Assembly (NCBI GenBank): GCA_021199255.1
Contig: JAJQIK010000072.1
Span: 62,001-126,000 of the forward strand
Direction: 5' to 3'
Origin: Clostridiales bacterium
Lineage (GTDB): Bacteria; Bacillota; Clostridia; Lachnospirales; Lachnospiraceae
Length of the DNA: 64,000 nucleotides
The notes beneath the pieces are model-generated. The model was not told the DNA's origin. It was given only the letters and a program-made list of their open reading frames with translations, and made no database searches. How positions within the stretch are numbered: position 1 is the first letter of the stretch; each line of letters starts with the position of its first letter. This document shows positions 1 through 64,000 of this stretch, piece by piece. The position numbers and the translations under genes are program-made.

Positions 1-410
1 GTCATATCGTCCTCGCTGGGCAGCATATTGTACAGAAAATCCAGAAGCTGTTCGCCGTTGCGCGCGCAGGAGGAAATTTTCACATATAATTCCATCAGCC
101 TGCTCATGCGGAACGGAATCCCCCGTTCCACAAAATCCGTCATGATCTTGCGGTACACCGGCATACAATCATTGTAGGTAAACTCAAAATATTTAAATTC
201 CGTACTGAGACGGATCTTCTCAAAATGTGTGGTCGCGTAGTCGATTTCCTCTTTGATGGAAACGCACATGATGGAATGACGATTCAGCCTTGCAATCACA
301 TATTCATCTACCACAGTGTCTTTTGGATAGATCAGATCGTTTTGATAGCTATAGACGTCTTCGCCGATTACCATACCGTTTTTAAGCGCCATACATGCAA
401 CTGTTTTCAT
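1..410 (-). CDS. N-terminal part of a probable HD-GYP domain protein (cut by window edge)
   Basis: The reading frame starts at the ATG at 410 and runs off the left edge, giving 136 residues without a stop. A GGGG ribosome-binding site lies just upstream. The visible part begins MKTVACMALKNGMVIGEDVY and ends in LLDFLYNMLPSEDDM. A helical segment of this kind normally precedes the HD-GYP core (cyclic-di-GMP phosphodiesterase) in clostridial proteins, but the HD and GYP motifs themselves lie outside the window. The assignment is therefore inference from N-terminal style. The gene is divergent from the next one and has its own promoter at 449-476. Confidence 0.55.
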   Translation of the reverse strand, partial: MKTVACMALKNGMVIGEDVYSYQNDLIYPKDTVVDEYVIARLNRHSIMCVSIKEEIDYATTHFEKIRLSTEFKYFEFTYNDCMPVYRKIMTDFVERGIPFRMSRLMELYVKISSCARNGEQLLDFLYNMLPSEDDM

Positions 411-448
411 AAGAATCCCCCGTCTTTTGTGGAAAACACCTAATTTAT

Positions 449-476
449 AGTATAATTATTCTGGAAAATAAGTCAA
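449..476 (-). promoter_or_regulatory. Sigma-A type promoter for the left-edge gene
   Basis: On the minus strand there is TTGACT, a 16-base spacer and TATACT. An overlapping TACTAT would give an 18-base spacer. It lies about 40 bases upstream of the start codon at 410. Spacing and both boxes fit a housekeeping promoter. Confidence 0.6.
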
Positions 477-495
477 CATTTTCCTTTCCGGTACC

Positions 496-522
496 AAGGT
501 AATCTTACCGATAAGATACCTT
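496..522. repeat. Inverted repeat between divergent genes
   Basis: AAGGTAATCTTA and TAAGATACCTT are complementary except for one bulged A, and are separated by CCGA. The repeat lies between the divergent promoters of the left-edge gene and the 604 gene. There is no T tract, so it does not look like a terminator. It could be an operator or simply a hairpin. Confidence 0.45.
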
Positions 523-553
523 GCAAGATCATCTATTTAATTTGGATAAAGTG

Positions 554-562
554 TGGTACAAT
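554..562 (+). promoter_or_regulatory. Possible extended -10 promoter for the 604 gene
   Basis: TGGTACAAT is an extended -10 (TGn followed by TACAAT) 42 bases ahead of the start codon at 604. No good -35 box is seen at 17 bases, so the call rests on the extended -10 only. Confidence 0.3.
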
Positions 563-603
563 AAATAATTGTAACCAAAAAGGATCTGCAATAGGGGAAA
601 TCC

Positions 604-948
604 ATGAAATTTTATAAAAATCTCTATGTTGGGGATACTATTAAAAAACCGGATAAGGTCATCAAAAAGCTGAAGAAATACGCAAAGCTGCCAAATATTC
701 ATGTAATAGCCTATGCACAGGAGCATAACCGGCTGGAAATTTATCATAGCCTGATGCTGCAGCAGTGGTATTATAAGGAACATTCTCCTTATATTATCGG
801 GATTGCAGGCAGCCAGGAGGAGGCCGTCGGGCTGATTGCGCAGATGACGGAGGACGCGGTTTCCCAGACAGGACAAGCTGATCTGATTTCCTATTTATTT
901 CAGAAAGGCCTGCAGGAAGAATTGATGGAAGAACATCAGAAACAGTAA
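604..948 (+). CDS. Conserved hypothetical protein, 114 aa
   Basis: I do not recognise a named family. The protein is small and soluble, begins MKFYKNLYVGDTIKKPDKVI, has a lysine-rich first 35 residues and mixed alpha/beta composition, with no signal peptide or membrane segment. A GGGG ribosome-binding site lies about 8 bases before the ATG. It is followed after 25 bases by the DUF2953 gene, so the two probably share a transcript. Its conserved look (regular secondary structure, good RBS, sensible codon use) supports a real gene. The function is unknown. Confidence 0.7.
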   Translation: MKFYKNLYVGDTIKKPDKVIKKLKKYAKLPNIHVIAYAQEHNRLEIYHSLMLQQWYYKEHSPYIIGIAGSQEEAVGLIAQMTEDAVSQTGQADLISYLFQKGLQEELMEEHQKQ

Positions 949-973
949 TGAAAAAGGAACGGAAGTAAACCGT

Positions 974-1993
974 ATGTTACATATCATATTATTGATTTTA
1001 AAAATTATAGGAATCATACTGTTATGTATTCTAGGAATCCTGCTTCTTGCCATTCTGTGCGTTCTATTGGTTCCGGTGCGGTATCGGATCCAGGTGAGCC
1101 GGGAGGAGGGAGAAGGAAAGCCGCCCTTTATGGCGAAGGTGAAGATTACATGGCTTCTGCATATGGTGAACGTCCGGGTTCGCTATCCGGCAGAAGAAAC
1201 CTGCGTGCGGGTCAGGTTGTTTGTATTCACGCTGCTGCGGCTCCCCGGGAAAAAAACCCGGCGTTCCCCCAGGGCCGAAAGCAGAGAGCAGGGCAAGAAG
1301 CAGGCTCCTCCCGTTTCCCCGGATACGGAAAAGAGCGAAGCCGGAGAGCAGGAGAGGGCTAAACAGAAGCCGCAGGAGAACCGGGCGCAGGAGAAGAAGC
1401 CAAAGAAGCAGTCAAAGAAGCAGGAGCTTCACAAGAAGCCAAAGAAGCAGTCAAAGAAGCAGGAGCTTCACAAGAAGCCAAAGAAGCAGTCAAAGAAGCA
1501 GTCAAAGAAGCAGAAGCTTCACAAGAAGCCGGAGGGGCGGAAAAATATTTTTGGGAAAATAAAAGAGTGGATTCAAAAGATACAGTACACAATTAGAAAT
1601 TTCTGTGATAAAATAAGGTCTATATCCGATCAAATCAGCTATTATCGGGAAATCATCGCCAGCGACGCCTTTCGGCAGTCCCTGCAGCTTTGCAGGGGCG
1701 AGCTTGGTTTGATTGGCAAAGGCTTAAAGCCCCGGAAGCTGGAGGCGGATCTGGTCGTGGGAATGGATGACCCGGCTGTGACGGCCGAGATTTTAGCGGT
1801 TTACGGCATGTTATATCCGCTGGTCGGGGAACATGTGCGCGTGACCGGGGATTTTGAACAGAACCGCGTCGAGGGTTATATAACGGTAAAGGGCAGAATC
1901 AGGGGCATTGCCTTTATACGGGCGGCGGTACGGATTTACTTTAATCAGAATATCAGGAAATTGATTCAGCTATTCAAAAAGGAGGCTGCGTAA
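974..1993 (+). CDS. DUF2953 domain protein with lysine-rich repeats
   Basis: The 339-residue protein has a long hydrophobic N-terminal segment (about residues 2-36), a basic low-complexity middle (about 95-195), and a C-terminal region with the features of DUF2953 (RGELGLIGKGLKPRK, then FEQNRVEGYITVKGRIRG). In Bacillus the DUF2953 gene ytfI lies directly before ytfJ, and here the stop codon abuts the gerW start with no gap, so the pair is conserved and likely translationally coupled. The middle contains a 39-base tandem repeat encoding KKPKKQSKKQELH units. The length of this tract probably varies between strains. A role at the membrane during sporulation is inferred from the neighbour only. 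Confidence 0.8.
   Translation: MLHIILLILKIIGIILLCILGILLLAILCVLLVPVRYRIQVSREEGEGKPPFMAKVKITWLLHMVNVRVRYPAEETCVRVRLFVFTLLRLPGKKTRRSPRAESREQGKKQAPPVSPDTEKSEAGEQERAKQKPQENRAQEKKPKKQSKKQELHKKPKKQSKKQELHKKPKKQSKKQSKKQKLHKKPEGRKNIFGKIKEWIQKIQYTIRNFCDKIRSISDQISYYREIIASDAFRQSLQLCRGELGLIGKGLKPRKLEADLVVGMDDPAVTAEILAVYGMLYPLVGEHVRVTGDFEQNRVEGYITVKGRIRGIAFIRAAVRIYFNQNIRKLIQLFKKEAA
1394..1522 (+). repeat. 39-bp tandem repeat inside the DUF2953 gene
   Basis: Two exact 39-base units (1394-1432 and 1433-1471) are followed by a third of 51 bases (1472-1522) that carries an extra internal 12-base CAGTCAAAGAAG step. All units are multiples of three, so copy-number change keeps the frame. The encoded peptide is KKPKKQSKKQELH. 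The 12-base sub-repeat points to slipped-strand origin. Confidence 0.9.
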
Positions 1994-2386
1994 ATGGCAG
2001 AGAATAATTTTACCGGAGTAATCGAAGCATTAATGAAAGGCATGAATGCCGTAATCGGAACCAAGACGGTCGTGGGGGACGCCACACAGGTAGGCGATAC
2101 GATTATCCTGCCTCTTGTGGACGTGAGCTTCGGCGTGGGCGCCGGGGCGAGCGCTGCGGATAAGAAAAACGGCGGCGGCGGTGGCTTCAGCGCCAAGATG
2201 TCTCCCAGCGCGGTGCTGGTGATCAAGAACGGCTCCACCAAGCTTGTCAATGTGAAGAATCAGGATACGGTTACCAAGGTACTGGATATGATACCGGATA
2301 TTGTGGATAAATTTACCGCGCCCAAGGAGGAAATGATTGCCGATGACGACGCGGTGGATATCGCGTTCCCGGAAGAGAAAGATTAA
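1994..2386 (+). CDS. ytfJ: GerW/YtfJ family sporulation protein
   Basis: The 130-residue protein matches the YtfJ (GerW) family. It has an N-terminal helix with the family-style VIEALMKGMN, a beta core with TIILPLVDVSFGVGAG, a glycine-rich loop (KNGGGGG), then SPSAVLVIKNG and a C-terminal VLDMIPDIVDKF segment. In Bacillus the family is needed for normal spore germination. The start ATG directly follows the TAA of the DUF2953 gene, and GGAGG lies at the end of that gene. The pair supports a spore-forming host. Confidence 0.92.
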   Translation: MAENNFTGVIEALMKGMNAVIGTKTVVGDATQVGDTIILPLVDVSFGVGAGASAADKKNGGGGGFSAKMSPSAVLVIKNGSTKLVNVKNQDTVTKVLDMIPDIVDKFTAPKEEMIADDDAVDIAFPEEKD

Positions 2387-2454
2387 GGCACGGACAGAAT
2401 CATTTTCAGCGCAGATTCATATAGTATAGTAAAAGCATAGGCAGGGATGTTGTT

Positions 2455-2595
2455 TTGAAGAAATTAATTGGTTTTGTAGCGTTTTGCGTCGCCTGCGGCA
2501 TGCTGTTTATGCTTTTTCTTACGAATCGTTTTATCGGTCTGGTTCTGATCGTCCTATTATTGTTAATTGGATATAATTTCTTTATGTGTGATTAG
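2455..2595 (+). CDS. Small membrane protein, 46 aa
   Basis: A TTG start at 2455 follows a CAGGGA ribosome-binding sequence. The peptide begins MKKLIGFVAFCVACG and ends NFFMCD. Almost the whole chain is hydrophobic, arranged as two short transmembrane segments around TNRF. It lies between gerW and the J-domain gene on the same strand and ends 6 bases before the latter's start. Small hydrophobic proteins of this type are common in Lachnospiraceae. The function is unknown. Confidence 0.6.
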   Translation: MKKLIGFVAFCVACGMLFMLFLTNRFIGLVLIVLLLLIGYNFFMCD

Positions 2596-2601
2596 AAAGA
2601 T

Positions 2602-3147
2602 ATGGTTTATATGGATAATTTTGAAGAAACGTTGGCGAACGGCTCCGAAGAGGAGCTGCAGGAATTGAAATCATGGCTGTTTCAGGAGAATATCAGGCTT
2701 GCGACAGCCGCCAAAGAGCTGGAGCAAAGGCAGGAGCAGTTTGACCGGGAAAGAATACAGTTTCAGGATGAAATGAAGCTTTTAAACCACAAGATTTCAA
2801 ACGAACGGCAAAGGCTCAAAGAGGATAATCAGTTTTTTGACAAAAAGATGGAGATTTTAAAGAGCGGCTTCCAACAGCTTGACCTTGACCGCAGACGGCT
2901 GGATAAAGAGTGGGTTAAGCTGGCGGCGGAAAAGGAACTGATGAGTGAGCGCTCCTATGACAAGGGGCTGGAGGTGTCCGCTTTCTTCCGGGGCGTTAAG
3001 AATCCGCTGGCATTGAAGAAACGGTATAAGGATCTGATTAAAATATTTCATCCCGATAATCTGGCGGGAGATAAGGATATGATCCAGCGGATCAACAGGG
3101 AATACGAAGAGCTTAAGGGCGAGTACGAGGGCTATAGGCAGGCCTGA
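2602..3147 (+). CDS. Coiled-coil protein with C-terminal J-like domain
   Basis: Of 181 residues, about 12-118 are predicted coiled coil (dense E/K/Q/R heptads), and the last 45 resemble helices II-III of a DnaJ J domain. In the J-like part KKRYKDLIKIFHPDN carries the hallmark His-Pro-Asp, and INREYEELKGEY follows as helix III. The J region is short, and helix I is represented only by the stretch around FFRGVKNPLALK. A role in recruiting DnaK (Hsp70) to a coiled-coil-bound target is inferred. A second in-frame ATG lies at 2611. The gene is followed by a terminator. Confidence 0.75.
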   Translation: MVYMDNFEETLANGSEEELQELKSWLFQENIRLATAAKELEQRQEQFDRERIQFQDEMKLLNHKISNERQRLKEDNQFFDKKMEILKSGFQQLDLDRRRLDKEWVKLAAEKELMSERSYDKGLEVSAFFRGVKNPLALKKRYKDLIKIFHPDNLAGDKDMIQRINREYEELKGEYEGYRQA

Positions 3148-3157
3148 ACAGACAACA

Positions 3158-3208
3158 AAAAGAGACAGGTATCATCATTTCGTTTTACCTGCCTCTTTCT
3201 TCTTTTTT
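3158..3208. terminator. Rho-independent terminator between convergent genes
   Basis: AAAGAGACAGGTA pairs with TACCTGCCTCTTT (one mismatch). A T-rich tail follows on the plus strand, and a shorter T run follows on the minus strand. It lies between the J-domain gene (+) and rpmB (-) and probably serves both. Confidence 0.85.
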
Positions 3209-3247
3209 ACCGTCCTGCACTCCTCAAAGAAAAGCGCGCCGTAAAAG

Positions 3248-3433
3248 CTAAGCTCTTTCTACTTTTCCGGATCTTAAGCAACGCGTACAAACGTGTAATT
3301 TCTTAGCTGTGCCATTCACCTTGCACTTAACGTTCTGAATGTTGGAATTCCAAATTCTGTTAGATCTTCTATGAGAATGGCTTACGTTATTACCGAAATG
3401 AGCGCCCTTACCACAAATATCACATTTAGCCAT
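3248..3433 (-). CDS. rpmB: 50S ribosomal protein L28
   Basis: The 61-residue protein begins MAKCDICGKGAHFGNNVSHS and ends RCLRSGKVERA, typical of bacterial L28 (family length about 61-78). It is the zinc-binding form, with Cys pairs CDIC near the N-terminus and CTRC near the C-terminus. Basic residues in HRRSNRIW contact rRNA. It stands alone on the minus strand with a GGAGG ribosome-binding site and a strong promoter at 3490-3518, and converges on the terminator at 3158-3208. Confidence 0.97.
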   Translation of the reverse strand: MAKCDICGKGAHFGNNVSHSHRRSNRIWNSNIQNVKCKVNGTAKKLHVCTRCLRSGKVERA

Positions 3434-3489
3434 CTTTGCACCTCCTAACGATACAATCGATTCTTATTTATCGCTTACGCAACATTTGT

Positions 3490-3518
3490 ATAATAGCAGA
3501 AAGCAGATTGGATTGCAA
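3490..3518 (-). promoter_or_regulatory. Promoter of rpmB
   Basis: On the minus strand TTGCAA, a 17-base spacer and TATTAT. The leader to the rpmB start is about 50 bases, with an AGGAGGTG ribosome-binding site. Confidence 0.75.
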
Positions 3519-3591
3519 GCATAAATTACATTTTTTGGGTGTAAAAATCCTTTTCAAAACTAAATGTAGGGAAAATATAGTATCTTTTGTG

Positions 3592-3620
3592 TTTCATTTT
3601 TCGGTATATCGGGTTATAAT
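3592..3620 (+). promoter_or_regulatory. Promoter of the asp23-fakA operon
   Basis: A perfect TATAAT at 3615-3620 has only a weak -35 (TTTCAT) 17 bases upstream. The start codon at 3657 is about 36 bases downstream behind AAGGAGG. The region between the two divergent genes otherwise shows nothing notable. Confidence 0.55.
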
Positions 3621-3656
3621 AGCAATATATGTCTAAAATATTTAAGGAGGTAAATT

Positions 3657-4016
3657 ATGAAGGTCTCTTCAATGGATACGCATATGGGGAATATTTCTAT
3701 CGATCAGGAAGTGATCGCGCAGTATGCCGGTACGGTAGCCATGGAATGTTTCGGCGTGGTGGGCATGGCGGGCATGAGCGTGAAGGACGGGCTTGTCAAG
3801 CTGCTCAAGATGGACAGTATGACGCGCGGTATTCAGGTTCTTTTGCATAACAATAAGCTGACCTTGAATTTTCATATTATTGTTTCCTACGGAGTCAGTA
3901 TTCTGGCGGTGTCGGATAATCTGATTGACAGCGTGAAGTATAAAGTAGAGGAATTTACCGGGATTGAAATAGAAAAAATCAATATCTTCGTTGAAGGTGT
4001 GAAAGTGATAGACTGA
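3657..4016 (+). CDS. Asp23/Gls24 family protein (YloU-like)
   Basis: The 119-residue protein has the Asp23 fold signature. The N-terminal stretch GNISIDQEVIAQYAG is followed by a conserved region around CFGVVGMAGMS, and then two amphipathic beta/helix units ending EFTGIEIEKINIFVEGVKV. In Bacillus yloU precedes yloV (fakA) in the same way as here. A very strong AAGGAGG lies 8 bases before the ATG. The gap to fakA is 15 bases, so they are co-transcribed. Family members are linked to envelope stress, but the exact role here is not known. Confidence 0.88.
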   Translation: MKVSSMDTHMGNISIDQEVIAQYAGTVAMECFGVVGMAGMSVKDGLVKLLKMDSMTRGIQVLLHNNKLTLNFHIIVSYGVSILAVSDNLIDSVKYKVEEFTGIEIEKINIFVEGVKVID

Positions 4017-4031
4017 GGGAGGAACAACAGA

Positions 4032-5738
4032 GTGGCTTCAAATATGATAGACGCCGAGATGATGGCTAAAATGTTCTTGGCAGGAGCTAAGAATCTTGAA
4101 AGTAAGAGAGAATGGATTAATGAATTAAACGTTTTTCCGGTGCCGGACGGCGATACCGGAACCAATATGACGATGACAATTATGTCGGCGGCGAAAGAAG
4201 TTTTGGCTCTTTATGATATGGGCGAACTGGATATGGCCTCTTTGTGCAAAGCGATCTCTTCCGGCTCCCTGCGGGGCGCGAGAGGAAATTCCGGCGTTAT
4301 TTTGTCCCAGCTTTTCCGGGGATTTACCAAGGGCGTGAAGGCCTGCGATGAAATTACGATTCCCGTGCTGGCCTCCGCTTTTGATAAGGCGGTGGAAACG
4401 GCTTATAAAGCGGTTATGAAGCCGAAGGAGGGCACGATTTTGACGGTGGCCAAGGGCGGCGCGCAAAAAGCTAAGGAGCTGGCGGAAGCGGGTGTGGAAG
4501 ACCTGTCGGAGTTTTTATCCGCTGTGATTGCTTATGCAGATGAGGTACTGGAACAGACCCCGGAAATGCTCCCGGTTTTAAAACAGGCGGGAGTGGTTGA
4601 CTCTGGCGGTCAAGGGCTGATGCAGGTATTGAAGGGCGCTTATGACGCCTATCTTGGCAAAGAAACGGATTTTACCATCGCCGTAGAGCCCGCCGCATCT
4701 TCGGGTGTGAAATCCGCCGGTGGGAATCTGGAAGCCCAGGCGGAGGCTGAGATTAAGTTCGGATATTGCACTGAATTTATTATTATGCTAAACAAGGTTT
4801 TTAATATTAAAGCGGAGATGGACTTTAAGGCATATCTGGAGTCTATCGGTGATTCCATCGTGGTAGTTGCAGATGAGGACGTGGTCAAGGTACATGTACA
4901 TACCAATGACCCCGGTCTTGCGATCCAGAGGGCGCTGAAATACGGCGCGTTATCTAATATGAAAATTGATAATATGCGTCTGGAGCATCAGGAGAAGCTT
5001 TTTAAGCTTTCTCAGAAGGAAAAGGATTCCCCTCAGGAGGAGGAACTGCCAATGCCTAAAAAGGACGTGGGCTTTATCGCCGTGTCCGTGGGGGAAGGAA
5101 TCCGTGAAATTTTTAAGGGATTGGGCGTGGACTATATTATTGAGGGCGGCCAGACGATGAATCCCAGCACGGAGGATATGCTCAATGCCATCAATAAGGT
5201 GAACGCGGATGTCATCTATATTCTTCCGAATAACAAGAATATTATCCTGGCGGCCAATCAGGCGCAGTCCCTTGTGAAGGATAAGAAGATTGTGGTCATT
5301 CCGACCCGAACGGTTCCTCAGGGCATTACGGCTGTGATTAACTATGTGCCGGATTTATCGGTGGAGGATAACACCGAAACAATGCTGGAGGAAATGAAGA
5401 AGGTATCCACCGGCCAGGTCACTTATGCGGTAAGAGACACGAATATTGACGGCAGGGAAATTAAGCAGGGAGATTTTATGGGAATTGGCGATTCCGGTAT
5501 TCTGGCTGTCGGTACGGATGTGTCGGACGTTACTGTCGGTATGATTGCCGAAATGATGCTTGACAGCAGGGAAACGGGCGATGAGTTTGAACTGCTCAGC
5601 ATTTATTACGGGGAAGAGATCAGCAGGGAAAGCGCGGAAAGCCTGCAGGCCAGACTGGAGGCGGAGCATCCGGATTGTGATATTGAATTACAGTATGGCG
5701 GCCAGCCGATTTATTACTATATTGTATCTGCGGAATAA
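4032..5738 (+). CDS. fakA: Fatty acid kinase catalytic subunit FakA (DAK2/DhaL domain)
   Basis: The 568-residue protein starts with GTG behind GGGAGGAA. The N-terminal DhaL-type kinase domain contains PVPDGDTGTNM with Asp39 and Asp41 as the nucleotide-magnesium ligands. A middle linker domain follows, then a C-terminal region (from about residue 340) that resembles DegV. This is the YloV/FakA architecture (usual length about 550). FakA phosphorylates fatty acids bound to a FakB (DegV family) partner, feeding exogenous fatty acids into phospholipids. A DegV-family gene lies 2.2 kb downstream and may be that partner. Neighbours asp23 and recG match the Bacillus order. Confidence 0.93.
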   Translation: MASNMIDAEMMAKMFLAGAKNLESKREWINELNVFPVPDGDTGTNMTMTIMSAAKEVLALYDMGELDMASLCKAISSGSLRGARGNSGVILSQLFRGFTKGVKACDEITIPVLASAFDKAVETAYKAVMKPKEGTILTVAKGGAQKAKELAEAGVEDLSEFLSAVIAYADEVLEQTPEMLPVLKQAGVVDSGGQGLMQVLKGAYDAYLGKETDFTIAVEPAASSGVKSAGGNLEAQAEAEIKFGYCTEFIIMLNKVFNIKAEMDFKAYLESIGDSIVVVADEDVVKVHVHTNDPGLAIQRALKYGALSNMKIDNMRLEHQEKLFKLSQKEKDSPQEEELPMPKKDVGFIAVSVGEGIREIFKGLGVDYIIEGGQTMNPSTEDMLNAINKVNADVIYILPNNKNIILAANQAQSLVKDKKIVVIPTRTVPQGITAVINYVPDLSVEDNTETMLEEMKKVSTGQVTYAVRDTNIDGREIKQGDFMGIGDSGILAVGTDVSDVTVGMIAEMMLDSRETGDEFELLSIYYGEEISRESAESLQARLEAEHPDCDIELQYGGQPIYYYIVSAE

Positions 5739-5764
5739 ATTTTGCAGGACGATTTCCTCACCCC

Positions 5765-5789
5765 CCCCCGATCCAGCATCGGGGGATTT
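5765..5789 (+). terminator. Hairpin between fakA and recG, possible weak terminator
   Basis: CCCCCGAT and ATCGGGGG form a perfect 8-bp stem with a 5-base loop, followed by ATTTTC. The T run is short, so it may be an attenuator or mRNA-stabilising hairpin. It starts inside a run of nine Cs (5761-5769). Confidence 0.5.
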
Positions 5790-5834
5790 TCGATTGGTCA
5801 ATGCGCTTAAAGCGGCGCGGAAAGGGATTGCCTG

Positions 5835-7880
5835 ATGAAACTGACCGCTCTCAAAGGCGTTGGGGAGAAAACAGCCGGGCTTTTCGAAAAATTAAATATT
5901 ACCACCCTGGAGCAGTTGGTGCGGTACTATCCCAGAGATTATGAACAGTTTTCGGCGCCGGTAGCGCCAAAGGAGGCCGGGGAAGAAGCGCTGGTGGCGG
6001 TAGCCGGGCAGATATACGGCAATATCGCTACCAGACATGTGCGCGGAATGAGCGTTACCACCTTTCGCGTCCGGTGCGGGGACGATGAGCTTCAGATGAC
6101 TTATTTCAATATGCCTTATCTGAAAAACAGCCTCAAACCCAATACGCCTTATATCTTCCGCGGCGTCCTGCACAAAAAGGGGACGCGTTTTGTGATGGAA
6201 CAGGCTAAGGTCTATAAGCCTGAGGAATATGCCAAGATGCTGGATCGAATGTTGCCCGTTTATTCCACCACCAAAGGGCTCAGCAGCCATGCCATTACCA
6301 GGGCGATGGAGCAGGCCATCGAGAGAGTAGATTTATCTGCCGATTATCTGCCCGCTGAAATCAAGGAGAAACAAGGCTTTTATTCGCTGGAGGAGGCGGT
6401 GAGGCAGATGCATTTTCCTTCCGGGAAACAGCAGTTGATCCAGGCGAGACAACGCCTTGTCTTTGATGAATTTTTCCTGTTTATTCTCATGATTCGTAAA
6501 ATGCGCGATACCAATCAGGCTATGCCGAACCGTTTCCCCATGATAGAGGTGGCGGATACCGGACGGCTGATAGAGAGCCTGCCTTATCGGCTGACCGCCG
6601 CACAGCAGAAGGTATGGGGGGAAATCCAGGCGGATTTGACCTCTGCGCACACGATGAACCGGCTGATTCAGGGCGATGTGGGCTCCGGCAAAACGATCCT
6701 GGCCTTTCTCGCCCTGCTCATGTGCGCGGCTAACGGCTATCAGGGAGCTATGATGGCGCCTACGGAAGTGCTTGCCAGACAGCATTATGAAACCTTTGTG
6801 AAGCTTGCCAGGCAATATAGCCTGCCGGTTCGTGCGATACTGCTGACAGGCTCCGTTACTGCCGCAAGCCGCCTCAAAATCTATGAACAGATCGAAAACG
6901 GTACGGCCAATATTATTTTCGGTACCCATGCTTTGATTCAGGACAAGGTATGTTACCACAATCTGGCTCTGGTTATTACGGATGAACAGCATCGTTTCGG
7001 GGTGCGGCAGAGAGAAAGCCTTGCCCGGAAGGGTAATACGGTTCATGTGCTTGTTATGAGCGCTACTCCGATTCCGAGAACGCTGGCGATTATCTTATAT
7101 GGAGATCTGCATATTTCGGTGCTGGACGAGCTGCCTGCCAACCGGCTTCCTGTGAAGAACTGTGTAGTGAACGCCTCTTATCGGGACAAGGCTTATCGTT
7201 TTATCCAAAAGGAAGCGGAGGCGGGAAGACAGATTTACGTCATCTGTCCTATGGTGGAAGAGGGAGAGATGGAGGATTTGGAAGATGTGGTGTCTTATAC
7301 GGCCAAATTAAAGCAGGCGCTTCCGCCGGAGATTCAGATCGCCTTTCTTCATGGCAAGATGAAGGCCGCTGAGAAAAACCGGATTATGGAGGATTTTGCA
7401 GCCCACCGTATCGATGTGCTGGTATCCACCACTGTAATAGAAGTGGGGATTAACGTGCCCAATGCCACTGTGATGATGGTAGAGAATGCCGAGCGCTTCG
7501 GGCTGGCACAGCTTCATCAGCTGCGGGGGCGCGTGGGGCGCGGGAAGGAGCAGTCCTACTGTATTTTTGTCAGCAAATCCGACAAACCGGAAACCATGAA
7601 GAGATTGCGGATTCTGAACCAGTCCAACGACGGCTTTTATATCGCGGGGCAGGATCTGAAGCTGCGGGGGCCGGGGGATCTGTTCGGTATCCGCCAAAGC
7701 GGCGATCTGCGGTTTGTACTGGGAGATATTTTTCAGGACGCCGCGCTCTTACAATGCGCCTGCGAATGGGCCGATCAGATTCTTGCCAAAGACAGCGGCC
7801 TGCAGAGCGCCGAGTATGCCGGATTAAGAGAATTTCTGGAACAGTCCGGGCGAAATGAGGTTGACTTTAGAAGTATCTAA
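5835..7880 (+). CDS. recG: ATP-dependent DNA helicase RecG
   Basis: The 681-residue chain has full family length. An N-terminal wedge/OB domain (about residues 1-230) begins LKGVGEKTAGLFEKLNI. The helicase core follows with Walker A GDVGSGKT, the DExH-box DEQHRFG, motif III MSATPIPRTL, and the C-terminal lobe with QLHQLRGRVGRG. RecG remodels stalled replication forks and Holliday junctions. AAGGGA lies 8 bases before the ATG. It sits downstream of asp23-fakA, a gene order shared with many Firmicutes. Confidence 0.97.
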   Translation: MKLTALKGVGEKTAGLFEKLNITTLEQLVRYYPRDYEQFSAPVAPKEAGEEALVAVAGQIYGNIATRHVRGMSVTTFRVRCGDDELQMTYFNMPYLKNSLKPNTPYIFRGVLHKKGTRFVMEQAKVYKPEEYAKMLDRMLPVYSTTKGLSSHAITRAMEQAIERVDLSADYLPAEIKEKQGFYSLEEAVRQMHFPSGKQQLIQARQRLVFDEFFLFILMIRKMRDTNQAMPNRFPMIEVADTGRLIESLPYRLTAAQQKVWGEIQADLTSAHTMNRLIQGDVGSGKTILAFLALLMCAANGYQGAMMAPTEVLARQHYETFVKLARQYSLPVRAILLTGSVTAASRLKIYEQIENGTANIIFGTHALIQDKVCYHNLALVITDEQHRFGVRQRESLARKGNTVHVLVMSATPIPRTLAIILYGDLHISVLDELPANRLPVKNCVVNASYRDKAYRFIQKEAEAGRQIYVICPMVEEGEMEDLEDVVSYTAKLKQALPPEIQIAFLHGKMKAAEKNRIMEDFAAHRIDVLVSTTVIEVGINVPNATVMMVENAERFGLAQLHQLRGRVGRGKEQSYCIFVSKSDKPETMKRLRILNQSNDGFYIAGQDLKLRGPGDLFGIRQSGDLRFVLGDIFQDAALLQCACEWADQILAKDSGLQSAEYAGLREFLEQSGRNEVDFRSI

Positions 7881-7965
7881 AAGTAATATGTTTATAAAAG
7901 AAAAAGGATAACGGCTCAGGGTATCAGGCGCTGAATCGTTGCAAAAATGGAGAAGCAGAACGTAT

Positions 7966-8847
7966 ATGGCAAAGAAGATCGCAATCGTTACCGACAGTAA
8001 CAGCGGCATTACGCAGCAACAGGCACGGGAGGCGCAGGGAGAAGGGCGCGGCCTTTATGTGCTGCCGATGCCCTTTATGATTGATGAGGAAACCTTTTAT
8101 GAGGATATTTCCCTGACCCAGGAGCAGTTCTATGAACATCTGGCAAAGGGAGCCGATGTCATTACCAGCCAGCCTGCGCCGGATTCCGTGCTGCAGCTAT
8201 GGGACGGGCTGCTGCAGGAATATGACGAAATCGTACACATTCCCATGTCCAGCGGGTTAAGCGGTTCCTGCCAGAGCGCGCTGATGCTTGCCGGGGATTA
8301 TGGGGGTAAGGTGCAGGTAGTCAACAACCAGCGTATTTCCGTAACCCAGAGACAGTCCGCCCTGGACGCGCTAACGCTGGCGGAGCGTGGTATGGACGCG
8401 GCTCAGATTAAGGAGTTCCTCGAAGCGGATAAATTTAATTCCAGTATTTATATTTTATTAGATACCTTATACTATTTGAAAAAGGGCGGCAGAATTACTC
8501 CTGCGGCGGCAGCCCTTGGAACCATTCTCAGATTGAAGCCGGTTTTACAGATTCAGGGGGAAAAGCTGGATGCCTTTGCAAAAGCGAGAACCGTATCCCA
8601 GGGCAAATCTATTATGATCAATGCGATCCGTAATGATATGGAGAAGCGCTTCGGCGGCGTGAACCCCGACCGTATCTGGCTGCAGATAGCCTATACCTAC
8701 GATCTGGAAGCGGCCAATCAGTTCAGGGCAGAGGTGATGCAGGCGTTTCCGGGGTTCGATATTCACATGGATCCTCTGTCCTTAAGCGTCGCGTGCCATA
8801 TCGGGCCGGGCTCCCTTGCGCTGGCATGCTGCGTAAAGATTCCATAG
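7966..8847 (+). CDS. DegV family fatty-acid-binding protein (FakB-like)
   Basis: The 293-residue protein starts MAKKIAIVTDSNSGI, the typical DegV beginning. An upstream in-frame ATG at 7939 would only add a non-homologous tail, so 7966 is preferred. Signature segments are MSSGLSGS (phosphate/carboxylate contact), a lipid-pocket region with LLDTLYYLKKGGRI, and the C-terminal HIGPGSLAL. DegV/FakB proteins present bound fatty acids to FakA, and fakA is encoded nearby. Whether this copy is the working FakB or another DegV paralog cannot be told from sequence alone. An A-type structured repeat follows. Confidence 0.88.
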   Translation: MAKKIAIVTDSNSGITQQQAREAQGEGRGLYVLPMPFMIDEETFYEDISLTQEQFYEHLAKGADVITSQPAPDSVLQLWDGLLQEYDEIVHIPMSSGLSGSCQSALMLAGDYGGKVQVVNNQRISVTQRQSALDALTLAERGMDAAQIKEFLEADKFNSSIYILLDTLYYLKKGGRITPAAAALGTILRLKPVLQIQGEKLDAFAKARTVSQGKSIMINAIRNDMEKRFGGVNPDRIWLQIAYTYDLEAANQFRAEVMQAFPGFDIHMDPLSLSVACHIGPGSLALACCVKIP

Positions 8848-8904
8848 ACCAGAGGGCGGAATGGAAACCGATTGAAAATCTGTATAAGGCACGGCGGTCA
8901 TGAC

Positions 8905-9034
8905 AAGTGTGGGAGAGAACCTTTCACACTTTATATTTGTGCCGGAGCGTCACAAATTAGTCTGATGGCAGAAGAGAAACCACTTTCGTGGATGGCTCTT
9001 CGCCCGCCGTTAACGCTCCGGAATGGAGAGGAAC
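8905..9034 (+). promoter_or_regulatory. Structured element A, copy 1 (leader of miaB)
   Basis: The element is built from four parts. Hairpin I is AAGTGTG (8905-8911) with CACACTT (8925-8931). Hairpin II is TTTGTG (8936-8941) with CACAAA (8951-8956) around the 9-base loop CCGGAGCGT. A conserved TCTGATGGCAGA follows. Hairpin III is GAAGAG (8971-8976) with CTCTTC (8996-9001), with an inner CCAC/GTGG stem capped by TTTC. Loop II is perfectly complementary to ACGCTCCGG at 9013-9021, directly before the GGAGAGG ribosome-binding site of miaB. A second copy lies at 38771-38914. A cis-regulatory RNA or a mobile repeat are both possible. Confidence 0.7.
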
Positions 9035-10498
9035 ATGGAATACAGGAAAGATGAAATAGACAAGAGAATCGACGCGCAGGATCTGACGATGACGCCGCCG
9101 GAGCGGGAACCCCAGCGGCAGTATTATTTTATGAAGAAATGTCAGGAAATCGTGCGAAAAAAGTCCGAGGAGCTGGGACGTCCTTTATATGCCTGTACGG
9201 TCAATATGGGGTGTCAGATGAACGCCAGGGATTCGGAAAAGCTGTCCGGCATTTTAACAAAAGTAGGCTATGTGTTGACCCAATCGGAAGAGGACGCGGA
9301 CTTTGTAATCTATAATACCTGTACCGTAAGGGATAACGCCAACCAGCGTGTTTACGGCAGGCTTGGTTTTTTAAACAGCATGAAGCGCCACAAGCCGCAT
9401 CTTAAAATCGCTTTGTGCGGCTGTATGATGCAGGAACCCTCCGTCATCGAAAAAATAAAAAAGAGCTATCGGTTTGTGGATTTGATTTTCGGCACGCACA
9501 ATCTTTTTAAATTCGCGGAGCTTCTGGCCACGATGTTTGAGAATCGGGAAATGATTATCGATATCTGGCAGGGAACTGACCAAATCGTGGAGGAACTGCC
9601 GGTTAACCGTAAATACCCATATAAATCGGGGATTAATATTATGTATGGCTGCAATAACTTTTGCAGCTACTGCATCGTTCCCTATGTGCGCGGCAGGGAG
9701 CGGAGCCGGGAGCCCCGGGAAATTATCGGGGAAATTGAACGTCTGGCGGCGGACGGCGTGGTGGAGATTATGCTATTGGGGCAAAATGTAAATTCCTATG
9801 GCAAAACGCTGGAACAGCCCGTCTCCTTCGCGCAGCTGCTGCGGGAAGCGGAAAAGGTTGACGGGATTCGGAGAATCCGCTTTATGACCTCCCACCCCAA
9901 GGATTTGTCCGACGAACTGATCGAGGTGATGCAGAACTCAACGAAGATTTGCCGTCATCTGCATTTGCCGGTACAGGCAGGCTCCGACAGAATCTTAGCC
10001 GCGATGAACAGAAGATACACGAAGGCGCAGTATCTGGCATTGGTGGAGAAAATTAAAACAGCCATGCCGGATATTTCCCTTACCACCGATCTGATTGTGG
10101 GGTTTCCGGGCGAGACGCCGGAAGATGTGGAGGAAACCATAGACGTGGTGAAGCGGGTGCAATATGATAACGCGTTTACCTTCCTGTATTCCAAAAGGAC
10201 AGGGACGCCGGCGGCCGCCATGGACAATCAGGTGCCGGAGGAGACGGCCAAGGCAGGCTTCAATAAGCTTTTAAGGGTCGTACAGGATACCGCAAAGGAG
10301 CGGGCCGCCAGACTGCAGGGCTGTGTGATGGAGGCTCTGGTGGAAGAGGTCAACGAGCAGGATCCTGCCCTGATGACCGGACGTTTGTCCAATAACATGC
10401 TGGTACATTTTCCGGCCAGACAGTCCCAGATGGGACAGTTTGTGAAGGTTTCCCTGGATGAATGTCATGGGTTTTATTATACGGGACATATCGTATAG
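9035..10498 (+). CDS. miaB: tRNA-2-methylthio-N6-dimethylallyladenosine synthase MiaB
   Basis: This 487-residue radical-SAM methylthiotransferase converts i6A37 to ms2i6A37 in tRNA. The N-terminal UPF0004 domain carries the three auxiliary-cluster cysteines (NMGCQMNARDSE, NTCTVRDNA, CGCMMQ). The radical-SAM core has the CxxxCxxC motif in YGCNNFCSYCIVP (first Cys about residue 206), and a TRAM domain ends the protein. The start is taken at 9035 because GGAGAGG lies just upstream. The ATG at 9023 is part of the A-type repeat. It stands before mutS-mutL-miaA, and MiaA makes its substrate. Confidence 0.96.
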   Translation: MEYRKDEIDKRIDAQDLTMTPPEREPQRQYYFMKKCQEIVRKKSEELGRPLYACTVNMGCQMNARDSEKLSGILTKVGYVLTQSEEDADFVIYNTCTVRDNANQRVYGRLGFLNSMKRHKPHLKIALCGCMMQEPSVIEKIKKSYRFVDLIFGTHNLFKFAELLATMFENREMIIDIWQGTDQIVEELPVNRKYPYKSGINIMYGCNNFCSYCIVPYVRGRERSREPREIIGEIERLAADGVVEIMLLGQNVNSYGKTLEQPVSFAQLLREAEKVDGIRRIRFMTSHPKDLSDELIEVMQNSTKICRHLHLPVQAGSDRILAAMNRRYTKAQYLALVEKIKTAMPDISLTTDLIVGFPGETPEDVEETIDVVKRVQYDNAFTFLYSKRTGTPAAAMDNQVPEETAKAGFNKLLRVVQDTAKERAARLQGCVMEALVEEVNEQDPALMTGRLSNNMLVHFPARQSQMGQFVKVSLDECHGFYYTGHIV

Positions 10499-10522
10499 TT
10501 TTCAGAAAGATGGTTAATACAA

Positions 10523-13168
10523 ATGTCAGAACTTACACCAATGATGCAAAAATATTTGGAGACGAAGCAGGAATACCCGGACTGTATTTTATTTTATCGT
10601 CTGGGAGATTTCTATGAAATGTTCTTTGACGACGCCCTGACTGCATCTAAAGAGCTGGAAATCACACTCACCGGTAAAAGCTGCGGGCAGGAGGAGCGCG
10701 CGCCCATGTGCGGGATTCCCTATCACGCCGTGGACGGCTATTTAAACAAGCTGGTATCCAAAGGCTATAAGGTGGCTATCTGCGAGCAGATGGAGGATCC
10801 GAAGCTGGCCAAGGGGCTTGTGAAACGGGAAGTGGTGCGTATTGTGACCCCCGGCACGAATCTGAATATTCAGGCCATGGATGACCGGAAGAATAACTAC
10901 CTTTTATGCGTCTGTTATTTTCCGGGCAAAATTGGCATCTCGGCGGCGGACGTTACCACCGGAGACTATTATCTGACAGAGGTAGAGGATATCCGCAGGC
11001 TGCAAGATGAAATCAATAAGTACGCGCCCTCCGAGCTGATTTGCAACGAACAGTTCTTTGTCAGCGGCTATGAGATTGAAGACCTGAAGAGCCGCCTGAA
11101 CGTGTCGGTTTATTCTCTCTCCTCTCATTATTTTGACGAGGATACCTGCCGCCAGAGTCTTTTAAAGCATTTTCATGTTACCACGCTGGCGGGGCTGGGC
11201 ATTGAAGATTTTCCTACGGGTCTGATTGCCGCCGGAGCCCTGCTGCAATATCTTTATGAGACGCAGAAGAACTCTTTGGCGCATTTTACCCATTTATACC
11301 CTTATCTGACCAGCAAATATATGCTCCTTGACAGTTCCACCAGACGGAATCTGGAGCTGACGGAGACGCTGCGGGAGAAACAGAAAAAGGGTTCTCTGCT
11401 GGGGGTGCTGGATCGCACTAAGACGGCCATGGGCGGCAGGCTGCTTCGCAAATCGATCGAACAGCCGCTGATCGATCAGGACAAAATAGAAAAGCGTCTG
11501 GACGCGGTGGAGGCTCTGGGGAAGCAGAGCGTTGACAGGGACGAGCTGCGGGAGTACTTAAACACGATCTATGATCTGGAGCGCCTGCTCGGTAAGATCA
11601 GCTATAAAACAGCCAATCCGAGGGATATGATTGCCTTTCGCAATTCCTTATCCATGCTGCCCTCCATCAAAACCGTTCTGGGGGATTTTGACGTTTCGCT
11701 GCTGAACGAGATCAGAGACCAGCTAGATACGCTGGAGGACGTTTACCATTTGATCGACGACGCGATTGTGGAGGATCCCCCTGTTGTGGTCAAAGAGGGC
11801 GGCATGATCAAAGAAGGGTTCCACGAAACCATCGATACCCTCAGAAACGCAAAGACGGACGGCAAAAAGTGGCTGGCGGCGCTGGAGGAGGAAGACAGGG
11901 AGCGCACGGGCATTAAGAACCTGCGCATTAAGTACAATAAAGTATTCGGCTATTATTTTGAAGTGACTAATTCCTACAAGGCGATGGTGCCGGAGGATTA
12001 TATCCGCAAGCAGACGCTGACCAACGCGGAGCGCTATACCACGCCGCGGTTAAAGGAATTAGAGGATTCCATATTAAACGCTGAGGATAAGCTCTACGCT
12101 CTGGAATATGACCTGTTTTGCGAGATCAGGGACGCGGTCTTTGCCGAGATAGAACGGATTCAGAAGACGGCGAAGGCTATCGCCAGGCTGGATGTTTTCG
12201 CCTCCCTGTCCTATGTGGCGGAACGGAACCAGTATGTGCGCCCTGCCCTTAACGACAAGGGAATCATCGATATTAAGGACGGCAGACACCCGGTGGTGGA
12301 GCAAATGATTCAAAACGAACTGTTTATAGCCAACGATACCTATCTGGACAACCAGAAGCATTGTATTTCCATTATTACAGGTCCGAATATGGCGGGGAAA
12401 TCTACTTATATGCGCCAGACTGCCCTGATTGTCCTGATGGCTCAGATCGGTTCCTTTGTCCCGGCAAAAAAGGCAAATATTTCCGTGGTAGACCGTATTT
12501 TTACCAGGGTCGGAGCCTCTGACGACCTGGCCAGCGGCCAGTCTACCTTTATGGTAGAAATGAACGAGGTGGCGAATATTCTCCGCAATGCCACGCCCAA
12601 CAGCCTGCTGGTATTAGATGAGATCGGACGCGGCACTTCCACCTTTGACGGCCTGAGTATTGCCTGGGCGGTGATCGAGCATATCAGTAACCGTAAAATA
12701 TTGGGAGCCAAGACGTTATTCGCCACCCATTATCATGAATTAACGGAATTGGAGGGGAAAATAGACAATGTCAATAATTACTGTATCGCCGTTAAGGAAA
12801 AGGGCGACGACATTGTGTTCCTCAGGAAAATCATCAAGGGCGGCGCGGATAAAAGCTACGGGATTCAGGTTGCAAAGCTTGCCGGTGTGCCGGATATGGT
12901 AATCGACCGTGCAAAAGAGATTGTGGAGCAGCTTAGCGATAACGATATTACCGAAAAGGTACAGAGTATTGAAGTTAAGATTAAGAATGACAGGCATAAG
13001 CCCGTTCAATATGATGAGGTAGATTTGGAGCAGATTTCGCTTTTTGACACCGTAAAGGACGAAGATGTGCTGCAGGAGCTGAAGGAGATCGACGTGAGCA
13101 ACCTGACGCCTGTCGACGCGCTCAATACCCTGTACCGGTTACAGAATAAATTGAAGAACCGTTGGTAG
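10523..13168 (+). CDS. mutS: DNA mismatch repair protein MutS
   Basis: The 881-residue protein has full MutS length. Mismatch-recognition domain I contains the Phe-x-Glu motif (F30-Y31-E32 in GDFYEMF). Connector, core and clamp domains follow. The ABC-type ATPase has GPNMAGKST (about residue 619) and the Walker B/signature DEIGRGTST, and the C-terminal helix-turn-helix dimerisation region follows. It recognises mispairs and recruits MutL, which is encoded next (40-base gap). Confidence 0.98.
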   Translation: MSELTPMMQKYLETKQEYPDCILFYRLGDFYEMFFDDALTASKELEITLTGKSCGQEERAPMCGIPYHAVDGYLNKLVSKGYKVAICEQMEDPKLAKGLVKREVVRIVTPGTNLNIQAMDDRKNNYLLCVCYFPGKIGISAADVTTGDYYLTEVEDIRRLQDEINKYAPSELICNEQFFVSGYEIEDLKSRLNVSVYSLSSHYFDEDTCRQSLLKHFHVTTLAGLGIEDFPTGLIAAGALLQYLYETQKNSLAHFTHLYPYLTSKYMLLDSSTRRNLELTETLREKQKKGSLLGVLDRTKTAMGGRLLRKSIEQPLIDQDKIEKRLDAVEALGKQSVDRDELREYLNTIYDLERLLGKISYKTANPRDMIAFRNSLSMLPSIKTVLGDFDVSLLNEIRDQLDTLEDVYHLIDDAIVEDPPVVVKEGGMIKEGFHETIDTLRNAKTDGKKWLAALEEEDRERTGIKNLRIKYNKVFGYYFEVTNSYKAMVPEDYIRKQTLTNAERYTTPRLKELEDSILNAEDKLYALEYDLFCEIRDAVFAEIERIQKTAKAIARLDVFASLSYVAERNQYVRPALNDKGIIDIKDGRHPVVEQMIQNELFIANDTYLDNQKHCISIITGPNMAGKSTYMRQTALIVLMAQIGSFVPAKKANISVVDRIFTRVGASDDLASGQSTFMVEMNEVANILRNATPNSLLVLDEIGRGTSTFDGLSIAWAVIEHISNRKILGAKTLFATHYHELTELEGKIDNVNNYCIAVKEKGDDIVFLRKIIKGGADKSYGIQVAKLAGVPDMVIDRAKEIVEQLSDNDITEKVQSIEVKIKNDRHKPVQYDEVDLEQISLFDTVKDEDVLQELKEIDVSNLTPVDALNTLYRLQNKLKNRW

Positions 13169-13208
13169 GCGGGGCGATACCGTTTATCGGCGAGAAAGGA
13201 TACCGAAG

Positions 13209-15068
13209 ATGGCCGAAATAAATATACTGGATCATCAGACGATTGATAAGATTGCCGCCGGAGAGGTGGTGGAGCGTCCTGCCAGCGTGGTCAAGGAGCT
13301 GGTTGAGAACGCGATTGACGCGGGCGCCGACGCGATTACCGTGGAGATTAAGGACGGCGGTATTTCTTTGATCCGCGTTACGGATAATGGGGGCGGTATT
13401 GAGAAAAGCCAGGTCGGAAATGCTTTTTTGCGTCATGCTACCAGCAAAATTTCATCGGTACAGGATTTGACCAGTCTGGTCAGCCTGGGATTCCGGGGAG
13501 AGGCACTGGCAAGCATTGCCGCCGTATCCATGGTGGAAATGATTTCCAAGACCCCGGAAGACCTTACCGGTATCCGCTATGTCATCGAGGGCGGCGTGCC
13601 AAAGGAAAAAGAAGAGATCGGCGCGCCTACGGGCACCACCATGATTGTCCGCAATCTTTTCTATAATACGCCTCCCAGAAAGAAATTTCTAAAGCAGCCC
13701 CAGACGGAGGGCTCTTACGTGGCGGATCTGATGGAGCATCTTGCCATGTCGAACCCGCGGGTCGCTTTTAAATTTGTATTCCATGGGCAGACCAGATTCT
13801 ATACCACAGGCAATAACGACCTGAAAGAGATTATCTATCGCATTTACGGCAGAGAAATCGCAAAGGAGCTAATTCCCTTTGAGAAGGAGGCGGACGGCGT
13901 AAGGGTTGCCGGGTTGTTGGGAAAGCCGGTGATCAACCGTTCCAACCGCAACTATGAGATATTCTATATTAACGGAAGATATATCCGCAGTACGCTGCTA
14001 AGCCGGGCGGTGGAAGAGGGCTATCGGGAATATCTGATGCAGCATAAATTCCCCTTCTGCGTGCTGCACTTTCAGATCGATACAGACCGGCTGGACGTTA
14101 ACGTACACCCCACTAAGATGGAAGTGCGCATTGCGGATGGCTCTTCCTTCTACGAGGCGGTGAAACAGGCAGTCTATGACACGCTGCATCGTCAGGAAAT
14201 GATTCCTCAGGCGCTGCTGTCAGAGGAGCCGGGGGAGAAGCAAACCGTTCGGCAGTCTGTGCCGGAGCCCTTTGAGCACAGGAGGATACAGGAGGCGTTG
14301 TCCGTCCGCGCGCCTGCCATAGAAGAAATTTACCAGAAAAGCAGGCGGACGGCGGAACCGGCGGAGAAGCCGGCGGCAGAGCCTGTGGAAACGTCCGTGG
14401 AAAGGCAGAACTTTTCCCCTTCAGAGGGGGAACCCGCCGGCGTCCAGATGGAGCTTTTTGACGATCGGCTATTGTCGGTGAAGGCCAGGGAGCAGTATGA
14501 AATTTTAGGGCAGCTTTTTGAAACCTACTGGCTGATCGCCTATCAGGATAAGCTCCTGATTATAGACCAGCACGCGGCGCATGAAAAAGTAAAGTACGAA
14601 CGGTTCATGAAGCGCTTTTATGAACACGATATTGTTTCACAGGCTGTTAATCCGCCTATGGTGGTGACATTGAACGGCAAGGAGAGGGAATGTTATCTGC
14701 ATCATGCGCAGGATTTTGCGGCCTTAGGCTTTGTGATCGAGGAATTTGGCGGAAGCGATTACGCTATCCGCGGAGTCCCCATGGATCTGTACGGTTATGA
14801 GGAAGAGCAGTTTTTCTATGAAATTCTGGACGAACTGGCGGAAGAGTCCGTGACGGGCACGCCGGAGAGTATCCGGATCCGGATCGCCACAATGGCATGT
14901 AAGGCGGCGGTCAAGGGAAATACCCGGCTGAGCCGGGAGGAAGTACAGAAGCTGATCGACGAGCTGCTCACGCTGGAGAATCCCTATCATTGCCCCCATG
15001 GCCGCCCAACGATTATTTCCATGAGCAAATATGAAATCGAGAAGAAATTTAAAAGGATTGTGACTTGA
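13209..15068 (+). CDS. mutL: DNA mismatch repair endonuclease MutL
   Basis: This is a 619-residue GHKL ATPase. N-terminal motifs are ENAIDAGA, DNGGGIE and FRGEALASIA. A variable linker (about residues 335-420) joins the C-terminal dimerisation domain. That domain holds the metal-dependent nicking motif DQHAAHEKVKYE (the DQHA-x2-E-x4-E pattern, about residue 453), as expected for hosts without MutH. It ends in a one-base overlap with miaA (TGATG), suggesting translational coupling. Confidence 0.98.
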   Translation: MAEINILDHQTIDKIAAGEVVERPASVVKELVENAIDAGADAITVEIKDGGISLIRVTDNGGGIEKSQVGNAFLRHATSKISSVQDLTSLVSLGFRGEALASIAAVSMVEMISKTPEDLTGIRYVIEGGVPKEKEEIGAPTGTTMIVRNLFYNTPPRKKFLKQPQTEGSYVADLMEHLAMSNPRVAFKFVFHGQTRFYTTGNNDLKEIIYRIYGREIAKELIPFEKEADGVRVAGLLGKPVINRSNRNYEIFYINGRYIRSTLLSRAVEEGYREYLMQHKFPFCVLHFQIDTDRLDVNVHPTKMEVRIADGSSFYEAVKQAVYDTLHRQEMIPQALLSEEPGEKQTVRQSVPEPFEHRRIQEALSVRAPAIEEIYQKSRRTAEPAEKPAAEPVETSVERQNFSPSEGEPAGVQMELFDDRLLSVKAREQYEILGQLFETYWLIAYQDKLLIIDQHAAHEKVKYERFMKRFYEHDIVSQAVNPPMVVTLNGKERECYLHHAQDFAALGFVIEEFGGSDYAIRGVPMDLYGYEEEQFFYEILDELAEESVTGTPESIRIRIATMACKAAVKGNTRLSREEVQKLIDELLTLENPYHCPHGRPTIISMSKYEIEKKFKRIVT

Positions 15069-16051
15069 TGAAGGAAGCAGCAGACAAGAAGCTGGTGATT
15101 CTGACCGGCCCCACGGCGGTGGGCAAATCCGCGCTTGCTGTCGCGCTTGCCCGGAGAATCAACGGGGAGATTATTTCCGCCGATTCCATGCAGGTGTACC
15201 GGCATATGGACATCGGCTCCGCTAAGATTCGTCCGGAGGAGATGGGCGGCGTACCCCATCATCTGATCGATGTATTAGAGCCTACGGAAGAGTTTCATGT
15301 GGTTCTTTTTCAGCAGATGGCCAAAAAAGCCATCGATGAGGTTCTGAACAGGGGGCATATTCCTGTCCTGACAGGCGGCACCGGCTTTTATATTCAGGCG
15401 GTATTATACGATATTGATTTCACCGATAACGACGGGGACGCTTCCTTCCGGGCGCGGTTAGAAGAGACGGCCCAAACCGCGGAGGGCAAAGCGGCGCTCT
15501 ATGAGCGGTTAAGAAGCGTGGACCCGGAATCCTGTGAAGTCATTCATACCAACAATGTGAAAAGGGTGATCCGCGCCATCGAGTTTTATCAGAAGACAGG
15601 CAAAAAGATTTCCAGACATAATCAGGAACAGCAGCAAAAGGCGTCTCCCTACCGTTTTGCGTATTTTGTCCTGAATGACGACAGGGCAAAGCTCTATCAG
15701 CAGATCGACCGCCGCGTGGATCATATGCTGGAACAGGGGCTGGTCGCAGAGGTAGAGGGCTTAAAGGCCATGGGCTGCACCAGAGACATGGTTTCCATGC
15801 AGGGGCTGGGCTACAAGGAAATTCTGGATTATTTAAGCGGAGAGCGTTCGCTGCCGGAGGCCGTAGAACTGATAAAACGGGATACCAGACATTTTGCCAA
15901 GAGACAGCTTACCTGGTTTCGGCGGGAGAAAGAGGTTCTGTGGATTGATAAACAGGATTTTGACTATAATAGTCAACAAATTCTGGATTATATGACGGAG
16001 GAATTGGACAACAGGAAAATCCTGCCTGAAAAAGAACAGAGAAGAGGTTAA
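15068..16051 (+). CDS. miaA: tRNA dimethylallyltransferase MiaA
   Basis: The 327-residue enzyme transfers the dimethylallyl group from DMAPP to A37 of tRNAs that read codons starting with U. P-loop GPTAVGKSALAVALA is near the N-terminus. The next conserved segment is ADSMQVYRHMDIGSAK, followed by TGGTGFYIQA and the zinc-finger-like C-terminal half. The ATG at 15068 overlaps the mutL stop. A TTG three bases earlier is possible but unnecessary. The product is the substrate precursor for MiaB, encoded upstream in the same group. Confidence 0.97.
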   Translation: MKEAADKKLVILTGPTAVGKSALAVALARRINGEIISADSMQVYRHMDIGSAKIRPEEMGGVPHHLIDVLEPTEEFHVVLFQQMAKKAIDEVLNRGHIPVLTGGTGFYIQAVLYDIDFTDNDGDASFRARLEETAQTAEGKAALYERLRSVDPESCEVIHTNNVKRVIRAIEFYQKTGKKISRHNQEQQQKASPYRFAYFVLNDDRAKLYQQIDRRVDHMLEQGLVAEVEGLKAMGCTRDMVSMQGLGYKEILDYLSGERSLPEAVELIKRDTRHFAKRQLTWFRREKEVLWIDKQDFDYNSQQILDYMTEELDNRKILPEKEQRRG

Positions 16052-16056
16052 GAGGA

Positions 16057-17361
16057 ATGAATACAGAATTATCAAAACAGTATGGCCTGTTCGGGATTTC
16101 GGAAGAAGTGCTGGCCTATGGGGAGGAGGTTTCCGCTTCCCTGCGGGAACGTTTCCGGGAGATAGACGAAACGGCGGAATATAACCAGCTTAAGGTGATC
16201 CGTGCCATGCAGGAATGTGGCGTCAGCGAAGCCTGCCTGCTGGGTACTACGGGATACGGCTATAACGATCTGGGAAGAGATACGCTGGAAAAGGTATACG
16301 CCCATATTTTTCACACCCAGGCCGCGTTGGTTCGTCCCCAGATTACCTGCGGAACCCATGCGCTGGCGCTGGCGCTGATGAGTAATCTTCGTCCGGGAGA
16401 TGAATTGCTGTCTCCGGTGGGAAAGCCCTATGACACGCTGGAGGAAGTGATCGGTATCCGCCCGTCTAAAGGCTCCTTAAAGGAATATGGAATTTCCTAC
16501 AGGCAGGTTGACCTGTTGGAGAACGGAGCTTTTGATTATGAGGGGATCAAAGCGGCCATTCACGATCGGACCAGACTGGTGACCATTCAGCGCTCCAAGG
16601 GCTATCAGACCAGACCTACGCTGTCCGTGGCGCGTATTGGGGAATTGATTCATTTTATCAAGGAAATCAAGCCGGACGTGATCTGTATGGTAGATAACTG
16701 CTACGGCGAATTTGTGGAAACCATCGAGCCTACGAATGTGGGCGCGGATATGGCGGTGGGCTCCCTGATCAAAAATCCCGGCGGCGGCCTGGCGCCCATC
16801 GGCGGTTATATAGCGGGCAGACAGGATTGCGTGGAGAACGCGGCTTACCGCCTGACCTCCCCCGGGCTGGGCAAGGAGGTGGGCGCTTCCCTGGGGGTGC
16901 TGCCCTCGTTCTATCAAGGGCTCTTTTTGGCGCCCGTGGTGACGGCAAACGCTTTAAAAGGGGCTGTTTTTGCCGCTAATATTTATGAGAAAATCGGCTT
17001 CCCCGTTATTCCAAACGGCACTGAGAGCCGTCATGACATTATTCAGGCGGTGACCTTCGGTTCCCCGGAGGGCGTGATCGCTTTCTGCCAGGGGATTCAG
17101 GCGGCCTCCGCTGTGGACAGCTTTGTAACGCCGGAGCCCTGGGATATGCCGGGGTATGATTCTCAGGTGATTATGGCTGCCGGAGCCTTTGTATCGGGCT
17201 CTTCCATAGAGCTTTCCGCGGACGGGCCGATTGCGCCGCCATACGCGGTTTATTTTCAGGGCGGACTGACCTTCCCCCATGCGAAGCTGGGGATTTTAAA
17301 GACCTTGCAGAACCTGATCGACCGGCGGATTGTGTCGCCGGATTTTTGCAGACTGGCGTAA
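16057..17361 (+). CDS. PLP-dependent methionine gamma-lyase family protein (YnbB-like)
   Basis: The 434-residue protein belongs to the aluminium-resistance/YnbB branch of PLP fold type I lyases. Recognisable segments are TTGYGYNDLGRDTLE, the PLP-contact VDNCYGEF, the probable Schiff-base lysine in GSLIKNPGGG, and a C-terminal APPYAVYFQGGLTF. The start codon lies 6 bases after miaA with AGAGG. In many clostridia this gene follows miaA or hfq. No hfq is seen between them here. The true substrate is not settled by sequence; cystathionine or methionine cleavage is the family label. Confidence 0.9.
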   Translation: MNTELSKQYGLFGISEEVLAYGEEVSASLRERFREIDETAEYNQLKVIRAMQECGVSEACLLGTTGYGYNDLGRDTLEKVYAHIFHTQAALVRPQITCGTHALALALMSNLRPGDELLSPVGKPYDTLEEVIGIRPSKGSLKEYGISYRQVDLLENGAFDYEGIKAAIHDRTRLVTIQRSKGYQTRPTLSVARIGELIHFIKEIKPDVICMVDNCYGEFVETIEPTNVGADMAVGSLIKNPGGGLAPIGGYIAGRQDCVENAAYRLTSPGLGKEVGASLGVLPSFYQGLFLAPVVTANALKGAVFAANIYEKIGFPVIPNGTESRHDIIQAVTFGSPEGVIAFCQGIQAASAVDSFVTPEPWDMPGYDSQVIMAAGAFVSGSSIELSADGPIAPPYAVYFQGGLTFPHAKLGILKTLQNLIDRRIVSPDFCRLA

Positions 17362-17419
17362 AAGACCTCCGGCTCAAAGAGCGCGGCATAAAATTTTATC
17401 TGAGAAAAATTGGCATTTT

Positions 17420-17449
17420 TTGTATACATCAAAATCCTGTTGTGATAAA
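17420..17449 (+). promoter_or_regulatory. Possible promoter for the DUF4321-radC-mre block
   Basis: TTGTAT and GATAAA are separated by 18 bases, about 35 bases upstream of the ATG at 17482. Both boxes are imperfect. The rest of the 120-base gap after the PLP lyase shows no clear hairpin. Confidence 0.35.
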
Positions 17450-17481
17450 ATGAGCGTTGGAGAAAGGAGAGCATTATTTTT

Positions 17482-17718
17482 ATGCGTAAAAATAATTGGG
17501 CTTGTTTCCTGCTGATCCTGGCAGGTATTGTAATCGGAGGTTTTATTGGAAGCCTGTTCCCCAGTACGTGGCTGAATTACGGACAATCCTTCGGCCTGTC
17601 GTCGCCGCTGATTCTGGATTTGGGGATTATGAGCGTTACCTTTGGATTATCCATTAAAATCACCATTGCAAGTATTCTGGGGATTGCTGCGGCAATCATT
17701 ATCTATCGTTTTATTTAA
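17482..17718 (+). CDS. DUF4321 membrane protein, 78 aa
   Basis: The small protein has two strongly hydrophobic segments (about residues 6-28 and 44-78) joined by a loop with LFPSTWLNYGQSF. This matches the DUF4321 pattern seen beside radC and mreB in clostridia. AAAGGAG lies 13 bases before the ATG, which is rather far. It probably belongs to the cell-shape operon that follows. No function is established. Confidence 0.8.
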   Translation: MRKNNWACFLLILAGIVIGGFIGSLFPSTWLNYGQSFGLSSPLILDLGIMSVTFGLSIKITIASILGIAAAIIIYRFI

Positions 17719-17772
17719 CTGCGTATATGCCCGCTGTCTATAGGAGAGAAAAGCTGTCGGGAAAGAGGTTGA

Positions 17773-18486
17773 ATGAAATCGGTCAAGTATGAGAACAATG
17801 AATATTACAGACAGCAGAATCTTCCATATGAGAAATTTATTACCTATGGGAGCCAATCGCTTACGGATTCAGAACTACTTGCCATCTTGCTTCGGACGGG
17901 CACCCGTGGCGTCAATGCCAGGGAGCTGGGAGAGATGGTTCTATCTGAGACAGCCCGTTACGGCAACGGCCTGATGGGATTGTACCATATCCCTTTGCAG
18001 GAGCTGATGAAGCTTGGCGGCATCGGAAAGGTAAAGGCGATACAGCTTAAGGCAATTGCAGAACTGAGCAAACGGATTGCGCAGGCGAAGGCCAAAAGCA
18101 GGCTTTCCTTCCACGATCCTTACAGTATAGCGGATTATTATATGGAACGGTTTCGACATGAGAAGGTGGAATATATTATGCTTCTGACGTTTGATTCCGC
18201 TCTGCATCTGATAGAAGAAACTATTTTATCCAAGGGGACGGTGAACGCTTCCCTTTTATCTCCGAGAGAAGTATATATTCAGGCCTTTCAGGCACAGGCG
18301 GCGGGGATTATGCTGCTGCATAATCATCCGGGCGGCGATCCCGCTCCCAGCGAGAATGATATAGCGGTTACGAAGCGTATTTCCCAAACCGGCGCACTGA
18401 CGGATATTCCGCTTCTGGATCATATTATTATCGGGGATAATATGTATTTCAGTTTTAAAGAGAGCGATCTCATGCAAAATATGTAG
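17773..18486 (+). CDS. radC: RadC family JAB-domain protein
   Basis: The 237-residue protein has an N-terminal helix-hairpin-helix part (LMKLGGIGKVKAIQLKAI) and a C-terminal JAB/MPN metallo-domain with the complete HxH-x7-S-x2-D motif in HNHPGGDPAPSEND. Despite its name, a repair role is not established for the family. In Firmicutes it regularly precedes mreB, as here. A short terminator-like hairpin begins in its stop codon. Confidence 0.95.
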   Translation: MKSVKYENNEYYRQQNLPYEKFITYGSQSLTDSELLAILLRTGTRGVNARELGEMVLSETARYGNGLMGLYHIPLQELMKLGGIGKVKAIQLKAIAELSKRIAQAKAKSRLSFHDPYSIADYYMERFRHEKVEYIMLLTFDSALHLIEETILSKGTVNASLLSPREVYIQAFQAQAAGIMLLHNHPGGDPAPSENDIAVTKRISQTGALTDIPLLDHIIIGDNMYFSFKESDLMQNM

Positions 18487-18514
18487 GCATATATGTTTAC
18501 CGATATGCCTTTTT
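18486..18514 (+). terminator. Terminator or attenuator between radC and mreB
   Basis: GGCATAT and ATATGCC form a 7-bp stem followed by TTTTT. It starts at the last base of the radC stop codon. It may end radC transcripts or attenuate read-through into mreB. Confidence 0.7.
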
Positions 18515-18553
18515 AAGGAAGTAATACAGGAATGAAAGAAAGGGGTAACGACC

Positions 18554-19564
18554 TTGGCAAACAATGCATTTGGAATTGATTTAGGAACCAGTAATATTAA
18601 AATATATAATCGTTCGGACGATGAAGTTTTTGTGGAGAAAAACATGATCGCCATTGAAAACAAAAAGACGCTGTTCGCTTACGGCAATTCCGCCTTTGAG
18701 ATGTATGAAAAAGCCCCCGGCAATATCAATATCACCTATCCTTTAAGCAACGGCGTTATTGCAGACATACAGAACATGGAAACGCTCATAAAATATTTTA
18801 TGAGCGATCTGATGAAGAACAATGTGAAGCCCGCCGATTATTATATCGCCGTGCCATGGGACGTGACGGAGGTAGAGAAGCGCGCCTTTAAGGATCTGAT
18901 CAAGGAATCTAACGTAAAAGCCAAACGGGTCATGATCGTAGACAAAGCGGTAGCCGACGGCCTGGGGCTTGGCATCGATGTAAAAAATTCCCAGGGGGTT
19001 TTGGTGGTCAACGTGGGCTTTGACACTACCGAAATTTCGATTCTCTCTTTGGGAGGCATCGTTTTGAGTAAGCTGATTAAAGTAGGGGGACGGAAGTTCG
19101 ACGACGCGGTCAAAGCGGCCGTACGCCGGGAATACAGCCTGATAATCGGGGGCAAAACAGCCGAGATTGTGAAAACCTCCCTCATGGAACTGGAAGAACA
19201 GGGAATGGGGGCTGTCGTATATGGACGGGATATTGTAACCGGACTGCCCGTAGAGCGCGAGATTCCCACGTCGCTGGTGGACGAATGTCTGACGGAGCAT
19301 TTTAACACGATTATAGATAATATTAAAGTGATTTTAGAGCGCACGCCGCCGGAGCTTGCGGCGGATATTTACCGGCACGGCGTTTATCTGACCGGCGGGG
19401 CTTCCCAGGTGAGCAGGCTGGCGCAGCTTGTAAGCAAGGGAACCGGGCTGAAAGTCAATGTGTCCGAGAACCCGATTACCAGCGTTGCGCTGGGATTGGC
19501 CAAGATTATCAACGACGATAATTATAAATCTGTAGCCTATGCCATAGAAGGAATGAGTAAATGA
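18554..19564 (+). CDS. mreB: MreB-type actin homologue, divergent
   Basis: The 336-residue protein starts with TTG behind AAAGGGG. It organises the elongation machinery, and mreC-mreD follow directly. Phosphate-1 motif GIDLGTSNI is present, and the fold tracks MreB throughout (ITYPLSNGVIADI, VGGRKFDDAV, ERTPPELAADI). Several normally conserved ATP-site elements are altered. The phosphate-2 DIGGGTTE is NVGFDTTE here, the EEPMAAAIGAG region reads VDKAVADGLGLG, and LTGGGA reads LTGGAS. It overlaps mreC by 4 bases (ATGA). Confidence 0.93.
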   Translation: MANNAFGIDLGTSNIKIYNRSDDEVFVEKNMIAIENKKTLFAYGNSAFEMYEKAPGNINITYPLSNGVIADIQNMETLIKYFMSDLMKNNVKPADYYIAVPWDVTEVEKRAFKDLIKESNVKAKRVMIVDKAVADGLGLGIDVKNSQGVLVVNVGFDTTEISILSLGGIVLSKLIKVGGRKFDDAVKAAVRREYSLIIGGKTAEIVKTSLMELEEQGMGAVVYGRDIVTGLPVEREIPTSLVDECLTEHFNTIIDNIKVILERTPPELAADIYRHGVYLTGGASQVSRLAQLVSKGTGLKVNVSENPITSVALGLAKIINDDNYKSVAYAIEGMSK

Positions 19565-20430
19565 GTCCAATCGTCAGGAAAAAAGGAGAGAAATTTACCT
19601 TGCCAAGTAAATATCTCCTTTTTATTTTAACAATCTTATGTACCGGAATGGTGCTGCTTTCCTTTCATACTACCATATTCAGCGGTCCGCTGAGCACGGT
19701 GGCGGGATATACGGTAGTCCCCTTTGAGGAAGGGATCAGCGTGATCGGCAGTTGGCTGGCGAGCCGTTCCGAGGAACTGGGACAGATCAGGGATCTGATT
19801 GCGGAAAATGAGACTTTAAAACAGCAGGTAGATGAACTGACTATTGAGAATACCCGTCTCCAGCAGGATCGTTACGAGCTGACCAATCTCAGGGAGCTGT
19901 ATCATCTGGACGCCCAGTATGACGAGTATGAGAAGACCGGCGCCCGGATTATCGCCAGGGACACCGGCAACTGGTTTTATTCCTTTGTTATCAATAAGGG
20001 AAGCGACGACGGCATCGAGGTGGATATGAACGTGATGGCGGGAAGCGGCCTGGTAGGGCGTATTGTAGACGTGGGGCCTAACTGGGCAAAGGTCAAATCC
20101 ATTATCGCAGACGATTCGAACGTCAGCGCCATGGTATTGTCCAGCTCCGACAATATGATTGTGTCCGGCAACCTGAAGCTTTACGCTTCCGGCGTGATTG
20201 AATTTGGACAGTTGGTAGACAGCGATAATGTGGTGGTGGAGGGCGATAAGATCGTCACCTCCAATATCAGCGATAAATATCTGCCGGGGATTCTGATCGG
20301 ATATATCAGCACCATTAACCAGGACGCCAATAACCTGACCAAATCCGGTTATATCACGCCGGCTGTGGACTTTGAGCATTTGGAGGAAGTGCTGGTGGTG
20401 ATGGAACTGAAACAGACCATAGAAGAGTAG
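19561..20430 (+). CDS. mreC: Rod shape-determining protein MreC
   Basis: The 289-residue protein has a short cytoplasmic start, one transmembrane helix (about residues 19-38) and a coiled coil (about 75-115, rich in heptads around LKQQVDELTIENTRLQQDR). The double beta-barrel extracellular part carries GSGLVGRIVDVGPNWAKV. MreC bridges MreB with PBP2 and RodA, all encoded nearby. It is translationally coupled to mreB by a 4-base overlap. Confidence 0.95.
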   Translation: MSPIVRKKGEKFTLPSKYLLFILTILCTGMVLLSFHTTIFSGPLSTVAGYTVVPFEEGISVIGSWLASRSEELGQIRDLIAENETLKQQVDELTIENTRLQQDRYELTNLRELYHLDAQYDEYEKTGARIIARDTGNWFYSFVINKGSDDGIEVDMNVMAGSGLVGRIVDVGPNWAKVKSIIADDSNVSAMVLSSSDNMIVSGNLKLYASGVIEFGQLVDSDNVVVEGDKIVTSNISDKYLPGILIGYISTINQDANNLTKSGYITPAVDFEHLEEVLVVMELKQTIEE

Positions 20431-20463
20431 AGACAGGCAAGCGCCCCTGACGCGGAGGAAAAC

Positions 20464-20982
20464 ATGAAACGCGGAGTGATCACAGCCCTTTTGATTTTCA
20501 TATGCTTTTTATTACAGTGCACCGTATTTCGCGCCCTGGCTTTCGGCGGCATCGTTCCCAATCTGCTGATTGTGCTGACGGCGTCCTTCGGGTTTATGCG
20601 GGGGGAAAAGACAGGCCTGCTGATCGGATTTTTCTGCGGCCTGCTGGTGGATATTTTCTTCGCCAGCGTGATCGGATTTTACGCCCTGCTGTATATGTAT
20701 ATCGGTTATATGAACGGGAAGTTCTGTACGATTTTCTATCCTCAGGACATTAAGCTGCCCATTGCGCTGATTCTCGGAAGCGACTTTTTCTATGGAATCG
20801 TATGCTATGTGATTCTGTTTTTGCTGCGCGGCAGATTTGAATTGGGATATTATCTTTTACACATTATCCTGCCGGAAATTGTGTACACCATTGTTGTAAC
20901 GTTACTTCTGTACCCGCTGATCCTGTGGATCAATACCCGGCTGGAGCGCGGCGAACAAAGGAGTGGAAAGAAGTTTGTTTAG
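20464..20982 (+). CDS. mreD: Rod shape-determining protein MreD
   Basis: This is a 172-residue, very hydrophobic protein with about five to six transmembrane helices. Family-like segments are VPNLLIVLTASFGFMRGEK and GFFCGLLVDIFFA. The GGAGG site lies 5 bases before the ATG. The end overlaps the start of the PBP2 gene, so the shape genes form one operon. Confidence 0.93.
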   Translation: MKRGVITALLIFICFLLQCTVFRALAFGGIVPNLLIVLTASFGFMRGEKTGLLIGFFCGLLVDIFFASVIGFYALLYMYIGYMNGKFCTIFYPQDIKLPIALILGSDFFYGIVCYVILFLLRGRFELGYYLLHIILPEIVYTIVVTLLLYPLILWINTRLERGEQRSGKKFV

Positions 20983-23851
20983 TGAGTTAGCGGCACATAT
21001 CAAAGAAAACTTCATGAATATGATTACCTCCAGGCTCATCGTGTTGGTTCTGGTGCTTTTTGGTATGGGCGGATACCTGATTTATACCATTTTTCAGCTA
21101 CAGATTGTAAATGGCGAGGAATATTATAATAACTTTCAACTGATGATTACCAAGGAGCGTACGATTACGCCCACCAGAGGCAATATACTGGACCGCAACG
21201 GCAATCTGCTGGCCTACAACGAATTGGCCTATTCCGTCACCATAGAAGATGTGTATGAATCCGGAAAAGGAAAGAACGCCAGCCTGAACGCTACGATTGA
21301 TAAGCTGATCGGCATGATCGAACAAAACGGCGACAGCGTGGTCAGCGATTTCCATGTCGTTTTAAACAAAAACGGCGATTATGAATATGATGTGGAGGGA
21401 ACCCAGCTTCTGCGTTTTCTGGCGGACGTATACGGCTATGCCGCCATCGACGATTTAAAAGAAAAGGAAAAAACGGCTACGGCGGAAGAGCTGATTACCT
21501 ATCTGTGCGGCGCCTCGCGATATGGAATCGGGGAGTATACAGATGAGGACGATTCCTCCAGCTTCGTGGAAGGCCTGGGCTACACCAAGGAAAAGATTCT
21601 TAAGATTGTTACCATCCGTTATGCCATGAGCGCAAACAGTTATCAGAAATATATTTCCACTACAGTGGCGAGTAACGTGTCCGAGGAGACAGTGGCGGTC
21701 ATTATGGAAAACGCAGATGTGCTGGACGGCGTATCGATTGCAGAGGGCACAATCCGCAAGTATAATGACAGTATCTATTTTGCGCAGATTATTGGATATA
21801 CCGGTAAAATCGATCAGGAGGAATTGAAAACCTTACAGGAAGAAGACCCAACCTATGACCTGAACGATACCGTCGGCAAGTCCGGCATCGAGGCTTCCAT
21901 GGAAACGGAATTACAGGGTTCCAAGGGCTCCGAAACGGTTTACGTGGACAATCTGGGGAAGGTGATCCAGACCAGCGACCGCGTTGAAGCAACCGCGGGG
22001 AATGATATTTATCTGACGATCGACGCCGATCTGCAAAAGGCCTGTTATCAGATTCTGGAAACCAAGATTGCTGGGATTCTGCTGACTAAGATAGAGAATA
22101 TCAAGGAATATCAGGTGCCGGAGGGAGGAAGCAGCGGAAATATTCCGATTCCTATTTATGACGTTTATTATGCCTGCATCAACAATAATGTGATTGATTT
22201 GTCACACTTTACCAAACAGTCTGCCGGCGAGACAGAACGGCAGGTGTACGAAACCTATGTGGCGAAAAAGGAAAGCGTTTTTGGCGTCCTGCGGGAAGAA
22301 CTGACGGAAACCTGTACGCCCTATGAGAATCTAACAGAGGAATACCAGACCTACGAAAGTTTTCTGGCGTCCATGTTGTATGAAGATAATATTATTATGG
22401 ATTCGGCGGTGGATCGGGAGGACGAGACTTATATCGCATGGACGAAGGCAGAGACCATCAGCCTGAATGAATATCTCAATTATGCCATCGCCCAGAACTG
22501 GATCGACGTATCTAAGCTGGACATCAACTCCCAATACTCTGATTCGGTTGAAATTTATAATAAGATTATTGATTATATTTTTGAACAGATCGACGCGGAC
22601 AGTGATTTTGATAAAAAGCTTTACCGCTATATGATCAATAATGACGAGGTGACGGGACGCCAGATCTGTCAGCTTCTGTTGGAGCAGAATATTGTGGAGC
22701 CGCCGGAGGAGGAGACAGCGTTGTTTGAGGCCGGTGGGGAAACCGCCTACACCTTTATGCTGAACCGGATAGAGCAGTTGGATATTACGCCGGCACAGTT
22801 GGCGCTGGATCCTTATTCCGGTTCCGTGGTCATTACAGATGTGAATACGGGCGACGTGCTGGCTCTGGTATCCTATCCCAGTTACGACAACAATAAAATG
22901 GCCAACGGCGTAGACGCGACTTACTACGCAAGCCTCCGCAGCGATTTGTCCTATCCGCTGCTCAATTATGCGACGCAGCAGAAGACGGCGCCGGGCTCTA
23001 CTTTTAAAATCGTGTCTTCCACGGCGGCATTGATGGAGGGTATCTTATCCTGTACCGATACGATTTCCTGTACCGGCCTGTTTGAAAAAATCTCTCCGTC
23101 GGCCAAGTGCTGGATTTATCCCAGCGCCCACGGCGCATTGAATGTATCCGGCGCGCTGCAGCATTCCTGTAACTGGTTTTTCTACGAGGTGGGATACCGC
23201 CTGGGAATCGTGGGAGATACCTACAATAGCGAGGTGGGTCTTAATAAGCTCGCTAAATACGCGGATTTATACGGGCTGACAGAGACCTCCGGCGTAGAGA
23301 TTGAGGAATACAGCCCGGAGGTATCCGATACGGACGCCGTCCGTTCCGCCATTGGCCACGGCACCAATAACTATACCACGGTAGGGCTTGCGCGATATGT
23401 TACAACGATCGCAAACAGCGGAACATGTTATAATTTAACCTTAGTAGACCGAATAGACGATCACACCAACGGCCTTGTGACAGAGAATGAAGCAGAAGTC
23501 CGTAACCAGATCGATATGGATTCGTCATATTGGGACGCGATCCATACCGGCATGCGCAGGGTTGTGGAGGGGAAATCTTATTATGCGGATCTGGACGTCA
23601 ATGTGGCCGGCAAAACCGGTACCGCCCAGGAAAATAAGAATCGTCCCAATCACGCCTTATTTATCAGCTACGCGCCTTACGAATCGCCGGAGATCTCCGT
23701 TACGGTCCGCGTGGCGAACGGGTATACTTCCGATTATGCGGCGCAGATTGCCAAAGACGTCTATGAATATTATTATGGGCTGAAAGATGAAAGCGAAATC
23801 ATTACCGGAACCGCAGGCACGCTGACCGGCGGGACGATTAATGCAGATTAA
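20975..23851 (+). CDS. mrdA: Penicillin-binding protein 2 (elongasome transpeptidase) with large insertion
   Basis: The protein has about 958 residues, against about 600-720 for most class B PBPs. It has an N-terminal anchor (SRLIVLVLVLFGMGGYLIYT) and a dimerisation domain with TPTRGNILDRNGNLLAYN. The transpeptidase domain has SxxK as STFK (about residue 675), SxN as SCN (about 731) and KTG in GKTGTAQ (about 880). Between the linker helix LQKACYQILE and the start of the catalytic domain (VVITDVNTGDVLALVSYPSY) there is an extra stretch of about 250 residues. TTG at 20975 is preferred, since AAAGGAG lies 11 bases upstream. The GTG at 20963 is too close to it. Confidence 0.94.
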   Translation: MFSELAAHIKENFMNMITSRLIVLVLVLFGMGGYLIYTIFQLQIVNGEEYYNNFQLMITKERTITPTRGNILDRNGNLLAYNELAYSVTIEDVYESGKGKNASLNATIDKLIGMIEQNGDSVVSDFHVVLNKNGDYEYDVEGTQLLRFLADVYGYAAIDDLKEKEKTATAEELITYLCGASRYGIGEYTDEDDSSSFVEGLGYTKEKILKIVTIRYAMSANSYQKYISTTVASNVSEETVAVIMENADVLDGVSIAEGTIRKYNDSIYFAQIIGYTGKIDQEELKTLQEEDPTYDLNDTVGKSGIEASMETELQGSKGSETVYVDNLGKVIQTSDRVEATAGNDIYLTIDADLQKACYQILETKIAGILLTKIENIKEYQVPEGGSSGNIPIPIYDVYYACINNNVIDLSHFTKQSAGETERQVYETYVAKKESVFGVLREELTETCTPYENLTEEYQTYESFLASMLYEDNIIMDSAVDREDETYIAWTKAETISLNEYLNYAIAQNWIDVSKLDINSQYSDSVEIYNKIIDYIFEQIDADSDFDKKLYRYMINNDEVTGRQICQLLLEQNIVEPPEEETALFEAGGETAYTFMLNRIEQLDITPAQLALDPYSGSVVITDVNTGDVLALVSYPSYDNNKMANGVDATYYASLRSDLSYPLLNYATQQKTAPGSTFKIVSSTAALMEGILSCTDTISCTGLFEKISPSAKCWIYPSAHGALNVSGALQHSCNWFFYEVGYRLGIVGDTYNSEVGLNKLAKYADLYGLTETSGVEIEEYSPEVSDTDAVRSAIGHGTNNYTTVGLARYVTTIANSGTCYNLTLVDRIDDHTNGLVTENEAEVRNQIDMDSSYWDAIHTGMRRVVEGKSYYADLDVNVAGKTGTAQENKNRPNHALFISYAPYESPEISVTVRVANGYTSDYAAQIAKDVYEYYYGLKDESEIITGTAGTLTGGTINAD

Positions 23852-23878
23852 ACAAGAGAAAGGCATGGCTATATTACT

Positions 23879-24559
23879 ATGAAAAATCCGGTCGTCATTA
23901 AAAGTTTTCAAAATGGACTATCTATCTTTCTGGATGATGAGATTCCCTTTGAGCAGCTGCTTGCGGAAATCGGGCTGAAATTTAAAGAATCCGCTCATTT
24001 TTTTAAAGATGCGAGTATGGTTCTTTCCTTTGAGGGACGCAGGCTCACTGATCAGGAGGAGCGCAGGATTATTAATACCATCACAGCCAATTCGGCGTTG
24101 AACGTGGTCTGCATTATGGGCAAAAATGAGGAAACAAACAAAAACTATGTGAAAGCCCTGCAGAAGCTTTCCCAGCATCAGCAAGCGCTGGAGAATGCCG
24201 GGCAGTTTTACAAGGGAACCCTCAAGGACGGACAGATGCTGGAGACGGAGAACAGTATTATTGTGCTGGGCGACGTATATCCCGGCGCCTGCATTGCGTC
24301 AGCCAGAGATATTGTCGTCCTCGGCGGCCTTTATGGACAGGCCTACGCCGGTGGAGACGGCGGGGAAGGGCATTTTGTTGTGGCGCTTGAAATGTCGCCT
24401 GAGAAATTAAAAATCGGCGACTTCAAATATAAAACATCAGAAAAACAAAGCAAATGGTCGATTAAACCCAAGATTCAGCCAAAACTTGCTTATGTGGAAG
24501 ACGGAAGAGTAATAATTGAGCCTATTACCAAAGAATTACTAAGCGATCTGCCAGTATAG
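23879..24559 (+). CDS. minC: Septum site-determining protein MinC
   Basis: The 226-residue protein has an N-terminal FtsZ-inhibiting domain (about 1-100) and a C-terminal beta-helix domain (about 110-210). The latter has the family-like GTLKDGQMLETENSIIVLGD and VVLGGLYGQAYAG turns, which dimerise and bind MinD. It forms a minC-minD-minE set with the next two genes. The ribosome-binding site is weak. Confidence 0.94.
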   Translation: MKNPVVIKSFQNGLSIFLDDEIPFEQLLAEIGLKFKESAHFFKDASMVLSFEGRRLTDQEERRIINTITANSALNVVCIMGKNEETNKNYVKALQKLSQHQQALENAGQFYKGTLKDGQMLETENSIIVLGDVYPGACIASARDIVVLGGLYGQAYAGGDGGEGHFVVALEMSPEKLKIGDFKYKTSEKQSKWSIKPKIQPKLAYVEDGRVIIEPITKELLSDLPV

Positions 24560-24611
24560 CGCCATCGCTTAGGGGACGATAACGATTCATTTTTCATTTT
24601 GGAGGTTTCAT

Positions 24612-25403
24612 ATGAGTGAAGTAATTGTCGTCACATCAGGGAAAGGCGGAGTAGGCAAGACCACTACTTCTGCAAACGTTGGCACAGGTCTTGCGGCGAT
24701 GGGGAAAAAGGTGCTCCTGATCGATACCGATATCGGGTTAAGGAATCTGGATGTGGTTATGGGATTGGAAAACCGGATTGTCTATAACCTGGTAGACGTG
24801 GTAGAAGGCAACTGCCGCATCAAGCAGGCGCTGATACGGGACAAGCGGTATCCTACGCTCTTTCTGCTTCCCTCGGCGCAGACCAGAGATAAGAGCGCGG
24901 TCAACCCGGCTCAGATGGTCAAGATGATCAGCCATTTGAAGGATCAGTTTGACTATATTATACTGGATTGCCCGGCGGGAATCGAACAGGGCTTTCAGAA
25001 TGCGATTGCCGGTGCGGACAGGGCGCTGGTCGTCACTACGCCGGAGGTTTCCGCTATCCGTGACGCGGATCGGATTATCGGTCTGCTGGAGGCGAACGAA
25101 ATACATAAGATCGATCTGATTATCAACCGAATCCGGCATGATATGATTAAACGAGGCGATATGATGTCCTCGGAGGATGTGGTAGATATTCTGTCCCTGC
25201 AGTTGATCGGCATGGTTCCCGATGATGAGAATGTGGTGATTGCCACCAATCAGGGAGAACCGCTGGTGGGAAGCAATACGCTTGCCGGCAAAGCCTATCA
25301 GAATATTTGTTACAGAGTGCTCGGCAAGGAGGTTCCTTTCCTGGATTTTGAGAGAGGTATTTCCTTTTGGGCTAAGGTATCGGGTATTTTTCATAAAGGT
25401 TAG
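24612..25403 (+). CDS. minD: Septum site-determining ATPase MinD
   Basis: The 263-residue ParA-type ATPase has deviant Walker A GKGGVGKTTT (residues 10-19, signature Lys11), switch region DTDIGLRNLDVVMGLE, and Walker B with ILDCPAGIEQGF. The C-terminus has a short amphipathic membrane-targeting helix (ISFWAKVSGIFHKG). It recruits MinC to the membrane and is released by MinE. GGAGG lies just before the ATG. Confidence 0.97.
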   Translation: MSEVIVVTSGKGGVGKTTTSANVGTGLAAMGKKVLLIDTDIGLRNLDVVMGLENRIVYNLVDVVEGNCRIKQALIRDKRYPTLFLLPSAQTRDKSAVNPAQMVKMISHLKDQFDYIILDCPAGIEQGFQNAIAGADRALVVTTPEVSAIRDADRIIGLLEANEIHKIDLIINRIRHDMIKRGDMMSSEDVVDILSLQLIGMVPDDENVVIATNQGEPLVGSNTLAGKAYQNICYRVLGKEVPFLDFERGISFWAKVSGIFHKG

Positions 25404-25414
25404 GGGGGATCAGA

Positions 25415-25678
25415 GTGTTTAAACATCTATTAAAGAGGAAAAGCTCCAGAGAAATAGCAAAAGACCGTCTGAAGATTTTACTCATTTCCGACCGTGTGAA
25501 CTGTTCGCCGGAAATGATGGAAATGATTAAAAACGACATAGCAAAGGTAATATCAAAATACATGAAAATCGATACCCAGACCATGGAGATACAGATTACC
25601 AAAACGGGCAGTAAGGGAAGAAGCCTGAAAAATCCGACGCTCTATGCGAATATACCGATTTTAGACCTAAAGCAATAG
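25415..25678 (+). CDS. minE: Cell division topological specificity factor MinE
   Basis: The 87-residue protein starts with GTG. The N-terminal amphipathic membrane segment MFKHLLKRKSSREIAKDRL is followed by the MinD-contact helix region and a C-terminal beta domain ending PILDLKQ. It stimulates MinD ATPase activity to position the Min system. It starts 11 bases after minD, completing minCDE. The presence of MinE (rather than only DivIVA) is usual for clostridia. Confidence 0.94.
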   Translation: MFKHLLKRKSSREIAKDRLKILLISDRVNCSPEMMEMIKNDIAKVISKYMKIDTQTMEIQITKTGSKGRSLKNPTLYANIPILDLKQ

Positions 25679-25748
25679 CGAAACCGGCGCTTTGCTCCTG
25701 GCCAAAGGATACTTAAAAACACTTGCGTAAGAGAGGAGATGACAGAAT

Positions 25749-26852
25749 ATGCTGCGGCAGTATCGCATCAGGGATTATGATTTTAAATTGATTATTCTTG
25801 TAGTGGCGCTGACCGTAATCGGGATTTTGGCCATTGGCAGCGCTAAGGAATCCGTACAGTCCAGACAGCTTGCCGGATTTGTTTTCGGAGCGTTCCTGAT
25901 GCTGGTCATCTCCTTGTTTGACTATTCTGTTATCCTGCGGTTTTACTGGGTGATTTACGCGGCGAATATCGTTCTTCTTACCCTTGTTAAGATAGGCGGC
26001 GTGGAAGCCGGCGGCGCCCAGAGATGGCTGAATCTTTTCGGGATTCAGTTCCAGCCTTCGGAAACAGCCAAGATTTTTATGATCCTGTTTTTTGCTCAGT
26101 TTATCATGAAGCATCAGGAGGAAATGGGTTCCCTGCGCATGATCGGGGCGTGTATTCTTCTTTTCCTGCCGCCTATTTTCCTGATTTATATCCAGCCGGA
26201 TATGTCTACCAGTATTATGGTGGTGCTGCTGTTTTGTGTGATTCTATTTGTAGGAGGCATCAGTTGGAAATACATTATCTTAGCCTTCGCGGTGGCGGTT
26301 CCGGCGTTTGTGATTGCCCTCACCCTGGTTTTGCAGCCGGATCAGACGCTGATCGACGAGTATCAGCAGAACCGTATTCTGGCGTGGCTTTATCCGGAGG
26401 AATATGCCCAGACGGAGGCCTATCAGCAGACGAACTCCATTACCGCGATTGGTTCGGGCATGCTGTACGGCAAGGGCTACAAAACCAACGAGATCAGTTC
26501 GGTTAAAAACGGCAACTTCATTTCGGAGCCCCAGACAGACTTTATTTTTGCGGTAATTGGCGAGGAATTTGGGTTTGTGGGAGGCTGCTCGGTAATTGTC
26601 TTATTGATTTTAATCTCATTTGAATGTATTATGGTAGCTAGGAGGGCCAAGGATCTTGCAGGGACGATCATATCCGCCGGGGTCGCGGCATTGATCGGTT
26701 TTCAGGGCATGATCAATATTTCCGTGGCCACCGGCGTAATTCCCAATACAGGGATACCGTTGCCCTTTGTGAGTTACGGCCTGACGTCGCTGGTAAGCCT
26801 GTATGTGGGAGTGGGGTTTGTACTGAATGTACGCTTGCAATGCAAAAAATGA
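25749..26852 (+). CDS. rodA: SEDS peptidoglycan polymerase RodA
   Basis: The 367-residue protein has about ten transmembrane helices. SEDS signatures include GAQRWLNLFGIQFQPSE, QPDMSTSIM, QTDFIFAVIGEEFGFVGG and GIPLPFVSYGLTSL. RodA is the glycan polymerase of the elongasome and works with PBP2 encoded 2 kb upstream. FtsW is the alternative, but operon context and length favour RodA. The ATG follows GAGAGGAG at a 12-base gap. Confidence 0.93.
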   Translation: MLRQYRIRDYDFKLIILVVALTVIGILAIGSAKESVQSRQLAGFVFGAFLMLVISLFDYSVILRFYWVIYAANIVLLTLVKIGGVEAGGAQRWLNLFGIQFQPSETAKIFMILFFAQFIMKHQEEMGSLRMIGACILLFLPPIFLIYIQPDMSTSIMVVLLFCVILFVGGISWKYIILAFAVAVPAFVIALTLVLQPDQTLIDEYQQNRILAWLYPEEYAQTEAYQQTNSITAIGSGMLYGKGYKTNEISSVKNGNFISEPQTDFIFAVIGEEFGFVGGCSVIVLLILISFECIMVARRAKDLAGTIISAGVAALIGFQGMINISVATGVIPNTGIPLPFVSYGLTSLVSLYVGVGFVLNVRLQCKK

Positions 26853-26876
26853 TAGAAAGTAAAGAAGGGTGTTAGG

Positions 26877-27272
26877 ATGAACATTGCATTAATTGCGCAT
26901 GATGCGAAGAAAAAACTGATGCAGAATTTCTGTATTGCTTATCGGGGGATTTTAAGCAAGAATGAACTGTATGCAACCGGAACCACCGGAAGACTGATTG
27001 AGGAAGTGACCAATCTGAATATCCACAAATATCTCGCCGGGCATTTGGGCGGCGCGCAGCAAATCGGCGCGCAGATCGAGCATAATCAGATTGACCTTGT
27101 TATTTTCCTGCGTGATCCGTTGTATCCGAAATCACATGAACCGGACGTCAATAATGTCGTCATGTTATGCGACAGACATAATATTCCTTTGGCGACTAAT
27201 CTGGCGTCTGCGGAGCTTTTGATTAAATCGCTGGACAGAGGAGACCTTGAGTGGCGTGAAATGTACAAATAA
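26877..27272 (+). CDS. mgsA: Methylglyoxal synthase family protein with altered catalytic site
   Basis: The 131-residue protein has family length and most signature motifs: IALIAHDAKKK, YATGTTGRL, FLRDPL and HEPDV. MgsA turns dihydroxyacetone phosphate into methylglyoxal and phosphate. The motif normally GPxGGDQQ(I/V)G reads GHLGGAQQIG here, so the catalytic base (Asp71 in E. coli numbering) is Ala60. His8/Asp9, Asp in FLRDP and the HEPD residues are retained. Activity is therefore doubtful. The 3' end overlaps the next gene. Confidence 0.9.
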   Translation: MNIALIAHDAKKKLMQNFCIAYRGILSKNELYATGTTGRLIEEVTNLNIHKYLAGHLGGAQQIGAQIEHNQIDLVIFLRDPLYPKSHEPDVNNVVMLCDRHNIPLATNLASAELLIKSLDRGDLEWREMYK

Positions 27273-28239
27273 TAAGCCGAAATGGAAAAGAAGCGCCATA
27301 CTTATGATGATAAGCCTGTCTCTGGCAGGCTGCGGCAGTACCAAATATGATATGGCATACCAATTGAATAGCGATGTGAGCAGTTTTCAATTAGTCAGTA
27401 TCTCAAATCAGGAGACGGTGGAGCCCTTTGCTGCCGATCTGTGCGTGGCGGCGGAGGATGTTTCGGCGTCCGGCGTTAACCTGACGGATATCGGCGCGGC
27501 TGCCCTGTTTGACACCAAGAATCTGGAAACCCTGTATGCCTATCATGTCAACGAGCAGATTCATCCCGCCAGCCTGACCAAGATTATGACTGCGCTGGTG
27601 GCTTTAAAATACGGTTCCACGGATCAGGTGCTGACTGCCTCTGAAAACGTGGTCATTACAGAGTCGGGGGCTCAGTTGTGCGGGCTGGAACCCGGCGACC
27701 AGATGACGCTGGACCAGGCGCTGCATATCCTGCTTCTCTATTCCGCCAACGACGCGGCGGTTCTGATCGCGGAGGGCATATCAGGGTCTGTGGAGGAATT
27801 TGTAGCTCTTATGAACGAGGAGGCCAGGGCTATCGGTGCCACCAACTGCAACTTTGTCAATCCCAACGGATTGACGGAGGAAGGGCATTATGTGACCGCC
27901 TACGACCTGTATCTGATCTTTCAGGAGGCTTTGCAGTACGACCTGTTTAACGAGATCATTCAGATGACCTCTTACAACACCGTGTATACGGACAGCAGCG
28001 GGAATGATAAATCCATAGAGATGGAAACGACCAATCTGTATTTAAAAGGAGTCTATGATATGCCGGCCAACATTACCGTGATAGGCGGCAAAACCGGCAC
28101 CACAAACGCTGCGGGGCACTGTCTTATCCTGCTTTCCCGCAGCAGCAGCGGAACGCCTTATATCTCGGTCATTATGAAGGATACTTCGAGGGAACAGTTA
28201 TATGCGGATATGACGGAACTGCTGGGGTTGATCAAATAA
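27256..28239 (+). CDS. D-alanyl-D-alanine carboxypeptidase (lipoprotein type)
   Basis: The protein is about 327 residues. The N-terminus has a type II signal with lipobox LAGC after MMISLSLAGCGS, so it is probably a lipoprotein. The penicillin-binding serine hydrolase core has SxxK in ASLTKIMT, SxN in YSANDAA and KTG in GGKTGTT. It trims peptidoglycan pentapeptides. GTG at 27256 gives workable spacing to AGAGGAGA; a TTG at 27247 is also possible. It overlaps the mgsA end by 17 bases. The C-terminal DacA-like domain is short. Confidence 0.9.
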   Translation: MKCTNNKPKWKRSAILMMISLSLAGCGSTKYDMAYQLNSDVSSFQLVSISNQETVEPFAADLCVAAEDVSASGVNLTDIGAAALFDTKNLETLYAYHVNEQIHPASLTKIMTALVALKYGSTDQVLTASENVVITESGAQLCGLEPGDQMTLDQALHILLLYSANDAAVLIAEGISGSVEEFVALMNEEARAIGATNCNFVNPNGLTEEGHYVTAYDLYLIFQEALQYDLFNEIIQMTSYNTVYTDSSGNDKSIEMETTNLYLKGVYDMPANITVIGGKTGTTNAAGHCLILLSRSSSGTPYISVIMKDTSREQLYADMTELLGLIK

Positions 28240-28249
28240 ACTTTTATAG

Positions 28250-28278
28250 TTGTTTTTTTAGGAAAATTCCCTTATAAT
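28250..28278 (+). promoter_or_regulatory. Promoter for the P-loop gene
   Basis: TTGTTT, a 17-base spacer and a perfect TATAAT begin 11 bases after the carboxypeptidase stop. The leader to the ATG at 28339 is about 54 bases and ends in TAGGAGGG. Confidence 0.75.
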
Positions 28279-28338
28279 GTTTTTAAATGAAGTATTGCTT
28301 TGACTAATATTATTATTCTACTTTAGGAGGGTTTCACC

Positions 28339-28758
28339 ATGGTTCAATTAATTGCAGGTAAAAAGGGAAAAGGAAAGACCAAACAGTTGTTGGATAAGGT
28401 AAATGCGGAGATAAAAGATTTACAGGGTAACGTCGTATATTTAGATAAAAGCACCAAGCATATGTTCGAGTTGAATAATAAGATCAGACTGATCAACGTT
28501 TCCGATTATCTGATAACGAACAGCGATGAATTTGTTGGTTTTATCTGCGGTATTATCTCACAGGATCACGATTTGCAGCAAATGTATTTCGACAGCTTTT
28601 TAAAGATCGCCTGTCTGGAGGACGCCGATATTAGCGCAACGATTGCCAAGCTTGACGAGATCAGCGAGAAATTCCATGTAGATTTTGTGTTGAGCGTTTC
28701 CCTGGATGAGAGTGAATTACCTGAAGCGATAAGATCAAAGGTGATTATTTCCTTATAG
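28339..28758 (+). CDS. Small P-loop protein, 139 aa
   Basis: I do not recognise a named family. The N-terminus has a perfect Walker A, GKKGKGKTK (residues 7-15), right after the first strand, then KVNAEIKDLQGNVVYLDKS. No clear Walker B Asp-Glu follows, although ADISATIAKLDEISEKF and DFVLSVSLDESEL could supply acidic residues. No membrane segment is seen. It has its own promoter and sits before the HlyD-like, YggS and SepF genes. Nucleotide binding is likely; the role is unknown. Confidence 0.75.
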   Translation: MVQLIAGKKGKGKTKQLLDKVNAEIKDLQGNVVYLDKSTKHMFELNNKIRLINVSDYLITNSDEFVGFICGIISQDHDLQQMYFDSFLKIACLEDADISATIAKLDEISEKFHVDFVLSVSLDESELPEAIRSKVIISL

Positions 28759-28829
28759 AACCTGAAGCTACATAGTTGATGATCCGTAATTTCATAAAAC
28801 CCTTGGAATCTCCGGGGATTCTAACATAA

Positions 28830-28861
28830 GAGCAGTTCGCGGCGCGGCTGCTCGTTGTTTT
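28830..28861 (+). terminator. Possible weak terminator after the P-loop gene
   Basis: GAGCAG and CTGCTC flank a GC-rich 12-base loop and are followed by GTTGTTTTG. The T run is interrupted. The gap from 28759 to 28900 holds nothing else convincing. Confidence 0.4.
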
Positions 28862-28900
28862 GTATATTTTTGTTGAACGCAGCATAAGGGAGAATCTGTT

Positions 28901-30295
28901 TTGGCTGGTAACCCGAATAAGATAACTAAATACAGGCGGCCGCTGAATTTAAATATTGGCATGCTGATTTTTGCGGCCATTTTTGTCTATGTTGTTATCT
29001 GCGTCATTATGTATTTCAGGACGGATCATGTGGTGGGATACAGTGTGAAGGAGGGTTCCCTTTCCTCCAACAGCGTCTATAAGGGCATCGCCCTGCGGCA
29101 GGAGGAGATTGTCACCAGCAGCAACGCGGGCTATGTGAATTATTATGCCAGAGAGGGCGAGCGGGCTGCGGTAGGGAATCTGATCTATACCATTGATGAG
29201 ACCGGACGCCTGTCCGATTATATCCAGGCCAATGAAAGCGGGGAAAATTCCTTATCCGACGCAGATTTGTCAGAATTAAAGACAGAAATCACAGCCTTTA
29301 AGAACGGCTTTGACCGAACGGAATTTTCCGACGTCTATAGCTTCAAATACAGCGTGGAAGGTACGGTGCTCAAGCTTGCCAACTACAATCTGCTGCAAAA
29401 TGTGGATGCGGTAAACGACGCCTCCGCCACCTCGTTGATTACCTCTGGCTATGCGCAGAACAGCGGGATTGTCGTGTATTCGGTAGACGGATATGAGGAT
29501 CTTACCCTGCAGGATATGACGTCGGAATACTTTAATCAGGACAATTACGAGAAGAATTATCTTGTTAATAATGAGTTGATTGCCACGGGAGATCCGGTTT
29601 ATAAGCTGTCTACGGACGAGGACTGGTCTATTGTGATTCAGACAGATGCAGAAACGGCGGCGCAGTTGGTAGAGGAAGAATATATCGAGGTTCGCTTTTT
29701 AAAGAACCAGTATACGGCATGGGGCGGGGTAGACTCCTATACCAACGAGGAGGGAGAAACCTTCGTATCCCTTTCCTTTACCAATTCCATGATTACCTAC
29801 TGTACGGAGCGCTTTATTGATATCGAGCTTCTTCTGGAAGAGGAAAAAGGACTTAAGATTCCCAATTCCTCCATTGTGGAGAAGGAATTTTATATTGTGC
29901 CCAAGGAATATGTGACGCAGGGCGGCAACAGCGGCAGTTATGGCGTTTTGCTGGAAAGCTATGATGAAGAGGGCAACGCGGTAACCGAGTTTGTGGAAAC
30001 GACCATCTATCAGGAGACAGAGACGGAATATTATCTGGACGATACGGTGCTGCGCGCCGGCAACTATATCATCAAGCCGGAGTCCACGGAAAAGTATGCG
30101 ATCAGTAAAACCGGCTCCCTGATTGGGGTGTATAATATCAACAAGGGTTACGCTGACTTTAAACAGATCAGCATTTTATACCAGAATGAGGAATACGCAA
30201 TCGTCAAGTCCAATACCATGTACGGTTTGAGCGTGTATGATTATATTGCCTTGGACGCATCTACAGTAGATGACAATGAATTTATATATGAATAG
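28901..30295 (+). CDS. HlyD-like membrane-anchored adaptor protein
   Basis: The 464-residue protein starts with TTG behind AAGGGAG. One N-terminal transmembrane helix (IGMLIFAAIFVYVVICVIMY, about residues 20-40) is followed by a large extracytoplasmic part with a biotinyl-lipoyl-like barrel start (GIALRQEEIVTSSNAGYVNYY). This resembles periplasmic adaptor/HlyD proteins, but no ABC transporter gene is adjacent. It precedes yggS and sepF, a conserved clostridial neighbourhood, so a role in the division or envelope machinery is a reasonable guess. Confidence 0.78.
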   Translation: MAGNPNKITKYRRPLNLNIGMLIFAAIFVYVVICVIMYFRTDHVVGYSVKEGSLSSNSVYKGIALRQEEIVTSSNAGYVNYYAREGERAAVGNLIYTIDETGRLSDYIQANESGENSLSDADLSELKTEITAFKNGFDRTEFSDVYSFKYSVEGTVLKLANYNLLQNVDAVNDASATSLITSGYAQNSGIVVYSVDGYEDLTLQDMTSEYFNQDNYEKNYLVNNELIATGDPVYKLSTDEDWSIVIQTDAETAAQLVEEEYIEVRFLKNQYTAWGGVDSYTNEEGETFVSLSFTNSMITYCTERFIDIELLLEEEKGLKIPNSSIVEKEFYIVPKEYVTQGGNSGSYGVLLESYDEEGNAVTEFVETTIYQETETEYYLDDTVLRAGNYIIKPESTEKYAISKTGSLIGVYNINKGYADFKQISILYQNEEYAIVKSNTMYGLSVYDYIALDASTVDDNEFIYE

Positions 30296-30324
30296 CAGTT
30301 TACTGCTCAGAAATGGAGATTCGT

Positions 30325-31020
30325 ATGGTTCAGGAAAATATCAAAAAGGTAGAAGCCAAAATACAGGCGGCATGCGCCGGCAGCGGACGCGAACCAAAGG
30401 ATGTGCGCCTGATCGCCGTCAGTAAAACCAAGCCTGTGGAAATGCTGCAGGAGGCATACGATTATGGCTGCCGTGATTTTGGGGAAAATAAAGTACAGGA
30501 ATTGGTCGATAAATATGAGCAAATGCCGAAGGATATCCGCTGGCATATGATCGGGCATTTACAGCGCAACAAGGTGAAATACATCGTTGATAAAGTTTAT
30601 CTGATTCACAGCGTGGATTCCCTGCGGCTGGCAGAGGAGATCAGTAAGGAAGCTGTGAAGAAAAACATTGCTGTTTCCATTCTGGTAGAGGTGAATGTGG
30701 CAGGGGAAGAGAGTAAATTCGGAACAACATCAGAGGAAGCGGCGGCGCTGGTGGAAGAAATTTCCAAGCTGCCGAACCTTGCGATTAAAGGGCTCATGAC
30801 GATAGCGCCATATACTGATGTGCCGGAGGAGAACAGGCCGTACTTTGCAAAATTAAAGCAAATATCTGTTGACATAACACGTAAAAACATTGATAATGTT
30901 TCTATGGAAGAACTTTCAATGGGAATGACCGGGGACTATGAGGTTGCGATAACAGAAGGCGCAACCTGCGTCAGAGTGGGAACCGGTATCTTTGGAGAAA
31001 GGCAATATACAACCCTTTAG
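30325..31020 (+). CDS. YggS family PLP homeostasis protein (PLPBP)
   Basis: The 231-residue protein is a fold-III PLP protein without known catalysis. The PLP lysine is Lys34 in AVSKTKP. Other signatures are FGENKVQEL, WHMIGHLQRNK and the phosphate-binding SMGMTGDYEVAI. It helps control free PLP and amino-acid pools. ATG at 30325 is preferred because GGAG lies 6 bases upstream; the ATG at 30313 overlaps that site. The pairing with sepF matches the ylmE-ylmF order in Bacillus. Confidence 0.95.
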   Translation: MVQENIKKVEAKIQAACAGSGREPKDVRLIAVSKTKPVEMLQEAYDYGCRDFGENKVQELVDKYEQMPKDIRWHMIGHLQRNKVKYIVDKVYLIHSVDSLRLAEEISKEAVKKNIAVSILVEVNVAGEESKFGTTSEEAAALVEEISKLPNLAIKGLMTIAPYTDVPEENRPYFAKLKQISVDITRKNIDNVSMEELSMGMTGDYEVAITEGATCVRVGTGIFGERQYTTL

Positions 31021-31116
31021 TATACATAAGTTATCAGGATACATAAGCGATAGATGCGAAGCAGTTCTCATATGGCCGAAGGCGACCATACAGTTTAGTT
31101 AACGGAGGTTTTGGTA

Positions 31117-31611
31117 ATGAGCGTAATGGACAAGTTTTTGAATGCCATGAAATTAAACGATGAAGAAGACGAGTACTATGACGACGATTTTTATGACGAC
31201 GACCCGGAACCGGTTAAGAAGCAGTCTCCGGTAAAAGAGGAGATTTCCGACGACGAGAGGCCGATCAAAAAAGCGTCCCCCAAAGTAACGCCTATGAGAC
31301 AGATGAAGAAAATGCCCGGAACGGGCATGGAAGTGTGTGTGATAAAGCCTACCACGGTAGAGGACGCCAGAGAGATCACGGAAACGCTGCTTGCCAACAG
31401 AACCGTCGTTTTGAACCTGGAAGGGCTTGACGTCGATATCGCGCAGCGGATTATAGATTTTACTTCCGGCTCCTGCTTCGCTATTTCCGGTAATTTACAG
31501 AAAATATCCCACTATATTTTTATTATTACGCCTGCCAGCGTAGATATTTCCGGTGATTTTCAGGAAATCTTAACAGGCTCTTTTGATGTACCCATCAATA
31601 ATGGAATGTAA
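31117..31611 (+). CDS. sepF: Cell division protein SepF
   Basis: The 164-residue protein begins MSVMDKFLNAMKL, the amphipathic membrane-targeting helix. An acidic stretch (DEEDEYYDDDFYDDD), a Pro/Lys linker and the conserved C-terminal core (VCVIKPTTVEDAREI, VVLNLEGLD, IIDFTSGSCFAI) follow. SepF anchors and bundles FtsZ. GGAGG lies 9 bases before the ATG at 31117. A TTG six bases earlier is not needed. The leader (31021-31116) carries a direct repeat ATACATAAG and a small TATGG/CCATA hairpin. Confidence 0.95.
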   Translation: MSVMDKFLNAMKLNDEEDEYYDDDFYDDDPEPVKKQSPVKEEISDDERPIKKASPKVTPMRQMKKMPGTGMEVCVIKPTTVEDAREITETLLANRTVVLNLEGLDVDIAQRIIDFTSGSCFAISGNLQKISHYIFIITPASVDISGDFQEILTGSFDVPINNGM

Positions 31612-31661
31612 GCCTGACGCTTACGGGATATGCCTGTTTCTAACATTTATTTTGGACTGCG

Positions 31662-31695
31662 ACTTCCTGACATTTGTGTCAGGAAGTTTCTTATT
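31662..31695 (+). terminator. Terminator after sepF
   Basis: ACTTCCTGACA and TGTCAGGAAGT form a perfect 11-bp stem with loop TTTG, followed by TTCTTA. The stem is strong but the T run modest. Confidence 0.75.
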
Positions 31696-31788
31696 GAATC
31701 AAGGCAGCCGCTGTTTGGATATGACGCAGTCGGGCTGGCAGGACAGGAAGAAATCCTATGGAACAATTGAAAACGAGGAGAAACGACT

Positions 31789-32898
31789 ATGGCCAACAGA
31801 ATGACGATCAATTATGAGAAGAAGCCCTGCTATGACATTGTATATGCTAAGGATTTTGACTTACTCTTAGAGGAGCTGCAGGCGTTTGAACTGGCGGAGA
31901 GAAGAGTGGCGGTTATCGCCGATACCAATACGGAGAAGCTGTTTGGAGAGGCCATTCTGCAAATTTTAGAAGGAAACTGTAAAAAGGTGATTCTTCATGC
32001 CTTTCCCGCCGGAGAAAGCCATAAGACCTTAAGTACGGTTCAGGATATCTATCAAAGGCTAATTGAAGAAAAGTTTGACCGCAAGGATTTGCTGCTTGCC
32101 CTGGGAGGCGGCGTTGTGGGCGATGTGACCGGCTTCGCGGCGGCCACTTATCTGCGCGGCGTGGATTTTGTCCAGATTCCAACCACCCTGATCGCCCAGT
32201 CTGACAGCAGTATCGGCGGTAAGACGGGGGTTGATTTCGACGGATATAAAAACATGGTGGGCGCTTTTTATATGCCCAAATTGGTTTATATGAATATCTC
32301 AGCCTTAAAGGAACTGGATGACAGGCAGTTTTACGCGGGATTTGCAGAGGTAATGAAGCATGGGCTGATTAAGGACGCCGTTTTTTACGAATGGCTTTTG
32401 GATCATATGTATGAAATTCATGACCGGGACTTGGAGACCTTAGAAGAAATGGTAATACGAAGCTGCACGGTTAAGAAGCTGGTGGTAGAGAAGGACCCGG
32501 GAGAAAAGGGAGAGCGGGCGCTTCTCAATTTCGGCCATACCATCGGGCACGCTATTGAGAAGTACCGGAATTTCGAAATGTTGCATGGAGAATGTATCGC
32601 ATTGGGAATGACAGCGGCCGCCTATATTTCCTGGAAGCGCAATTGGCTGTCCATGGAAGAGTATTATGAGGTGCGGGATATGTTTGTACCCTTTCATCTT
32701 CCCATCAGCATTGACCAGATTGAGCCGGAAGAGATTTTGAAGCTGATTAAATCTGATAAAAAAATGGAAGCGGGACAGATTAAATTTATTCTGTTAAAGA
32801 AGGTCGGCAAAGCCCTTATCGATAAGACAGTCACAGATGAAGAAATTCTGGAGGCGATCCGGGAGATTTATTTTAGCGACGAGGACTGTAAGGCATAG
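31789..32898 (+). CDS. aroB: 3-dehydroquinate synthase
   Basis: The 369-residue enzyme makes 3-dehydroquinate from DAHP in the shikimate pathway. The NAD-binding motif is ALGGGVVGDVTGFAAATYLRG, followed by IPTTLIAQSDSSIGGKTGVD, the metal-site EVMKHG and NFGHTIGHAIE. GAGGAG lies 8 bases before the ATG. No other aro genes are in the window. Confidence 0.97.
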   Translation: MANRMTINYEKKPCYDIVYAKDFDLLLEELQAFELAERRVAVIADTNTEKLFGEAILQILEGNCKKVILHAFPAGESHKTLSTVQDIYQRLIEEKFDRKDLLLALGGGVVGDVTGFAAATYLRGVDFVQIPTTLIAQSDSSIGGKTGVDFDGYKNMVGAFYMPKLVYMNISALKELDDRQFYAGFAEVMKHGLIKDAVFYEWLLDHMYEIHDRDLETLEEMVIRSCTVKKLVVEKDPGEKGERALLNFGHTIGHAIEKYRNFEMLHGECIALGMTAAAYISWKRNWLSMEEYYEVRDMFVPFHLPISIDQIEPEEILKLIKSDKKMEAGQIKFILLKKVGKALIDKTVTDEEILEAIREIYFSDEDCKA

Positions 32899-32913
32899 AA
32901 AGAGGCGGGAAAT

Positions 32914-33441
32914 ATGAGCCGGAAAAAGAAATTATTGTTATTTTCAGATCTGCTTGGCATGGTTGTCCTGATTTTTATAGATCAATATACCAAGCGCCTT
33001 GCGGTAATCCATCTAAAGGATCAGGCCGCATGGAATATTATCAACGGCGTTTTGGAACTAAATTATCTGGAAAATACCGGAGCCGCTTTCGGAATGTTGC
33101 AGAACCAGAAGGTATTCTTTATCTTTGTGGTCGTCGTGATTCTGGGCGTTATCGCCTACGTCCTGTTTAAAACGCCGGATGGGAGGAAGTATACGATTCT
33201 TCATGTCCTGCTTGGCCTGATTGCGGCGGGCGCCATCGGCAATATGATCGACCGTATCCGCTATGATTATGTGGTTGATTTTATTTATTTTGTATGGATT
33301 AATTTCCCTATTTTTAATGTGGCGGACATCTATATATCGGTATCCGCTGTGGTGCTGGTTTTTCTCTTATTGTTCTATTATAAGGAAAAGGATCTCAACT
33401 TTATCAGCTTTAAGCAGGAGCATTACCGCGAGATCAAATAA
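32914..33441 (+). CDS. lspA: Lipoprotein signal peptidase (LspA), copy 1
   Basis: The 175-residue protein has four transmembrane helices. It has LNYLENTGAAFGM, GNMIDRIRYDYVVDFIYF and FNVADIYI, with the catalytic Asp pair in VVDF and NVAD. It cleaves diacylglyceryl-prolipoproteins. It starts 15 bases after aroB and is followed by rluD, the usual lspA-rluD order. A second lspA lies at 48803-49297. Confidence 0.96.
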   Translation: MSRKKKLLLFSDLLGMVVLIFIDQYTKRLAVIHLKDQAAWNIINGVLELNYLENTGAAFGMLQNQKVFFIFVVVVILGVIAYVLFKTPDGRKYTILHVLLGLIAAGAIGNMIDRIRYDYVVDFIYFVWINFPIFNVADIYISVSAVVLVFLLLFYYKEKDLNFISFKQEHYREIK

Positions 33442-33510
33442 TTCCGGCGTCAGAGGGGAGCGTCCCGCGCATGCGCCCGGTTTCAGGACAAAAAAGGAGC
33501 GCCCTACGTT

Positions 33511-34422
33511 ATGGAGCAGTTTAGGTATCAGATCGGACTGGAAGAAGATGAGGAACGGCTTGATAAATGGATGAGCCTGACTCTTTCAGACTTATCCCGT
33601 TCTTATATTCAGAAATGTATCAAAGATCATCAGGTTTTTGTCAATCACATTCCCCGGAAAGCCAGTTATCGGCTGAAGGTAGACGATGAAATCATTTTTC
33701 AGATTCCGGAGGCGGTACAGCCCGCCATTGAGGCGGAAAACATTCCGCTTTCTATTCTCTATGAAGATCAGGATCTGCTGGTGGTAGATAAGCCCAAGGG
33801 AATGGTGGTTCACCCGGCGCCCGGCCATTACAGCGGTACGCTGGTGAATGCGGTGATGTACCATTGTAAGGATCAGCTTTCCGGCATCAACGGAGTTCTT
33901 CGCCCCGGCATTGTACACCGGATTGACCGGGATACCACAGGCTCTGTCATTGTCTGCAAAAATGATCTGGCCCATAACAGTATTGCGGAGCAGTTAAAGG
34001 AGCATACGATCAACCGCAGATACAGGGCGATTGTCCATGGCGTAATCCTGCAAGATGAGGGAGTTGTCAACGCCCCTATCGGAAGAGATCCCAAAAACCG
34101 CAAAAAAATGGCCTTAAACGAGCAAAACGGCAAAACCGCGGTGACCCATTATCAGGTGTTAAAGCGTTTTAAGGACTTTACGTATGTGGAATGTCGTCTG
34201 GAAACCGGGCGCACCCACCAGATCAGAGTGCATATGGACAGCATCGGGCATCCCCTGCTGGGAGATGAGGTCTATGGTTCGCGAAAATCCCCTTATCGTT
34301 TATGCGGGCAGACGCTCCACGCCATGATAATCGGCTTTCGGCACCCCGCCACGGGTCAATATATGGAAATCACGTCGCCCCTGCCCGAATATTTTGAACA
34401 TTTGCTTCAGATTCTGGAATAG
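33511..34422 (+). CDS. RluA/RluD family pseudouridine synthase
   Basis: The 303-residue protein has an N-terminal S4 RNA-binding domain (LDKWMSLTLSDLSRSYIQKC) and the catalytic core with HRIDRDTTGSVIVC, in which the Asp is the catalytic residue. The second signature LETGRTHQIRVHM and GDEVYG follow. Context after lspA matches the RluD (YlyB) type acting on large-subunit rRNA. The ATG follows AAGGAG at 9 bases. Confidence 0.94.
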   Translation: MEQFRYQIGLEEDEERLDKWMSLTLSDLSRSYIQKCIKDHQVFVNHIPRKASYRLKVDDEIIFQIPEAVQPAIEAENIPLSILYEDQDLLVVDKPKGMVVHPAPGHYSGTLVNAVMYHCKDQLSGINGVLRPGIVHRIDRDTTGSVIVCKNDLAHNSIAEQLKEHTINRRYRAIVHGVILQDEGVVNAPIGRDPKNRKKMALNEQNGKTAVTHYQVLKRFKDFTYVECRLETGRTHQIRVHMDSIGHPLLGDEVYGSRKSPYRLCGQTLHAMIIGFRHPATGQYMEITSPLPEYFEHLLQILE

Positions 34423-34493
34423 AGTGTGGGATTATGGGTTATATATTCCTGATAAAAATATAAAAAGTGTGTAAAGAAATTATAAATTAAATA

Positions 34494-34522
34494 TTGAATT
34501 ATATACTTTATTGTGTTAAAGT
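34494..34522 (+). promoter_or_regulatory. Promoter for the 34627 gene
   Basis: TTGAAT, a 17-base spacer and TAAAGT lie in an AT-rich gap (34423-34626). The leader is about 100 bases and ends in AAGGGG. No clear hairpin is seen elsewhere in the gap. Confidence 0.55.
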
Positions 34523-34626
34523 GATAGAGGTGTTTGATTATATTAATTCATTTTACGAAAATCAGTGCCTGCCTGTCCATGTGCGGGTCAATAAGATAGA
34601 GAGAAACGATACGAAGGGGTATTGGA

Positions 34627-35217
34627 ATGAAGACTGCTGATTATCTGGATCAACTGTTGCGGAAATACTCAGGGACTTTTGATATTTATCAGCCATACGT
34701 CATTCATGGTAAAGAGTACCCTGCCTATGGGTACTTTTTTTCGCATGTTGAGAAATATGTCCTGGTCAGGGAGGCTAATATGTGGTCTTCTGACAGCTAT
34801 GAACATATCCTTTTCATAGAAACGGAGGAAGTGAGCCAGACGCTGATCGATGAGGCCTATGGACTGGTTAAGGATTATATGGAACCGGTGCTTGTCCGTA
34901 AGGGAGAGGAGCTTCCGCCGCCGGAGCATATGTATAGTTATCTGACCATCAGCATCATAGCGCAGCAAGCCTTGTCTAAGGAAATGATTAAGGCCATAAA
35001 GCGTTTTAAGTACGAAAAAGGCTATCGTTTTAATATGCGGGGGTTTTCCCAGGCGCACATCGTATGCGCTGCTTTAGAGGACGAAAAAGTCTATACCAAT
35101 TATGCGGGACGGAAACAGGCAAAGCTTTATCGCAATAATTATCAGGACGTAAAGGATGGGAAGCCCGGGTTCCGTCAGATATTGGAAGAGCAGAATACAG
35201 AAGCCTTCCGGCAATGA
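34627..35217 (+). CDS. Hypothetical protein upstream of cstA, 196 aa
   Basis: I do not recognise a family. The protein is soluble with mixed secondary structure, starting MKTADYLDQLLRKYSGTFDI. It has aromatic-rich segments such as HGKEYPAYGYFFSHVEKY and a basic C-terminus (AGRKQAKLYRNNYQD). It has no signal peptide. It lies 81 bases before cstA on the same strand and could be co-transcribed, so a link to peptide or pyruvate uptake is possible but unproven. Confidence 0.72.
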   Translation: MKTADYLDQLLRKYSGTFDIYQPYVIHGKEYPAYGYFFSHVEKYVLVREANMWSSDSYEHILFIETEEVSQTLIDEAYGLVKDYMEPVLVRKGEELPPPEHMYSYLTISIIAQQALSKEMIKAIKRFKYEKGYRFNMRGFSQAHIVCAALEDEKVYTNYAGRKQAKLYRNNYQDVKDGKPGFRQILEEQNTEAFRQ

Positions 35218-35298
35218 CACGCTTATAGAATAGAGCAATCTATTTCATATAAGAATTTCAGTTACACTAAAGAATATACAAAATAGGAGGGAATTAGT

Positions 35299-36951
35299 GT
35301 GAACTCAGTCGTATTAATCTTACTGGCTATTGTGATCTTCGTAGTAGCATATCTTACATACGGTAGATACCTGGCCAAGACTTGGGGGATCGACCCAAGC
35401 CGCAAAACACCAGCCCATGAATTAGAGGATGGTGTTGATTATTGTCCTGCTAAGACGCCGGTTCTTATGGGACATCATTTTTCATCTATTGCCGGCGCCG
35501 GCCCTGTTAACGGACCTATTCAGGCAGCATTCTTTGGCTGGCTTCCCTGTTTCTTATGGATTGTCATCGGCGGTATCTTTTTTGGCGCCGTACAGGACTT
35601 CGGTTCTATTTTCGTATCCATCAGACATGAAGGGAAATCCCTTGGCGAAGTAATTGAAGAGAATATCGGCCGCAAGAGCAGAGTGCTGTTTACCGTATTC
35701 GCATGGCTGGTATTGCTTCTGGTTATCGCCGCGTTTGCTGATATCGTAGCAAACTCCTTTACAGGCAGCGAGGCAAACGGCTCGGTAGCTACGGCTTCCC
35801 TGTTGTTTATCCCGTTGGCGATTGCATTCGGCTTCTGCGTATACAGAAAGAACGCGCCGATGGTTGTCGCATCCGTTGTGGGAATATTGTTGCTGGCAGC
35901 CTGTGTGGCAATCGGCCTTGCATTTCCGATCGTTTTATCCAAGAATTTCTGGATCGGTTTTGTATTTATTTATGTTATGATTGCTTCTGTGACTCCTGTA
36001 TGGATTCTGCTGCAGCCGAGAGATTACTTAAGCTCATTTTTGCTTTACTTTATGATCATTGCGGCTATTGTTGGTATCTTTGCAGCGCATCCGGCGGTAA
36101 CGATACCTGCTTTTATCGGTTTCCATGTAGGAAGCAGTTATTTGTTCCCGGTATTGTTTATTACGATCGCCTGCGGCGCCATCTCCGGTTTCCATTCGCT
36201 GATCGGTTCCGGTACCACCTCCAAACAGTTGGATAATGAAAAGGACGCTTTGCTGGTGGGGTATGGCTCCATGTTAATCGAGTGTATCCTTGCGGTTATT
36301 TCCTTGATTGCGGTAGCTACCTTAACCACGGACGGCCAGTATGCGGCAGCCGGATACGCTTCTCCGACGATTGTATTCGCGACGGCTATTTCTGGCTTCT
36401 TTGCCACAATCGGCTTCTCTGAAGCGGCGGTAAACGCAACCTTTACCATTATCGCCCTTGCCGTATCCTGTTTCTGCCTGACCTCTCTGGATACAGCTAC
36501 AAGACTTGGACGTTTCATGTTCCAGGAATTATTCGCTGACAGCGAGATCGGTAAGAAGCTGAAATTAAACAATATGTATGTTGCTACTGTGATTACAGCC
36601 GTATTAGGCTTTGTACTCTGCTTGGCAGGATACGCTAAGGTATGGCCTCTGTTCGGCGCCTGCAACCAGTTGGTAGCGGTACCTGCTTTCTTGGCAATCG
36701 GTACTTACTTAAAGAAGCAGCATAAGAATAATAAAATGTTATATATCCCCATTGTATTCATGTCTGTTGCTACCTTAGTTTCTCTGTTCTTAACCTTTAA
36801 GAATAATCTGATGGCTATCATCGGCGGCGGACTGGACGGAACAACGATGTTTACAGACGTTTTACAGGATGTGATCATCGTTCCCATCGTAATACTGGCT
36901 GTCATCTTAATTATTGACGGCGGCAAAGTGCTCTGGGGCAAAGAGAAATAA
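35299..36951 (+). CDS. cstA: Carbon starvation protein CstA (peptide/pyruvate transporter family)
   Basis: The 550-residue membrane protein starts with GTG behind GGAGGG. About 14-16 transmembrane helices are expected. Family landmarks are the N-terminal YLTYGRYLAKTWGID, the segment GHHFSSIAGAGPVNGPIQAA, FGAVQDFGSIF and GTTSKQLDNEKDA. CstA proteins take up peptides or pyruvate. A strong terminator follows at 37024-37073. Confidence 0.94.
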   Translation: MNSVVLILLAIVIFVVAYLTYGRYLAKTWGIDPSRKTPAHELEDGVDYCPAKTPVLMGHHFSSIAGAGPVNGPIQAAFFGWLPCFLWIVIGGIFFGAVQDFGSIFVSIRHEGKSLGEVIEENIGRKSRVLFTVFAWLVLLLVIAAFADIVANSFTGSEANGSVATASLLFIPLAIAFGFCVYRKNAPMVVASVVGILLLAACVAIGLAFPIVLSKNFWIGFVFIYVMIASVTPVWILLQPRDYLSSFLLYFMIIAAIVGIFAAHPAVTIPAFIGFHVGSSYLFPVLFITIACGAISGFHSLIGSGTTSKQLDNEKDALLVGYGSMLIECILAVISLIAVATLTTDGQYAAAGYASPTIVFATAISGFFATIGFSEAAVNATFTIIALAVSCFCLTSLDTATRLGRFMFQELFADSEIGKKLKLNNMYVATVITAVLGFVLCLAGYAKVWPLFGACNQLVAVPAFLAIGTYLKKQHKNNKMLYIPIVFMSVATLVSLFLTFKNNLMAIIGGGLDGTTMFTDVLQDVIIVPIVILAVILIIDGGKVLWGKEK

Positions 36952-37023
36952 GAACAAGACATCTTTCTGTGAAGTTTTTCTGAGATAGAAAAGTAAAACA
37001 AAAGCGTTTAGAAGAGACGATAG

Positions 37024-37073
37024 AAGAGCGCGTCATATTCTGCGGATAACCGGGAATATGGCGCGCTCTTTTT
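37024..37073 (+). terminator. Terminator after cstA
   Basis: AAGAGCGCG and CATATTC pair with GAATATG and CGCGCTCTT in a long stem broken by one mismatch, with a 13-base loop and a CTTTTT tail. Confidence 0.9.
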
Positions 37074-37108
37074 AAATATGGAAATTCACATATAAATTGG
37101 CAAATTTA

Positions 37109-37137
37109 TTGATTATTTTGTGCAAATTATATATAAT
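37109..37137 (+). promoter_or_regulatory. Promoter for the cytidylate kinase-like gene
   Basis: TTGATT, a 17-base spacer and a perfect TATAAT. The leader to 37236 is about 90 bases. It could fold through CGGTTT (about 37159) with AAACCG near 37203, but this is weak. Confidence 0.7.
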
Positions 37138-37235
37138 AAATATATGTATCAATACAACGGTTTTACCTCATGAATTTTTTTTAATACCTGAAGATAGAAA
37201 CCGGAAAGCATCAAAAATAGAAAGGGGCAGTTAGT

Positions 37236-37862
37236 ATGAATACAATTATTACGATAGGTCGTCAGTTTGGTTCCGGCGGACGTGAAATTGGACAAAAGCT
37301 TGCAGATTATTTCGGTATCAAATGTTATGATAAAGAACTGTTATCCAGAGCTGCACAGGAGAGTGGTTTCTGTGAGGAGATGCTTCAGAATCATGACGAG
37401 CGTCCCACTAATTCTTTCCTTTATAATCTGGTGATGGACACGTATTCTTTCGGCTATAATTCTTCCTCGTTTGTGGATATGCCCATCAGCCATAAAATCT
37501 TCCTGGCACAGTTTGATACGATTAAGAAGATTGCCGGGGAAGGCCCCTGCGTTATTGTGGGAAGATGCGCGGATTACGCGCTGCATGATTATCAGAACTG
37601 CATCAGCGTTTTTGTCCATGCGGATGAAAAATATAAGGTAAAACGTATTATGGAACGGTTTGACGACGTTAAATCCGAGCAAAAGGCCATTGACATGATG
37701 AACAAGAAGGATAAGCAGCGCCAGAGCTACTATAACTATTATTCCTCCCAGAAATGGGGACGCGCTGATAACTATGATTTATCCATTAACAGCAGCGTAT
37801 TGGGGATTGACGGTTCCGTCAAGTTAATCACACAGTTTGTTGAGGATTTTGAACATCGTTAA
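37236..37862 (+). CDS. Cytidylate kinase-like family protein
   Basis: The 208-residue protein has the P-loop ITIGRQFGSGGREIGQKLA and a middle IVGRCADYAL, as in the AAA_26/cytidylate-kinase-like family. Canonical CMP kinase (about 220 aa) has GPAGSGKST instead, so this is a paralog group of unsettled substrate. KDKQRQSYYNYYSSQKWG is the family-typical C-terminal motif. It is a single-gene unit with promoter and terminator. Confidence 0.88.
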   Translation: MNTIITIGRQFGSGGREIGQKLADYFGIKCYDKELLSRAAQESGFCEEMLQNHDERPTNSFLYNLVMDTYSFGYNSSSFVDMPISHKIFLAQFDTIKKIAGEGPCVIVGRCADYALHDYQNCISVFVHADEKYKVKRIMERFDDVKSEQKAIDMMNKKDKQRQSYYNYYSSQKWGRADNYDLSINSSVLGIDGSVKLITQFVEDFEHR

Positions 37863-37865
37863 TTG

Positions 37866-37914
37866 AAAGCCTGGAGAAAAATTTCAACATCGTTTTTCTC
37901 TGGGCTTTTATTTT
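37866..37914 (+). terminator. Terminator after the kinase-like gene
   Basis: AAAGCC-TG-GAGAAAAA pairs with TTTTTCTC-TG-GGCTTT, followed by TATTTT. It may also act on the opposite strand, where the small membrane gene converges. The rest of the gap (37915-38056) contains only a CTATTCG/CGAATAG inverted repeat. Confidence 0.85.
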
Positions 37915-38056
37915 GGGAATCAATCCTATTGATGCCTTGTAAGCCCCGGTCATGTAAAGGATTGTGCGAAGATATTAGTATCTGCAACTATCCTTGCATC
38001 TATTCGCGAAAGCATAGTTTAACGAATAGTTAGACTCGTTTTGGAACACTTTGTTT

Positions 38057-38281
38057 TTAATTCTTATCCCGATAATCTTCAGAGCTATTGTATTTTGTAA
38101 TGTACGACCGATAAGTGTTTTGCTTATCCCGAATTTCTTTTCTTGTTCGAATCCTGTCATAAGACTGATGATATTCCTGTACCGTGTTAAGTTCATCAGA
38201 CGAACTGTTTTTGGATTTATGACGCATATAAAAATATATGATGACCACAAGGATCACCGTTAATATGATAGCTCCAATCAT
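38057..38281 (-). CDS. Small single-pass membrane protein, 74 aa
   Basis: An N-terminal transmembrane helix (MIGAIILTVILVVIIYFYMR) is followed by a polar, charged tail ending DYRDKN. GAGGTG lies 7 bases before the ATG, and it starts 36 bases after the dtd stop, so it is probably the last gene of that transcript. No family is recognised. The single helix plus basic residues suggest an anchored protein with a cytoplasmic tail. Confidence 0.65.
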   Translation of the reverse strand: MIGAIILTVILVVIIYFYMRHKSKNSSSDELNTVQEYHQSYDRIRTRKEIRDKQNTYRSYITKYNSSEDYRDKN

Positions 38282-38317
38282 TTTTCACCTCATGTCATGC
38301 GCTCAAACCGCAGTCTT

Positions 38318-38770
38318 TCATGAACAGATCACATCAGAATCCAGCATAATGGTAAAAGGCCCGTCATTGAGTAAGGAAATCTTCATATCGGCGCCAAATT
38401 CTCCATGGGCAGCCTTTGGTACGGCTTCCTGGCATTTTTGAATGATATATTCATATAATTCCTTCGCCAATTCGGGCTTTCCTGCGTCCGTAAAGGAAGG
38501 ACGGTTTCCATGTCTGCAATCTGCATAAAGAGTGAATTGTGAAATTATTAACAATTCACCGCCTATAGAAGAAAGGTTTCGATTAGTCTTACCGTTTTCA
38601 TCACTGAAAATACGAAGATTCAGCAGTTTGTGTATCATTTTATCTGCTATTTCCCTGGTATCCGTATTAGAGATGCCTACGAATACCAGAAAACCATATC
38701 CGATTTCTCCGATCACCTGGTCTTCTACTTGCACGGCGGCATGCTGCACGCGTTGTATCAAAAACTTCAT
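38318..38770 (-). CDS. dtd: D-aminoacyl-tRNA deacylase
   Basis: The 150-residue enzyme removes D-amino acids (and glycine) mischarged on tRNA. Signatures are MKFLIQRVQHAAV, the SQFTLYADCRHGNRPSF motif, and the cross-subunit Gly-Pro motif in NDGPFTI (usually NGPVT). The ATG at 38770 matches the family N-terminus. An ATG four codons earlier belongs to the A-type repeat, which supplies GGAG. It lies downstream of the permease gene on the same strand. Confidence 0.95.
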   Translation of the reverse strand: MKFLIQRVQHAAVQVEDQVIGEIGYGFLVFVGISNTDTREIADKMIHKLLNLRIFSDENGKTNRNLSSIGGELLIISQFTLYADCRHGNRPSFTDAGKPELAKELYEYIIQKCQEAVPKAAHGEFGADMKISLLNDGPFTIMLDSDVICS

Positions 38771-38914
38771 ATTAATCTCCATTCCGGAGCGTTAGCGACG
38801 GGGCGACGAGAAATCCGCGAAGGCAGTTTCTCGTCTGCCATCAGACAATTTTGTGACGCTCCGGCACAAATTTGTGTGTGAAAAAATCAGTGCATCAGCA
38901 TGATTTTTTCACAC
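38771..38914 (-). promoter_or_regulatory. Structured element A, copy 2 (leader of dtd)
   Basis: In minus-strand order there are four parts. Hairpin I is GTGTGAAAAAATCA with TGATTTTTTCACAC (38901-38914 and 38876-38889), overlapping the permease stop codon. Hairpin II is TTTGTG with CACAAA around loop CCGGAGCGT (38856-38864). TCTGATGGCAGA follows. Hairpin III is GACGAGAAA with TTTCTCGTC (38827-38835 and 38805-38813), with inner CTGC/GCGG capped by CTTC. ACGCTCCGG (38784-38792), complementary to loop II, directly precedes AATGGAGA, the dtd ribosome-binding site. Stem III differs from copy 1 by compensatory changes. Confidence 0.7.
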
Positions 38915-40224
38915 TAATCTCCATTTCCGTCTGTCTTGTCAGATTGGGCGGCTTCGTGGTGCTTTCTCCGCTTTTTAACCGGAGGGACGTATTCTGTAAA
39001 TTCCATTTCTTCATTGATCTCGCCTACCGTCATATAGGGTTGTATCTGGGTAGGCAGCTCCTTCTTGGCTAAAAGCCTGTTCACAATGGATTTAACGCCT
39101 GCATAGAACACGGCAAAAATTGGTACTCCGACAATCATTCCCGGAATACCAAACAGGCCGCCGAAGACGGTGATTGCGAAAATTACCCAAAAGCCGGACA
39201 GGCCGGTAGATTCGCCCAGAATCTTAGGCCCCAGAATATTACCGTCAAATTGCTGAATAATAATAATCATAATCAGAAAATATAAGGCCTGCTTGGGATC
39301 GACCATCAGGACTAAAAGCGTGCTCGGAATGGCTCCAATATAGGGTCCGAAAAAGGGAATAATATTGGTTACGCCTACAATCACGCTGACCAGAAGCGCA
39401 TAGGGCGTATTAATAATGCTGGTACAAATAAAGCAGATAATACCGATAATAATCGAATCGATAATTTTGCCGCCGATAAAACCAATAAAGGTACTGTGAA
39501 TAAAGCGGAAGTTGGCGATGATTTCATTTCCGGATTTACGGTCAAAAAATGCGTAAGCAATCTTCTTGGCCTGTCCGGCAAATTTTTCCTTACTGCCCAA
39601 TAAATAAATAGAAATGATAAATCCTATAATAAAGTTCCACATTCCTTTAAAAACGCCCAGAACACTTAAGGATAAAGTCTTAATCAGGTTATTGATATAG
39701 GGAAGCAGATTCGTATTGAAATACTCCAAAATCCTGGTGGAATACCGATCCAGAAGCCCATCCACCAGCGTCTCAAGCTCAGGATTATTTTTCATCAGCC
39801 CTAATGCCCAACTGGTAAGATTATTAAAATATACCGGGAACTGGAAAATAATGCTCTGGATGCTGCGGATGATTTCGGGAATAACCAGACTGAAAAAACC
39901 ATATAGCGCCACCAGGATTAAGACGATCGTTACCAAAATGGAAAATCCGCGTATTCTGCGTTTGGTTTTCGGGGTCATGGGAACCTTTGTCTTTATGTAC
40001 AGAGGCTCAATGATTTTGCGTTCGATCCCATTTAAAACAGGCGTGATCAGATAAGCCAGAACGAAGCCGTCTATGATCGGCATGGCAATCTTGATCAGTG
40101 TGTGGATACCCTGAGAAAGCGTGGAACCGTGAAACAGAATATAATAGAAAAGAATACTTGCGGCAATCGCTAAAAATATCGTGATTCCCAAATACAAATA
40201 TTTTTTATCGAACTTAAATTTCAT
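38914..40224 (-). CDS. AI-2E/UPF0118 family membrane permease
   Basis: The 436-residue protein has about eight transmembrane helices and begins MKFKFDKKYLYLGITIFL. Family landmarks are PIIDGFVLAYLITPVLNGIE and the C-terminal conserved IIPFFGPYIGAIPSTLL and QQFDGNILGPKILG. The family includes autoinducer-2 exporters and Na+/H+ antiporters, so the substrate is open. ATG at 40224 follows GAGG. A TTG two codons earlier is too close to it. The C-terminal tail is polar and acidic/basic. Confidence 0.9.
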   Translation of the reverse strand: MKFKFDKKYLYLGITIFLAIAASILFYYILFHGSTLSQGIHTLIKIAMPIIDGFVLAYLITPVLNGIERKIIEPLYIKTKVPMTPKTKRRIRGFSILVTIVLILVALYGFFSLVIPEIIRSIQSIIFQFPVYFNNLTSWALGLMKNNPELETLVDGLLDRYSTRILEYFNTNLLPYINNLIKTLSLSVLGVFKGMWNFIIGFIISIYLLGSKEKFAGQAKKIAYAFFDRKSGNEIIANFRFIHSTFIGFIGGKIIDSIIIGIICFICTSIINTPYALLVSVIVGVTNIIPFFGPYIGAIPSTLLVLMVDPKQALYFLIMIIIIQQFDGNILGPKILGESTGLSGFWVIFAITVFGGLFGIPGMIVGVPIFAVFYAGVKSIVNRLLAKKELPTQIQPYMTVGEINEEMEFTEYVPPVKKRRKHHEAAQSDKTDGNGD

Positions 40225-40257
40225 TGGCAAAACCTCACTGCAAATAATGATAATTTC

Positions 40258-40267
40258 AGTATACCAT
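40258..40267 (-). promoter_or_regulatory. Extended -10 promoter of the permease gene
   Basis: On the minus strand AATGGTATACT gives an extended -10 (TGG TATACT) about 30 bases before the start codon. The -35 region is poor. Confidence 0.5.
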
Positions 40268-40327
40268 TTTTTTCATGATCTGTATTATTTTTTATAAAAA
40301 TTTAATGCCATCTGAATCAAGATTCTG

Positions 40328-40333
40328 TATAAT
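40328..40333 (+). promoter_or_regulatory. Possible -10 box for ttcA
   Basis: There is a perfect TATAAT 52 bases before the ttcA start, but no convincing -35. An inverted repeat GAATC-AA-GATTC lies directly upstream (40315-40326). Confidence 0.35.
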
Positions 40334-40385
40334 AGAATTGTTTAAGCTCTTGGATATGGACAGGAAAGGTATGGTTTACTGAATT

Positions 40386-41120
40386 ATGAAATTGCAGCAG
40401 GTGCTGAGTCGTACCCGAAAGGCAATCGACGATTATCATATGATTATGCCCGGAGACAAAATAGCGATAGGGATTTCCGGCGGCAAGGATAGTCTGACGC
40501 TGCTCTATGCCCTTCACGGGCTGCAGCGCTTTTACCCCATTCCTTTTGAGTTATGCGCGGTAACCGTAGATCTTGGATTTGACAACCTGAATCTGGATCA
40601 AATCAGGGAATTGTGCAGTTCGATGCAAGTGGAATACCATATTGTTACTACAGATATCAGTAAAATTGTATTTCAGGACCGGCAGGAAACAAATCCCTGC
40701 TCTCTCTGCGCCAAGATGCGTAAGGGCGCTTTAAATGACGCCATGAAGGCTACAGGCTGCAATAAAGTCGCCTATGCCCATCACAAGGATGATGTGGTGG
40801 AAACCATGATGATGTCCCTGATCTACGAGGGCAGATTTCACACATTCCGCCCGGTCACCTATCTGGATCGCACGGGAATTACTGTGATTCGTCCGTTGAT
40901 TTATATGAACGAAGCGGATGTGATTGGATTTGTCCGCAAATATGATGTTCCTGTGGTGAAAAGTCCCTGCCCCGCAGACGGGCATACCAAGCGCGAATAT
41001 ATCAAAAACCTGGTGCGTGCGATTAACGCAGAAACGCCCGGCGTTAAGGAGCGAATGTTTACCGCCATTCAGAGCGGTAAATTGGAAGGATGGGAATTGG
41101 ATGGAAGCCAAAAGCAATAA
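40386..41120 (+). CDS. ttcA: TtcA-type tRNA 2-thiocytidine synthetase (PP-loop)
   Basis: The 244-residue protein has the PP-loop SGGKDS (residues 31-36), a CxxC pair in NPCSLCAKMRKG and a third cysteine in KSPCPADGHTKRE. These are the iron-sulfur/sulfur-transfer cysteines of the TtcA family. TtcA makes s2C32 in some tRNAs. Related PP-loop thiolases exist, so the exact target base is inferred. Its end overlaps the recombinase start by 20 bases. Confidence 0.87.
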   Translation: MKLQQVLSRTRKAIDDYHMIMPGDKIAIGISGGKDSLTLLYALHGLQRFYPIPFELCAVTVDLGFDNLNLDQIRELCSSMQVEYHIVTTDISKIVFQDRQETNPCSLCAKMRKGALNDAMKATGCNKVAYAHHKDDVVETMMMSLIYEGRFHTFRPVTYLDRTGITVIRPLIYMNEADVIGFVRKYDVPVVKSPCPADGHTKREYIKNLVRAINAETPGVKERMFTAIQSGKLEGWELDGSQKQ

Positions 41121-42168
41121 TAATTACCATGATCAGCAAAATATAGAAAACATACAGAAAATGCGTGATGTCCTGGAGACGCTTCCTTCCTTCTGCAAAC
41201 AGTTTTTCCGGGGAATTGCCGAATACACATCCGCCCGCACGCGGCTGGCCTACGCCTACGATATCCGAGTTTTTTTTGAATATCTGCACGACAATAACAG
41301 CTATTGCGCCAAAATGGATATTAAGGACTTCCCTCTTTCTCTGCTGGAGCAATTTACGCGGGAAGATATTGAGGAATACATGGAATATCTTTCTTATTAT
41401 GAAAAAGACGGTAAAATATATACCAATGACGAACGAGGCAAGAAGCGTAAATTAGCCGCTTTGAGAAGCTTTTACAATTATTATTATCAGGCGGAGCTGA
41501 TTCAGAAAAATCCTGCCGTGCTGGTACCGATGCCTAAGCTGCACGAAAAAGAAATTATTCGTCTGGATCCGGATGAGGTTGCCGTGTTACTGGATCAGGT
41601 AGAGGACGGTACCGGGCTCTCCCAGACACAGAAGCGCTTTCATCAGGTGACTAAAACAAGGGACGTGGCGATTCTGACGCTTCTGCTGGGCACCGGAATC
41701 CGTGTTTCCGAATGTGTCGGACTGGATATCGGAGATGTAGACTTTAAGAATAACGGCATTAAGATACGACGTAAAGGCGGTTATGAAGCGGTTATTTATT
41801 TTGGGGAAGAGGTGGAAAGCGCGCTGCAGGATTATCTGGAGCAAAGGCGCCATATTATTCCGCAGTCGGGGCATGAGAACGCGTTGTTTCTGTCCATGCA
41901 GAACCGCAGAATATCTGTCCGTGCGGTAGAAAATATGGTTAAGAAATACTCTTCCACCGTTACGAGCCTGAAGAAGATTACCCCCCATAAGCTGAGAAGT
42001 ACCTACGGCACCTCCCTCTATCGGGAAACCGGCGATATTTATCTGGTTGCAGATGTGCTGGGGCATAAAGACGTTAATACCACCAAAAAGCACTATGCCG
42101 CATTAGAGGACGAACGCCGCAGATATGCTGCGGATAAGGTCAGACTGCGGGAAAAGAAAAAAAATTAG
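41101..42168 (+). CDS. XerS-like tyrosine recombinase
   Basis: The 355-residue protein has an N-terminal core-binding SAM-like domain (AYTYDIR-type region, YTSARTRLAYAYDIRVFF) and a catalytic domain. The catalytic Arg is in GTGIRVSECVGLD, Lys in RRKGGYEAV, HxxR in PHKLRSTYG, His in LGHKDVNTT and Tyr in KKHYAAL. Length and the spacing between domains resemble the single-recombinase XerS type that resolves chromosome dimers. The start at 41101 lies inside the ttcA 3' end. No att sites or phage genes are near, so it is a housekeeping rather than a mobile integrase. Confidence 0.85.
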   Translation: MEAKSNNNYHDQQNIENIQKMRDVLETLPSFCKQFFRGIAEYTSARTRLAYAYDIRVFFEYLHDNNSYCAKMDIKDFPLSLLEQFTREDIEEYMEYLSYYEKDGKIYTNDERGKKRKLAALRSFYNYYYQAELIQKNPAVLVPMPKLHEKEIIRLDPDEVAVLLDQVEDGTGLSQTQKRFHQVTKTRDVAILTLLLGTGIRVSECVGLDIGDVDFKNNGIKIRRKGGYEAVIYFGEEVESALQDYLEQRRHIIPQSGHENALFLSMQNRRISVRAVENMVKKYSSTVTSLKKITPHKLRSTYGTSLYRETGDIYLVADVLGHKDVNTTKKHYAALEDERRRYAADKVRLREKKKN

Positions 42169-42170
42169 AA

Positions 42171-42240
42171 AAAACTCCTGCCCTGTGACCGCTGAATGAA
42201 TACTGTCAGACAGCTATGGCACACAGTCAGGAGCCTTTTC
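42171..42240 (+). terminator. Terminator after the recombinase gene
   Basis: CTCCTG pairs with CAGGAG and an inner CTGTG with CACAG, followed by CCTTTTC. The gap to 42351 otherwise shows only two CCGGAGAGA copies on the minus strand. Confidence 0.65.
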
Positions 42241-42351
42241 ATATATATATAAAATTCTCTCCGGCACAGGGACATTGGGCGTAGTCAGAAAAGTCATAAT
42301 AAACCAAATCAAATCTCTCCGGTCTTTCTGGCGCTACTGCCCTATCGCGGT

Positions 42352-42753
42352 TTAACCGATAAACGTATCGTCATAATAAGGAATCACCAGGTGTTCTCCA
42401 TAAAAAATGTTATCATCTGTCAGTGAATTTGTGGTTTTGACTTCTTTAATATAGTCATATATGGAATCATAGTGACTGTCGTCCATATATTGCTCTGCAA
42501 TAGACCATAAGGTATCGTCCTGGCCGATTGTAATGCTCTTATAGTATTTATAAGAGGTATGAACAGAATCATCTTTGGCATTGGAACGGAATCCATTTAA
42601 GGAGACGGAACAGGTGATAATCAGCGCCACAGTCATAACAAACAGGATAAAATTTTTTCTCATTTCCCGCTGTCTTCTGATTCTATTATTCCGAATTCTT
42701 CTTTCGCTTCTGGTATGATCAGCAGCATAAGGTATCATACTATTTCTATTCAC
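42352..42753 (-). CDS. LysM-domain protein, YneA-like SOS division inhibitor
   Basis: The protein is about 133 residues. It has a basic N-terminus (RRIRNNRIRRQREMRKN), one transmembrane helix (FILFVMTVALIITCSVSLNG), and a C-terminal LysM motif (YKSITIGQDDTLWSIAEQYM ... YGEHLVIP). This is the YneA layout, and yneA is divergent from lexA in Bacillus as here. YneA blocks septation during DNA damage. A strong promoter with LexA-like boxes precedes it. The start is uncertain: GTG at 42753, ATG at 42738 or ATG at 42801. Confidence 0.85.
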   Translation of the reverse strand: MNRNSMIPYAADHTRSERRIRNNRIRRQREMRKNFILFVMTVALIITCSVSLNGFRSNAKDDSVHTSYKYYKSITIGQDDTLWSIAEQYMDDSHYDSIYDYIKEVKTTNSLTDDNIFYGEHLVIPYYDDTFIG

Positions 42754-42852
42754 GGCCTTCACCTGTCCTTTCTCTTTTGTATTGATTTTGCCTGCAAACA
42801 CATGCCGCTTAATGATTTATTTCAGACAGTCGTTGTGGTTCTTCGGTTTATT

Positions 42853-42879
42853 CGAACAAATGTTGCAAACAAATGTTCT
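42853..42879. promoter_or_regulatory. Two adjacent LexA-like boxes
   Basis: CGAACAAATGTTGC (42853-42866) and CAAACAAATGTTCT (42866-42879) each match the Gram-positive SOS box GAAC-N4-GTTC with one mismatch. They lie just downstream of the predicted start point of the LysM gene transcript. Confidence 0.6.
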
Positions 42880-42889
42880 TTATGTTTGA

Positions 42890-42918
42890 ATTATATCGAA
42901 CATATTTTCTTGTGTCAA
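42890..42918 (-). promoter_or_regulatory. Promoter of the LysM gene
   Basis: On the minus strand a perfect TTGACA, a 17-base spacer and a perfect TATAAT. The spacer contains a LexA-like box. Confidence 0.85.
42897..42910. promoter_or_regulatory. LexA-like box in the LysM promoter spacer
   Basis: CGAACATATTTTCT keeps the GAAC half-site but has TTTC for GTTC. It lies between the -35 and -10 of the minus promoter, where repressor binding would block RNA polymerase. Confidence 0.45.
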
Positions 42919-42937
42919 TACTTTTTCATAAAATTTT

Positions 42938-42951
42938 CGAACAAATATTCT
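42938..42951. promoter_or_regulatory. LexA-like box upstream of lexA
   Basis: CGAACAAATATTCT matches GAAC-N4-GTTC with one mismatch. It ends 10 bases before the -35 of the lexA promoter. Confidence 0.5.
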
Positions 42952-42961
42952 GAATATATGT

Positions 42962-42990
42962 TTGCTTTTTGTTTTTTGCTATGTTATGAT
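42962..42990 (+). promoter_or_regulatory. Promoter of lexA
   Basis: TTGCTT, a 17-base spacer and TATGAT. The leader to 43038 is about 40 bases, with AGAAAGGA ahead of the ATG. Confidence 0.65.
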
Positions 42991-43037
42991 AAAAACGAAT
43001 AAAATATGTATTTGGAGAAAGGATAAAGGTATATTAT

Positions 43038-43667
43038 ATGGGATATGGTAAGATTACTGCCAAACAGCAGGAGATTCTTGATTATATTAAGGCTGAAATT
43101 TTAAATCGCGGGTATCCGCCCGCCGTCCGTGAGATCTGCGAGGCCGTACATTTGAAATCCACCTCTTCCGTTCATTCCCATTTGGAAACGCTGGAGAAGA
43201 ACGGGTATATCAGGCGCGACCCTACGAAGCCCCGCGCCATCGAAATATGTGACGATCATTTTCAAATGGTCCGCACGGAAGTGGTATCTCTCCCGGTAAT
43301 CGGTCAGGTGGCGGCCGGACAGCCGATTCTGGCGGAGCAGAATATCGAGAGTTATTTTCCGGTTCCCGCCGATATGGTTCCCAGCGGGGAATCTTTTGTA
43401 TTGAAGGTTAAGGGAGATTCTATGATTAACGTGGGCATTTACAATGGCGACCAGATTTTTGTAAAAAGCTGCGATACTGCCAATAACGGCGATACGGTGG
43501 TTGCCTTGATTGAGGATTCCGCTACCGTTAAGACATTTTATAAGGAGAAGGGACATATCCGCCTGCAGCCTGAAAATGATTCTATGGAGCCTATCATTGT
43601 GGATGACTGTAAGATTTTAGGAAAGGTATTTGGCGTGTTCCGATTATACCGCCATTTTCCAGTATAG
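43038..43667 (+). CDS. lexA: SOS response repressor LexA
   Basis: The 209-residue protein has an N-terminal winged helix ([20 protein letters not shown]), the Ala-Gly autocleavage site in GQVAAGQPI, the catalytic Ser in KGDSMIN and Lys in [10 protein letters not shown]. RecA-stimulated self-cleavage relieves repression of SOS genes. It is divergent from the LysM gene and shares a box-containing intergenic region with it. Its length is typical (about 200-210). Confidence 0.97.
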
Positions 43668-43693
43668 CAGAAATTTCATTCGGCATACTAAAT

Positions 43694-43765
43694 AATAGTA
43701 ACGGTCCGGTACATCGAATCATTCCTGTTGGGATGTGTCGGTTTGCTAAACGGTTACTATTTTTG
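43694..43765 (+). terminator. Long hairpin terminator after lexA
   Basis: AATAGTAAC pairs with GTTACTATT. An inner CCG/CGG and ACATC/GATGT stem sits inside, and TTTTTG follows. It lies between lexA and the DUF378 gene. Confidence 0.75.
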
Positions 43766-43802
43766 TAAACCCGAAGAAATATGCTTTGGAATGGAGGAAA
43801 AC

Positions 43803-44024
43803 ATGAAAAATAAAGGTTTAGATTGTCTTGCCCTGACGATTGCCATTATAGGCGCTATTAACTGGGGTCTGATCGGTCTTTTCAGTTTTGACCTTGTGGC
43901 GTTTATTTTTGGTAATATGTCATGGCTTTCCAGAATTATTTATGCTTTGGTTGGTATCGCCGGTCTTTATATCATTACATTTTATATGTATGCGGGCGGT
44001 GAGGCCAGAGAAATCGACTCATAG
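43803..44024 (+). CDS. DUF378 membrane protein (YuzA-like), 73 aa
   Basis: Two transmembrane helices: ALTIAIIGAINWGLIGLFSF carries the family-typical GxINWGL, and IIYALVGIAGLYIITFYM follows. GGAGG lies 7 bases before the ATG at 43803; longer upstream frames are not supported. The function is unknown across the family. Confidence 0.85.
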   Translation: MKNKGLDCLALTIAIIGAINWGLIGLFSFDLVAFIFGNMSWLSRIIYALVGIAGLYIITFYMYAGGEAREIDS

Positions 44025-44084
44025 GAACAAATGCGGGCAGCCCGCTTTGAAATGTTGAAATAAGAATGAAAAGATTTCTCAGGA

Positions 44085-44132
44085 AAAAGGAGCCGGATTT
44101 ATGAAGTTCATCTCATAATTCCGGCTCCTTTT
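44085..44132. terminator. Bidirectional terminator between convergent genes
   Basis: AAAAGGAGCCGGA and TCCGGCTCCTTTT form a perfect 13-bp stem with T runs on both strands. It serves the DUF378 gene (+) and the end of the rplU-rsfS group (-). Confidence 0.9.
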
Positions 44133-44168
44133 CCGCGCGTTATCCGGCGTACTTTTTTACAAGCACTT

Positions 44169-44525
44169 TTACAGGCTGTCCGCTTCCACCAGCTTGCCGT
44201 CCCGCCAGATACGCTCCAAATCATAGAACAGACGGTTTTCTTTGTCAAAGATATGGATAATCACATCATGATAGTCCAGAAGAACCCAGTTCGCATTCTG
44301 ATAGCCCTCAACCTGCTTCAGGGGGTATCCCGCTTTGCCAAGAAGCTCTTCTACATTGTCCGATAGGGCCTGAATCTGACTTCTGTTATTTCCGTTAGCG
44401 ATAATAAAATAATCCGCGATAACGGATACCCCGCTGATATCGATAATCTTGATATCCTCGGCCTTTTTGTCCTCCAGGGCCTGAATTACTAATTTTGCCA
44501 TTTCTCTGGATTTGGTATTTTCCAT
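44169..44525 (-). CDS. rsfS: Ribosome silencing factor RsfS
   Basis: The 118-residue protein binds L14 and blocks subunit joining in starvation. Family motifs are IQALEDKKAEDIKIIDI, ADYFIIANGNNRSQIQAL, the aromatic WVLLDYHDVIIHIF and YDLERIW. It is last in the nadD-yqeK-rsfS group, 20 bases after yqeK. Confidence 0.96.
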   Translation of the reverse strand: MENTKSREMAKLVIQALEDKKAEDIKIIDISGVSVIADYFIIANGNNRSQIQALSDNVEELLGKAGYPLKQVEGYQNANWVLLDYHDVIIHIFDKENRLFYDLERIWRDGKLVEADSL

Positions 44526-44545
44526 AGGTTTTTCTCTCCCTGCTC

Positions 44546-45181
44546 TTAATAGATTGCGCTTGCGCCTTGAGAATTTTGCTCTCTCTGCTGATGGTCATAA
44601 AACTGAAATGTCTGTTGTGTCATAGAATCCACCTGCCCGCCTTTTTGAGACAGGTAGGCTAACGTATCCTCCAAAATCTTACGCAGGGCAGCGTCCAGAT
44701 CCTGATAGGCCAGCCTGCGTACCTGAGGCAGATTCTGCGCGTGCTTCCGTCCCGGCTCAATGTAATCCGCAATATATACGATCTTTTCCAGCAGGCTCAT
44801 ATTCGGCCTGCCGGTGGTATGGTAACGGATAGCGTTTAGAATATCCTCGTCACGGATCTGATATTTCGTCCTGGCCAGGACGCTTCCCGCCTTTGCGTGA
44901 AGCAGCGGCGAGTTTTCCATTGCTTCCGCTTCCGACAACGCTACATGGTTTTGGGTGCAAACTGCAGCCTGCCTGGAATGGCTCATGCATTTGGCGCAAT
45001 CGTGCAACATTCCTGCCGTCAACGCCTTATCGATATCCTCTCCGTATATCATGGCCAGATTTGCCGCGGTATAGGCAACGCCAAGGGTATGTTCATAACG
45101 CTTGGGCTCCAGTTTCTTTTCCATTGTTTTCCTGAGTCTGTTTAGTTCCGATGTTTTCATGGTTTCGTCTGTCCTGTCCAT
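44546..45181 (-). CDS. yqeK: HD-domain hydrolase YqeK (diadenosine tetraphosphatase family)
   Basis: The protein is about 211 residues. An HD core has RYEHTLGVAYTAANLA, LHDCAKCMS and IRYHTTG, with metal-binding His and Asp. YqeK enzymes split Ap4A symmetrically. The start is uncertain: ATG at 45181 or 45160, both just after the nadD stop at 45210. The N-terminal extension overlapping nadD is not supported by the family. Confidence 0.92.
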   Translation of the reverse strand: MDRTDETMKTSELNRLRKTMEKKLEPKRYEHTLGVAYTAANLAMIYGEDIDKALTAGMLHDCAKCMSHSRQAAVCTQNHVALSEAEAMENSPLLHAKAGSVLARTKYQIRDEDILNAIRYHTTGRPNMSLLEKIVYIADYIEPGRKHAQNLPQVRRLAYQDLDAALRKILEDTLAYLSQKGGQVDSMTQQTFQFYDHQQREQNSQGASAIY

Positions 45182-45209
45182 AAGCAAGCCGTTTGCAGTT
45201 TCTTTCCTG

Positions 45210-45827
45210 TTACGTCCGGTTTCTATAAAGCTGATGCGCCGCAATATATTCCGCCACTTCCCCGGGGACGTCCTCCGCTATGGATTCCCCCGCGGATATT
45301 TTGCGGCGGATATCGGAAGAGGAAATATCCAGCGTTTCCGTCTCTAAGAGAAAGATGCTTGCCCCATAATGCTTCCGCAGGCTCCGGATTTTCTCTTCCA
45401 TTTGCGCCGTTGTCCTGCCATCCCGCACCGCCGCCAGAATATGGCAGGCGGCAAAGAGGCGTTCCGGAGACGCCCAATGCTCCAGATGGAAGAGGCTGTC
45501 CGCCCCCAGGATAAAATAATATACCACGTCGGGATTCTTTTGCTTCAAAGTTTCCAAAGTCTCATAAGTATAAGTATTGCCGCCCTGTTCGATCTCCATT
45601 CTGGATAACGTAAAAGCGGGATTGCCCTGAATGGCCAGCGCGGTCATTTCCGCGCGTATCTCTCCTGCTTCTATATCTCTGGCATCTTTCATATAGGGAA
45701 CGCCGCAGGGCATGAAAAGCACTTCGTCAAGGGCGAACTGTTCTCTCGCTTTCTCGGCTATCATCAAATGTCCGTTATGAATAGGGTTAAATGTCCCGCC
45801 CATAATACCGACTTTTCTCATACTCAT
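45210..45827 (-). CDS. nadD: Nicotinate-nucleotide adenylyltransferase
   Basis: The 205-residue enzyme makes deamido-NAD from NaMN. Nucleotidyltransferase motifs are GGTFNPIHNGHL (usually GTFDPxHxGH) and SSSDIRRKI near the C-terminus. It starts 11 bases after yhbY. A second ATG lies two codons in. The order with yqeK and rsfS is the standard Firmicutes one. Confidence 0.96.
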   Translation of the reverse strand: MSMRKVGIMGGTFNPIHNGHLMIAEKAREQFALDEVLFMPCGVPYMKDARDIEAGEIRAEMTALAIQGNPAFTLSRMEIEQGGNTYTYETLETLKQKNPDVVYYFILGADSLFHLEHWASPERLFAACHILAAVRDGRTTAQMEEKIRSLRKHYGASIFLLETETLDISSSDIRRKISAGESIAEDVPGEVAEYIAAHQLYRNRT

Positions 45828-45837
45828 ATCTTTTTAT

Positions 45838-46131
45838 CTATGCCTTTGGAAATTCAATCTTAGGATTTTTCTTATCCGGTTTATATAACACGATTTTCTT
45901 GCCGATGACCTGCACTACCTGAGAACGGGTTCTCTCCGCGATCATCTGCGCCAGTTCCTTAGGATCGTCAAAACAATTCTTAAGCACCGTGATTTTAATA
46001 AGCTCTCTGGTGTTAAACGCTTCGTCAATCGCCGACACCAGCTCCGGCGTCAGACTGGACTTGCCCACGTTGCAGATGGGATCTATATTCATTGCCAGCC
46101 CCTTGAGATACGCTCTTTGCTTACTTGTCAT
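45838..46131 (-). CDS. yhbY: YhbY family RNA-binding (CRM domain) protein
   Basis: The 97-residue protein has a single CRM domain: LTSKQRAYLKG-type start, NIDPICNVGKSSL, IKITVLKN and the GxxG-like loop region VIGKKIVLYKP. It is associated with large-subunit assembly. It lies between obgE and nadD, 76 bases after obgE. Confidence 0.93.
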   Translation of the reverse strand: MTSKQRAYLKGLAMNIDPICNVGKSSLTPELVSAIDEAFNTRELIKITVLKNCFDDPKELAQMIAERTRSQVVQVIGKKIVLYKPDKKNPKIEFPKA

Positions 46132-46206
46132 AAAAATATCATATCCTTTCCCTGCCCTGACAGAACCGTTGGCCGCAAAGGCTTTTCTGCCCAGTTTCTC
46201 ATAAAA

Positions 46207-47640
<1,434 letters not shown>

Positions 47641-47925
47641 TTATTTCTCTACAGGATATACGGAAGCCTGTTTCTTGTCTCTTCCTTTTCTCTCAAAACG
47701 AAGAACACCGTCAACCAAAGCGAACAGCGTATCATCGCCGCCAATTCCTACATTGACGCCCGGATGAATCTTAGTTCCCCGCTGTCTGTATAAAATGTTT
47801 CCTGCCTTAACGAATTGTCCGTCAGCTCTCTTTGCACCTAATCTCTTGGACTCGGAATCTCTGCCGTTCTTAGTAGAACCAACACCCTTCTTATGTGCAA
47901 AAAATTGAAGGTTCATATTTAACAT
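47641..47925 (-). CDS. rpmA: 50S ribosomal protein L27 with cleavable leader
   Basis: The 94-residue protein starts [29 protein letters not shown] is the site at which Prp removes the N-terminal extension in Firmicutes. The L27 core follows ([20 protein letters not shown]). GGAGGTG within the prp stop region lies 9 bases before the ATG at 47925. Encoded directly after its protease. Confidence 0.97.
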
Positions 47926-47929
47926 GGTA

Positions 47930-48262
47930 TTACACCTCCTCAAATGTCAATTTACAATGTTTCTTCCCATATTGCTTTTCAATCTGGGAAAGTCCAAGCA
48001 CAAGAGAATCCATAAGCGCTCTGGAAGTCTCCTTCAAGGGCGGATTTACAAAAAAGCAGCGAATGGTTCCCGTTTCCTCATCTGACTCAACCGCCATCTC
48101 CTCCCCGGTTATTTCCTGAAGGGAATTAATGGTATTGATGACTAACGCGGAGATGGACGCGCATACAATATCGCTTCCATAATCGGCATATCCTGCGTGC
48201 CCGCTGCATATAAATCCCCGATACTCTCCTGCCCTGGTTTTATGAAATGTGATCTTGGTCAT
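47930..48262 (-). CDS. prp: Ribosomal-processing cysteine protease Prp
   Basis: The 110-residue protein has the catalytic His in [17 protein letters not shown] and Cys in [14 protein letters not shown]. It cleaves the L27 leader before L27 enters the ribosome. It lies between rplU and rpmA in the conserved L21-Prp-L27 order. Its 3' end contains the rpmA ribosome-binding site. Confidence 0.95.
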
Positions 48263-48306
48263 CTCACACCTCTTCGCGATACACGAATCATAAAATCCTG
48301 CGAATA

Positions 48307-48612
48307 CTAAGCGTTGATTTTATCGATCTTAATCTGTGTGTATGCTTGCCTATGACCATTTTTCTTGTGATAGCCTGTTTTTCTCTTATACTTATAAACG
48401 ATAACCTTACGAGCCTTGCCCTGATCCATAACGGTTCCTGTTACGGTCGCGTTCTCCACATCAGCAGCAACCTTAAGCTCCTTATCGCTAACAGCTATAA
48501 CCTGATCAAATGTTACAGAAGCACCTACTTCAACGTCCAGCTTTTCAACCTTGATAACGTCTCCTTCAGATACTTTGTACTGCTTCCCACCTGTTGCAAT
48601 AATTGCGTACAT
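48307..48612 (-). CDS. rplU: 50S ribosomal protein L21
   Basis: The 101-residue protein begins [20 protein letters not shown] and ends [14 protein letters not shown], with [14 protein letters not shown] in the C-terminal rRNA-binding part. AGGAGGTG lies before the ATG at 48612. It is first of its operon, with a strong promoter and a structured leader. Confidence 0.97.
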
Positions 48613-48705
48613 ATGGCACCTCCTATTCATGAACCCTAAGTTCATTTACTCGCTGGCTTCGGTGACGCCCAAAGGGCATACTTGTACCACGCCATGCGGC
48701 ATACT
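48613..48705 (-). promoter_or_regulatory. Structured leader of the rplU operon (L21 leader type)
   Basis: The untranslated leader can form GCC-GCAT-GGC, a GTG...GCCC-TTT-GGGC...CAC hairpin, and ATGAAC with GTTCAT directly before the AGGAGG. Leaders of L21 operons in Firmicutes are known autoregulatory RNAs. Assignment is by position and folding, not by alignment. Confidence 0.6.
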
Positions 48706-48710
48706 TAAGT

Positions 48711-48739
48711 ATCATAACTGTTTTGGGTTTATTTGTCAA
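48711..48739 (-). promoter_or_regulatory. Promoter of the rplU operon
   Basis: On the minus strand a perfect TTGACA, a 17-base spacer and TATGAT. Confidence 0.85.
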
Positions 48740-48752
48740 TGGCTTATGAGAA

Positions 48753-48783
48753 AATATCGCCAGGAATATCGCCAGAAAATATC
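48753..48783. repeat. Short direct repeats upstream of the rplU promoter
   Basis: AATATCGCCAG occurs twice in tandem with a 12-base period (48753-48764 and 48765-48776), followed by a partial AAATATC. It lies 14 bases upstream of the -35. Confidence 0.7.
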
Positions 48784-48802
48784 ATCATGCCATAAAGGCG
48801 GA

Positions 48803-49297
48803 TTATAAAAGGGCTTCCAGCTCCTCTTCCTGATAAAAAAAGAACATCAGGAGCGCCAGCGCCGCCACGCCCACCGTAATATACATATCCGCCACATTAA
48901 ATTTAGGGAAATCGATGGGGACAAAATAAATAAAATCCACCACGTACCGATAGCGGACGCGGTCGATCAGATTACCCAAAGCTCCGCTTATGATAAGCAA
49001 AAGGCAGCCTTTCATCCAGAAGAAACGTTTCCCCAGGGGCAGCCGGCAGTATTTCCAAATAATAAAGAGAATGACAAGGGACGTCAGCATAATGAGAAAT
49101 ACCTGTCTGCCGGAAAAGGAACTGAAGGCGGCTCCGGTATTTTCCAGATAACTAAATTCCAGTATCCGATCGATAACGACAAAGCTCTCCCGGCCTTTCA
49201 GCCTCCTGACCGCCAACAGCTTGGTATATTGGTCGAGAAACAACAGCGCGGCGGCCAAGAGCACACTTACAATATAATAGGTTTTCCTGTTATTCAT
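48803..49297 (-). CDS. lspA: Lipoprotein signal peptidase (LspA), copy 2
   Basis: The 164-residue paralog of the 32914 gene has four transmembrane helices, FSYLENTGAAFSSFSG, GNLIDRVRYRYVVDFIYF and FNVADMYI, with the catalytic Asp pair intact. The ATG at 49297 follows AAAGGAG. It overlaps the NUDIX gene end by 8 bases, so they are coupled. The long upstream in-frame stretch is a shadow of the NUDIX gene. Confidence 0.95.
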   Translation of the reverse strand: MNNRKTYYIVSVLLAAALLFLDQYTKLLAVRRLKGRESFVVIDRILEFSYLENTGAAFSSFSGRQVFLIMLTSLVILFIIWKYCRLPLGKRFFWMKGCLLLIISGALGNLIDRVRYRYVVDFIYFVPIDFPKFNVADMYITVGVAALALLMFFFYQEEELEALL

Positions 49298-49874
49298 ATG
49301 TTCTCCTTTCGGAACCTGCCTGCGGCTTCTGAATCGTAAAGAAATAGGCCGCCATCTGCGCACGGGAGCTAAATTCCTCTGTCTCCAGCAATTCCAGTAC
49401 CTCTTCCCTGGTATAGAACCGGGCGTTGATCTGTTCATTGTCGGAAGTATGATCTGCGAAATCGCCCTCCGCCTCCACAAAGGCGATCTGGGTTTTGACG
49501 TCGGAAAAGGCGACTGCGGCAAAGGACGGAGGCAGAAGGGCGCGGAGCTTTTTGACTGATAACCCGGTTTCTTCATATAATTCCCGCGAGATACATTCCT
49601 CCATGGACTCGCCCTCTTCGATCATTCCGGCGCACAGATTATAAATATAACGGTTGACTCCCATACGGAACTCCCGGAGCAGCAAAAGCCTGTCCTGATA
49701 ATATGCCACAATGGACACGCCGCTGACGCACTGTCCCAGGGCTTCGGGACCTGCTATTTCATTGCGGCTGACAATCTCATATCGCTTTTCCCGGCCTGCC
49801 TTATTCAGATAAGTCAGCTCATAATTCTTCAAATATTTTCCATCCCTTACCTTTTCCATCCCAAGAAATTTCAT
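49290..49874 (-). CDS. NUDIX hydrolase, ADP-ribose pyrophosphatase-like
   Basis: The 194-residue protein has a complete NUDIX box GMIEEGESMEECISRELYEETG (GX5EX7REUXEEXGU pattern). ADP-sugar hydrolysis is the most common activity of this branch. It overlaps the RNase G end by 4 bases and the lspA2 start by 8, so rng, nudix and lspA2 form a tight operon. Confidence 0.93.
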   Translation of the reverse strand: MKFLGMEKVRDGKYLKNYELTYLNKAGREKRYEIVSRNEIAGPEALGQCVSGVSIVAYYQDRLLLLREFRMGVNRYIYNLCAGMIEEGESMEECISRELYEETGLSVKKLRALLPPSFAAVAFSDVKTQIAFVEAEGDFADHTSDNEQINARFYTREEVLELLETEEFSSRAQMAAYFFTIQKPQAGSERRTYE

Positions 49875-51130
49875 GAGCCGCTCCTCCGTATTTGCTCCGC
49901 AAAGCTGGGACTGATCTTTTTTCTGGTCAGCTCCAGCAGCCCCAGGCCTGTCATATCCACTACATGAGCCTTCACCGCGTCCTTTTTTAAGAGGCTCCGC
50001 ATATACTCAACCAACTGCGCTTCATGCTCCCTGCGCTCCATATTAATAAAGTCTACCAGAATCATTCCCGATAAGTTTCTGGCTCGAAGCTGCAGCGCAA
50101 TCATTTCCGCCGCCTCCAGGTTAATCCGCAGGAAGGTTTCTTCCTTGTCTTTTCCTTTTATATATTTTCCGCTATTGACGTCGATGGAAATCAGGGCTTC
50201 CGTGGGCTCGATAACCAGATAGCCGCCGGATTTCAGCCATACCTTTTGATCCAGAAGCTCTTTTACGCGGATTTCTACCGCGTATAGTTTATAGAGGGGA
50301 AGCATGGGGTCTTCGTAGAGACGAACGGGGATAGGGTTGGGCAGGCGGTCTGCCACTTCGGCTTTCAGCGTCTCATATACCTCCGGCAGATCGGTGATGA
50401 CCTCGTCATATTCCGTCCGGTACATATTCTGTACAAATTCCACATAATCGGGCTTGCTCCGGTACAGGCAGCTATAACAGGTACGGTTCCTGGCAATGGC
50501 GGTTATATGCTGCAATTCCTCATAAAGCCTTTGAGCCTCTGCAATCAAAGGTTCCTCCGTCTCCAGCTCCCCGGCGTTGGTTCTGACAATCAGCGGACAT
50601 ACGGCAGCTATCTGCTGTAATGCTTCTATGCTGCGGAAGCTCTTCTGCTGTTTGGAACCAAGCTTGGAGGAAACCTGTACCATTTCCGCTTTGCCAGGAG
50701 CCGCTCCCTGCTTCCCTGCTTTGCGAACTGCCCCGGGCAGGCCGACCACCGCATAGCTTCCCGCACGGGAGATACGCGCGGTCACGCCAGCCAGCTTCGT
50801 TTTCATGGGTTCCTTGACGATTTGAACCAGCACTTCGTCGCCGACCCTTAACGTTCCGTCGGCTTCCCGATTGGCGACATATGCATCTGCGGCCTCCGAG
50901 AGGGGCAGAAAGGTCAGATACCCCCCTCCCAGATCCACAAAGGCAGCTCCGATGTTGGCGGCCAGCTTCTGGACTCTTCCGATATAGATATTGCCGATTT
51001 CATATGCGTCTTTCGCCCCGCCAAGCTCTTCCTTCTGCGCCTGGGCTGCCAGAATCTGATTGTCCCGTATCAAAAGGGAAAGCAGCCTATTATATCCTTT
51101 TACGATTAAAATCTTACCTGTATTTGTCAT
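49871..51130 (-). CDS. rng: Ribonuclease E/G family protein, short
   Basis: The protein is about 419 residues. An S1 domain (IYIGRVQKLAANIGAAFVDL) and the catalytic part with metal-binding Asp in SIDVNSGKY and VDFINM are present. It ends right after RKKISPSFAEQ, so the Zn-link Cys motif and the small domain of longer RNase E/G are missing. The start at 51130 aligns with the family; ATG at 51178 (one-base overlap with the previous gene) is also possible. It acts in RNA processing or decay. Confidence 0.9.
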   Translation of the reverse strand: MTNTGKILIVKGYNRLLSLLIRDNQILAAQAQKEELGGAKDAYEIGNIYIGRVQKLAANIGAAFVDLGGGYLTFLPLSEAADAYVANREADGTLRVGDEVLVQIVKEPMKTKLAGVTARISRAGSYAVVGLPGAVRKAGKQGAAPGKAEMVQVSSKLGSKQQKSFRSIEALQQIAAVCPLIVRTNAGELETEEPLIAEAQRLYEELQHITAIARNRTCYSCLYRSKPDYVEFVQNMYRTEYDEVITDLPEVYETLKAEVADRLPNPIPVRLYEDPMLPLYKLYAVEIRVKELLDQKVWLKSGGYLVIEPTEALISIDVNSGKYIKGKDKEETFLRINLEAAEMIALQLRARNLSGMILVDFINMERREHEAQLVEYMRSLLKKDAVKAHVVDMTGLGLLELTRKKISPSFAEQIRRSGS

Positions 51131-51177
51131 GATTTGATGCTTCCATAGTTTTGTGTTTAAAAAAAACAGTTCCGTCA

Positions 51178-51906
51178 TTACCCCGCAGAGCTGACGGCGC
51201 AGGCCGATAACGGCACAAATTCATGCGGCTGCCCCTCCTTTGCCAAATCCGTATAGGTTTCCAGTCTGGTGATCTGGTATGACGATGGGGGAATCTCCAC
51301 ACGGGCAAACGCACAGAGCTTCTCAAACACCATGGAGGGCTTGATATTGCCGCTGCTGCTGGCGTTTACTGTCATACGGACTGCCGCCGTCCCTTCCGCT
51401 GAAATTTCATAGATTCCCTGTTTTAAATCCAGCTCCAGGACACTTTTTTTGGTCTCCTTGGTATAGGGAATCGCTTCCTGCGCATAGAAAGCCTTCAGTA
51501 CCTCCTCCAGATTCTGTATACCGAAATCTCCTGTGAGACTGTGGAGACGATAGGAGGCGGCCGCCACGCTTGCCATGGCGTTCCCGGCGGTGGCGGGAAG
51601 GATACCGACGGAGAGGATTTCCATCCCTTCTACCATCACCCGGTTCAGCGCGTCCTTCATTGCCTCCGTTGTAGTGATGGAACGCACCTCAATATCCAGA
51701 TATTCTCCCGTGCTTTCCAGCCCCACGCCCAGAGGAGCCGCAAAGGACATAATCTGATGGGGGCTGAATCCCTCGGAATATTTAATGTCTATGCCCGCCC
51801 GCCGGATAGCTTTCTGGAAAAAACGCATAATATCCAGATGGCCGATGAATTTCATAACGCCGTATTTGGCAAATTTTATTCTGATTTTTATTCCCTGTTG
51901 AAGCAT
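51178..51906 (-). CDS. DUF2344/TIGR03936 radical SAM-associated protein
   Basis: The 242-residue protein has KIRIKFAKYGVMKFIGHLDI and RAGIDIKYSEGFSPHQIMSF, typical of DUF2344. It is nearly always encoded with the TIGR03960 radical SAM protein, as here, overlapping its end by 19 bases. GGAGGTGG precedes the ATG at 51906. The function is unknown; an RNA or ribosome modification role is suggested by the neighbours rng and rplU. Confidence 0.92.
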   Translation of the reverse strand: MLQQGIKIRIKFAKYGVMKFIGHLDIMRFFQKAIRRAGIDIKYSEGFSPHQIMSFAAPLGVGLESTGEYLDIEVRSITTTEAMKDALNRVMVEGMEILSVGILPATAGNAMASVAAASYRLHSLTGDFGIQNLEEVLKAFYAQEAIPYTKETKKSVLELDLKQGIYEISAEGTAAVRMTVNASSSGNIKPSMVFEKLCAFARVEIPPSSYQITRLETYTDLAKEGQPHEFVPLSACAVSSAG

Positions 51907-53756
51907 ATTCCACCTCCGAATCTGCTGGCGCCGCAGCCCTGACACTGGCTCCTGCAGTTAGGTGACACCGTTCCTTCCTGAGCTTTCTTCCATTCCCGCA
52001 GCAGAAATTCCCTCGTCACGCCGCAGTCTAAGAAATCCCAGGGGAATATCTCGTCATCGGAACGCTCCCTTGTGGTATAAAAGCCGATATCCAGACCACA
52101 GTCCCGGAAGCAGGAAAGCCACACATCGTTTTGGAAATATTCGCTCCAGGAATCAAACATACAGCCCCGCCTGTAGGCTTCCAGAATCACGGCCGCCACC
52201 CTGCGGTCGCCTCTGGCGAAAACGCCTTCCAGAACGCTTACGTCTGCTTCATGCCAATTATATTTAATACTCTTTTGGTTGAGCTGTTCCCGAATCCCTT
52301 TTCTGGTCAGATACGCCTTTTCCAGAAACTGCTCCCTGGTGCACATGGGCGCCCACTGGAAGGGGGTAAAGGGCTTCGGAATGAAAAAGGAGGTGCTTGC
52401 CACGATCTGCACCCTGCCGTTGGTGCGCTTGTCCTTAGGTACCGTGTCGAAAAAGACGGCCGCGATCTTATTAGACAGGTCGCCGATCCCAAGAATATCC
52501 TCCTCTGTCTCGGTAGGCAGCCCCAGCATAAAATACAGCTTGACCCTTGTCCAGCCTCCTTCAAAGGCAAGCGCCGCGCCTTTTAAAATGACTTCTTCGG
52601 TCAATCCTTTATTGATTACGTCGCGGAGCCGCTGGCTTCCCGCTTCGGGGGCAAAGGTAAGGCTGCTCTTTTTCACATCTTGCACCTTACTCATTACGTC
52701 CAGAGAAAAAGCGTCGATTCTAAGGGAGGGCAGGGAAATATTAATATGCCTGCGGCCACAGTCCTCGATTAAGAAATCCAACAGCTCGTTTAATCTGGAA
52801 TAGTCGCTGGAGCTCAGGGAACTGAGGGAAATTTCCTCATGGCCCGTATTCTGAAGCGTTTCCACGGCATATTCCTTCAGCTTGTCCACGTCGCGCTCCC
52901 TGACCGGACGGTAAAGCTGTCCCGCCTGACAGAACCGGCAGCCGCGGATACAGCCCCGCTGAATCTCCAGCACGACGCGATCCTGGGTTACTTTGATAAA
53001 GGGCACAACCGGCTTGGTGGGATAATGGGCATCTGTCACATTCATGACAATTTCTTTCAAAATCCTGTCAGGCGCTTCCTCATATAATTTCTTCCGTCCC
53101 CGAATGGTTCCGTCTTCGTTGTAGAGCTCCTCATAAAATTGGGGGACATAGATGCCCGGAAGCTTCGCCGCCCCCTTTAGGAAATCCAGACGGGAGCCGC
53201 CCTGCTCCTGATTCTCCAGATACCAGTCCAGAAGCGGCCGATACTGCGTCTCCCCCTCCCCAATATAGAACAGGTCAAAGAAATCCGCGATGGGCTCCGG
53301 ATTATAGCTGCAGGGGCCGCCGCCAATCACGATGGGCATATCTTCTCCCCGTTCTGTGGCAAGCAGCGGAATCTGCGCCAGATCCAGCACCTGTAAAATA
53401 TTGGTGTAGCACATTTCGTATTGCAGGGTAATGCCCAGAAAATCCGCGTCTTTCACGGGCTCCTGGGATTCCAGCCCGAAAAGAGGGATATGATCTCTGC
53501 GCATCAGCCCGTCCAAATCTGTCCAAGGGGAATACACCCGTTCACACCACACGTCGTCCCATGCGTTAAACATACTGTATAAAATCTGGATTCCCAAATG
53601 GGACATTCCGATTTCATATACGTCCGGGAAACACATCACAAACCGGACGGCAATTTCCTCTTTATCCTTAACGACGGAATTTACTTCATTGCCGATATAG
53701 CGTGCCGGCTTTTCCACCTGCATTAAAATTTCGTCGCTTAACGCCAGCTTTCTCAT
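51888..53756 (-). CDS. TIGR03960 family B12-binding radical SAM protein
   Basis: The 622-residue protein has an N-terminal cobalamin-binding-like domain (MSHLGIQILYSMFN, IVIGGGPCSYNPEPIADFFD) and a radical-SAM core with CxxxCxxC in QRGCIRGCRFCQAGQLYRP. The C-terminal part has GVFARGDRRV and a cysteine-rich end (CRSQCQGCGASRFGGGIC). The start at 53756 follows GAGG. The chemistry is not established. It is paired with the DUF2344 gene. Confidence 0.93.
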   Translation of the reverse strand: MRKLALSDEILMQVEKPARYIGNEVNSVVKDKEEIAVRFVMCFPDVYEIGMSHLGIQILYSMFNAWDDVWCERVYSPWTDLDGLMRRDHIPLFGLESQEPVKDADFLGITLQYEMCYTNILQVLDLAQIPLLATERGEDMPIVIGGGPCSYNPEPIADFFDLFYIGEGETQYRPLLDWYLENQEQGGSRLDFLKGAAKLPGIYVPQFYEELYNEDGTIRGRKKLYEEAPDRILKEIVMNVTDAHYPTKPVVPFIKVTQDRVVLEIQRGCIRGCRFCQAGQLYRPVRERDVDKLKEYAVETLQNTGHEEISLSSLSSSDYSRLNELLDFLIEDCGRRHINISLPSLRIDAFSLDVMSKVQDVKKSSLTFAPEAGSQRLRDVINKGLTEEVILKGAALAFEGGWTRVKLYFMLGLPTETEEDILGIGDLSNKIAAVFFDTVPKDKRTNGRVQIVASTSFFIPKPFTPFQWAPMCTREQFLEKAYLTRKGIREQLNQKSIKYNWHEADVSVLEGVFARGDRRVAAVILEAYRRGCMFDSWSEYFQNDVWLSCFRDCGLDIGFYTTRERSDDEIFPWDFLDCGVTREFLLREWKKAQEGTVSPNCRSQCQGCGASRFGGGICFNRE

Positions 53757-53831
53757 GTCAATCCTCGCTTCCGCGTTTCTTTTGCTGCCCGCGCTGACCC
53801 GCACAGCCCGTTTCGTCTTAGTATATCGGAT

Positions 53832-54254
53832 TTACTCGCCAAAATCAAGCAAAGCGGCGAATCCTTCCATGGGCTTTATGCCGTCGCCCTCATAGAGATG
53901 AAAGGAATCCGCCACGATCATATCGTGCAGGTCGTTCATGGTATAGCTGCCGATTGTGCCGCCGTTGGTATCGCAGACCAGAAAGCCCGCAAATAGAAAT
54001 ACCGCTATGATCATACGGTATTTAAAGGTTCCCAGAAAGCCCTGCGGTATTTTCTCTCCTTCAAAGCCGTCCGGGGCATAGCGCTGCTGCATCGCCTGAG
54101 TGGGCAGCGCGTTTTTGTCATACAAGGGAGGCTGGGTGTCCACGCCATACAGAATTTTTTCTCTCTGCCGGATCTTCATACGGTTTCCCATATTTTCCTC
54201 CCTGATATACTGCGCCAGTTCCAGCTTTTTGTCCAAAGGGATTCTATGCTCCAT
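53832..54254 (-). CDS. Hypothetical single-pass membrane protein, 140 aa
   Basis: No family is recognised. The N-terminal half is charged (MEHRIPLDKKLELAQYIREE, KIRQREKILYG). One transmembrane helix (MIIAVFLFAGFLVCD) is followed by a short outer domain ending FAALLDFGE. ATG at 54254 follows AGGAACGG; ATG at 54290 is the alternative. It lies between the his operon terminator and the radical SAM gene, 76 bases before the latter. Confidence 0.65.
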   Translation of the reverse strand: MEHRIPLDKKLELAQYIREENMGNRMKIRQREKILYGVDTQPPLYDKNALPTQAMQQRYAPDGFEGEKIPQGFLGTFKYRMIIAVFLFAGFLVCDTNGGTIGSYTMNDLHDMIVADSFHLYEGDGIKPMEGFAALLDFGE

Positions 54255-54352
54255 TTCCGTACCGTTCCTGTCTGTTGCCTGTTGCTTCATTTTATGAGCG
54301 CCCGCAGCAAAAAAGAACTTTCCCGGCGCTTTTGGAAGCAGCCAGAAGACGC

Positions 54353-54396
54353 AAAATACCGGCCGCCCAAACCAAGGCTTGGAACAGCCGGTATTT
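54353..54396 (-). terminator. Terminator at the end of the his operon
   Basis: On the minus strand AAATACCGGC pairs with GCCGGTATTT around an inner CCAAGCC/GGTTTGG hairpin, ending in TTTTGCG. The T run is short but the stem is strong. Confidence 0.7.
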
Positions 54397-54410
54397 ACAA
54401 AACCACAGGT

Positions 54411-55694
54411 TTATCTCTGCGCCAGCTCCGTGGTGATTTCCTCCCATGTCACATTTTTTTCCGCCATCAGCACCATCATATGATACAGGAAATCGGAAAT
54501 TTCGTATTTGACCTCATTGGCATTGGGATTCTTAGCGGCGATGACAATCTCCGTCGCCTCCTCGCCCAGCTTTTTCAAAATCTTATCGAGTCCCTTATCA
54601 AACAGATAATTGGTATAGGAGCCCTCCTTGGGATGGATTTTCCTGTCCTTAATCACGTCAAATACCTGTTCAAACACCTTAAGCGGGTTGGTTTCCTCAT
54701 ATTCCCTGGCCATAATCTCATGAAAGAAACAGGAATGGGCTCCGGTATGGCAGGCGGCGCCTATCTGGGAAACTCTGGCCAGAATGGTATCCTTATCGCA
54801 GTCGGCTGTTAAGGATTTCACATACTGATAATGTCCGCTGGTCTCGCCCTTGACCCAAAGCTCCTGACGGCTTCTGCTGTAGTAGGTCATCTTACCGGTT
54901 TTTAAGGTCATGTTATAGGCTTCCTCATTCATGTAGGCTACCATCAGCACCTCGTCGGTTTTGTAATCCTGCACCACTACGGTCACATGGCCGTCTGAAT
55001 TTAATTTAAATTCTTCCCATCTGATGGCAGGCTCAAAGGTATTGACCGGGATATTATTATTCTGGCACAGGGATTTGATGGCCAGAAGCTCCTTGGCATT
55101 CTCATTGATCGCGTATCCGGAGATTCCGCGGATATTGTCCAGGGAAAGCAATTCCAAAATCTTATCCAGCGAGATGTCCGGCAGGGACGCGATGAGGGGA
55201 AACTTCGAAACGGAAATCGCTTCCTTTAAACCGTTTTCCTTTACCAGAATAATTTCCTCCACATAGCGCTCAAGCAGCGCTTCGTTGCGGATAATGGTAT
55301 CCGCCTCCGTCACGCAGACCACGATTTTTTCTTTTCCGAACTTCCTGGATACTTCCTCGGTCAGCTCCACATTGCCGGGCTTGGAATAATTTAAAGCCGC
55401 CTTTTTGCAGCCCGCGTACAGAAGCTTCTTGATATCCTCCATACGCTTTACATTGCCGGCGCCGATTACGGGAACCTCCGCTTCATTGCAGATGGCCTTG
55501 ATAAGATCCAACGCCTCCTCATGCTCCCCATCGCCCTCCGACATATCGTAGACGATCAATTCATCGGCGTTATTATCGCTGTAAAACCTTGCGAGAGCCA
55601 CCGGGTTCGTGTCGATGATGGTGCTGTCGGAAAAGCCCTTTACAGCGTTTCCTTTATATAAATAAATACATGGTATTAATTTTTTATAGGACAT
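54411..55694 (-). CDS. hisIE: HisIE with an extra N-terminal HisA/HisF-like barrel domain
   Basis: The protein has 427 residues in three parts. Residues 1 to about 225 resemble the HisA/HisF TIM barrel (LIPCIYLYKGNAVKG, VPVIGAGNVKRMEDIKKLLYAG) but lack the catalytic aspartates. HisI (about 226-325) has the cyclohydrolase motifs WVKGETSGH, DCDKDT and the zinc site CHTGAHSC. HisE (about 335-427) has KLGEEATEIVIAAKN. The last two catalyse steps 2 and 3 of histidine synthesis. It starts 39 bases after hisB, behind AGGAAGGAA. Confidence 0.93.
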   Translation of the reverse strand: MSYKKLIPCIYLYKGNAVKGFSDSTIIDTNPVALARFYSDNNADELIVYDMSEGDGEHEEALDLIKAICNEAEVPVIGAGNVKRMEDIKKLLYAGCKKAALNYSKPGNVELTEEVSRKFGKEKIVVCVTEADTIIRNEALLERYVEEIILVKENGLKEAISVSKFPLIASLPDISLDKILELLSLDNIRGISGYAINENAKELLAIKSLCQNNNIPVNTFEPAIRWEEFKLNSDGHVTVVVQDYKTDEVLMVAYMNEEAYNMTLKTGKMTYYSRSRQELWVKGETSGHYQYVKSLTADCDKDTILARVSQIGAACHTGAHSCFFHEIMAREYEETNPLKVFEQVFDVIKDRKIHPKEGSYTNYLFDKGLDKILKKLGEEATEIVIAAKNPNANEVKYEISDFLYHMMVLMAEKNVTWEEITTELAQR

Positions 55695-55733
55695 GGTTTT
55701 GTCAATTCCTTCCTGTTCTTATCCGGCTTGTTC

Positions 55734-56321
55734 TTATAAGCTTCCCTTGGTGCTCAAAACGCCTGTGATTCTTTCGTCAAAGGATACCGCCTCGTCCAAC
55801 GCCTTGGCAAACGCCTTAAACATGGCTTCGATCATATGGTGCGCGTTTTCCCCGTGGAGCATTTTCAGGTGCAGATTCATGCCTGCGCTGTAGGAAACGG
55901 CATAGAAAAATTCTTTTACAAGCTCCGTGTCCAGTTCTCCTACGCGCTCTGTCGGGAACGCACATTCAAAATGAAAATAAGGCCTGCCGCACAAATCCAC
56001 CGCGCATAAGCACAGGGCGTCGTCCATAGGCAGGATAAAAGAACCGTAGCGTTTGACGCCCGCTTTATCTCCCACAGCCTCCTTTAACGCCTGCCCCAGT
56101 ACGATACCCGTATCCTCCACCGTATGATGGCCGTCCACGGCAAGGTCTCCGTTGACTGATAAAGTCAAATCAAAAAAACCGTGTTTGGAAAACCCTTCCA
56201 GCATATGGTTAAAAAAACCGATGCCGGTATTAATCTCGCTGCGGCCTGCGCCGTCCAGGTTCAGGCTCAGGGAAATCTCCGTTTCCCTGGTTTTCCGCCG
56301 GATTACTGCTTCTCGTTTCAT
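55734..56321 (-). CDS. hisB: Imidazoleglycerol-phosphate dehydratase
   Basis: The 195-residue manganese enzyme of histidine synthesis has family length. Metal-binding motifs are DGHHTVEDTGI and ENAHHMIEAMFKAFAKAL. The start at 56321 matches the family start (MKREAVIRRKTRETEI) and follows GAGGAG, which belongs to element B. The longer upstream frame (MWLR...) is repeat sequence and rejected. Confidence 0.97.
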   Translation of the reverse strand: MKREAVIRRKTRETEISLSLNLDGAGRSEINTGIGFFNHMLEGFSKHGFFDLTLSVNGDLAVDGHHTVEDTGIVLGQALKEAVGDKAGVKRYGSFILPMDDALCLCAVDLCGRPYFHFECAFPTERVGELDTELVKEFFYAVSYSAGMNLHLKMLHGENAHHMIEAMFKAFAKALDEAVSFDERITGVLSTKGSL

Positions 56322-56326
56322 AGCTC

Positions 56327-56395
56327 TCCTCATTTCTGCGCTGCTCTTTGCGCATAAAGCAATGTTTGTGCAAGCAACGCGCAGCCACAAACTTG
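56327..56395 (-). promoter_or_regulatory. Structured repeat element B, copy 1 (leader of hisB)
   Basis: A 69-base element between hisD and hisB ends in GAGGA, part of the hisB ribosome-binding site. Its stems are CTGCGC with GCGCAG, and inside, TGCTTT with AGAGCA closing the loop ATGCGCAA. GCAA of this loop is complementary to TTGC upstream, so a pseudoknot is possible. The second copy (61900-61968) is identical at 62 of 69 positions. Confidence 0.7.
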
Positions 56396-56421
56396 CCGCC
56401 AGGTAAAAATAGTTTTCAGGT

Positions 56422-57720
56422 TCAATCTGTCTCCTCGAACCTTACATGAATAGAATTGGCGTGGGCGGTCAGCCCTTCCTTCCCAGCAAACAGCTCAATG
56501 TCGTGGTGCGCCCGCTCCAACGCTTCTCTGGAATAAGAAATAATACTGGTTTTTTTCATGAAATCGTCCACATTAAGGGGAGAGAAAAATTTCGCCGTCC
56601 CGTTGGTGGGCAGAATATGGTTAGGCCCCGCATAGTAATCCCCCAGAGGTTCGGAGGAATACTCGCCAAGGAAAATAGCGCCGGCGTTTTTGATCTTGGT
56701 CATCACCTCATAGGGATTCTGGGTCAGAATCTCCAAATGCTCCGAAGCGATGGCGTTGGCCGCCTCAACCGCCGCGTCCATAGATTCCGCTATCAGGATA
56801 TAGCCGTAATGCTCCAGAGATTTGCGAATGATATCGGCTCTGGATAATTCCTGCAAAAAGCCTTCAATCTGCTGTTCTACTGCGGCGGCAAGCTCCCTGC
56901 TGGTGGTAATCAGGATCGCGCTTGCCAGCTCGTCGTGCTCCGCCTGGGAAAGCAGATCAGCAGCCACATACCGCGGATTCGCAGTTTCGTCCGCAAGCAC
57001 TAATATCTCGCTGGGGCCGGCAATAGAATCAATGCTGACATAGCCGAAGCAGGCTTTCTTCGCCAGCGCCACAAAAATATTGCCAGGCCCTGTAATCTTA
57101 TCGACCTTCGGTATGCTTTCCGTACCGTACGCCATCGCTGCAATCGCCTGGGCGCCGCCGACCTTATAGATCTCGTCCACACCGGCGATCTTAGCCGCCG
57201 CCAAAGTGCCCGGATTCACCTTTCCGTCCGCCCCCGCCGGAGTCGTCATAATAATTCTTCCAACTCCCGCCACCTTAGCGGGAATCACATTCATCAGCAC
57301 GCTGCTCGGATAGGCGGCCTTTCCGCCGGGAACATAAACGCCGGAAACGGCGATGGGGAGAATCCGCTGTCCGAGAAGAGAGCCGTCCTCTCTGGTGTCA
57401 ATCCAACTGCTGCGGAGCTGCTTCTGGTGAAAGGCGGTGATATTTGCCGCGGAACGCCGCATCACCTCTATAAATTCCGCATCTGCCGCGTCGAACGCTT
57501 CCTGTATTTCGGCCTGCGTCACGCGAATATTGTCCGCTGTAATCTCCCACCGATCAAACTGTTTCGTATAATCAAAGACCGCCTGGTCGCCCTCTTCCCT
57601 TACGCGGGCAATCATTTCGGACACAACCGATTCATATTGTCCGTAATGATTAGGGCTTCTCTTTAACAGGCTGTCCAATAAATCCTTCTGTGTCTTTGCC
57701 GTCAACTGAATTGTTTTCAT
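56422..57720 (-). CDS. hisD: Histidinol dehydrogenase
   Basis: The 432-residue zinc enzyme performs the last two oxidations of histidine synthesis. Landmarks are TGPGNIFVALAKK, the metal ligands in LLSQAEHDELASA, and EYSSEPLGDYYAGPNHILPT with SEHLEI containing the catalytic Glu-His. ATG at 57720 follows GGAGG; the ATG four codons earlier overlaps that site. It lies 18 bases after hisG. Confidence 0.97.
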   Translation of the reverse strand: MKTIQLTAKTQKDLLDSLLKRSPNHYGQYESVVSEMIARVREEGDQAVFDYTKQFDRWEITADNIRVTQAEIQEAFDAADAEFIEVMRRSAANITAFHQKQLRSSWIDTREDGSLLGQRILPIAVSGVYVPGGKAAYPSSVLMNVIPAKVAGVGRIIMTTPAGADGKVNPGTLAAAKIAGVDEIYKVGGAQAIAAMAYGTESIPKVDKITGPGNIFVALAKKACFGYVSIDSIAGPSEILVLADETANPRYVAADLLSQAEHDELASAILITTSRELAAAVEQQIEGFLQELSRADIIRKSLEHYGYILIAESMDAAVEAANAIASEHLEILTQNPYEVMTKIKNAGAIFLGEYSSEPLGDYYAGPNHILPTNGTAKFFSPLNVDDFMKKTSIISYSREALERAHHDIELFAGKEGLTAHANSIHVRFEETD

Positions 57721-57738
57721 CTTTTCCTCCATTTTGGA

Positions 57739-58419
57739 TTATTTGCAAGCCGCCGTCTCCTGCACCGTTAACTGCTTCCGCAGATCGTGGATCAGCTTCT
57801 TAATCCGCTCCGGCTCCATCTGCATACTGACCTGATTTACAATCATTCTTGCGGAAAGGGGACAGATTTCTTCCAGCACGCCCAGACCGTTTTCCTTCAG
57901 CGTAGAGCCAGTTTCCACAATATCCACAATCACATCGGACAGCTTTACGATAGGGCCTAACTCCACGGAACCGTTTAATTTAATGATATCCACGGTCTGA
58001 TGCTTTTTATTGTAGAAATAATCCTTGGCAATATTGGGATATTTACTGGCTACGCGGATCATCTCGTGGTGCTGCAGCAGCTCTCTGGCGCTTTCCGGGC
58101 CGCAGACGCACATACGGCATTTGCCGTAGCCCAAATCCAGCACCTCGTAGACCCGCCGGTTTTCCTCCATAATCGTATCCTTGCCCACCACGCCGATGTC
58201 GGCGGCTCCGTATTCTACATAGGTAGGCACGTCCGGGCCTTTGGCGAGGAAAAATTTAAATTTCAGTTCCTCATTCACAAAGATCAGCCTTCGGGAATCC
58301 TTATCCTTCATTTCTTCGCAGGTAATGCCGATTTTTTCCAATAATTCCATGGTCTTGCTGGCAAGACGCCCTTTCCCAAGGGCAAAGGTCAAATATCTAT
58401 CGTCGCTCATCGATTTCAC
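57739..58419 (-). CDS. hisG: ATP phosphoribosyltransferase, short form
   Basis: The 226-residue catalytic subunit lacks the C-terminal regulatory domain of long HisG, so it needs HisZ (encoded just upstream). Motifs are ALGKGRLASKTMELL, GAADIGVVGKDTI and the PRPP loop IVDIVETGSTLKENGL. It performs the first step of histidine synthesis. GTG at 58419 or ATG at 58410 are both possible starts; the ribosome-binding site is weak. Confidence 0.96.
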   Translation of the reverse strand: MKSMSDDRYLTFALGKGRLASKTMELLEKIGITCEEMKDKDSRRLIFVNEELKFKFFLAKGPDVPTYVEYGAADIGVVGKDTIMEENRRVYEVLDLGYGKCRMCVCGPESARELLQHHEMIRVASKYPNIAKDYFYNKKHQTVDIIKLNGSVELGPIVKLSDVIVDIVETGSTLKENGLGVLEEICPLSARMIVNQVSMQMEPERIKKLIHDLRKQLTVQETAACK

Positions 58420-58455
58420 ACTTTCTGTTTGATAACGTTTTCTTGTCCGGAAGCG

Positions 58456-59571
58456 TCAGCGTATCTGCGGCAGAAGCTCCACGTGCCTGCCCTCTCCGCG
58501 CATGATCTTAGCCTGTTTCAGTTGTTCCTTAAAATTACTTTCCGTATAATAGATTCTGACACACGGCTCCATGCTGGAAATGATGACGCCCTGACGGTTC
58601 ATAGCGGCCAGCAGGTCATCTACCACGATCATAAATCCGATGGCCGGCGCGTCCTTGCCGAAACGGCTTAATAAATTGTCATAACGGCCGCCCTTCACGA
58701 TGGCGTCTCCCACGCCGTAGGTATAGCCCTTGAAAATAATACCGGTATAATAATTATACTTACTGAGCATACCAAGGTCAAAGGAAATATATTTCTCTAC
58801 GCCGTATTCGCACAGGACCTGATAAACCTTCTCAAGACGCTCCACCGCACCCTGAGAACGGCTGTTAGATACCGCGGCCTTCGCCGTCTGTAAAATATCC
58901 GCCGGGCCAAACAGCTCGCTTACCTTCAAAAGCGCCTCTCTGTCCTCAGGCGCAACCGAAATGCTTTCTAAAAGCTCTTCCGCCCCGAAGAAATTTTTGC
59001 CGGAGATATACTCCCGCAGCGAAAGCTCCGTCTCCTCATCCAGTCCTGCTTCCGCGCAAATCCCCTTGAAATATTCCAGATTGCCGATGCTGATCTGGAA
59101 ATCGGATAAGCCCGCGTGATACAATGCCTCAATGGTCATGGCGATCATCTCTGCGTCCGCCTGTACGGAGCCGTCTCCGATCAGCTCCGCCCCCATCTGG
59201 GTCACTTCCTTTAATTTACCCTGCAGGCTGGAGAGATTGGTAAAGGTATTGCCCTGATAACAGAAGCGGATGGGAACGTTTTCATCGAGGAAATATTTCG
59301 CCGCGCATCTGGCAATCGAGGGGGTAAAATCAGGACGAAGCACCAGAGTATTCCCTTCCTTGTCAAAGAACTTATACAGCTCCTTTGAAGGCGTGGTTCC
59401 CACCTCCTTGGAAAACACGTCAAAATATTCAAAAGTGGGCGTCTGAATGTCGCGGTATCCGTAGCCCTTGATCTTCTCCCGCAGCAGCCGCTCTACAATG
59501 GTCTTTCTTTCCTTTTCATCGCCGTAAATGTCTCTTACGCCCTCCGGCGTATGTACCAATTTCTTATTCAT
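58456..59571 (-). CDS. hisZ: ATP phosphoribosyltransferase regulatory subunit HisZ
   Basis: The 371-residue protein is a histidyl-tRNA synthetase paralog. HTPEGVRDIYGDE, LRPDFTPSIAR and GGRYDNLLSRFGKDAPAIGF are HisS-like class II segments. No anticodon-binding domain follows. Its place before short HisG identifies it as HisZ, which gives HisG activity and histidine feedback. ATG at 59571 is preferred; ATG at 59583 is very close to AAGG. First gene of the his operon. Confidence 0.95.
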   Translation of the reverse strand: MNKKLVHTPEGVRDIYGDEKERKTIVERLLREKIKGYGYRDIQTPTFEYFDVFSKEVGTTPSKELYKFFDKEGNTLVLRPDFTPSIARCAAKYFLDENVPIRFCYQGNTFTNLSSLQGKLKEVTQMGAELIGDGSVQADAEMIAMTIEALYHAGLSDFQISIGNLEYFKGICAEAGLDEETELSLREYISGKNFFGAEELLESISVAPEDREALLKVSELFGPADILQTAKAAVSNSRSQGAVERLEKVYQVLCEYGVEKYISFDLGMLSKYNYYTGIIFKGYTYGVGDAIVKGGRYDNLLSRFGKDAPAIGFMIVVDDLLAAMNRQGVIISSMEPCVRIYYTESNFKEQLKQAKIMRGEGRHVELLPQIR

Positions 59572-59657
59572 GCCGATATCCATGCCTTTCCATAACCGGT
59601 TACTTTAATGCTTTAAAGTGCTAATACACTACTTTGCTATCATACTAAACTTGTTAT

Positions 59658-59686
59658 AATATATCGAAGTTTCCCTGTTTTGTCAA
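59658..59686 (-). promoter_or_regulatory. Promoter of the his operon
   Basis: On the minus strand a perfect TTGACA, a 17-base spacer and TATATT, just after the recU stop. The leader is about 80 bases and contains one ACTTTAA/TTAAAGT hairpin (59602-59619). It is too short for a T-box. Confidence 0.8.
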
Positions 59687-59691
59687 GCCCG

Positions 59692-60225
59692 CTACCCCCT
59701 GTCCTCTAAATCCTTTTGCAGCATATCCAGATAAGGGACAAGGATACCGTGCTTTTTGGGCAGGACATATTCCGGGTTCAGCTCGTCATACCGGAAGCTT
59801 TTGCGCCCTCCTTCCTTCGCCCGATCCCAAAAGAAACGGAGCATTTCATAAGGCAGATAATACATCAGGTCCTTATGGGTGTAGTAGATCAGGAAAAAGG
59901 CGATTCCCTTCTGTTTTTCAAACTGCTCCATAAACTTTACCTGATGCTCGTGGATATTCTGTAGGGAAAAGGTATCCGTCGCACATTCCTTAGCGTCAAA
60001 GCAGACCGGGATTCCCTGCACCGCGCCGATATAATCCACCGTGCTTTTCTGGTCGAAGTACGCCAGGGTAATATGCCTGCTTTCTTTATCAATGGTAATA
60101 GGCGTAATGGGCGTAGGTACCTTCTGAATCAACGCAAGCCCGTTTTCCAAATATTTTTCATTTGTCCTGTTAATCAAATCCTCCAGCGTCGAACCGCGGA
60201 GCCCGCGGGAATTCCATGTCGCCAT
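59692..60225 (-). CDS. recU: Holliday junction resolvase RecU
   Basis: The 177-residue protein is the Firmicutes resolvase family. The N-terminus WNSRGLRGSTLEDLIN is followed by the nuclease core with Asp in STVDYIGAVQG and the FDAKEC motif (catalytic Asp and Lys). Aromatic-rich FLIYYTHKD and KSFRYDEL segments follow. It lies 9 bases after the pseudouridine synthase gene, so it is co-transcribed with it. Confidence 0.95.
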   Translation of the reverse strand: MATWNSRGLRGSTLEDLINRTNEKYLENGLALIQKVPTPITPITIDKESRHITLAYFDQKSTVDYIGAVQGIPVCFDAKECATDTFSLQNIHEHQVKFMEQFEKQKGIAFFLIYYTHKDLMYYLPYEMLRFFWDRAKEGGRKSFRYDELNPEYVLPKKHGILVPYLDMLQKDLEDRG

Positions 60226-60233
60226 AAGCTTCC

Positions 60234-61271
60234 TTATTTCCTTCCTGAAGCAATCCGGTATGCTTCCTGATGCCGCGCTATCGTTTCAAATATTTCAGGC
60301 GGCTGCGCGTAAAAGGTTTGGCCGCTGATATCCTCAAAGGGAGCGCCCAGTGTGGGAAACGTTACCTTATAGGCGTGCAATAACTGGGATTTGATGTGAT
60401 ATTCCTTCTGATACCGGTCATTCCACGCCCGATTGCCATATTTATAGTCCCCCAGCAGCGGATGTCCAACGCCTGCCAGATGGGCTCTGATCTGATGGGG
60501 CTTTCCGGTCAGCAGCTCTGCCTCCAGCAGGGTCATGTCCGCATAAACCTTAAGAGGTTTATAACGGGTCTGAATATACGCTTCCTCAGGTTCCCCTGCG
60601 CTCTGCGCAAGGGGCGTTACGGACACCTTATTATGCTTCTCATCTTTGCGCAGATACCCTTCGATCAACTGCTCCCGGGTAACTCTCCCCTTCACGTAAA
60701 GCTGATAATACTTATGAAGGCTTCGATTCTGCAATAATGCGCCCAGCAGCCTGGCGCCCTTCAGCGATTTGGCGCAAAGTACGATCCCGCTGGTATTGCG
60801 GTCTAAGCGATTGCAGACAGAGGGCTTAAAAGCGGCGATATCCTCCTCCTTTATACAGTCCTTTCGCAGAAGATAACCGATCAGCCATTCATTTAAAGAT
60901 AAATCCTCCGGTTTTGCTTTCTGGGATAAAAGCCCGGCCGGTTTATTTGCCAGAAGGATATGTTCATTTTCATAAATAACAGGAACGGAAGAATACTTCT
61001 GATAGGCCTGATAAAATTCCTCACAGCGATCTCCGCTTCCCCCGGAATCCCTTCCCATAAACTTGCGCAGAGTTTCCTCGGAGAAGAAAATCGCCACCTG
61101 GTCTCCCGCCGCAATCTTTTCGCTGCCGTCCGCTTTCCTGCCGTTTAAGATAATATTTTTCTTGCGCAGCATCTTATAGAGGAAGCTGGAGCCTGCTTCC
61201 GGAAGCAGCTTATGGAGATACTTGTCGAAGCGTTGTCCCGCTTCCCTGTCTGTAATTTGTTTTTGATACAT
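60234..61271 (-). CDS. RluA/RluC-type pseudouridine synthase
   Basis: The 345-residue protein has an N-terminal S4-like domain (AGQRFDKYLHKLLPEAGSSF) and a catalytic core with CNRLDRNTSGIVLCAKSL, where the Asp is catalytic, then GKPHQIRAHLAGVGHPLLGD. Start ATG at 61271 follows GAGGG; the ATG four codons earlier overlaps it. It is distinct from the RluD-type gene at 33511. Confidence 0.93.
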   Translation of the reverse strand: MYQKQITDREAGQRFDKYLHKLLPEAGSSFLYKMLRKKNIILNGRKADGSEKIAAGDQVAIFFSEETLRKFMGRDSGGSGDRCEEFYQAYQKYSSVPVIYENEHILLANKPAGLLSQKAKPEDLSLNEWLIGYLLRKDCIKEEDIAAFKPSVCNRLDRNTSGIVLCAKSLKGARLLGALLQNRSLHKYYQLYVKGRVTREQLIEGYLRKDEKHNKVSVTPLAQSAGEPEEAYIQTRYKPLKVYADMTLLEAELLTGKPHQIRAHLAGVGHPLLGDYKYGNRAWNDRYQKEYHIKSQLLHAYKVTFPTLGAPFEDISGQTFYAQPPEIFETIARHQEAYRIASGRK

Positions 61272-61321
61272 AAGCGCCCTCATTCCGGAATGGATTCTTG
61301 TAAAGAAACAGGAAAAACCTT

Positions 61322-61894
61322 TTACAGGGAGATCGAATATAACAGCCTGGCCAGTTCTTCCTGTTTCTTATGCCCTTCCGTTTCCAGATTTTTAAGTTGA
61401 CTTAATCGGTCAATATATTTTTCGGCATTGGTAAAGATTTTAACGGTAATATTCTTAATGCCCTCCTGCTGCAACATCTGTTCCAAATGCTTTTCCGCCT
61501 CACGGGGATCGCATTGGGACTCCTCCGTGACGCCGCACAGAATATTTCCCTTGAGCGCCATATGGCTGATGGGGAAGTTTTTCTGATAGGAGGTAAAATA
61601 CATATCATAGAAGGTCGTAAAAGCCCCGTCATAACCGCAAACCTTTTCTCTCAGCTTTAGGCTGCAACCCCTGGCGCGGAGAAAAACAATCATATTGACG
61701 GCGCTCTTACAGGACGGAAGCGCTCCTAATACGGCTACCACGGTCAGAAGATTCTTATTGCTGCCGGTGGTTATATACCCCATGAGGTATAATCCGATAC
61801 AAATCACGAAGTAAAACAAAGTTCTCAGGGCGGTAAATACCTTCCTGTTCTCAATGTAACCGTAGGAGCCTTTTGGCAAAATCCATTTTTTCAT
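61322..61894 (-). CDS. Hypothetical membrane protein, 190 aa
   Basis: No family is recognised. The N-terminal part is basic (MKKWILPKGSYGYIENRKVF). Two transmembrane helices follow (FYFVICIGLYLMGYI, LTVVAVLGALPSCKSAVNMIVFL), then a soluble C-terminal domain of about 120 residues rich in Lys/Glu (EAEKHLEQMLQQEGIKNITVKI). The start at 61894 lies 6 bases after element B's GAGGA; the MWLR... upstream frame is repeat sequence. Confidence 0.75.
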   Translation of the reverse strand: MKKWILPKGSYGYIENRKVFTALRTLFYFVICIGLYLMGYITTGSNKNLLTVVAVLGALPSCKSAVNMIVFLRARGCSLKLREKVCGYDGAFTTFYDMYFTSYQKNFPISHMALKGNILCGVTEESQCDPREAEKHLEQMLQQEGIKNITVKIFTNAEKYIDRLSQLKNLETEGHKKQEELARLLYSISL

Positions 61895-61899
61895 TCTTA

Positions 61900-61968
61900 T
61901 CCTCATTTCTGCGCTGCTTTTTGCGCATAAAGCAATGTCCGTACAGGCAATGCGCAGCCACAAGCTTG
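61900..61968 (-). promoter_or_regulatory. Structured repeat element B, copy 2 (inside the SDR 3' end)
   Basis: The 69-base element has the same CTGCGC/GCGCAG stem, TGCTTT/AAAGCA inner stem and ATGCGCAA loop as copy 1, and the same GAGGA end, here the ribosome-binding site of the 61894 gene. Here it lies within the upstream SDR reading frame and encodes its last 20 residues, with its TGA in AGAAATGAGGA as the stop. Confidence 0.7.
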
Positions 61969-62712
61969 CGCCTTCTGCATCATATTCTGGATTCCCTGGG
62001 TGGTCAGGTATAACGCTTTCATAGGCAGCCCGCAGACGGAAACGGTTTTGTTCTGTTTACAATCCGCAATGGCTTTGGCCACTACACATTCTGTTTTCGC
62101 CATGATGAGCTTCTTGCAGGGATTCAGCTTCTCCCCGTCACCGTAAGCGTGTTTCAGAAACGGCGTGTTGACAGGCCCCGGACAGACGGCGATCACACAG
62201 ATGCCTGTTCCCTTTAATTCCTGGGAAAGCGCCCGGCTGAAGGAATATACATAGGATTTGGAGGCCGCATACACCGCGAAAGCCGCCTGGGGGACAAAGG
62301 CCGCCCCAGAGGCGAACTGAATCAGTTTACTGCCTTTGTGCATATAGGGCAGACAGAGCTTCGTCATTCGCGTCAGCGCCATAATATTCAAATCGATCAT
62401 CTCCTCGATTTCCTGCAGGCTCTGCTTTTGAAATACGCCGTGGGTTCCAATCCCCGCGCAGTTTACCAATACGGTAATGTTCGGATTTTGGATAGCCAGC
62501 ACCTCTGCAAACTGCCTGATTTCCTGTTCTCTGGTGAGATCAATGGCGATGGTTCTGGTTTTGCTGCGCATGGCCCGGGCAAGCTCTTCCATGGGTTCTT
62601 TCCTGCGGGCGAGCAGCCATATTTCGTCTGTTTTGCCAAGCCGGGCGTCTAACTGCCACGCAAATTCCCGCCCCATACCGGAAGACGCGCCTGTTATGAT
62701 TGCAATATTCAT
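61903..62712 (-). CDS. Short-chain dehydrogenase/reductase
   Basis: The 269-residue protein has TGASSGMG (Rossmann dinucleotide motif), NCAGIG and the catalytic Tyr-x3-Lys in YAASKS, with Ser in QFASGAA. The substrate is unknown. The start at 62712 matches the family (MNIAIITGASSG) and follows GAGGAG. The C-terminal tail ACGCALPVRTLLYAQKAAQK is encoded by the B repeat and is not part of the SDR fold. Confidence 0.93.
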   Translation of the reverse strand: MNIAIITGASSGMGREFAWQLDARLGKTDEIWLLARRKEPMEELARAMRSKTRTIAIDLTREQEIRQFAEVLAIQNPNITVLVNCAGIGTHGVFQKQSLQEIEEMIDLNIMALTRMTKLCLPYMHKGSKLIQFASGAAFVPQAAFAVYAASKSYVYSFSRALSQELKGTGICVIAVCPGPVNTPFLKHAYGDGEKLNPCKKLIMAKTECVVAKAIADCKQNKTVSVCGLPMKALYLTTQGIQNMMQKAQACGCALPVRTLLYAQKAAQK

Positions 62713-62767
62713 GATCTGGTTCTCCTCTCTGTTGCCAGGGTTTCTCAGGCGATGGAATCCATACCGG

Positions 62768-63430
62768 TTAAGAAGCGGCGAAAATTCCGTTCTCCGCAAT
62801 TAATTCCTTAAATTCATAGGTATAGTAATCCGCCAGCCGCCGTTTCTCCTCGTCCTGATCTTCAGAATGTTTATCATAGACCGCGCACACCTTCATACCA
62901 GCAGATTTTCCGGCGATAATACCGTCCACAATATCTTCGAACACCAGACATTCTTCCGGCAAAACGCCCAGCTTCTGAGCTACCGCAAGATACACATCAG
63001 GAGCCGGCTTGCCCTTTGGCACCTCACAGCCTGTAACAATACAACTGATATATTGCTCCAGCCGATGTACAGAGACAATATTATCGACCAATTCTCTGGA
63101 ATTGCTGGTGGCGATTCCCATCAGGATATGGTGCGCATGACAATATTCGAGCACTTCCCGGACGCCGTTCTTGATGGGCGCCTGATGGGTGTATTTATCC
63201 CATGCCATACGATTCCAGTCGTCCTTAATCTGCTGCAGGGTATCCGGCAGTTGAAATCGTTCCTTAAAGTATACGGCGGTTTCACTGAAGCTTTTACCGC
63301 CGATTTCCTTTTGCAGCATTTTCGGCATGGCAATACCGAATTTCCCAAGATATTCGATATCTATGGCATGCCATATCCACATAGAGTCCACCAGAGAACC
63401 GTCCAAATCAAATATGACCGCTTTGACCAC
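62768..63430 (-). CDS. HAD family phosphatase (beta-phosphoglucomutase-like)
   Basis: The 220-residue HAD subfamily I protein has FDLDGSLVDS (catalytic Asp pair), GIATSNSREL, KGKPAPDVY and FEDIVDGI. A cap domain lies between motifs I and II. Sugar-phosphate or nucleotide phosphatase roles are possible. GTG at 63430 is preferred, as GGGAGG lies 10 bases upstream. The GTG at 63442 lies within that site. The start overlaps the end of the pseudouridine synthase gene. Confidence 0.92.
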   Translation of the reverse strand: MVKAVIFDLDGSLVDSMWIWHAIDIEYLGKFGIAMPKMLQKEIGGKSFSETAVYFKERFQLPDTLQQIKDDWNRMAWDKYTHQAPIKNGVREVLEYCHAHHILMGIATSNSRELVDNIVSVHRLEQYISCIVTGCEVPKGKPAPDVYLAVAQKLGVLPEECLVFEDIVDGIIAGKSAGMKVCAVYDKHSEDQDEEKRRLADYYTYEFKELIAENGIFAAS

Positions 63431-64000
63431 AGCCTGCCTCACCTCCCAATTTCTTAAGACTTTCCACTTCCCATGGCTCCAATCTGCGATAGCAGCCCCT
63501 CTCTAAGCTGCCGTCCAACACCAGATTCCCCATACGGATTCTTTTTAAAGAGAGCACCTCGTTATCTACCGCCTGCAACATTCTCTTGACCTGATGAAAT
63601 TTCCCCTCCGTGATGGTCAGGCGAATGAGCGCCGCCTCTTTGCCGGGGACGATTTGAACCTTTGCGGGTTTGGTGCAGCGCTTCTCGCCGATATCGACGC
63701 CCTGCTCCAGCCGTTCGATCTGCTGCGCTGTCAACGCCCGTGCCAGACTGCACTCATATTCCTTCTCCACATGCTTTCTGGGCGACAGCAATTCATGCGC
63801 CAGCTGACCGTCGTTGGTGATCACAAGGAGCCCCTCCGTATCCTTGTCCAGCCGTCCCACCGGGAAAAGATCGTTTCTGCCTTCGCCGGAAAGCAGGTCG
63901 ATAACCGTCCTTTCCCGCCCGTCCTCTCTGGCGGATACTACGCCGGAGGGCTTATGGAGCATATAATAAACATATTTCTCATATACACAGGGCTGACCCT
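63408..64000 (-). CDS. RsuA/RluB-type pseudouridine synthase (5' part outside the window)
   Basis: The frame is open to the right edge. Visible are the core motifs YYMLHKPSGVVSA, VGRLDKDTEGLLVITND (catalytic Asp) and TEGKFHQVKRML. The N-terminal S4 domain lies outside. RsuA/RluB enzymes make pseudouridine in rRNA. The 3' end overlaps the HAD gene start by 23 bases. Confidence 0.93.
   Translation of the reverse strand, partial: GQPCVYEKYVYYMLHKPSGVVSAREDGRERTVIDLLSGEGRNDLFPVGRLDKDTEGLLVITNDGQLAHELLSPRKHVEKEYECSLARALTAQQIERLEQGVDIGEKRCTKPAKVQIVPGKEAALIRLTITEGKFHQVKRMLQAVDNEVLSLKRIRMGNLVLDGSLERGCYRRLEPWEVESLKKLGGEAGCGQSGHI

Follow-up and report, generated by a model that had tools for sequence, protein, structure and literature searches.

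The leader of miaB in the window (the whole 64,000-nt stretch of DNA analysed here) is a 5′-truncated copy of a mobile, covarying element of the Lachnospiraceae and near relatives that replaces the Shine-Dalgarno sequence (SD) of the gene before which it lies. Our preferred reading, to which we give a probability of about 80%, is that the element is short, mobile but non-autonomous and of conserved fold, and that it typically inserts between the SD and the start codon and takes over the role of the SD. The leader had been picked out from the letters alone (the sequence-only reading) as a structured element whose loop is complementary to the ribosome-binding site region, and this first observation largely holds, its interest reaching beyond one leader. 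The two copies in the window are listed in Table 1.

Table 1. Features of the two element copies in the window and of the adjacent sequence.
Feature	Position	Strand	Remarks
Terminator-like hairpin (hairpin I of the sequence-only reading)	8905..8931	+	Native, outside the element; T-rich tail
Element copy 1	8936..9031	+	5′-truncated, hairpin A absent; contains hairpin B, hairpin C, 3′ pairing strand and SD; from alignment with other copies of the genome
Hairpin B, copy 1 (hairpin II of the sequence-only reading)	8936..8956	+	Stem TTTGTG/CACAAA; covarying helix
Loop CCGGAGCGT, copy 1	8942..8950	+	5′ strand of the pseudoknot
Hairpin C, copy 1 (hairpin III of the sequence-only reading)	8967..9004	+	Conserved TGATGGCAGA foot
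ACGCTCCGG, copy 1	9013..9021	+	3′ strand of the pseudoknot
SD GGAGAGG, copy 1	9025..9031	+	At the junction of the element 3′ end and native sequence; from comparison with other copies
miaB (radical SAM, UPF0004)	9035..10498	+	Gene downstream of copy 1; predicted start 9035
Element copy 2	38773..38914	-	Full length, GTGTG...GATTA; TA directly 5′
Hairpin A, copy 2	38876..38914	-	Variant with one additional base pair
Loop CCGGAGCGT of hairpin B, copy 2	38856..38864	-	
Hairpin C, copy 2	38802..38839	-	
ACGCTCCGG, copy 2	38784..38792	-	3′ pairing strand
SD GGAG, copy 2	38777..38780	-	Supplied by the element
dtd (D-Tyr-tRNA deacylase)	38318..38770	-	Gene downstream of copy 2; predicted start 38770

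The nine-base loop of copy 1 has a perfect complement directly 5′ of AATGGAGAGG, as had been claimed. The ends of this copy are uncertain by a few bases, and the sequence to its left is native, as in L134, the closest relative in the miaB scan (MiaB 83% identical), in which the element is absent. Hairpin I had been assigned to the miaB element and does not belong to it, being a terminator-like stem that also precedes miaB in L134. The closest miaB relatives in the scan are Lachnospiraceae. No element was seen upstream of miaB in the 80 relatives kept, at least two of which had <200 nt upstream to examine. L185, the sole relative of the 80 flagged by script, was rejected since by eye the flagged region is upstream coding sequence.

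The second copy described in the sequence-only reading is present, on the minus strand before dtd. When the two copies are aligned, hairpins B and C and the 3′ strand are kept in both, and stem III changes from GAAGAG/CTCTTC to GACGAG/CTCGTC and from CCAC/GTGG to CTGC/GCGG, just as described. The further statement that all stems are kept in the second copy is correct for stems II and III and fails for hairpin I, which is outside the element. CCGGAGCGTCACAAA has 2 perfect matches in the window and 5 at up to 3 mismatches, against a mean of 1.39 in shuffled sequence, with none of 100 shuffles reaching 5.

Many more copies are found in the genome of the window (G000), that of a gut bacterium. A blastn search with copy 1 gave 48 matches, the hairpin C pattern gave 62 (3 for the reversed control), and 71 were obtained at E up to 1e-4 with a covariance model whose 32 input copies came from many genomes. 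The catalogue used below contains 64 copies, 65 sites having been recorded and one (C61:39414) removed as false. Full-length copies are non-coding, dispersed and 134-180 nt long (median 145), and their modules run in the order hairpin A, sometimes an additional small hairpin, hairpin B, hairpin C and the 3′ part. Hairpin A is absent from 19 of the 62 copies that are not cut 5′ by a contig end, 18 of them scored by script and the other being window copy 1, whose script match was native sequence. Among 41 matches to hairpin A, 40 keep the rest of the element including the 3′ part and the remaining one is at a contig end (compared by eye), so that hairpin A was not seen apart from the short element, and these matches revealed no larger carrier sharing its 5′ end.

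Six head-to-tail tandems occur in this genome, at C89:55/199, C76:17795/17958, C3:22040/22184, C60:49456/49616, C90:54898/55062 and C3:6845/6950, and by eye a single GGRGATTAGTRTG-type junction is common to five of them. Several copies lie at the ends of contigs C89, C59, C57, C53 and C54; the repeat therefore probably breaks the assembly and the copy count of the genome is a lower bound. In another genome (G312), two loci, L375 and L381, carry a stray element 3′ end, consisting of hairpin D, the pairing strand and the SD, immediately left of a full copy, and by eye the stray end matches the 3′ end of the adjacent copy itself over ∼20 nt, non-consensus bases included.

Loop and 3′ strand vary together. 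Hairpin B is found either with the loop CCGGAGCGT (type B1) or with a loop containing TTTCTGAGC or near variants (B2), and the 3′ part contains either ACGCTCCGG (D1) or GCTCAGAAA (D2/D3). The two types match in 47 of 54 typed copies (12 B1-D1 and 35 B2-D2/3, with 4 B1-D2/3 and 3 B2-D1; Fisher p 1.8e-6, which is optimistic because the copies are related), and the other 10 of the 64 copies are of another type or are not typed on both sides. One of these ten, C93:61287, has a third loop/3′-strand pair, GTCAGAGC with GCTCTGAC. In C89:14232, one of the three B2-D1 mixtures, the D1 variant CTCAGG pairs better with the copy's own loop (by eye). C10:58239 was considered as a compensated mixture and dropped, as an identical 3′ variant was found with the other loop type. 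In the copies at C89:3899 and C90:54898 the stem of hairpin C is entirely different, ACGCAAAT...ATTTGCGT; other species commonly have this stem, and the sequence similarity suggests that there may have been exchange between lineages.

The element folds into hairpins A to D, with the loop of hairpin B paired to the strand just 5′ of the SD. In an alignment of 50 distinct full-length copies from many genomes, 94.0% of 2420 cells at the 50 proposed pairs are standard pairs, against a maximum of 84.1% in shuffles and at most 45.3% when the structure is slid, and double-sided changes occur in 32 pairs and 254 cells (shuffle maximum 96). A separate alignment of 32 sequences, drawn from the same set and covering the part from hairpin B to the SD, has 94.7% of 1048 cells paired and a covariation score of 0.338, compared with 0.125 in shuffles (0/500) and at most 0.078 when slid; because the structure was derived from the same sequences, the slid controls lean towards it. 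When only the 9-bp loop pairing is counted, 93.7% of its 286 cells are paired and 40 cells carry double changes (0/500 shuffles for each), and neither the number of pairs with double changes (4; 302/500 shuffles) nor that of further pair types (189/500) is above shuffles. MFE z-scores are -3.1 for copy 1 (2/200 shuffles fold equally well), -8.6 for copy 2 and -9.1 for the copy of a relative (0/200 shuffles each). The four hairpins and the loop-to-3′-end pairing covary strongly across genera, and the claim of a real, covarying and structured element at the ribosome-binding site stands. The sequence-only reading could not name a known class, and no Rfam class was matched here either: Rfam 15 has no match in the window at gathering and none at E up to 5 in 8860-9060.

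Four bases of the 3′ strand also belong to hairpin D, so that hairpin D and the full 9-bp loop pairing are alternatives. The best single structure (MFE) for copy 1 has the loop-to-strand pairing in place of hairpin B, with the SD region partly covered. In three copies of one subtype (L257-L259) the loop pairing is off the standard register (by eye), and in L365 of G563 (contig C4), which is divergent, the loop pairing spans 10 bp, CCGCAGGCAC/GTGCCTGCGG, and hairpin A could not be recognised (by eye). The 3′ strand of the pairing stops ∼3 nt short of the SD, so that access of the ribosome to this region is probably affected by folding. A putative role of the loop pairing in translation is plausible. 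G-T cells number 69 and A-C cells 57 over the 50-copy alignment. G-T exceeds A-C in hairpin B (17 vs 4) and in the loop pairing (22 vs 7), and A-C exceeds G-T in hairpins C2 (10 vs 4) and D (8 vs 0); these near-equal totals, with opposed counts by helix, do not decide between selection of the fold at the RNA and at the DNA level.

The element lies in the sense orientation before many unrelated genes. Of the 64 catalogued copies, 63 could be used to count downstream genes, one being cut by a contig end; in 38 of these an ORF begins 6-17 nt downstream of the SD, 5 continue into a tandem copy and 19 have no ORF by script. C93:32720 lacks the landmark and hence is outside the 38/63, and a Pfam-matched MATE gene is seen downstream by eye. 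Among 75 copies from elsewhere, which were chosen as good matches and so are biased to intact ones, 65 are genic, 1 is tandem, 7 are not genic and 2 are without the landmark. The start is exactly 10 nt from the first SD base in 77 of 103 genic copies, compared with 11 of 39 ordinary genes of the window. In most copies, therefore, the next gene has the element's 3′ end as its SD, and its native SD remains on the 5′ side of the element. After insertion the native SD would be stranded >100 nt upstream and the gene would be translated from the SD of the element, and this use of the element's own SD would explain why insertion is tolerated.

For this genome 35 downstream genes were listed (36 rows minus one tandem frame). 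Of the 20 scanned, 18 have a Pfam match and all of these are different. They are miaB, dtd, gatB, Hsp33, asparagine synthase, RNA methyltransferase, MATE transporter, nitroreductase, formyl transferase, galactose-1-phosphate uridylyltransferase, class II aldolase, ABC transporter, EamA transporter, ketopantoate reductase, glycosyltransferase, protein kinase, LD-carboxypeptidase and a Cache-domain protein (dCache_1, just below the Pfam cut-off). A tRNA-modification regulon was rejected, as the 18 Pfam-matched proteins share no pathway. The sequence-only reading had proposed a covariance-model search in which many copies before unrelated genes would support a distributed RNA element and restriction to tRNA-modification genes would support regulation; the search returned dozens of copies, many before unrelated genes, and no such restriction was seen.

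Close relatives show clean insertion of the element at a TA following a purine-rich stretch that is usually an SD. Flanks of ten insertion sites were joined and used to search seven genomes, which gave two clean empty sites. The cleanest, L284 (91% identical), reads ATTATGGGGAGGG-TA-ATATGG, and its filled counterpart L244 reads ATTATGGGGAGGG-TA-[GTGTGAAAA...GAAATGGGGAT]-TA-ATATGG, with TA on both sides. The pair L250/L291 (91%) has the same form, with a purine stretch that is not an SD and one junction base different. Three further pairs (L252/L285, L248/L286 and L255/L314) agree with insertion and have diverged spacers, and four (L249/L305, L261/L315, L251/L317 and L245/L316) are too diverged or messy to read. 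Of 22 same-genus loci compared by eye at another position, 21 carry a short, ordinary SD-bearing region before the orthologous start in place of the element seen in this genome.

These sites are reflected in the flanks and ends of the element. Full-length copies with a recognised hairpin A, from the present genome and from others, number 125, the left flank having been placed manually in four. TA is directly 5′ of the element in 103 of them, and 104 have an SD-like 4-mer within 16 nt 5′ of it, compared with 3721 of 20000 16-mers drawn at random from retrieved loci of the present genome. The 5′ end, TA|GTRTG, resembles a start site and the 3′ end, GGRGAT|TA, is an SD. The tandem junction GGRGATTAGTRTG has the same form as the insertion target. 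A head-to-tail junction GGRGATTAGTATG would recreate the form of the target, and this resemblance would explain the tandem copies; the form of the junction suggests that integration may be guided by likeness between the element ends and SD-TA-NNATG sites. A target-site duplication wider than TA, scored as resemblance between the left flank and the SD on the right, is significant when permuted over the pooled copies (0/2000), but it is weak once permuted within genomes (145/5000, or 120/5000 without tandem-like flanks) and is not relied on.

Copy number differs widely between related genomes. Matches were found in 27 of 41 same-genus genomes (own included), with counts of 0-86 over the 41, these counts being lower bounds owing to strict filters and incomplete assemblies, which may partly explain the zeros. 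In a sample of the order the element is present in 21 of 294 genomes and 15 of 144 genera (own included), with one genus from another family, and a DNA search of a family sample found it in 27 of 299 genomes. In a phylum sample only the window's own genome matches (1/299; 0/298 others). Phage and plasmid records have no match to one copy (L066), and viral contigs have no exact match to two hairpin-C patterns. Gene names in other genomes were read by eye from the first residues. On this basis three genes carry copies in different species or genera, namely Hsp33 (C60:252625 of G000 and L106), purN (C89:14232 of G000 and L384) and the MATE gene (C93:32720 of G000 and L389), which could reflect ancestry, chance or preference. 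A switch specific to miaB is not supported, given the range of 0-86 copies within one genus, the lack of copies at miaB in 80 relatives and the empty sites that show insertion.

Known machinery for such an element was looked for in the same genome. The assembly, which is 99.28% complete, has no match to the Y1 transposase family PF01797, for which control matches were obtained in 5 of 14 known genomes. Terminal inverted repeats are absent, the best end-to-end inverted match averaging 4.20 in 91 elements and 4.71 in shuffles. Two group II introns with reverse transcriptases (Rfam RF02001, RF01998 and RF00029) are present, at L368 (contig C62) and L369 (contig C79).

How the element moves, and whether its fold serves mobility, translation or both, can be read in several ways. 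The hairpins may have been selected as DNA, as single-strand or cruciform sites for a recombinase or transposase acting in trans, with the RNA fold as a by-product; we regard this as possible, though doubtful. Many bacterial repeats likewise have TA at the 5′ end (here 103/125) and a TA target, the target would be regenerated by a recombining junction, and the G-T and A-C counts (69 and 57, with A-C ahead in C2 and D) indicate no clear RNA-only constraint. The lack of inverted ends and of a Y1 transposase and the lead of G-T in hairpin B and the loop pairing speak against such a site, and DNA sites of this kind are not known to have a long pairing between a loop and the element end. An RNA parasite homing to the starts of translation is rather unlikely. 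Its 5′ end would imitate the start-codon context and its 3′ end the SD, the junction GGRGATTAGTATG would equal the target SD-TA-NNATG, and sense insertion would replace the SD of any gene, placing the translation of dozens of unrelated genes per genome behind one shared pseudoknot. If this were true, the cell or the element would gain a common handle on the translation of those genes. A SINE-like retroelement, whose transcript is copied by a reverse transcriptase in trans while its SD-like 3′ end anneals to the target SD, would give both the insertion site and the 5′-truncated copies. The 19 of 62 copies without the 5′ hairpin, the 40 of 41 hairpin A matches that keep the 3′ part (with the 41st at a contig end) and the two group II intron reverse transcriptases are consistent with this. 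We nevertheless judge it unlikely, as missing 3′ truncations may reflect selection on a 3′ end that is often the SD of a gene, the flank duplication is weak within genomes (145/5000) and no link was found between the reverse transcriptases and the element.

A cis-regulatory RNA, that is, a riboswitch-like or protein-binding leader that controls a real regulon through the pairing of the loop with the pre-SD strand and has been multiplied because it is useful, would account for the sense orientation and the fixed place at the SD, with 77 of 103 copies at one spacing. The loop pairing covaries, its full 9-bp form has four bases in common with hairpin D, and in the MFE fold of copy 1 the SD region is covered in part and the loop is paired to the 3′ strand. 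This is nonetheless quite unlikely, since the downstream genes have no pathway in common, copy number ranges from 0 to 86 within one genus with none seen at miaB in 80 relatives, tandem copies and copies away from genes occur, hairpin A is absent in 19/62 and Rfam has no match. The 5′-UTR riboswitches with SD-proximal pseudoknots are tied to pathway genes and usually present in few copies. As in these, pairing beside the SD could gate ribosome access; unlike them, the element is mobile and pathway-blind. That the conserved entity is a small protein of about 47-53 aa (MKNHTDV...) encoded by the element is highly improbable. In 5 of 35 copies a frame opening at the first ATG (MKNHTDVLIF...) runs to a TAG that lies 1 nt ahead of the following gene's start, but in 9 of the 35 it is closed by a TGA within the loop of hairpin B, GTG-TGA stands at the beginning in 14, and the other loop type (B1) is read in another frame. 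Two element peptides have no match in Pfam or NCBIfam, and the small protein was rejected because the reading frame is not conserved among the 35 copies. A leader peptide from the GTG-TGA starts was also dropped, as these bases covary with the other arm of the hairpin (by eye).

The non-autonomous, SD-replacing mobile element preferred here has partial counterparts among known repeats. bcr1 of the B. cereus group, with up to 130 copies, is described as restricted to that group and tied to a TTTAT motif (PMC6542083), and bcr1 and its relatives have mobile features and are often in mRNA UTRs (PMC3446304). Like the present element they are short dispersed repeats with mobile features, the Bacillus repeats at tens to >100 copies (PMC6542083, PMC3446304), but the hosts of the present element belong to the order of the Lachnospiraceae, its targets are SD-TA-start sites and it supplies the SD. 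With the MITEs Correia/NEMIS, ERIC and RUP it shares a length <200 bp, the absence of own proteins, TA at the ends and strongly folded transcripts (PMC2229807). Some bacterial MITEs affect neighbouring mRNAs, most have terminal inverted repeats and RUP has a likely IS source (PMC2229807). Unlike these, the element is without inverted ends and has four hairpins and a loop-to-end pairing where MITEs are mostly long stem loops (PMC2229807). It also differs from IS200/IS605-derived and REP/RAYT elements in that the genome has no Y1 transposase. The TAACTGA repeats of Beggiatoaceae are similar in location only, lying mostly in sense immediately before the starts of functionally unrelated genes; they are seven-base direct repeats of little SD character, with no complex fold described in the passages used (PMC4679880). 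A survey of ncRNAs in 50 genomes describes selfish structured mobile or repeat motifs such as MRSC-65-2 (PMC11109978), which is likewise a covarying structured motif judged selfish and present in dozens of copies per genome, but has a single long stem and occurs in diverse phyla (PMC11109978). Published candidate lists, such as those belonging to PMC8040213 or PMC11109978, may contain the element without a name. The main texts of the open-licence papers searched report no element with insertion between SD and start codon and an SD of its own, and SD replacement by a small mobile repeat looks new.

If this reading is right, the element is a mobile element that favours the gap between ribosome-binding site and start codon and is kept harmless by bringing its own SD. 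It would then explain recurrent structured leaders in Lachnospiraceae, which are common in the gut, and such leaders could be mistaken for riboswitches in comparative-RNA searches. It would also provide a natural experiment, in which one structured leader is placed before dozens of unrelated genes, with the empty sites available in sister species.
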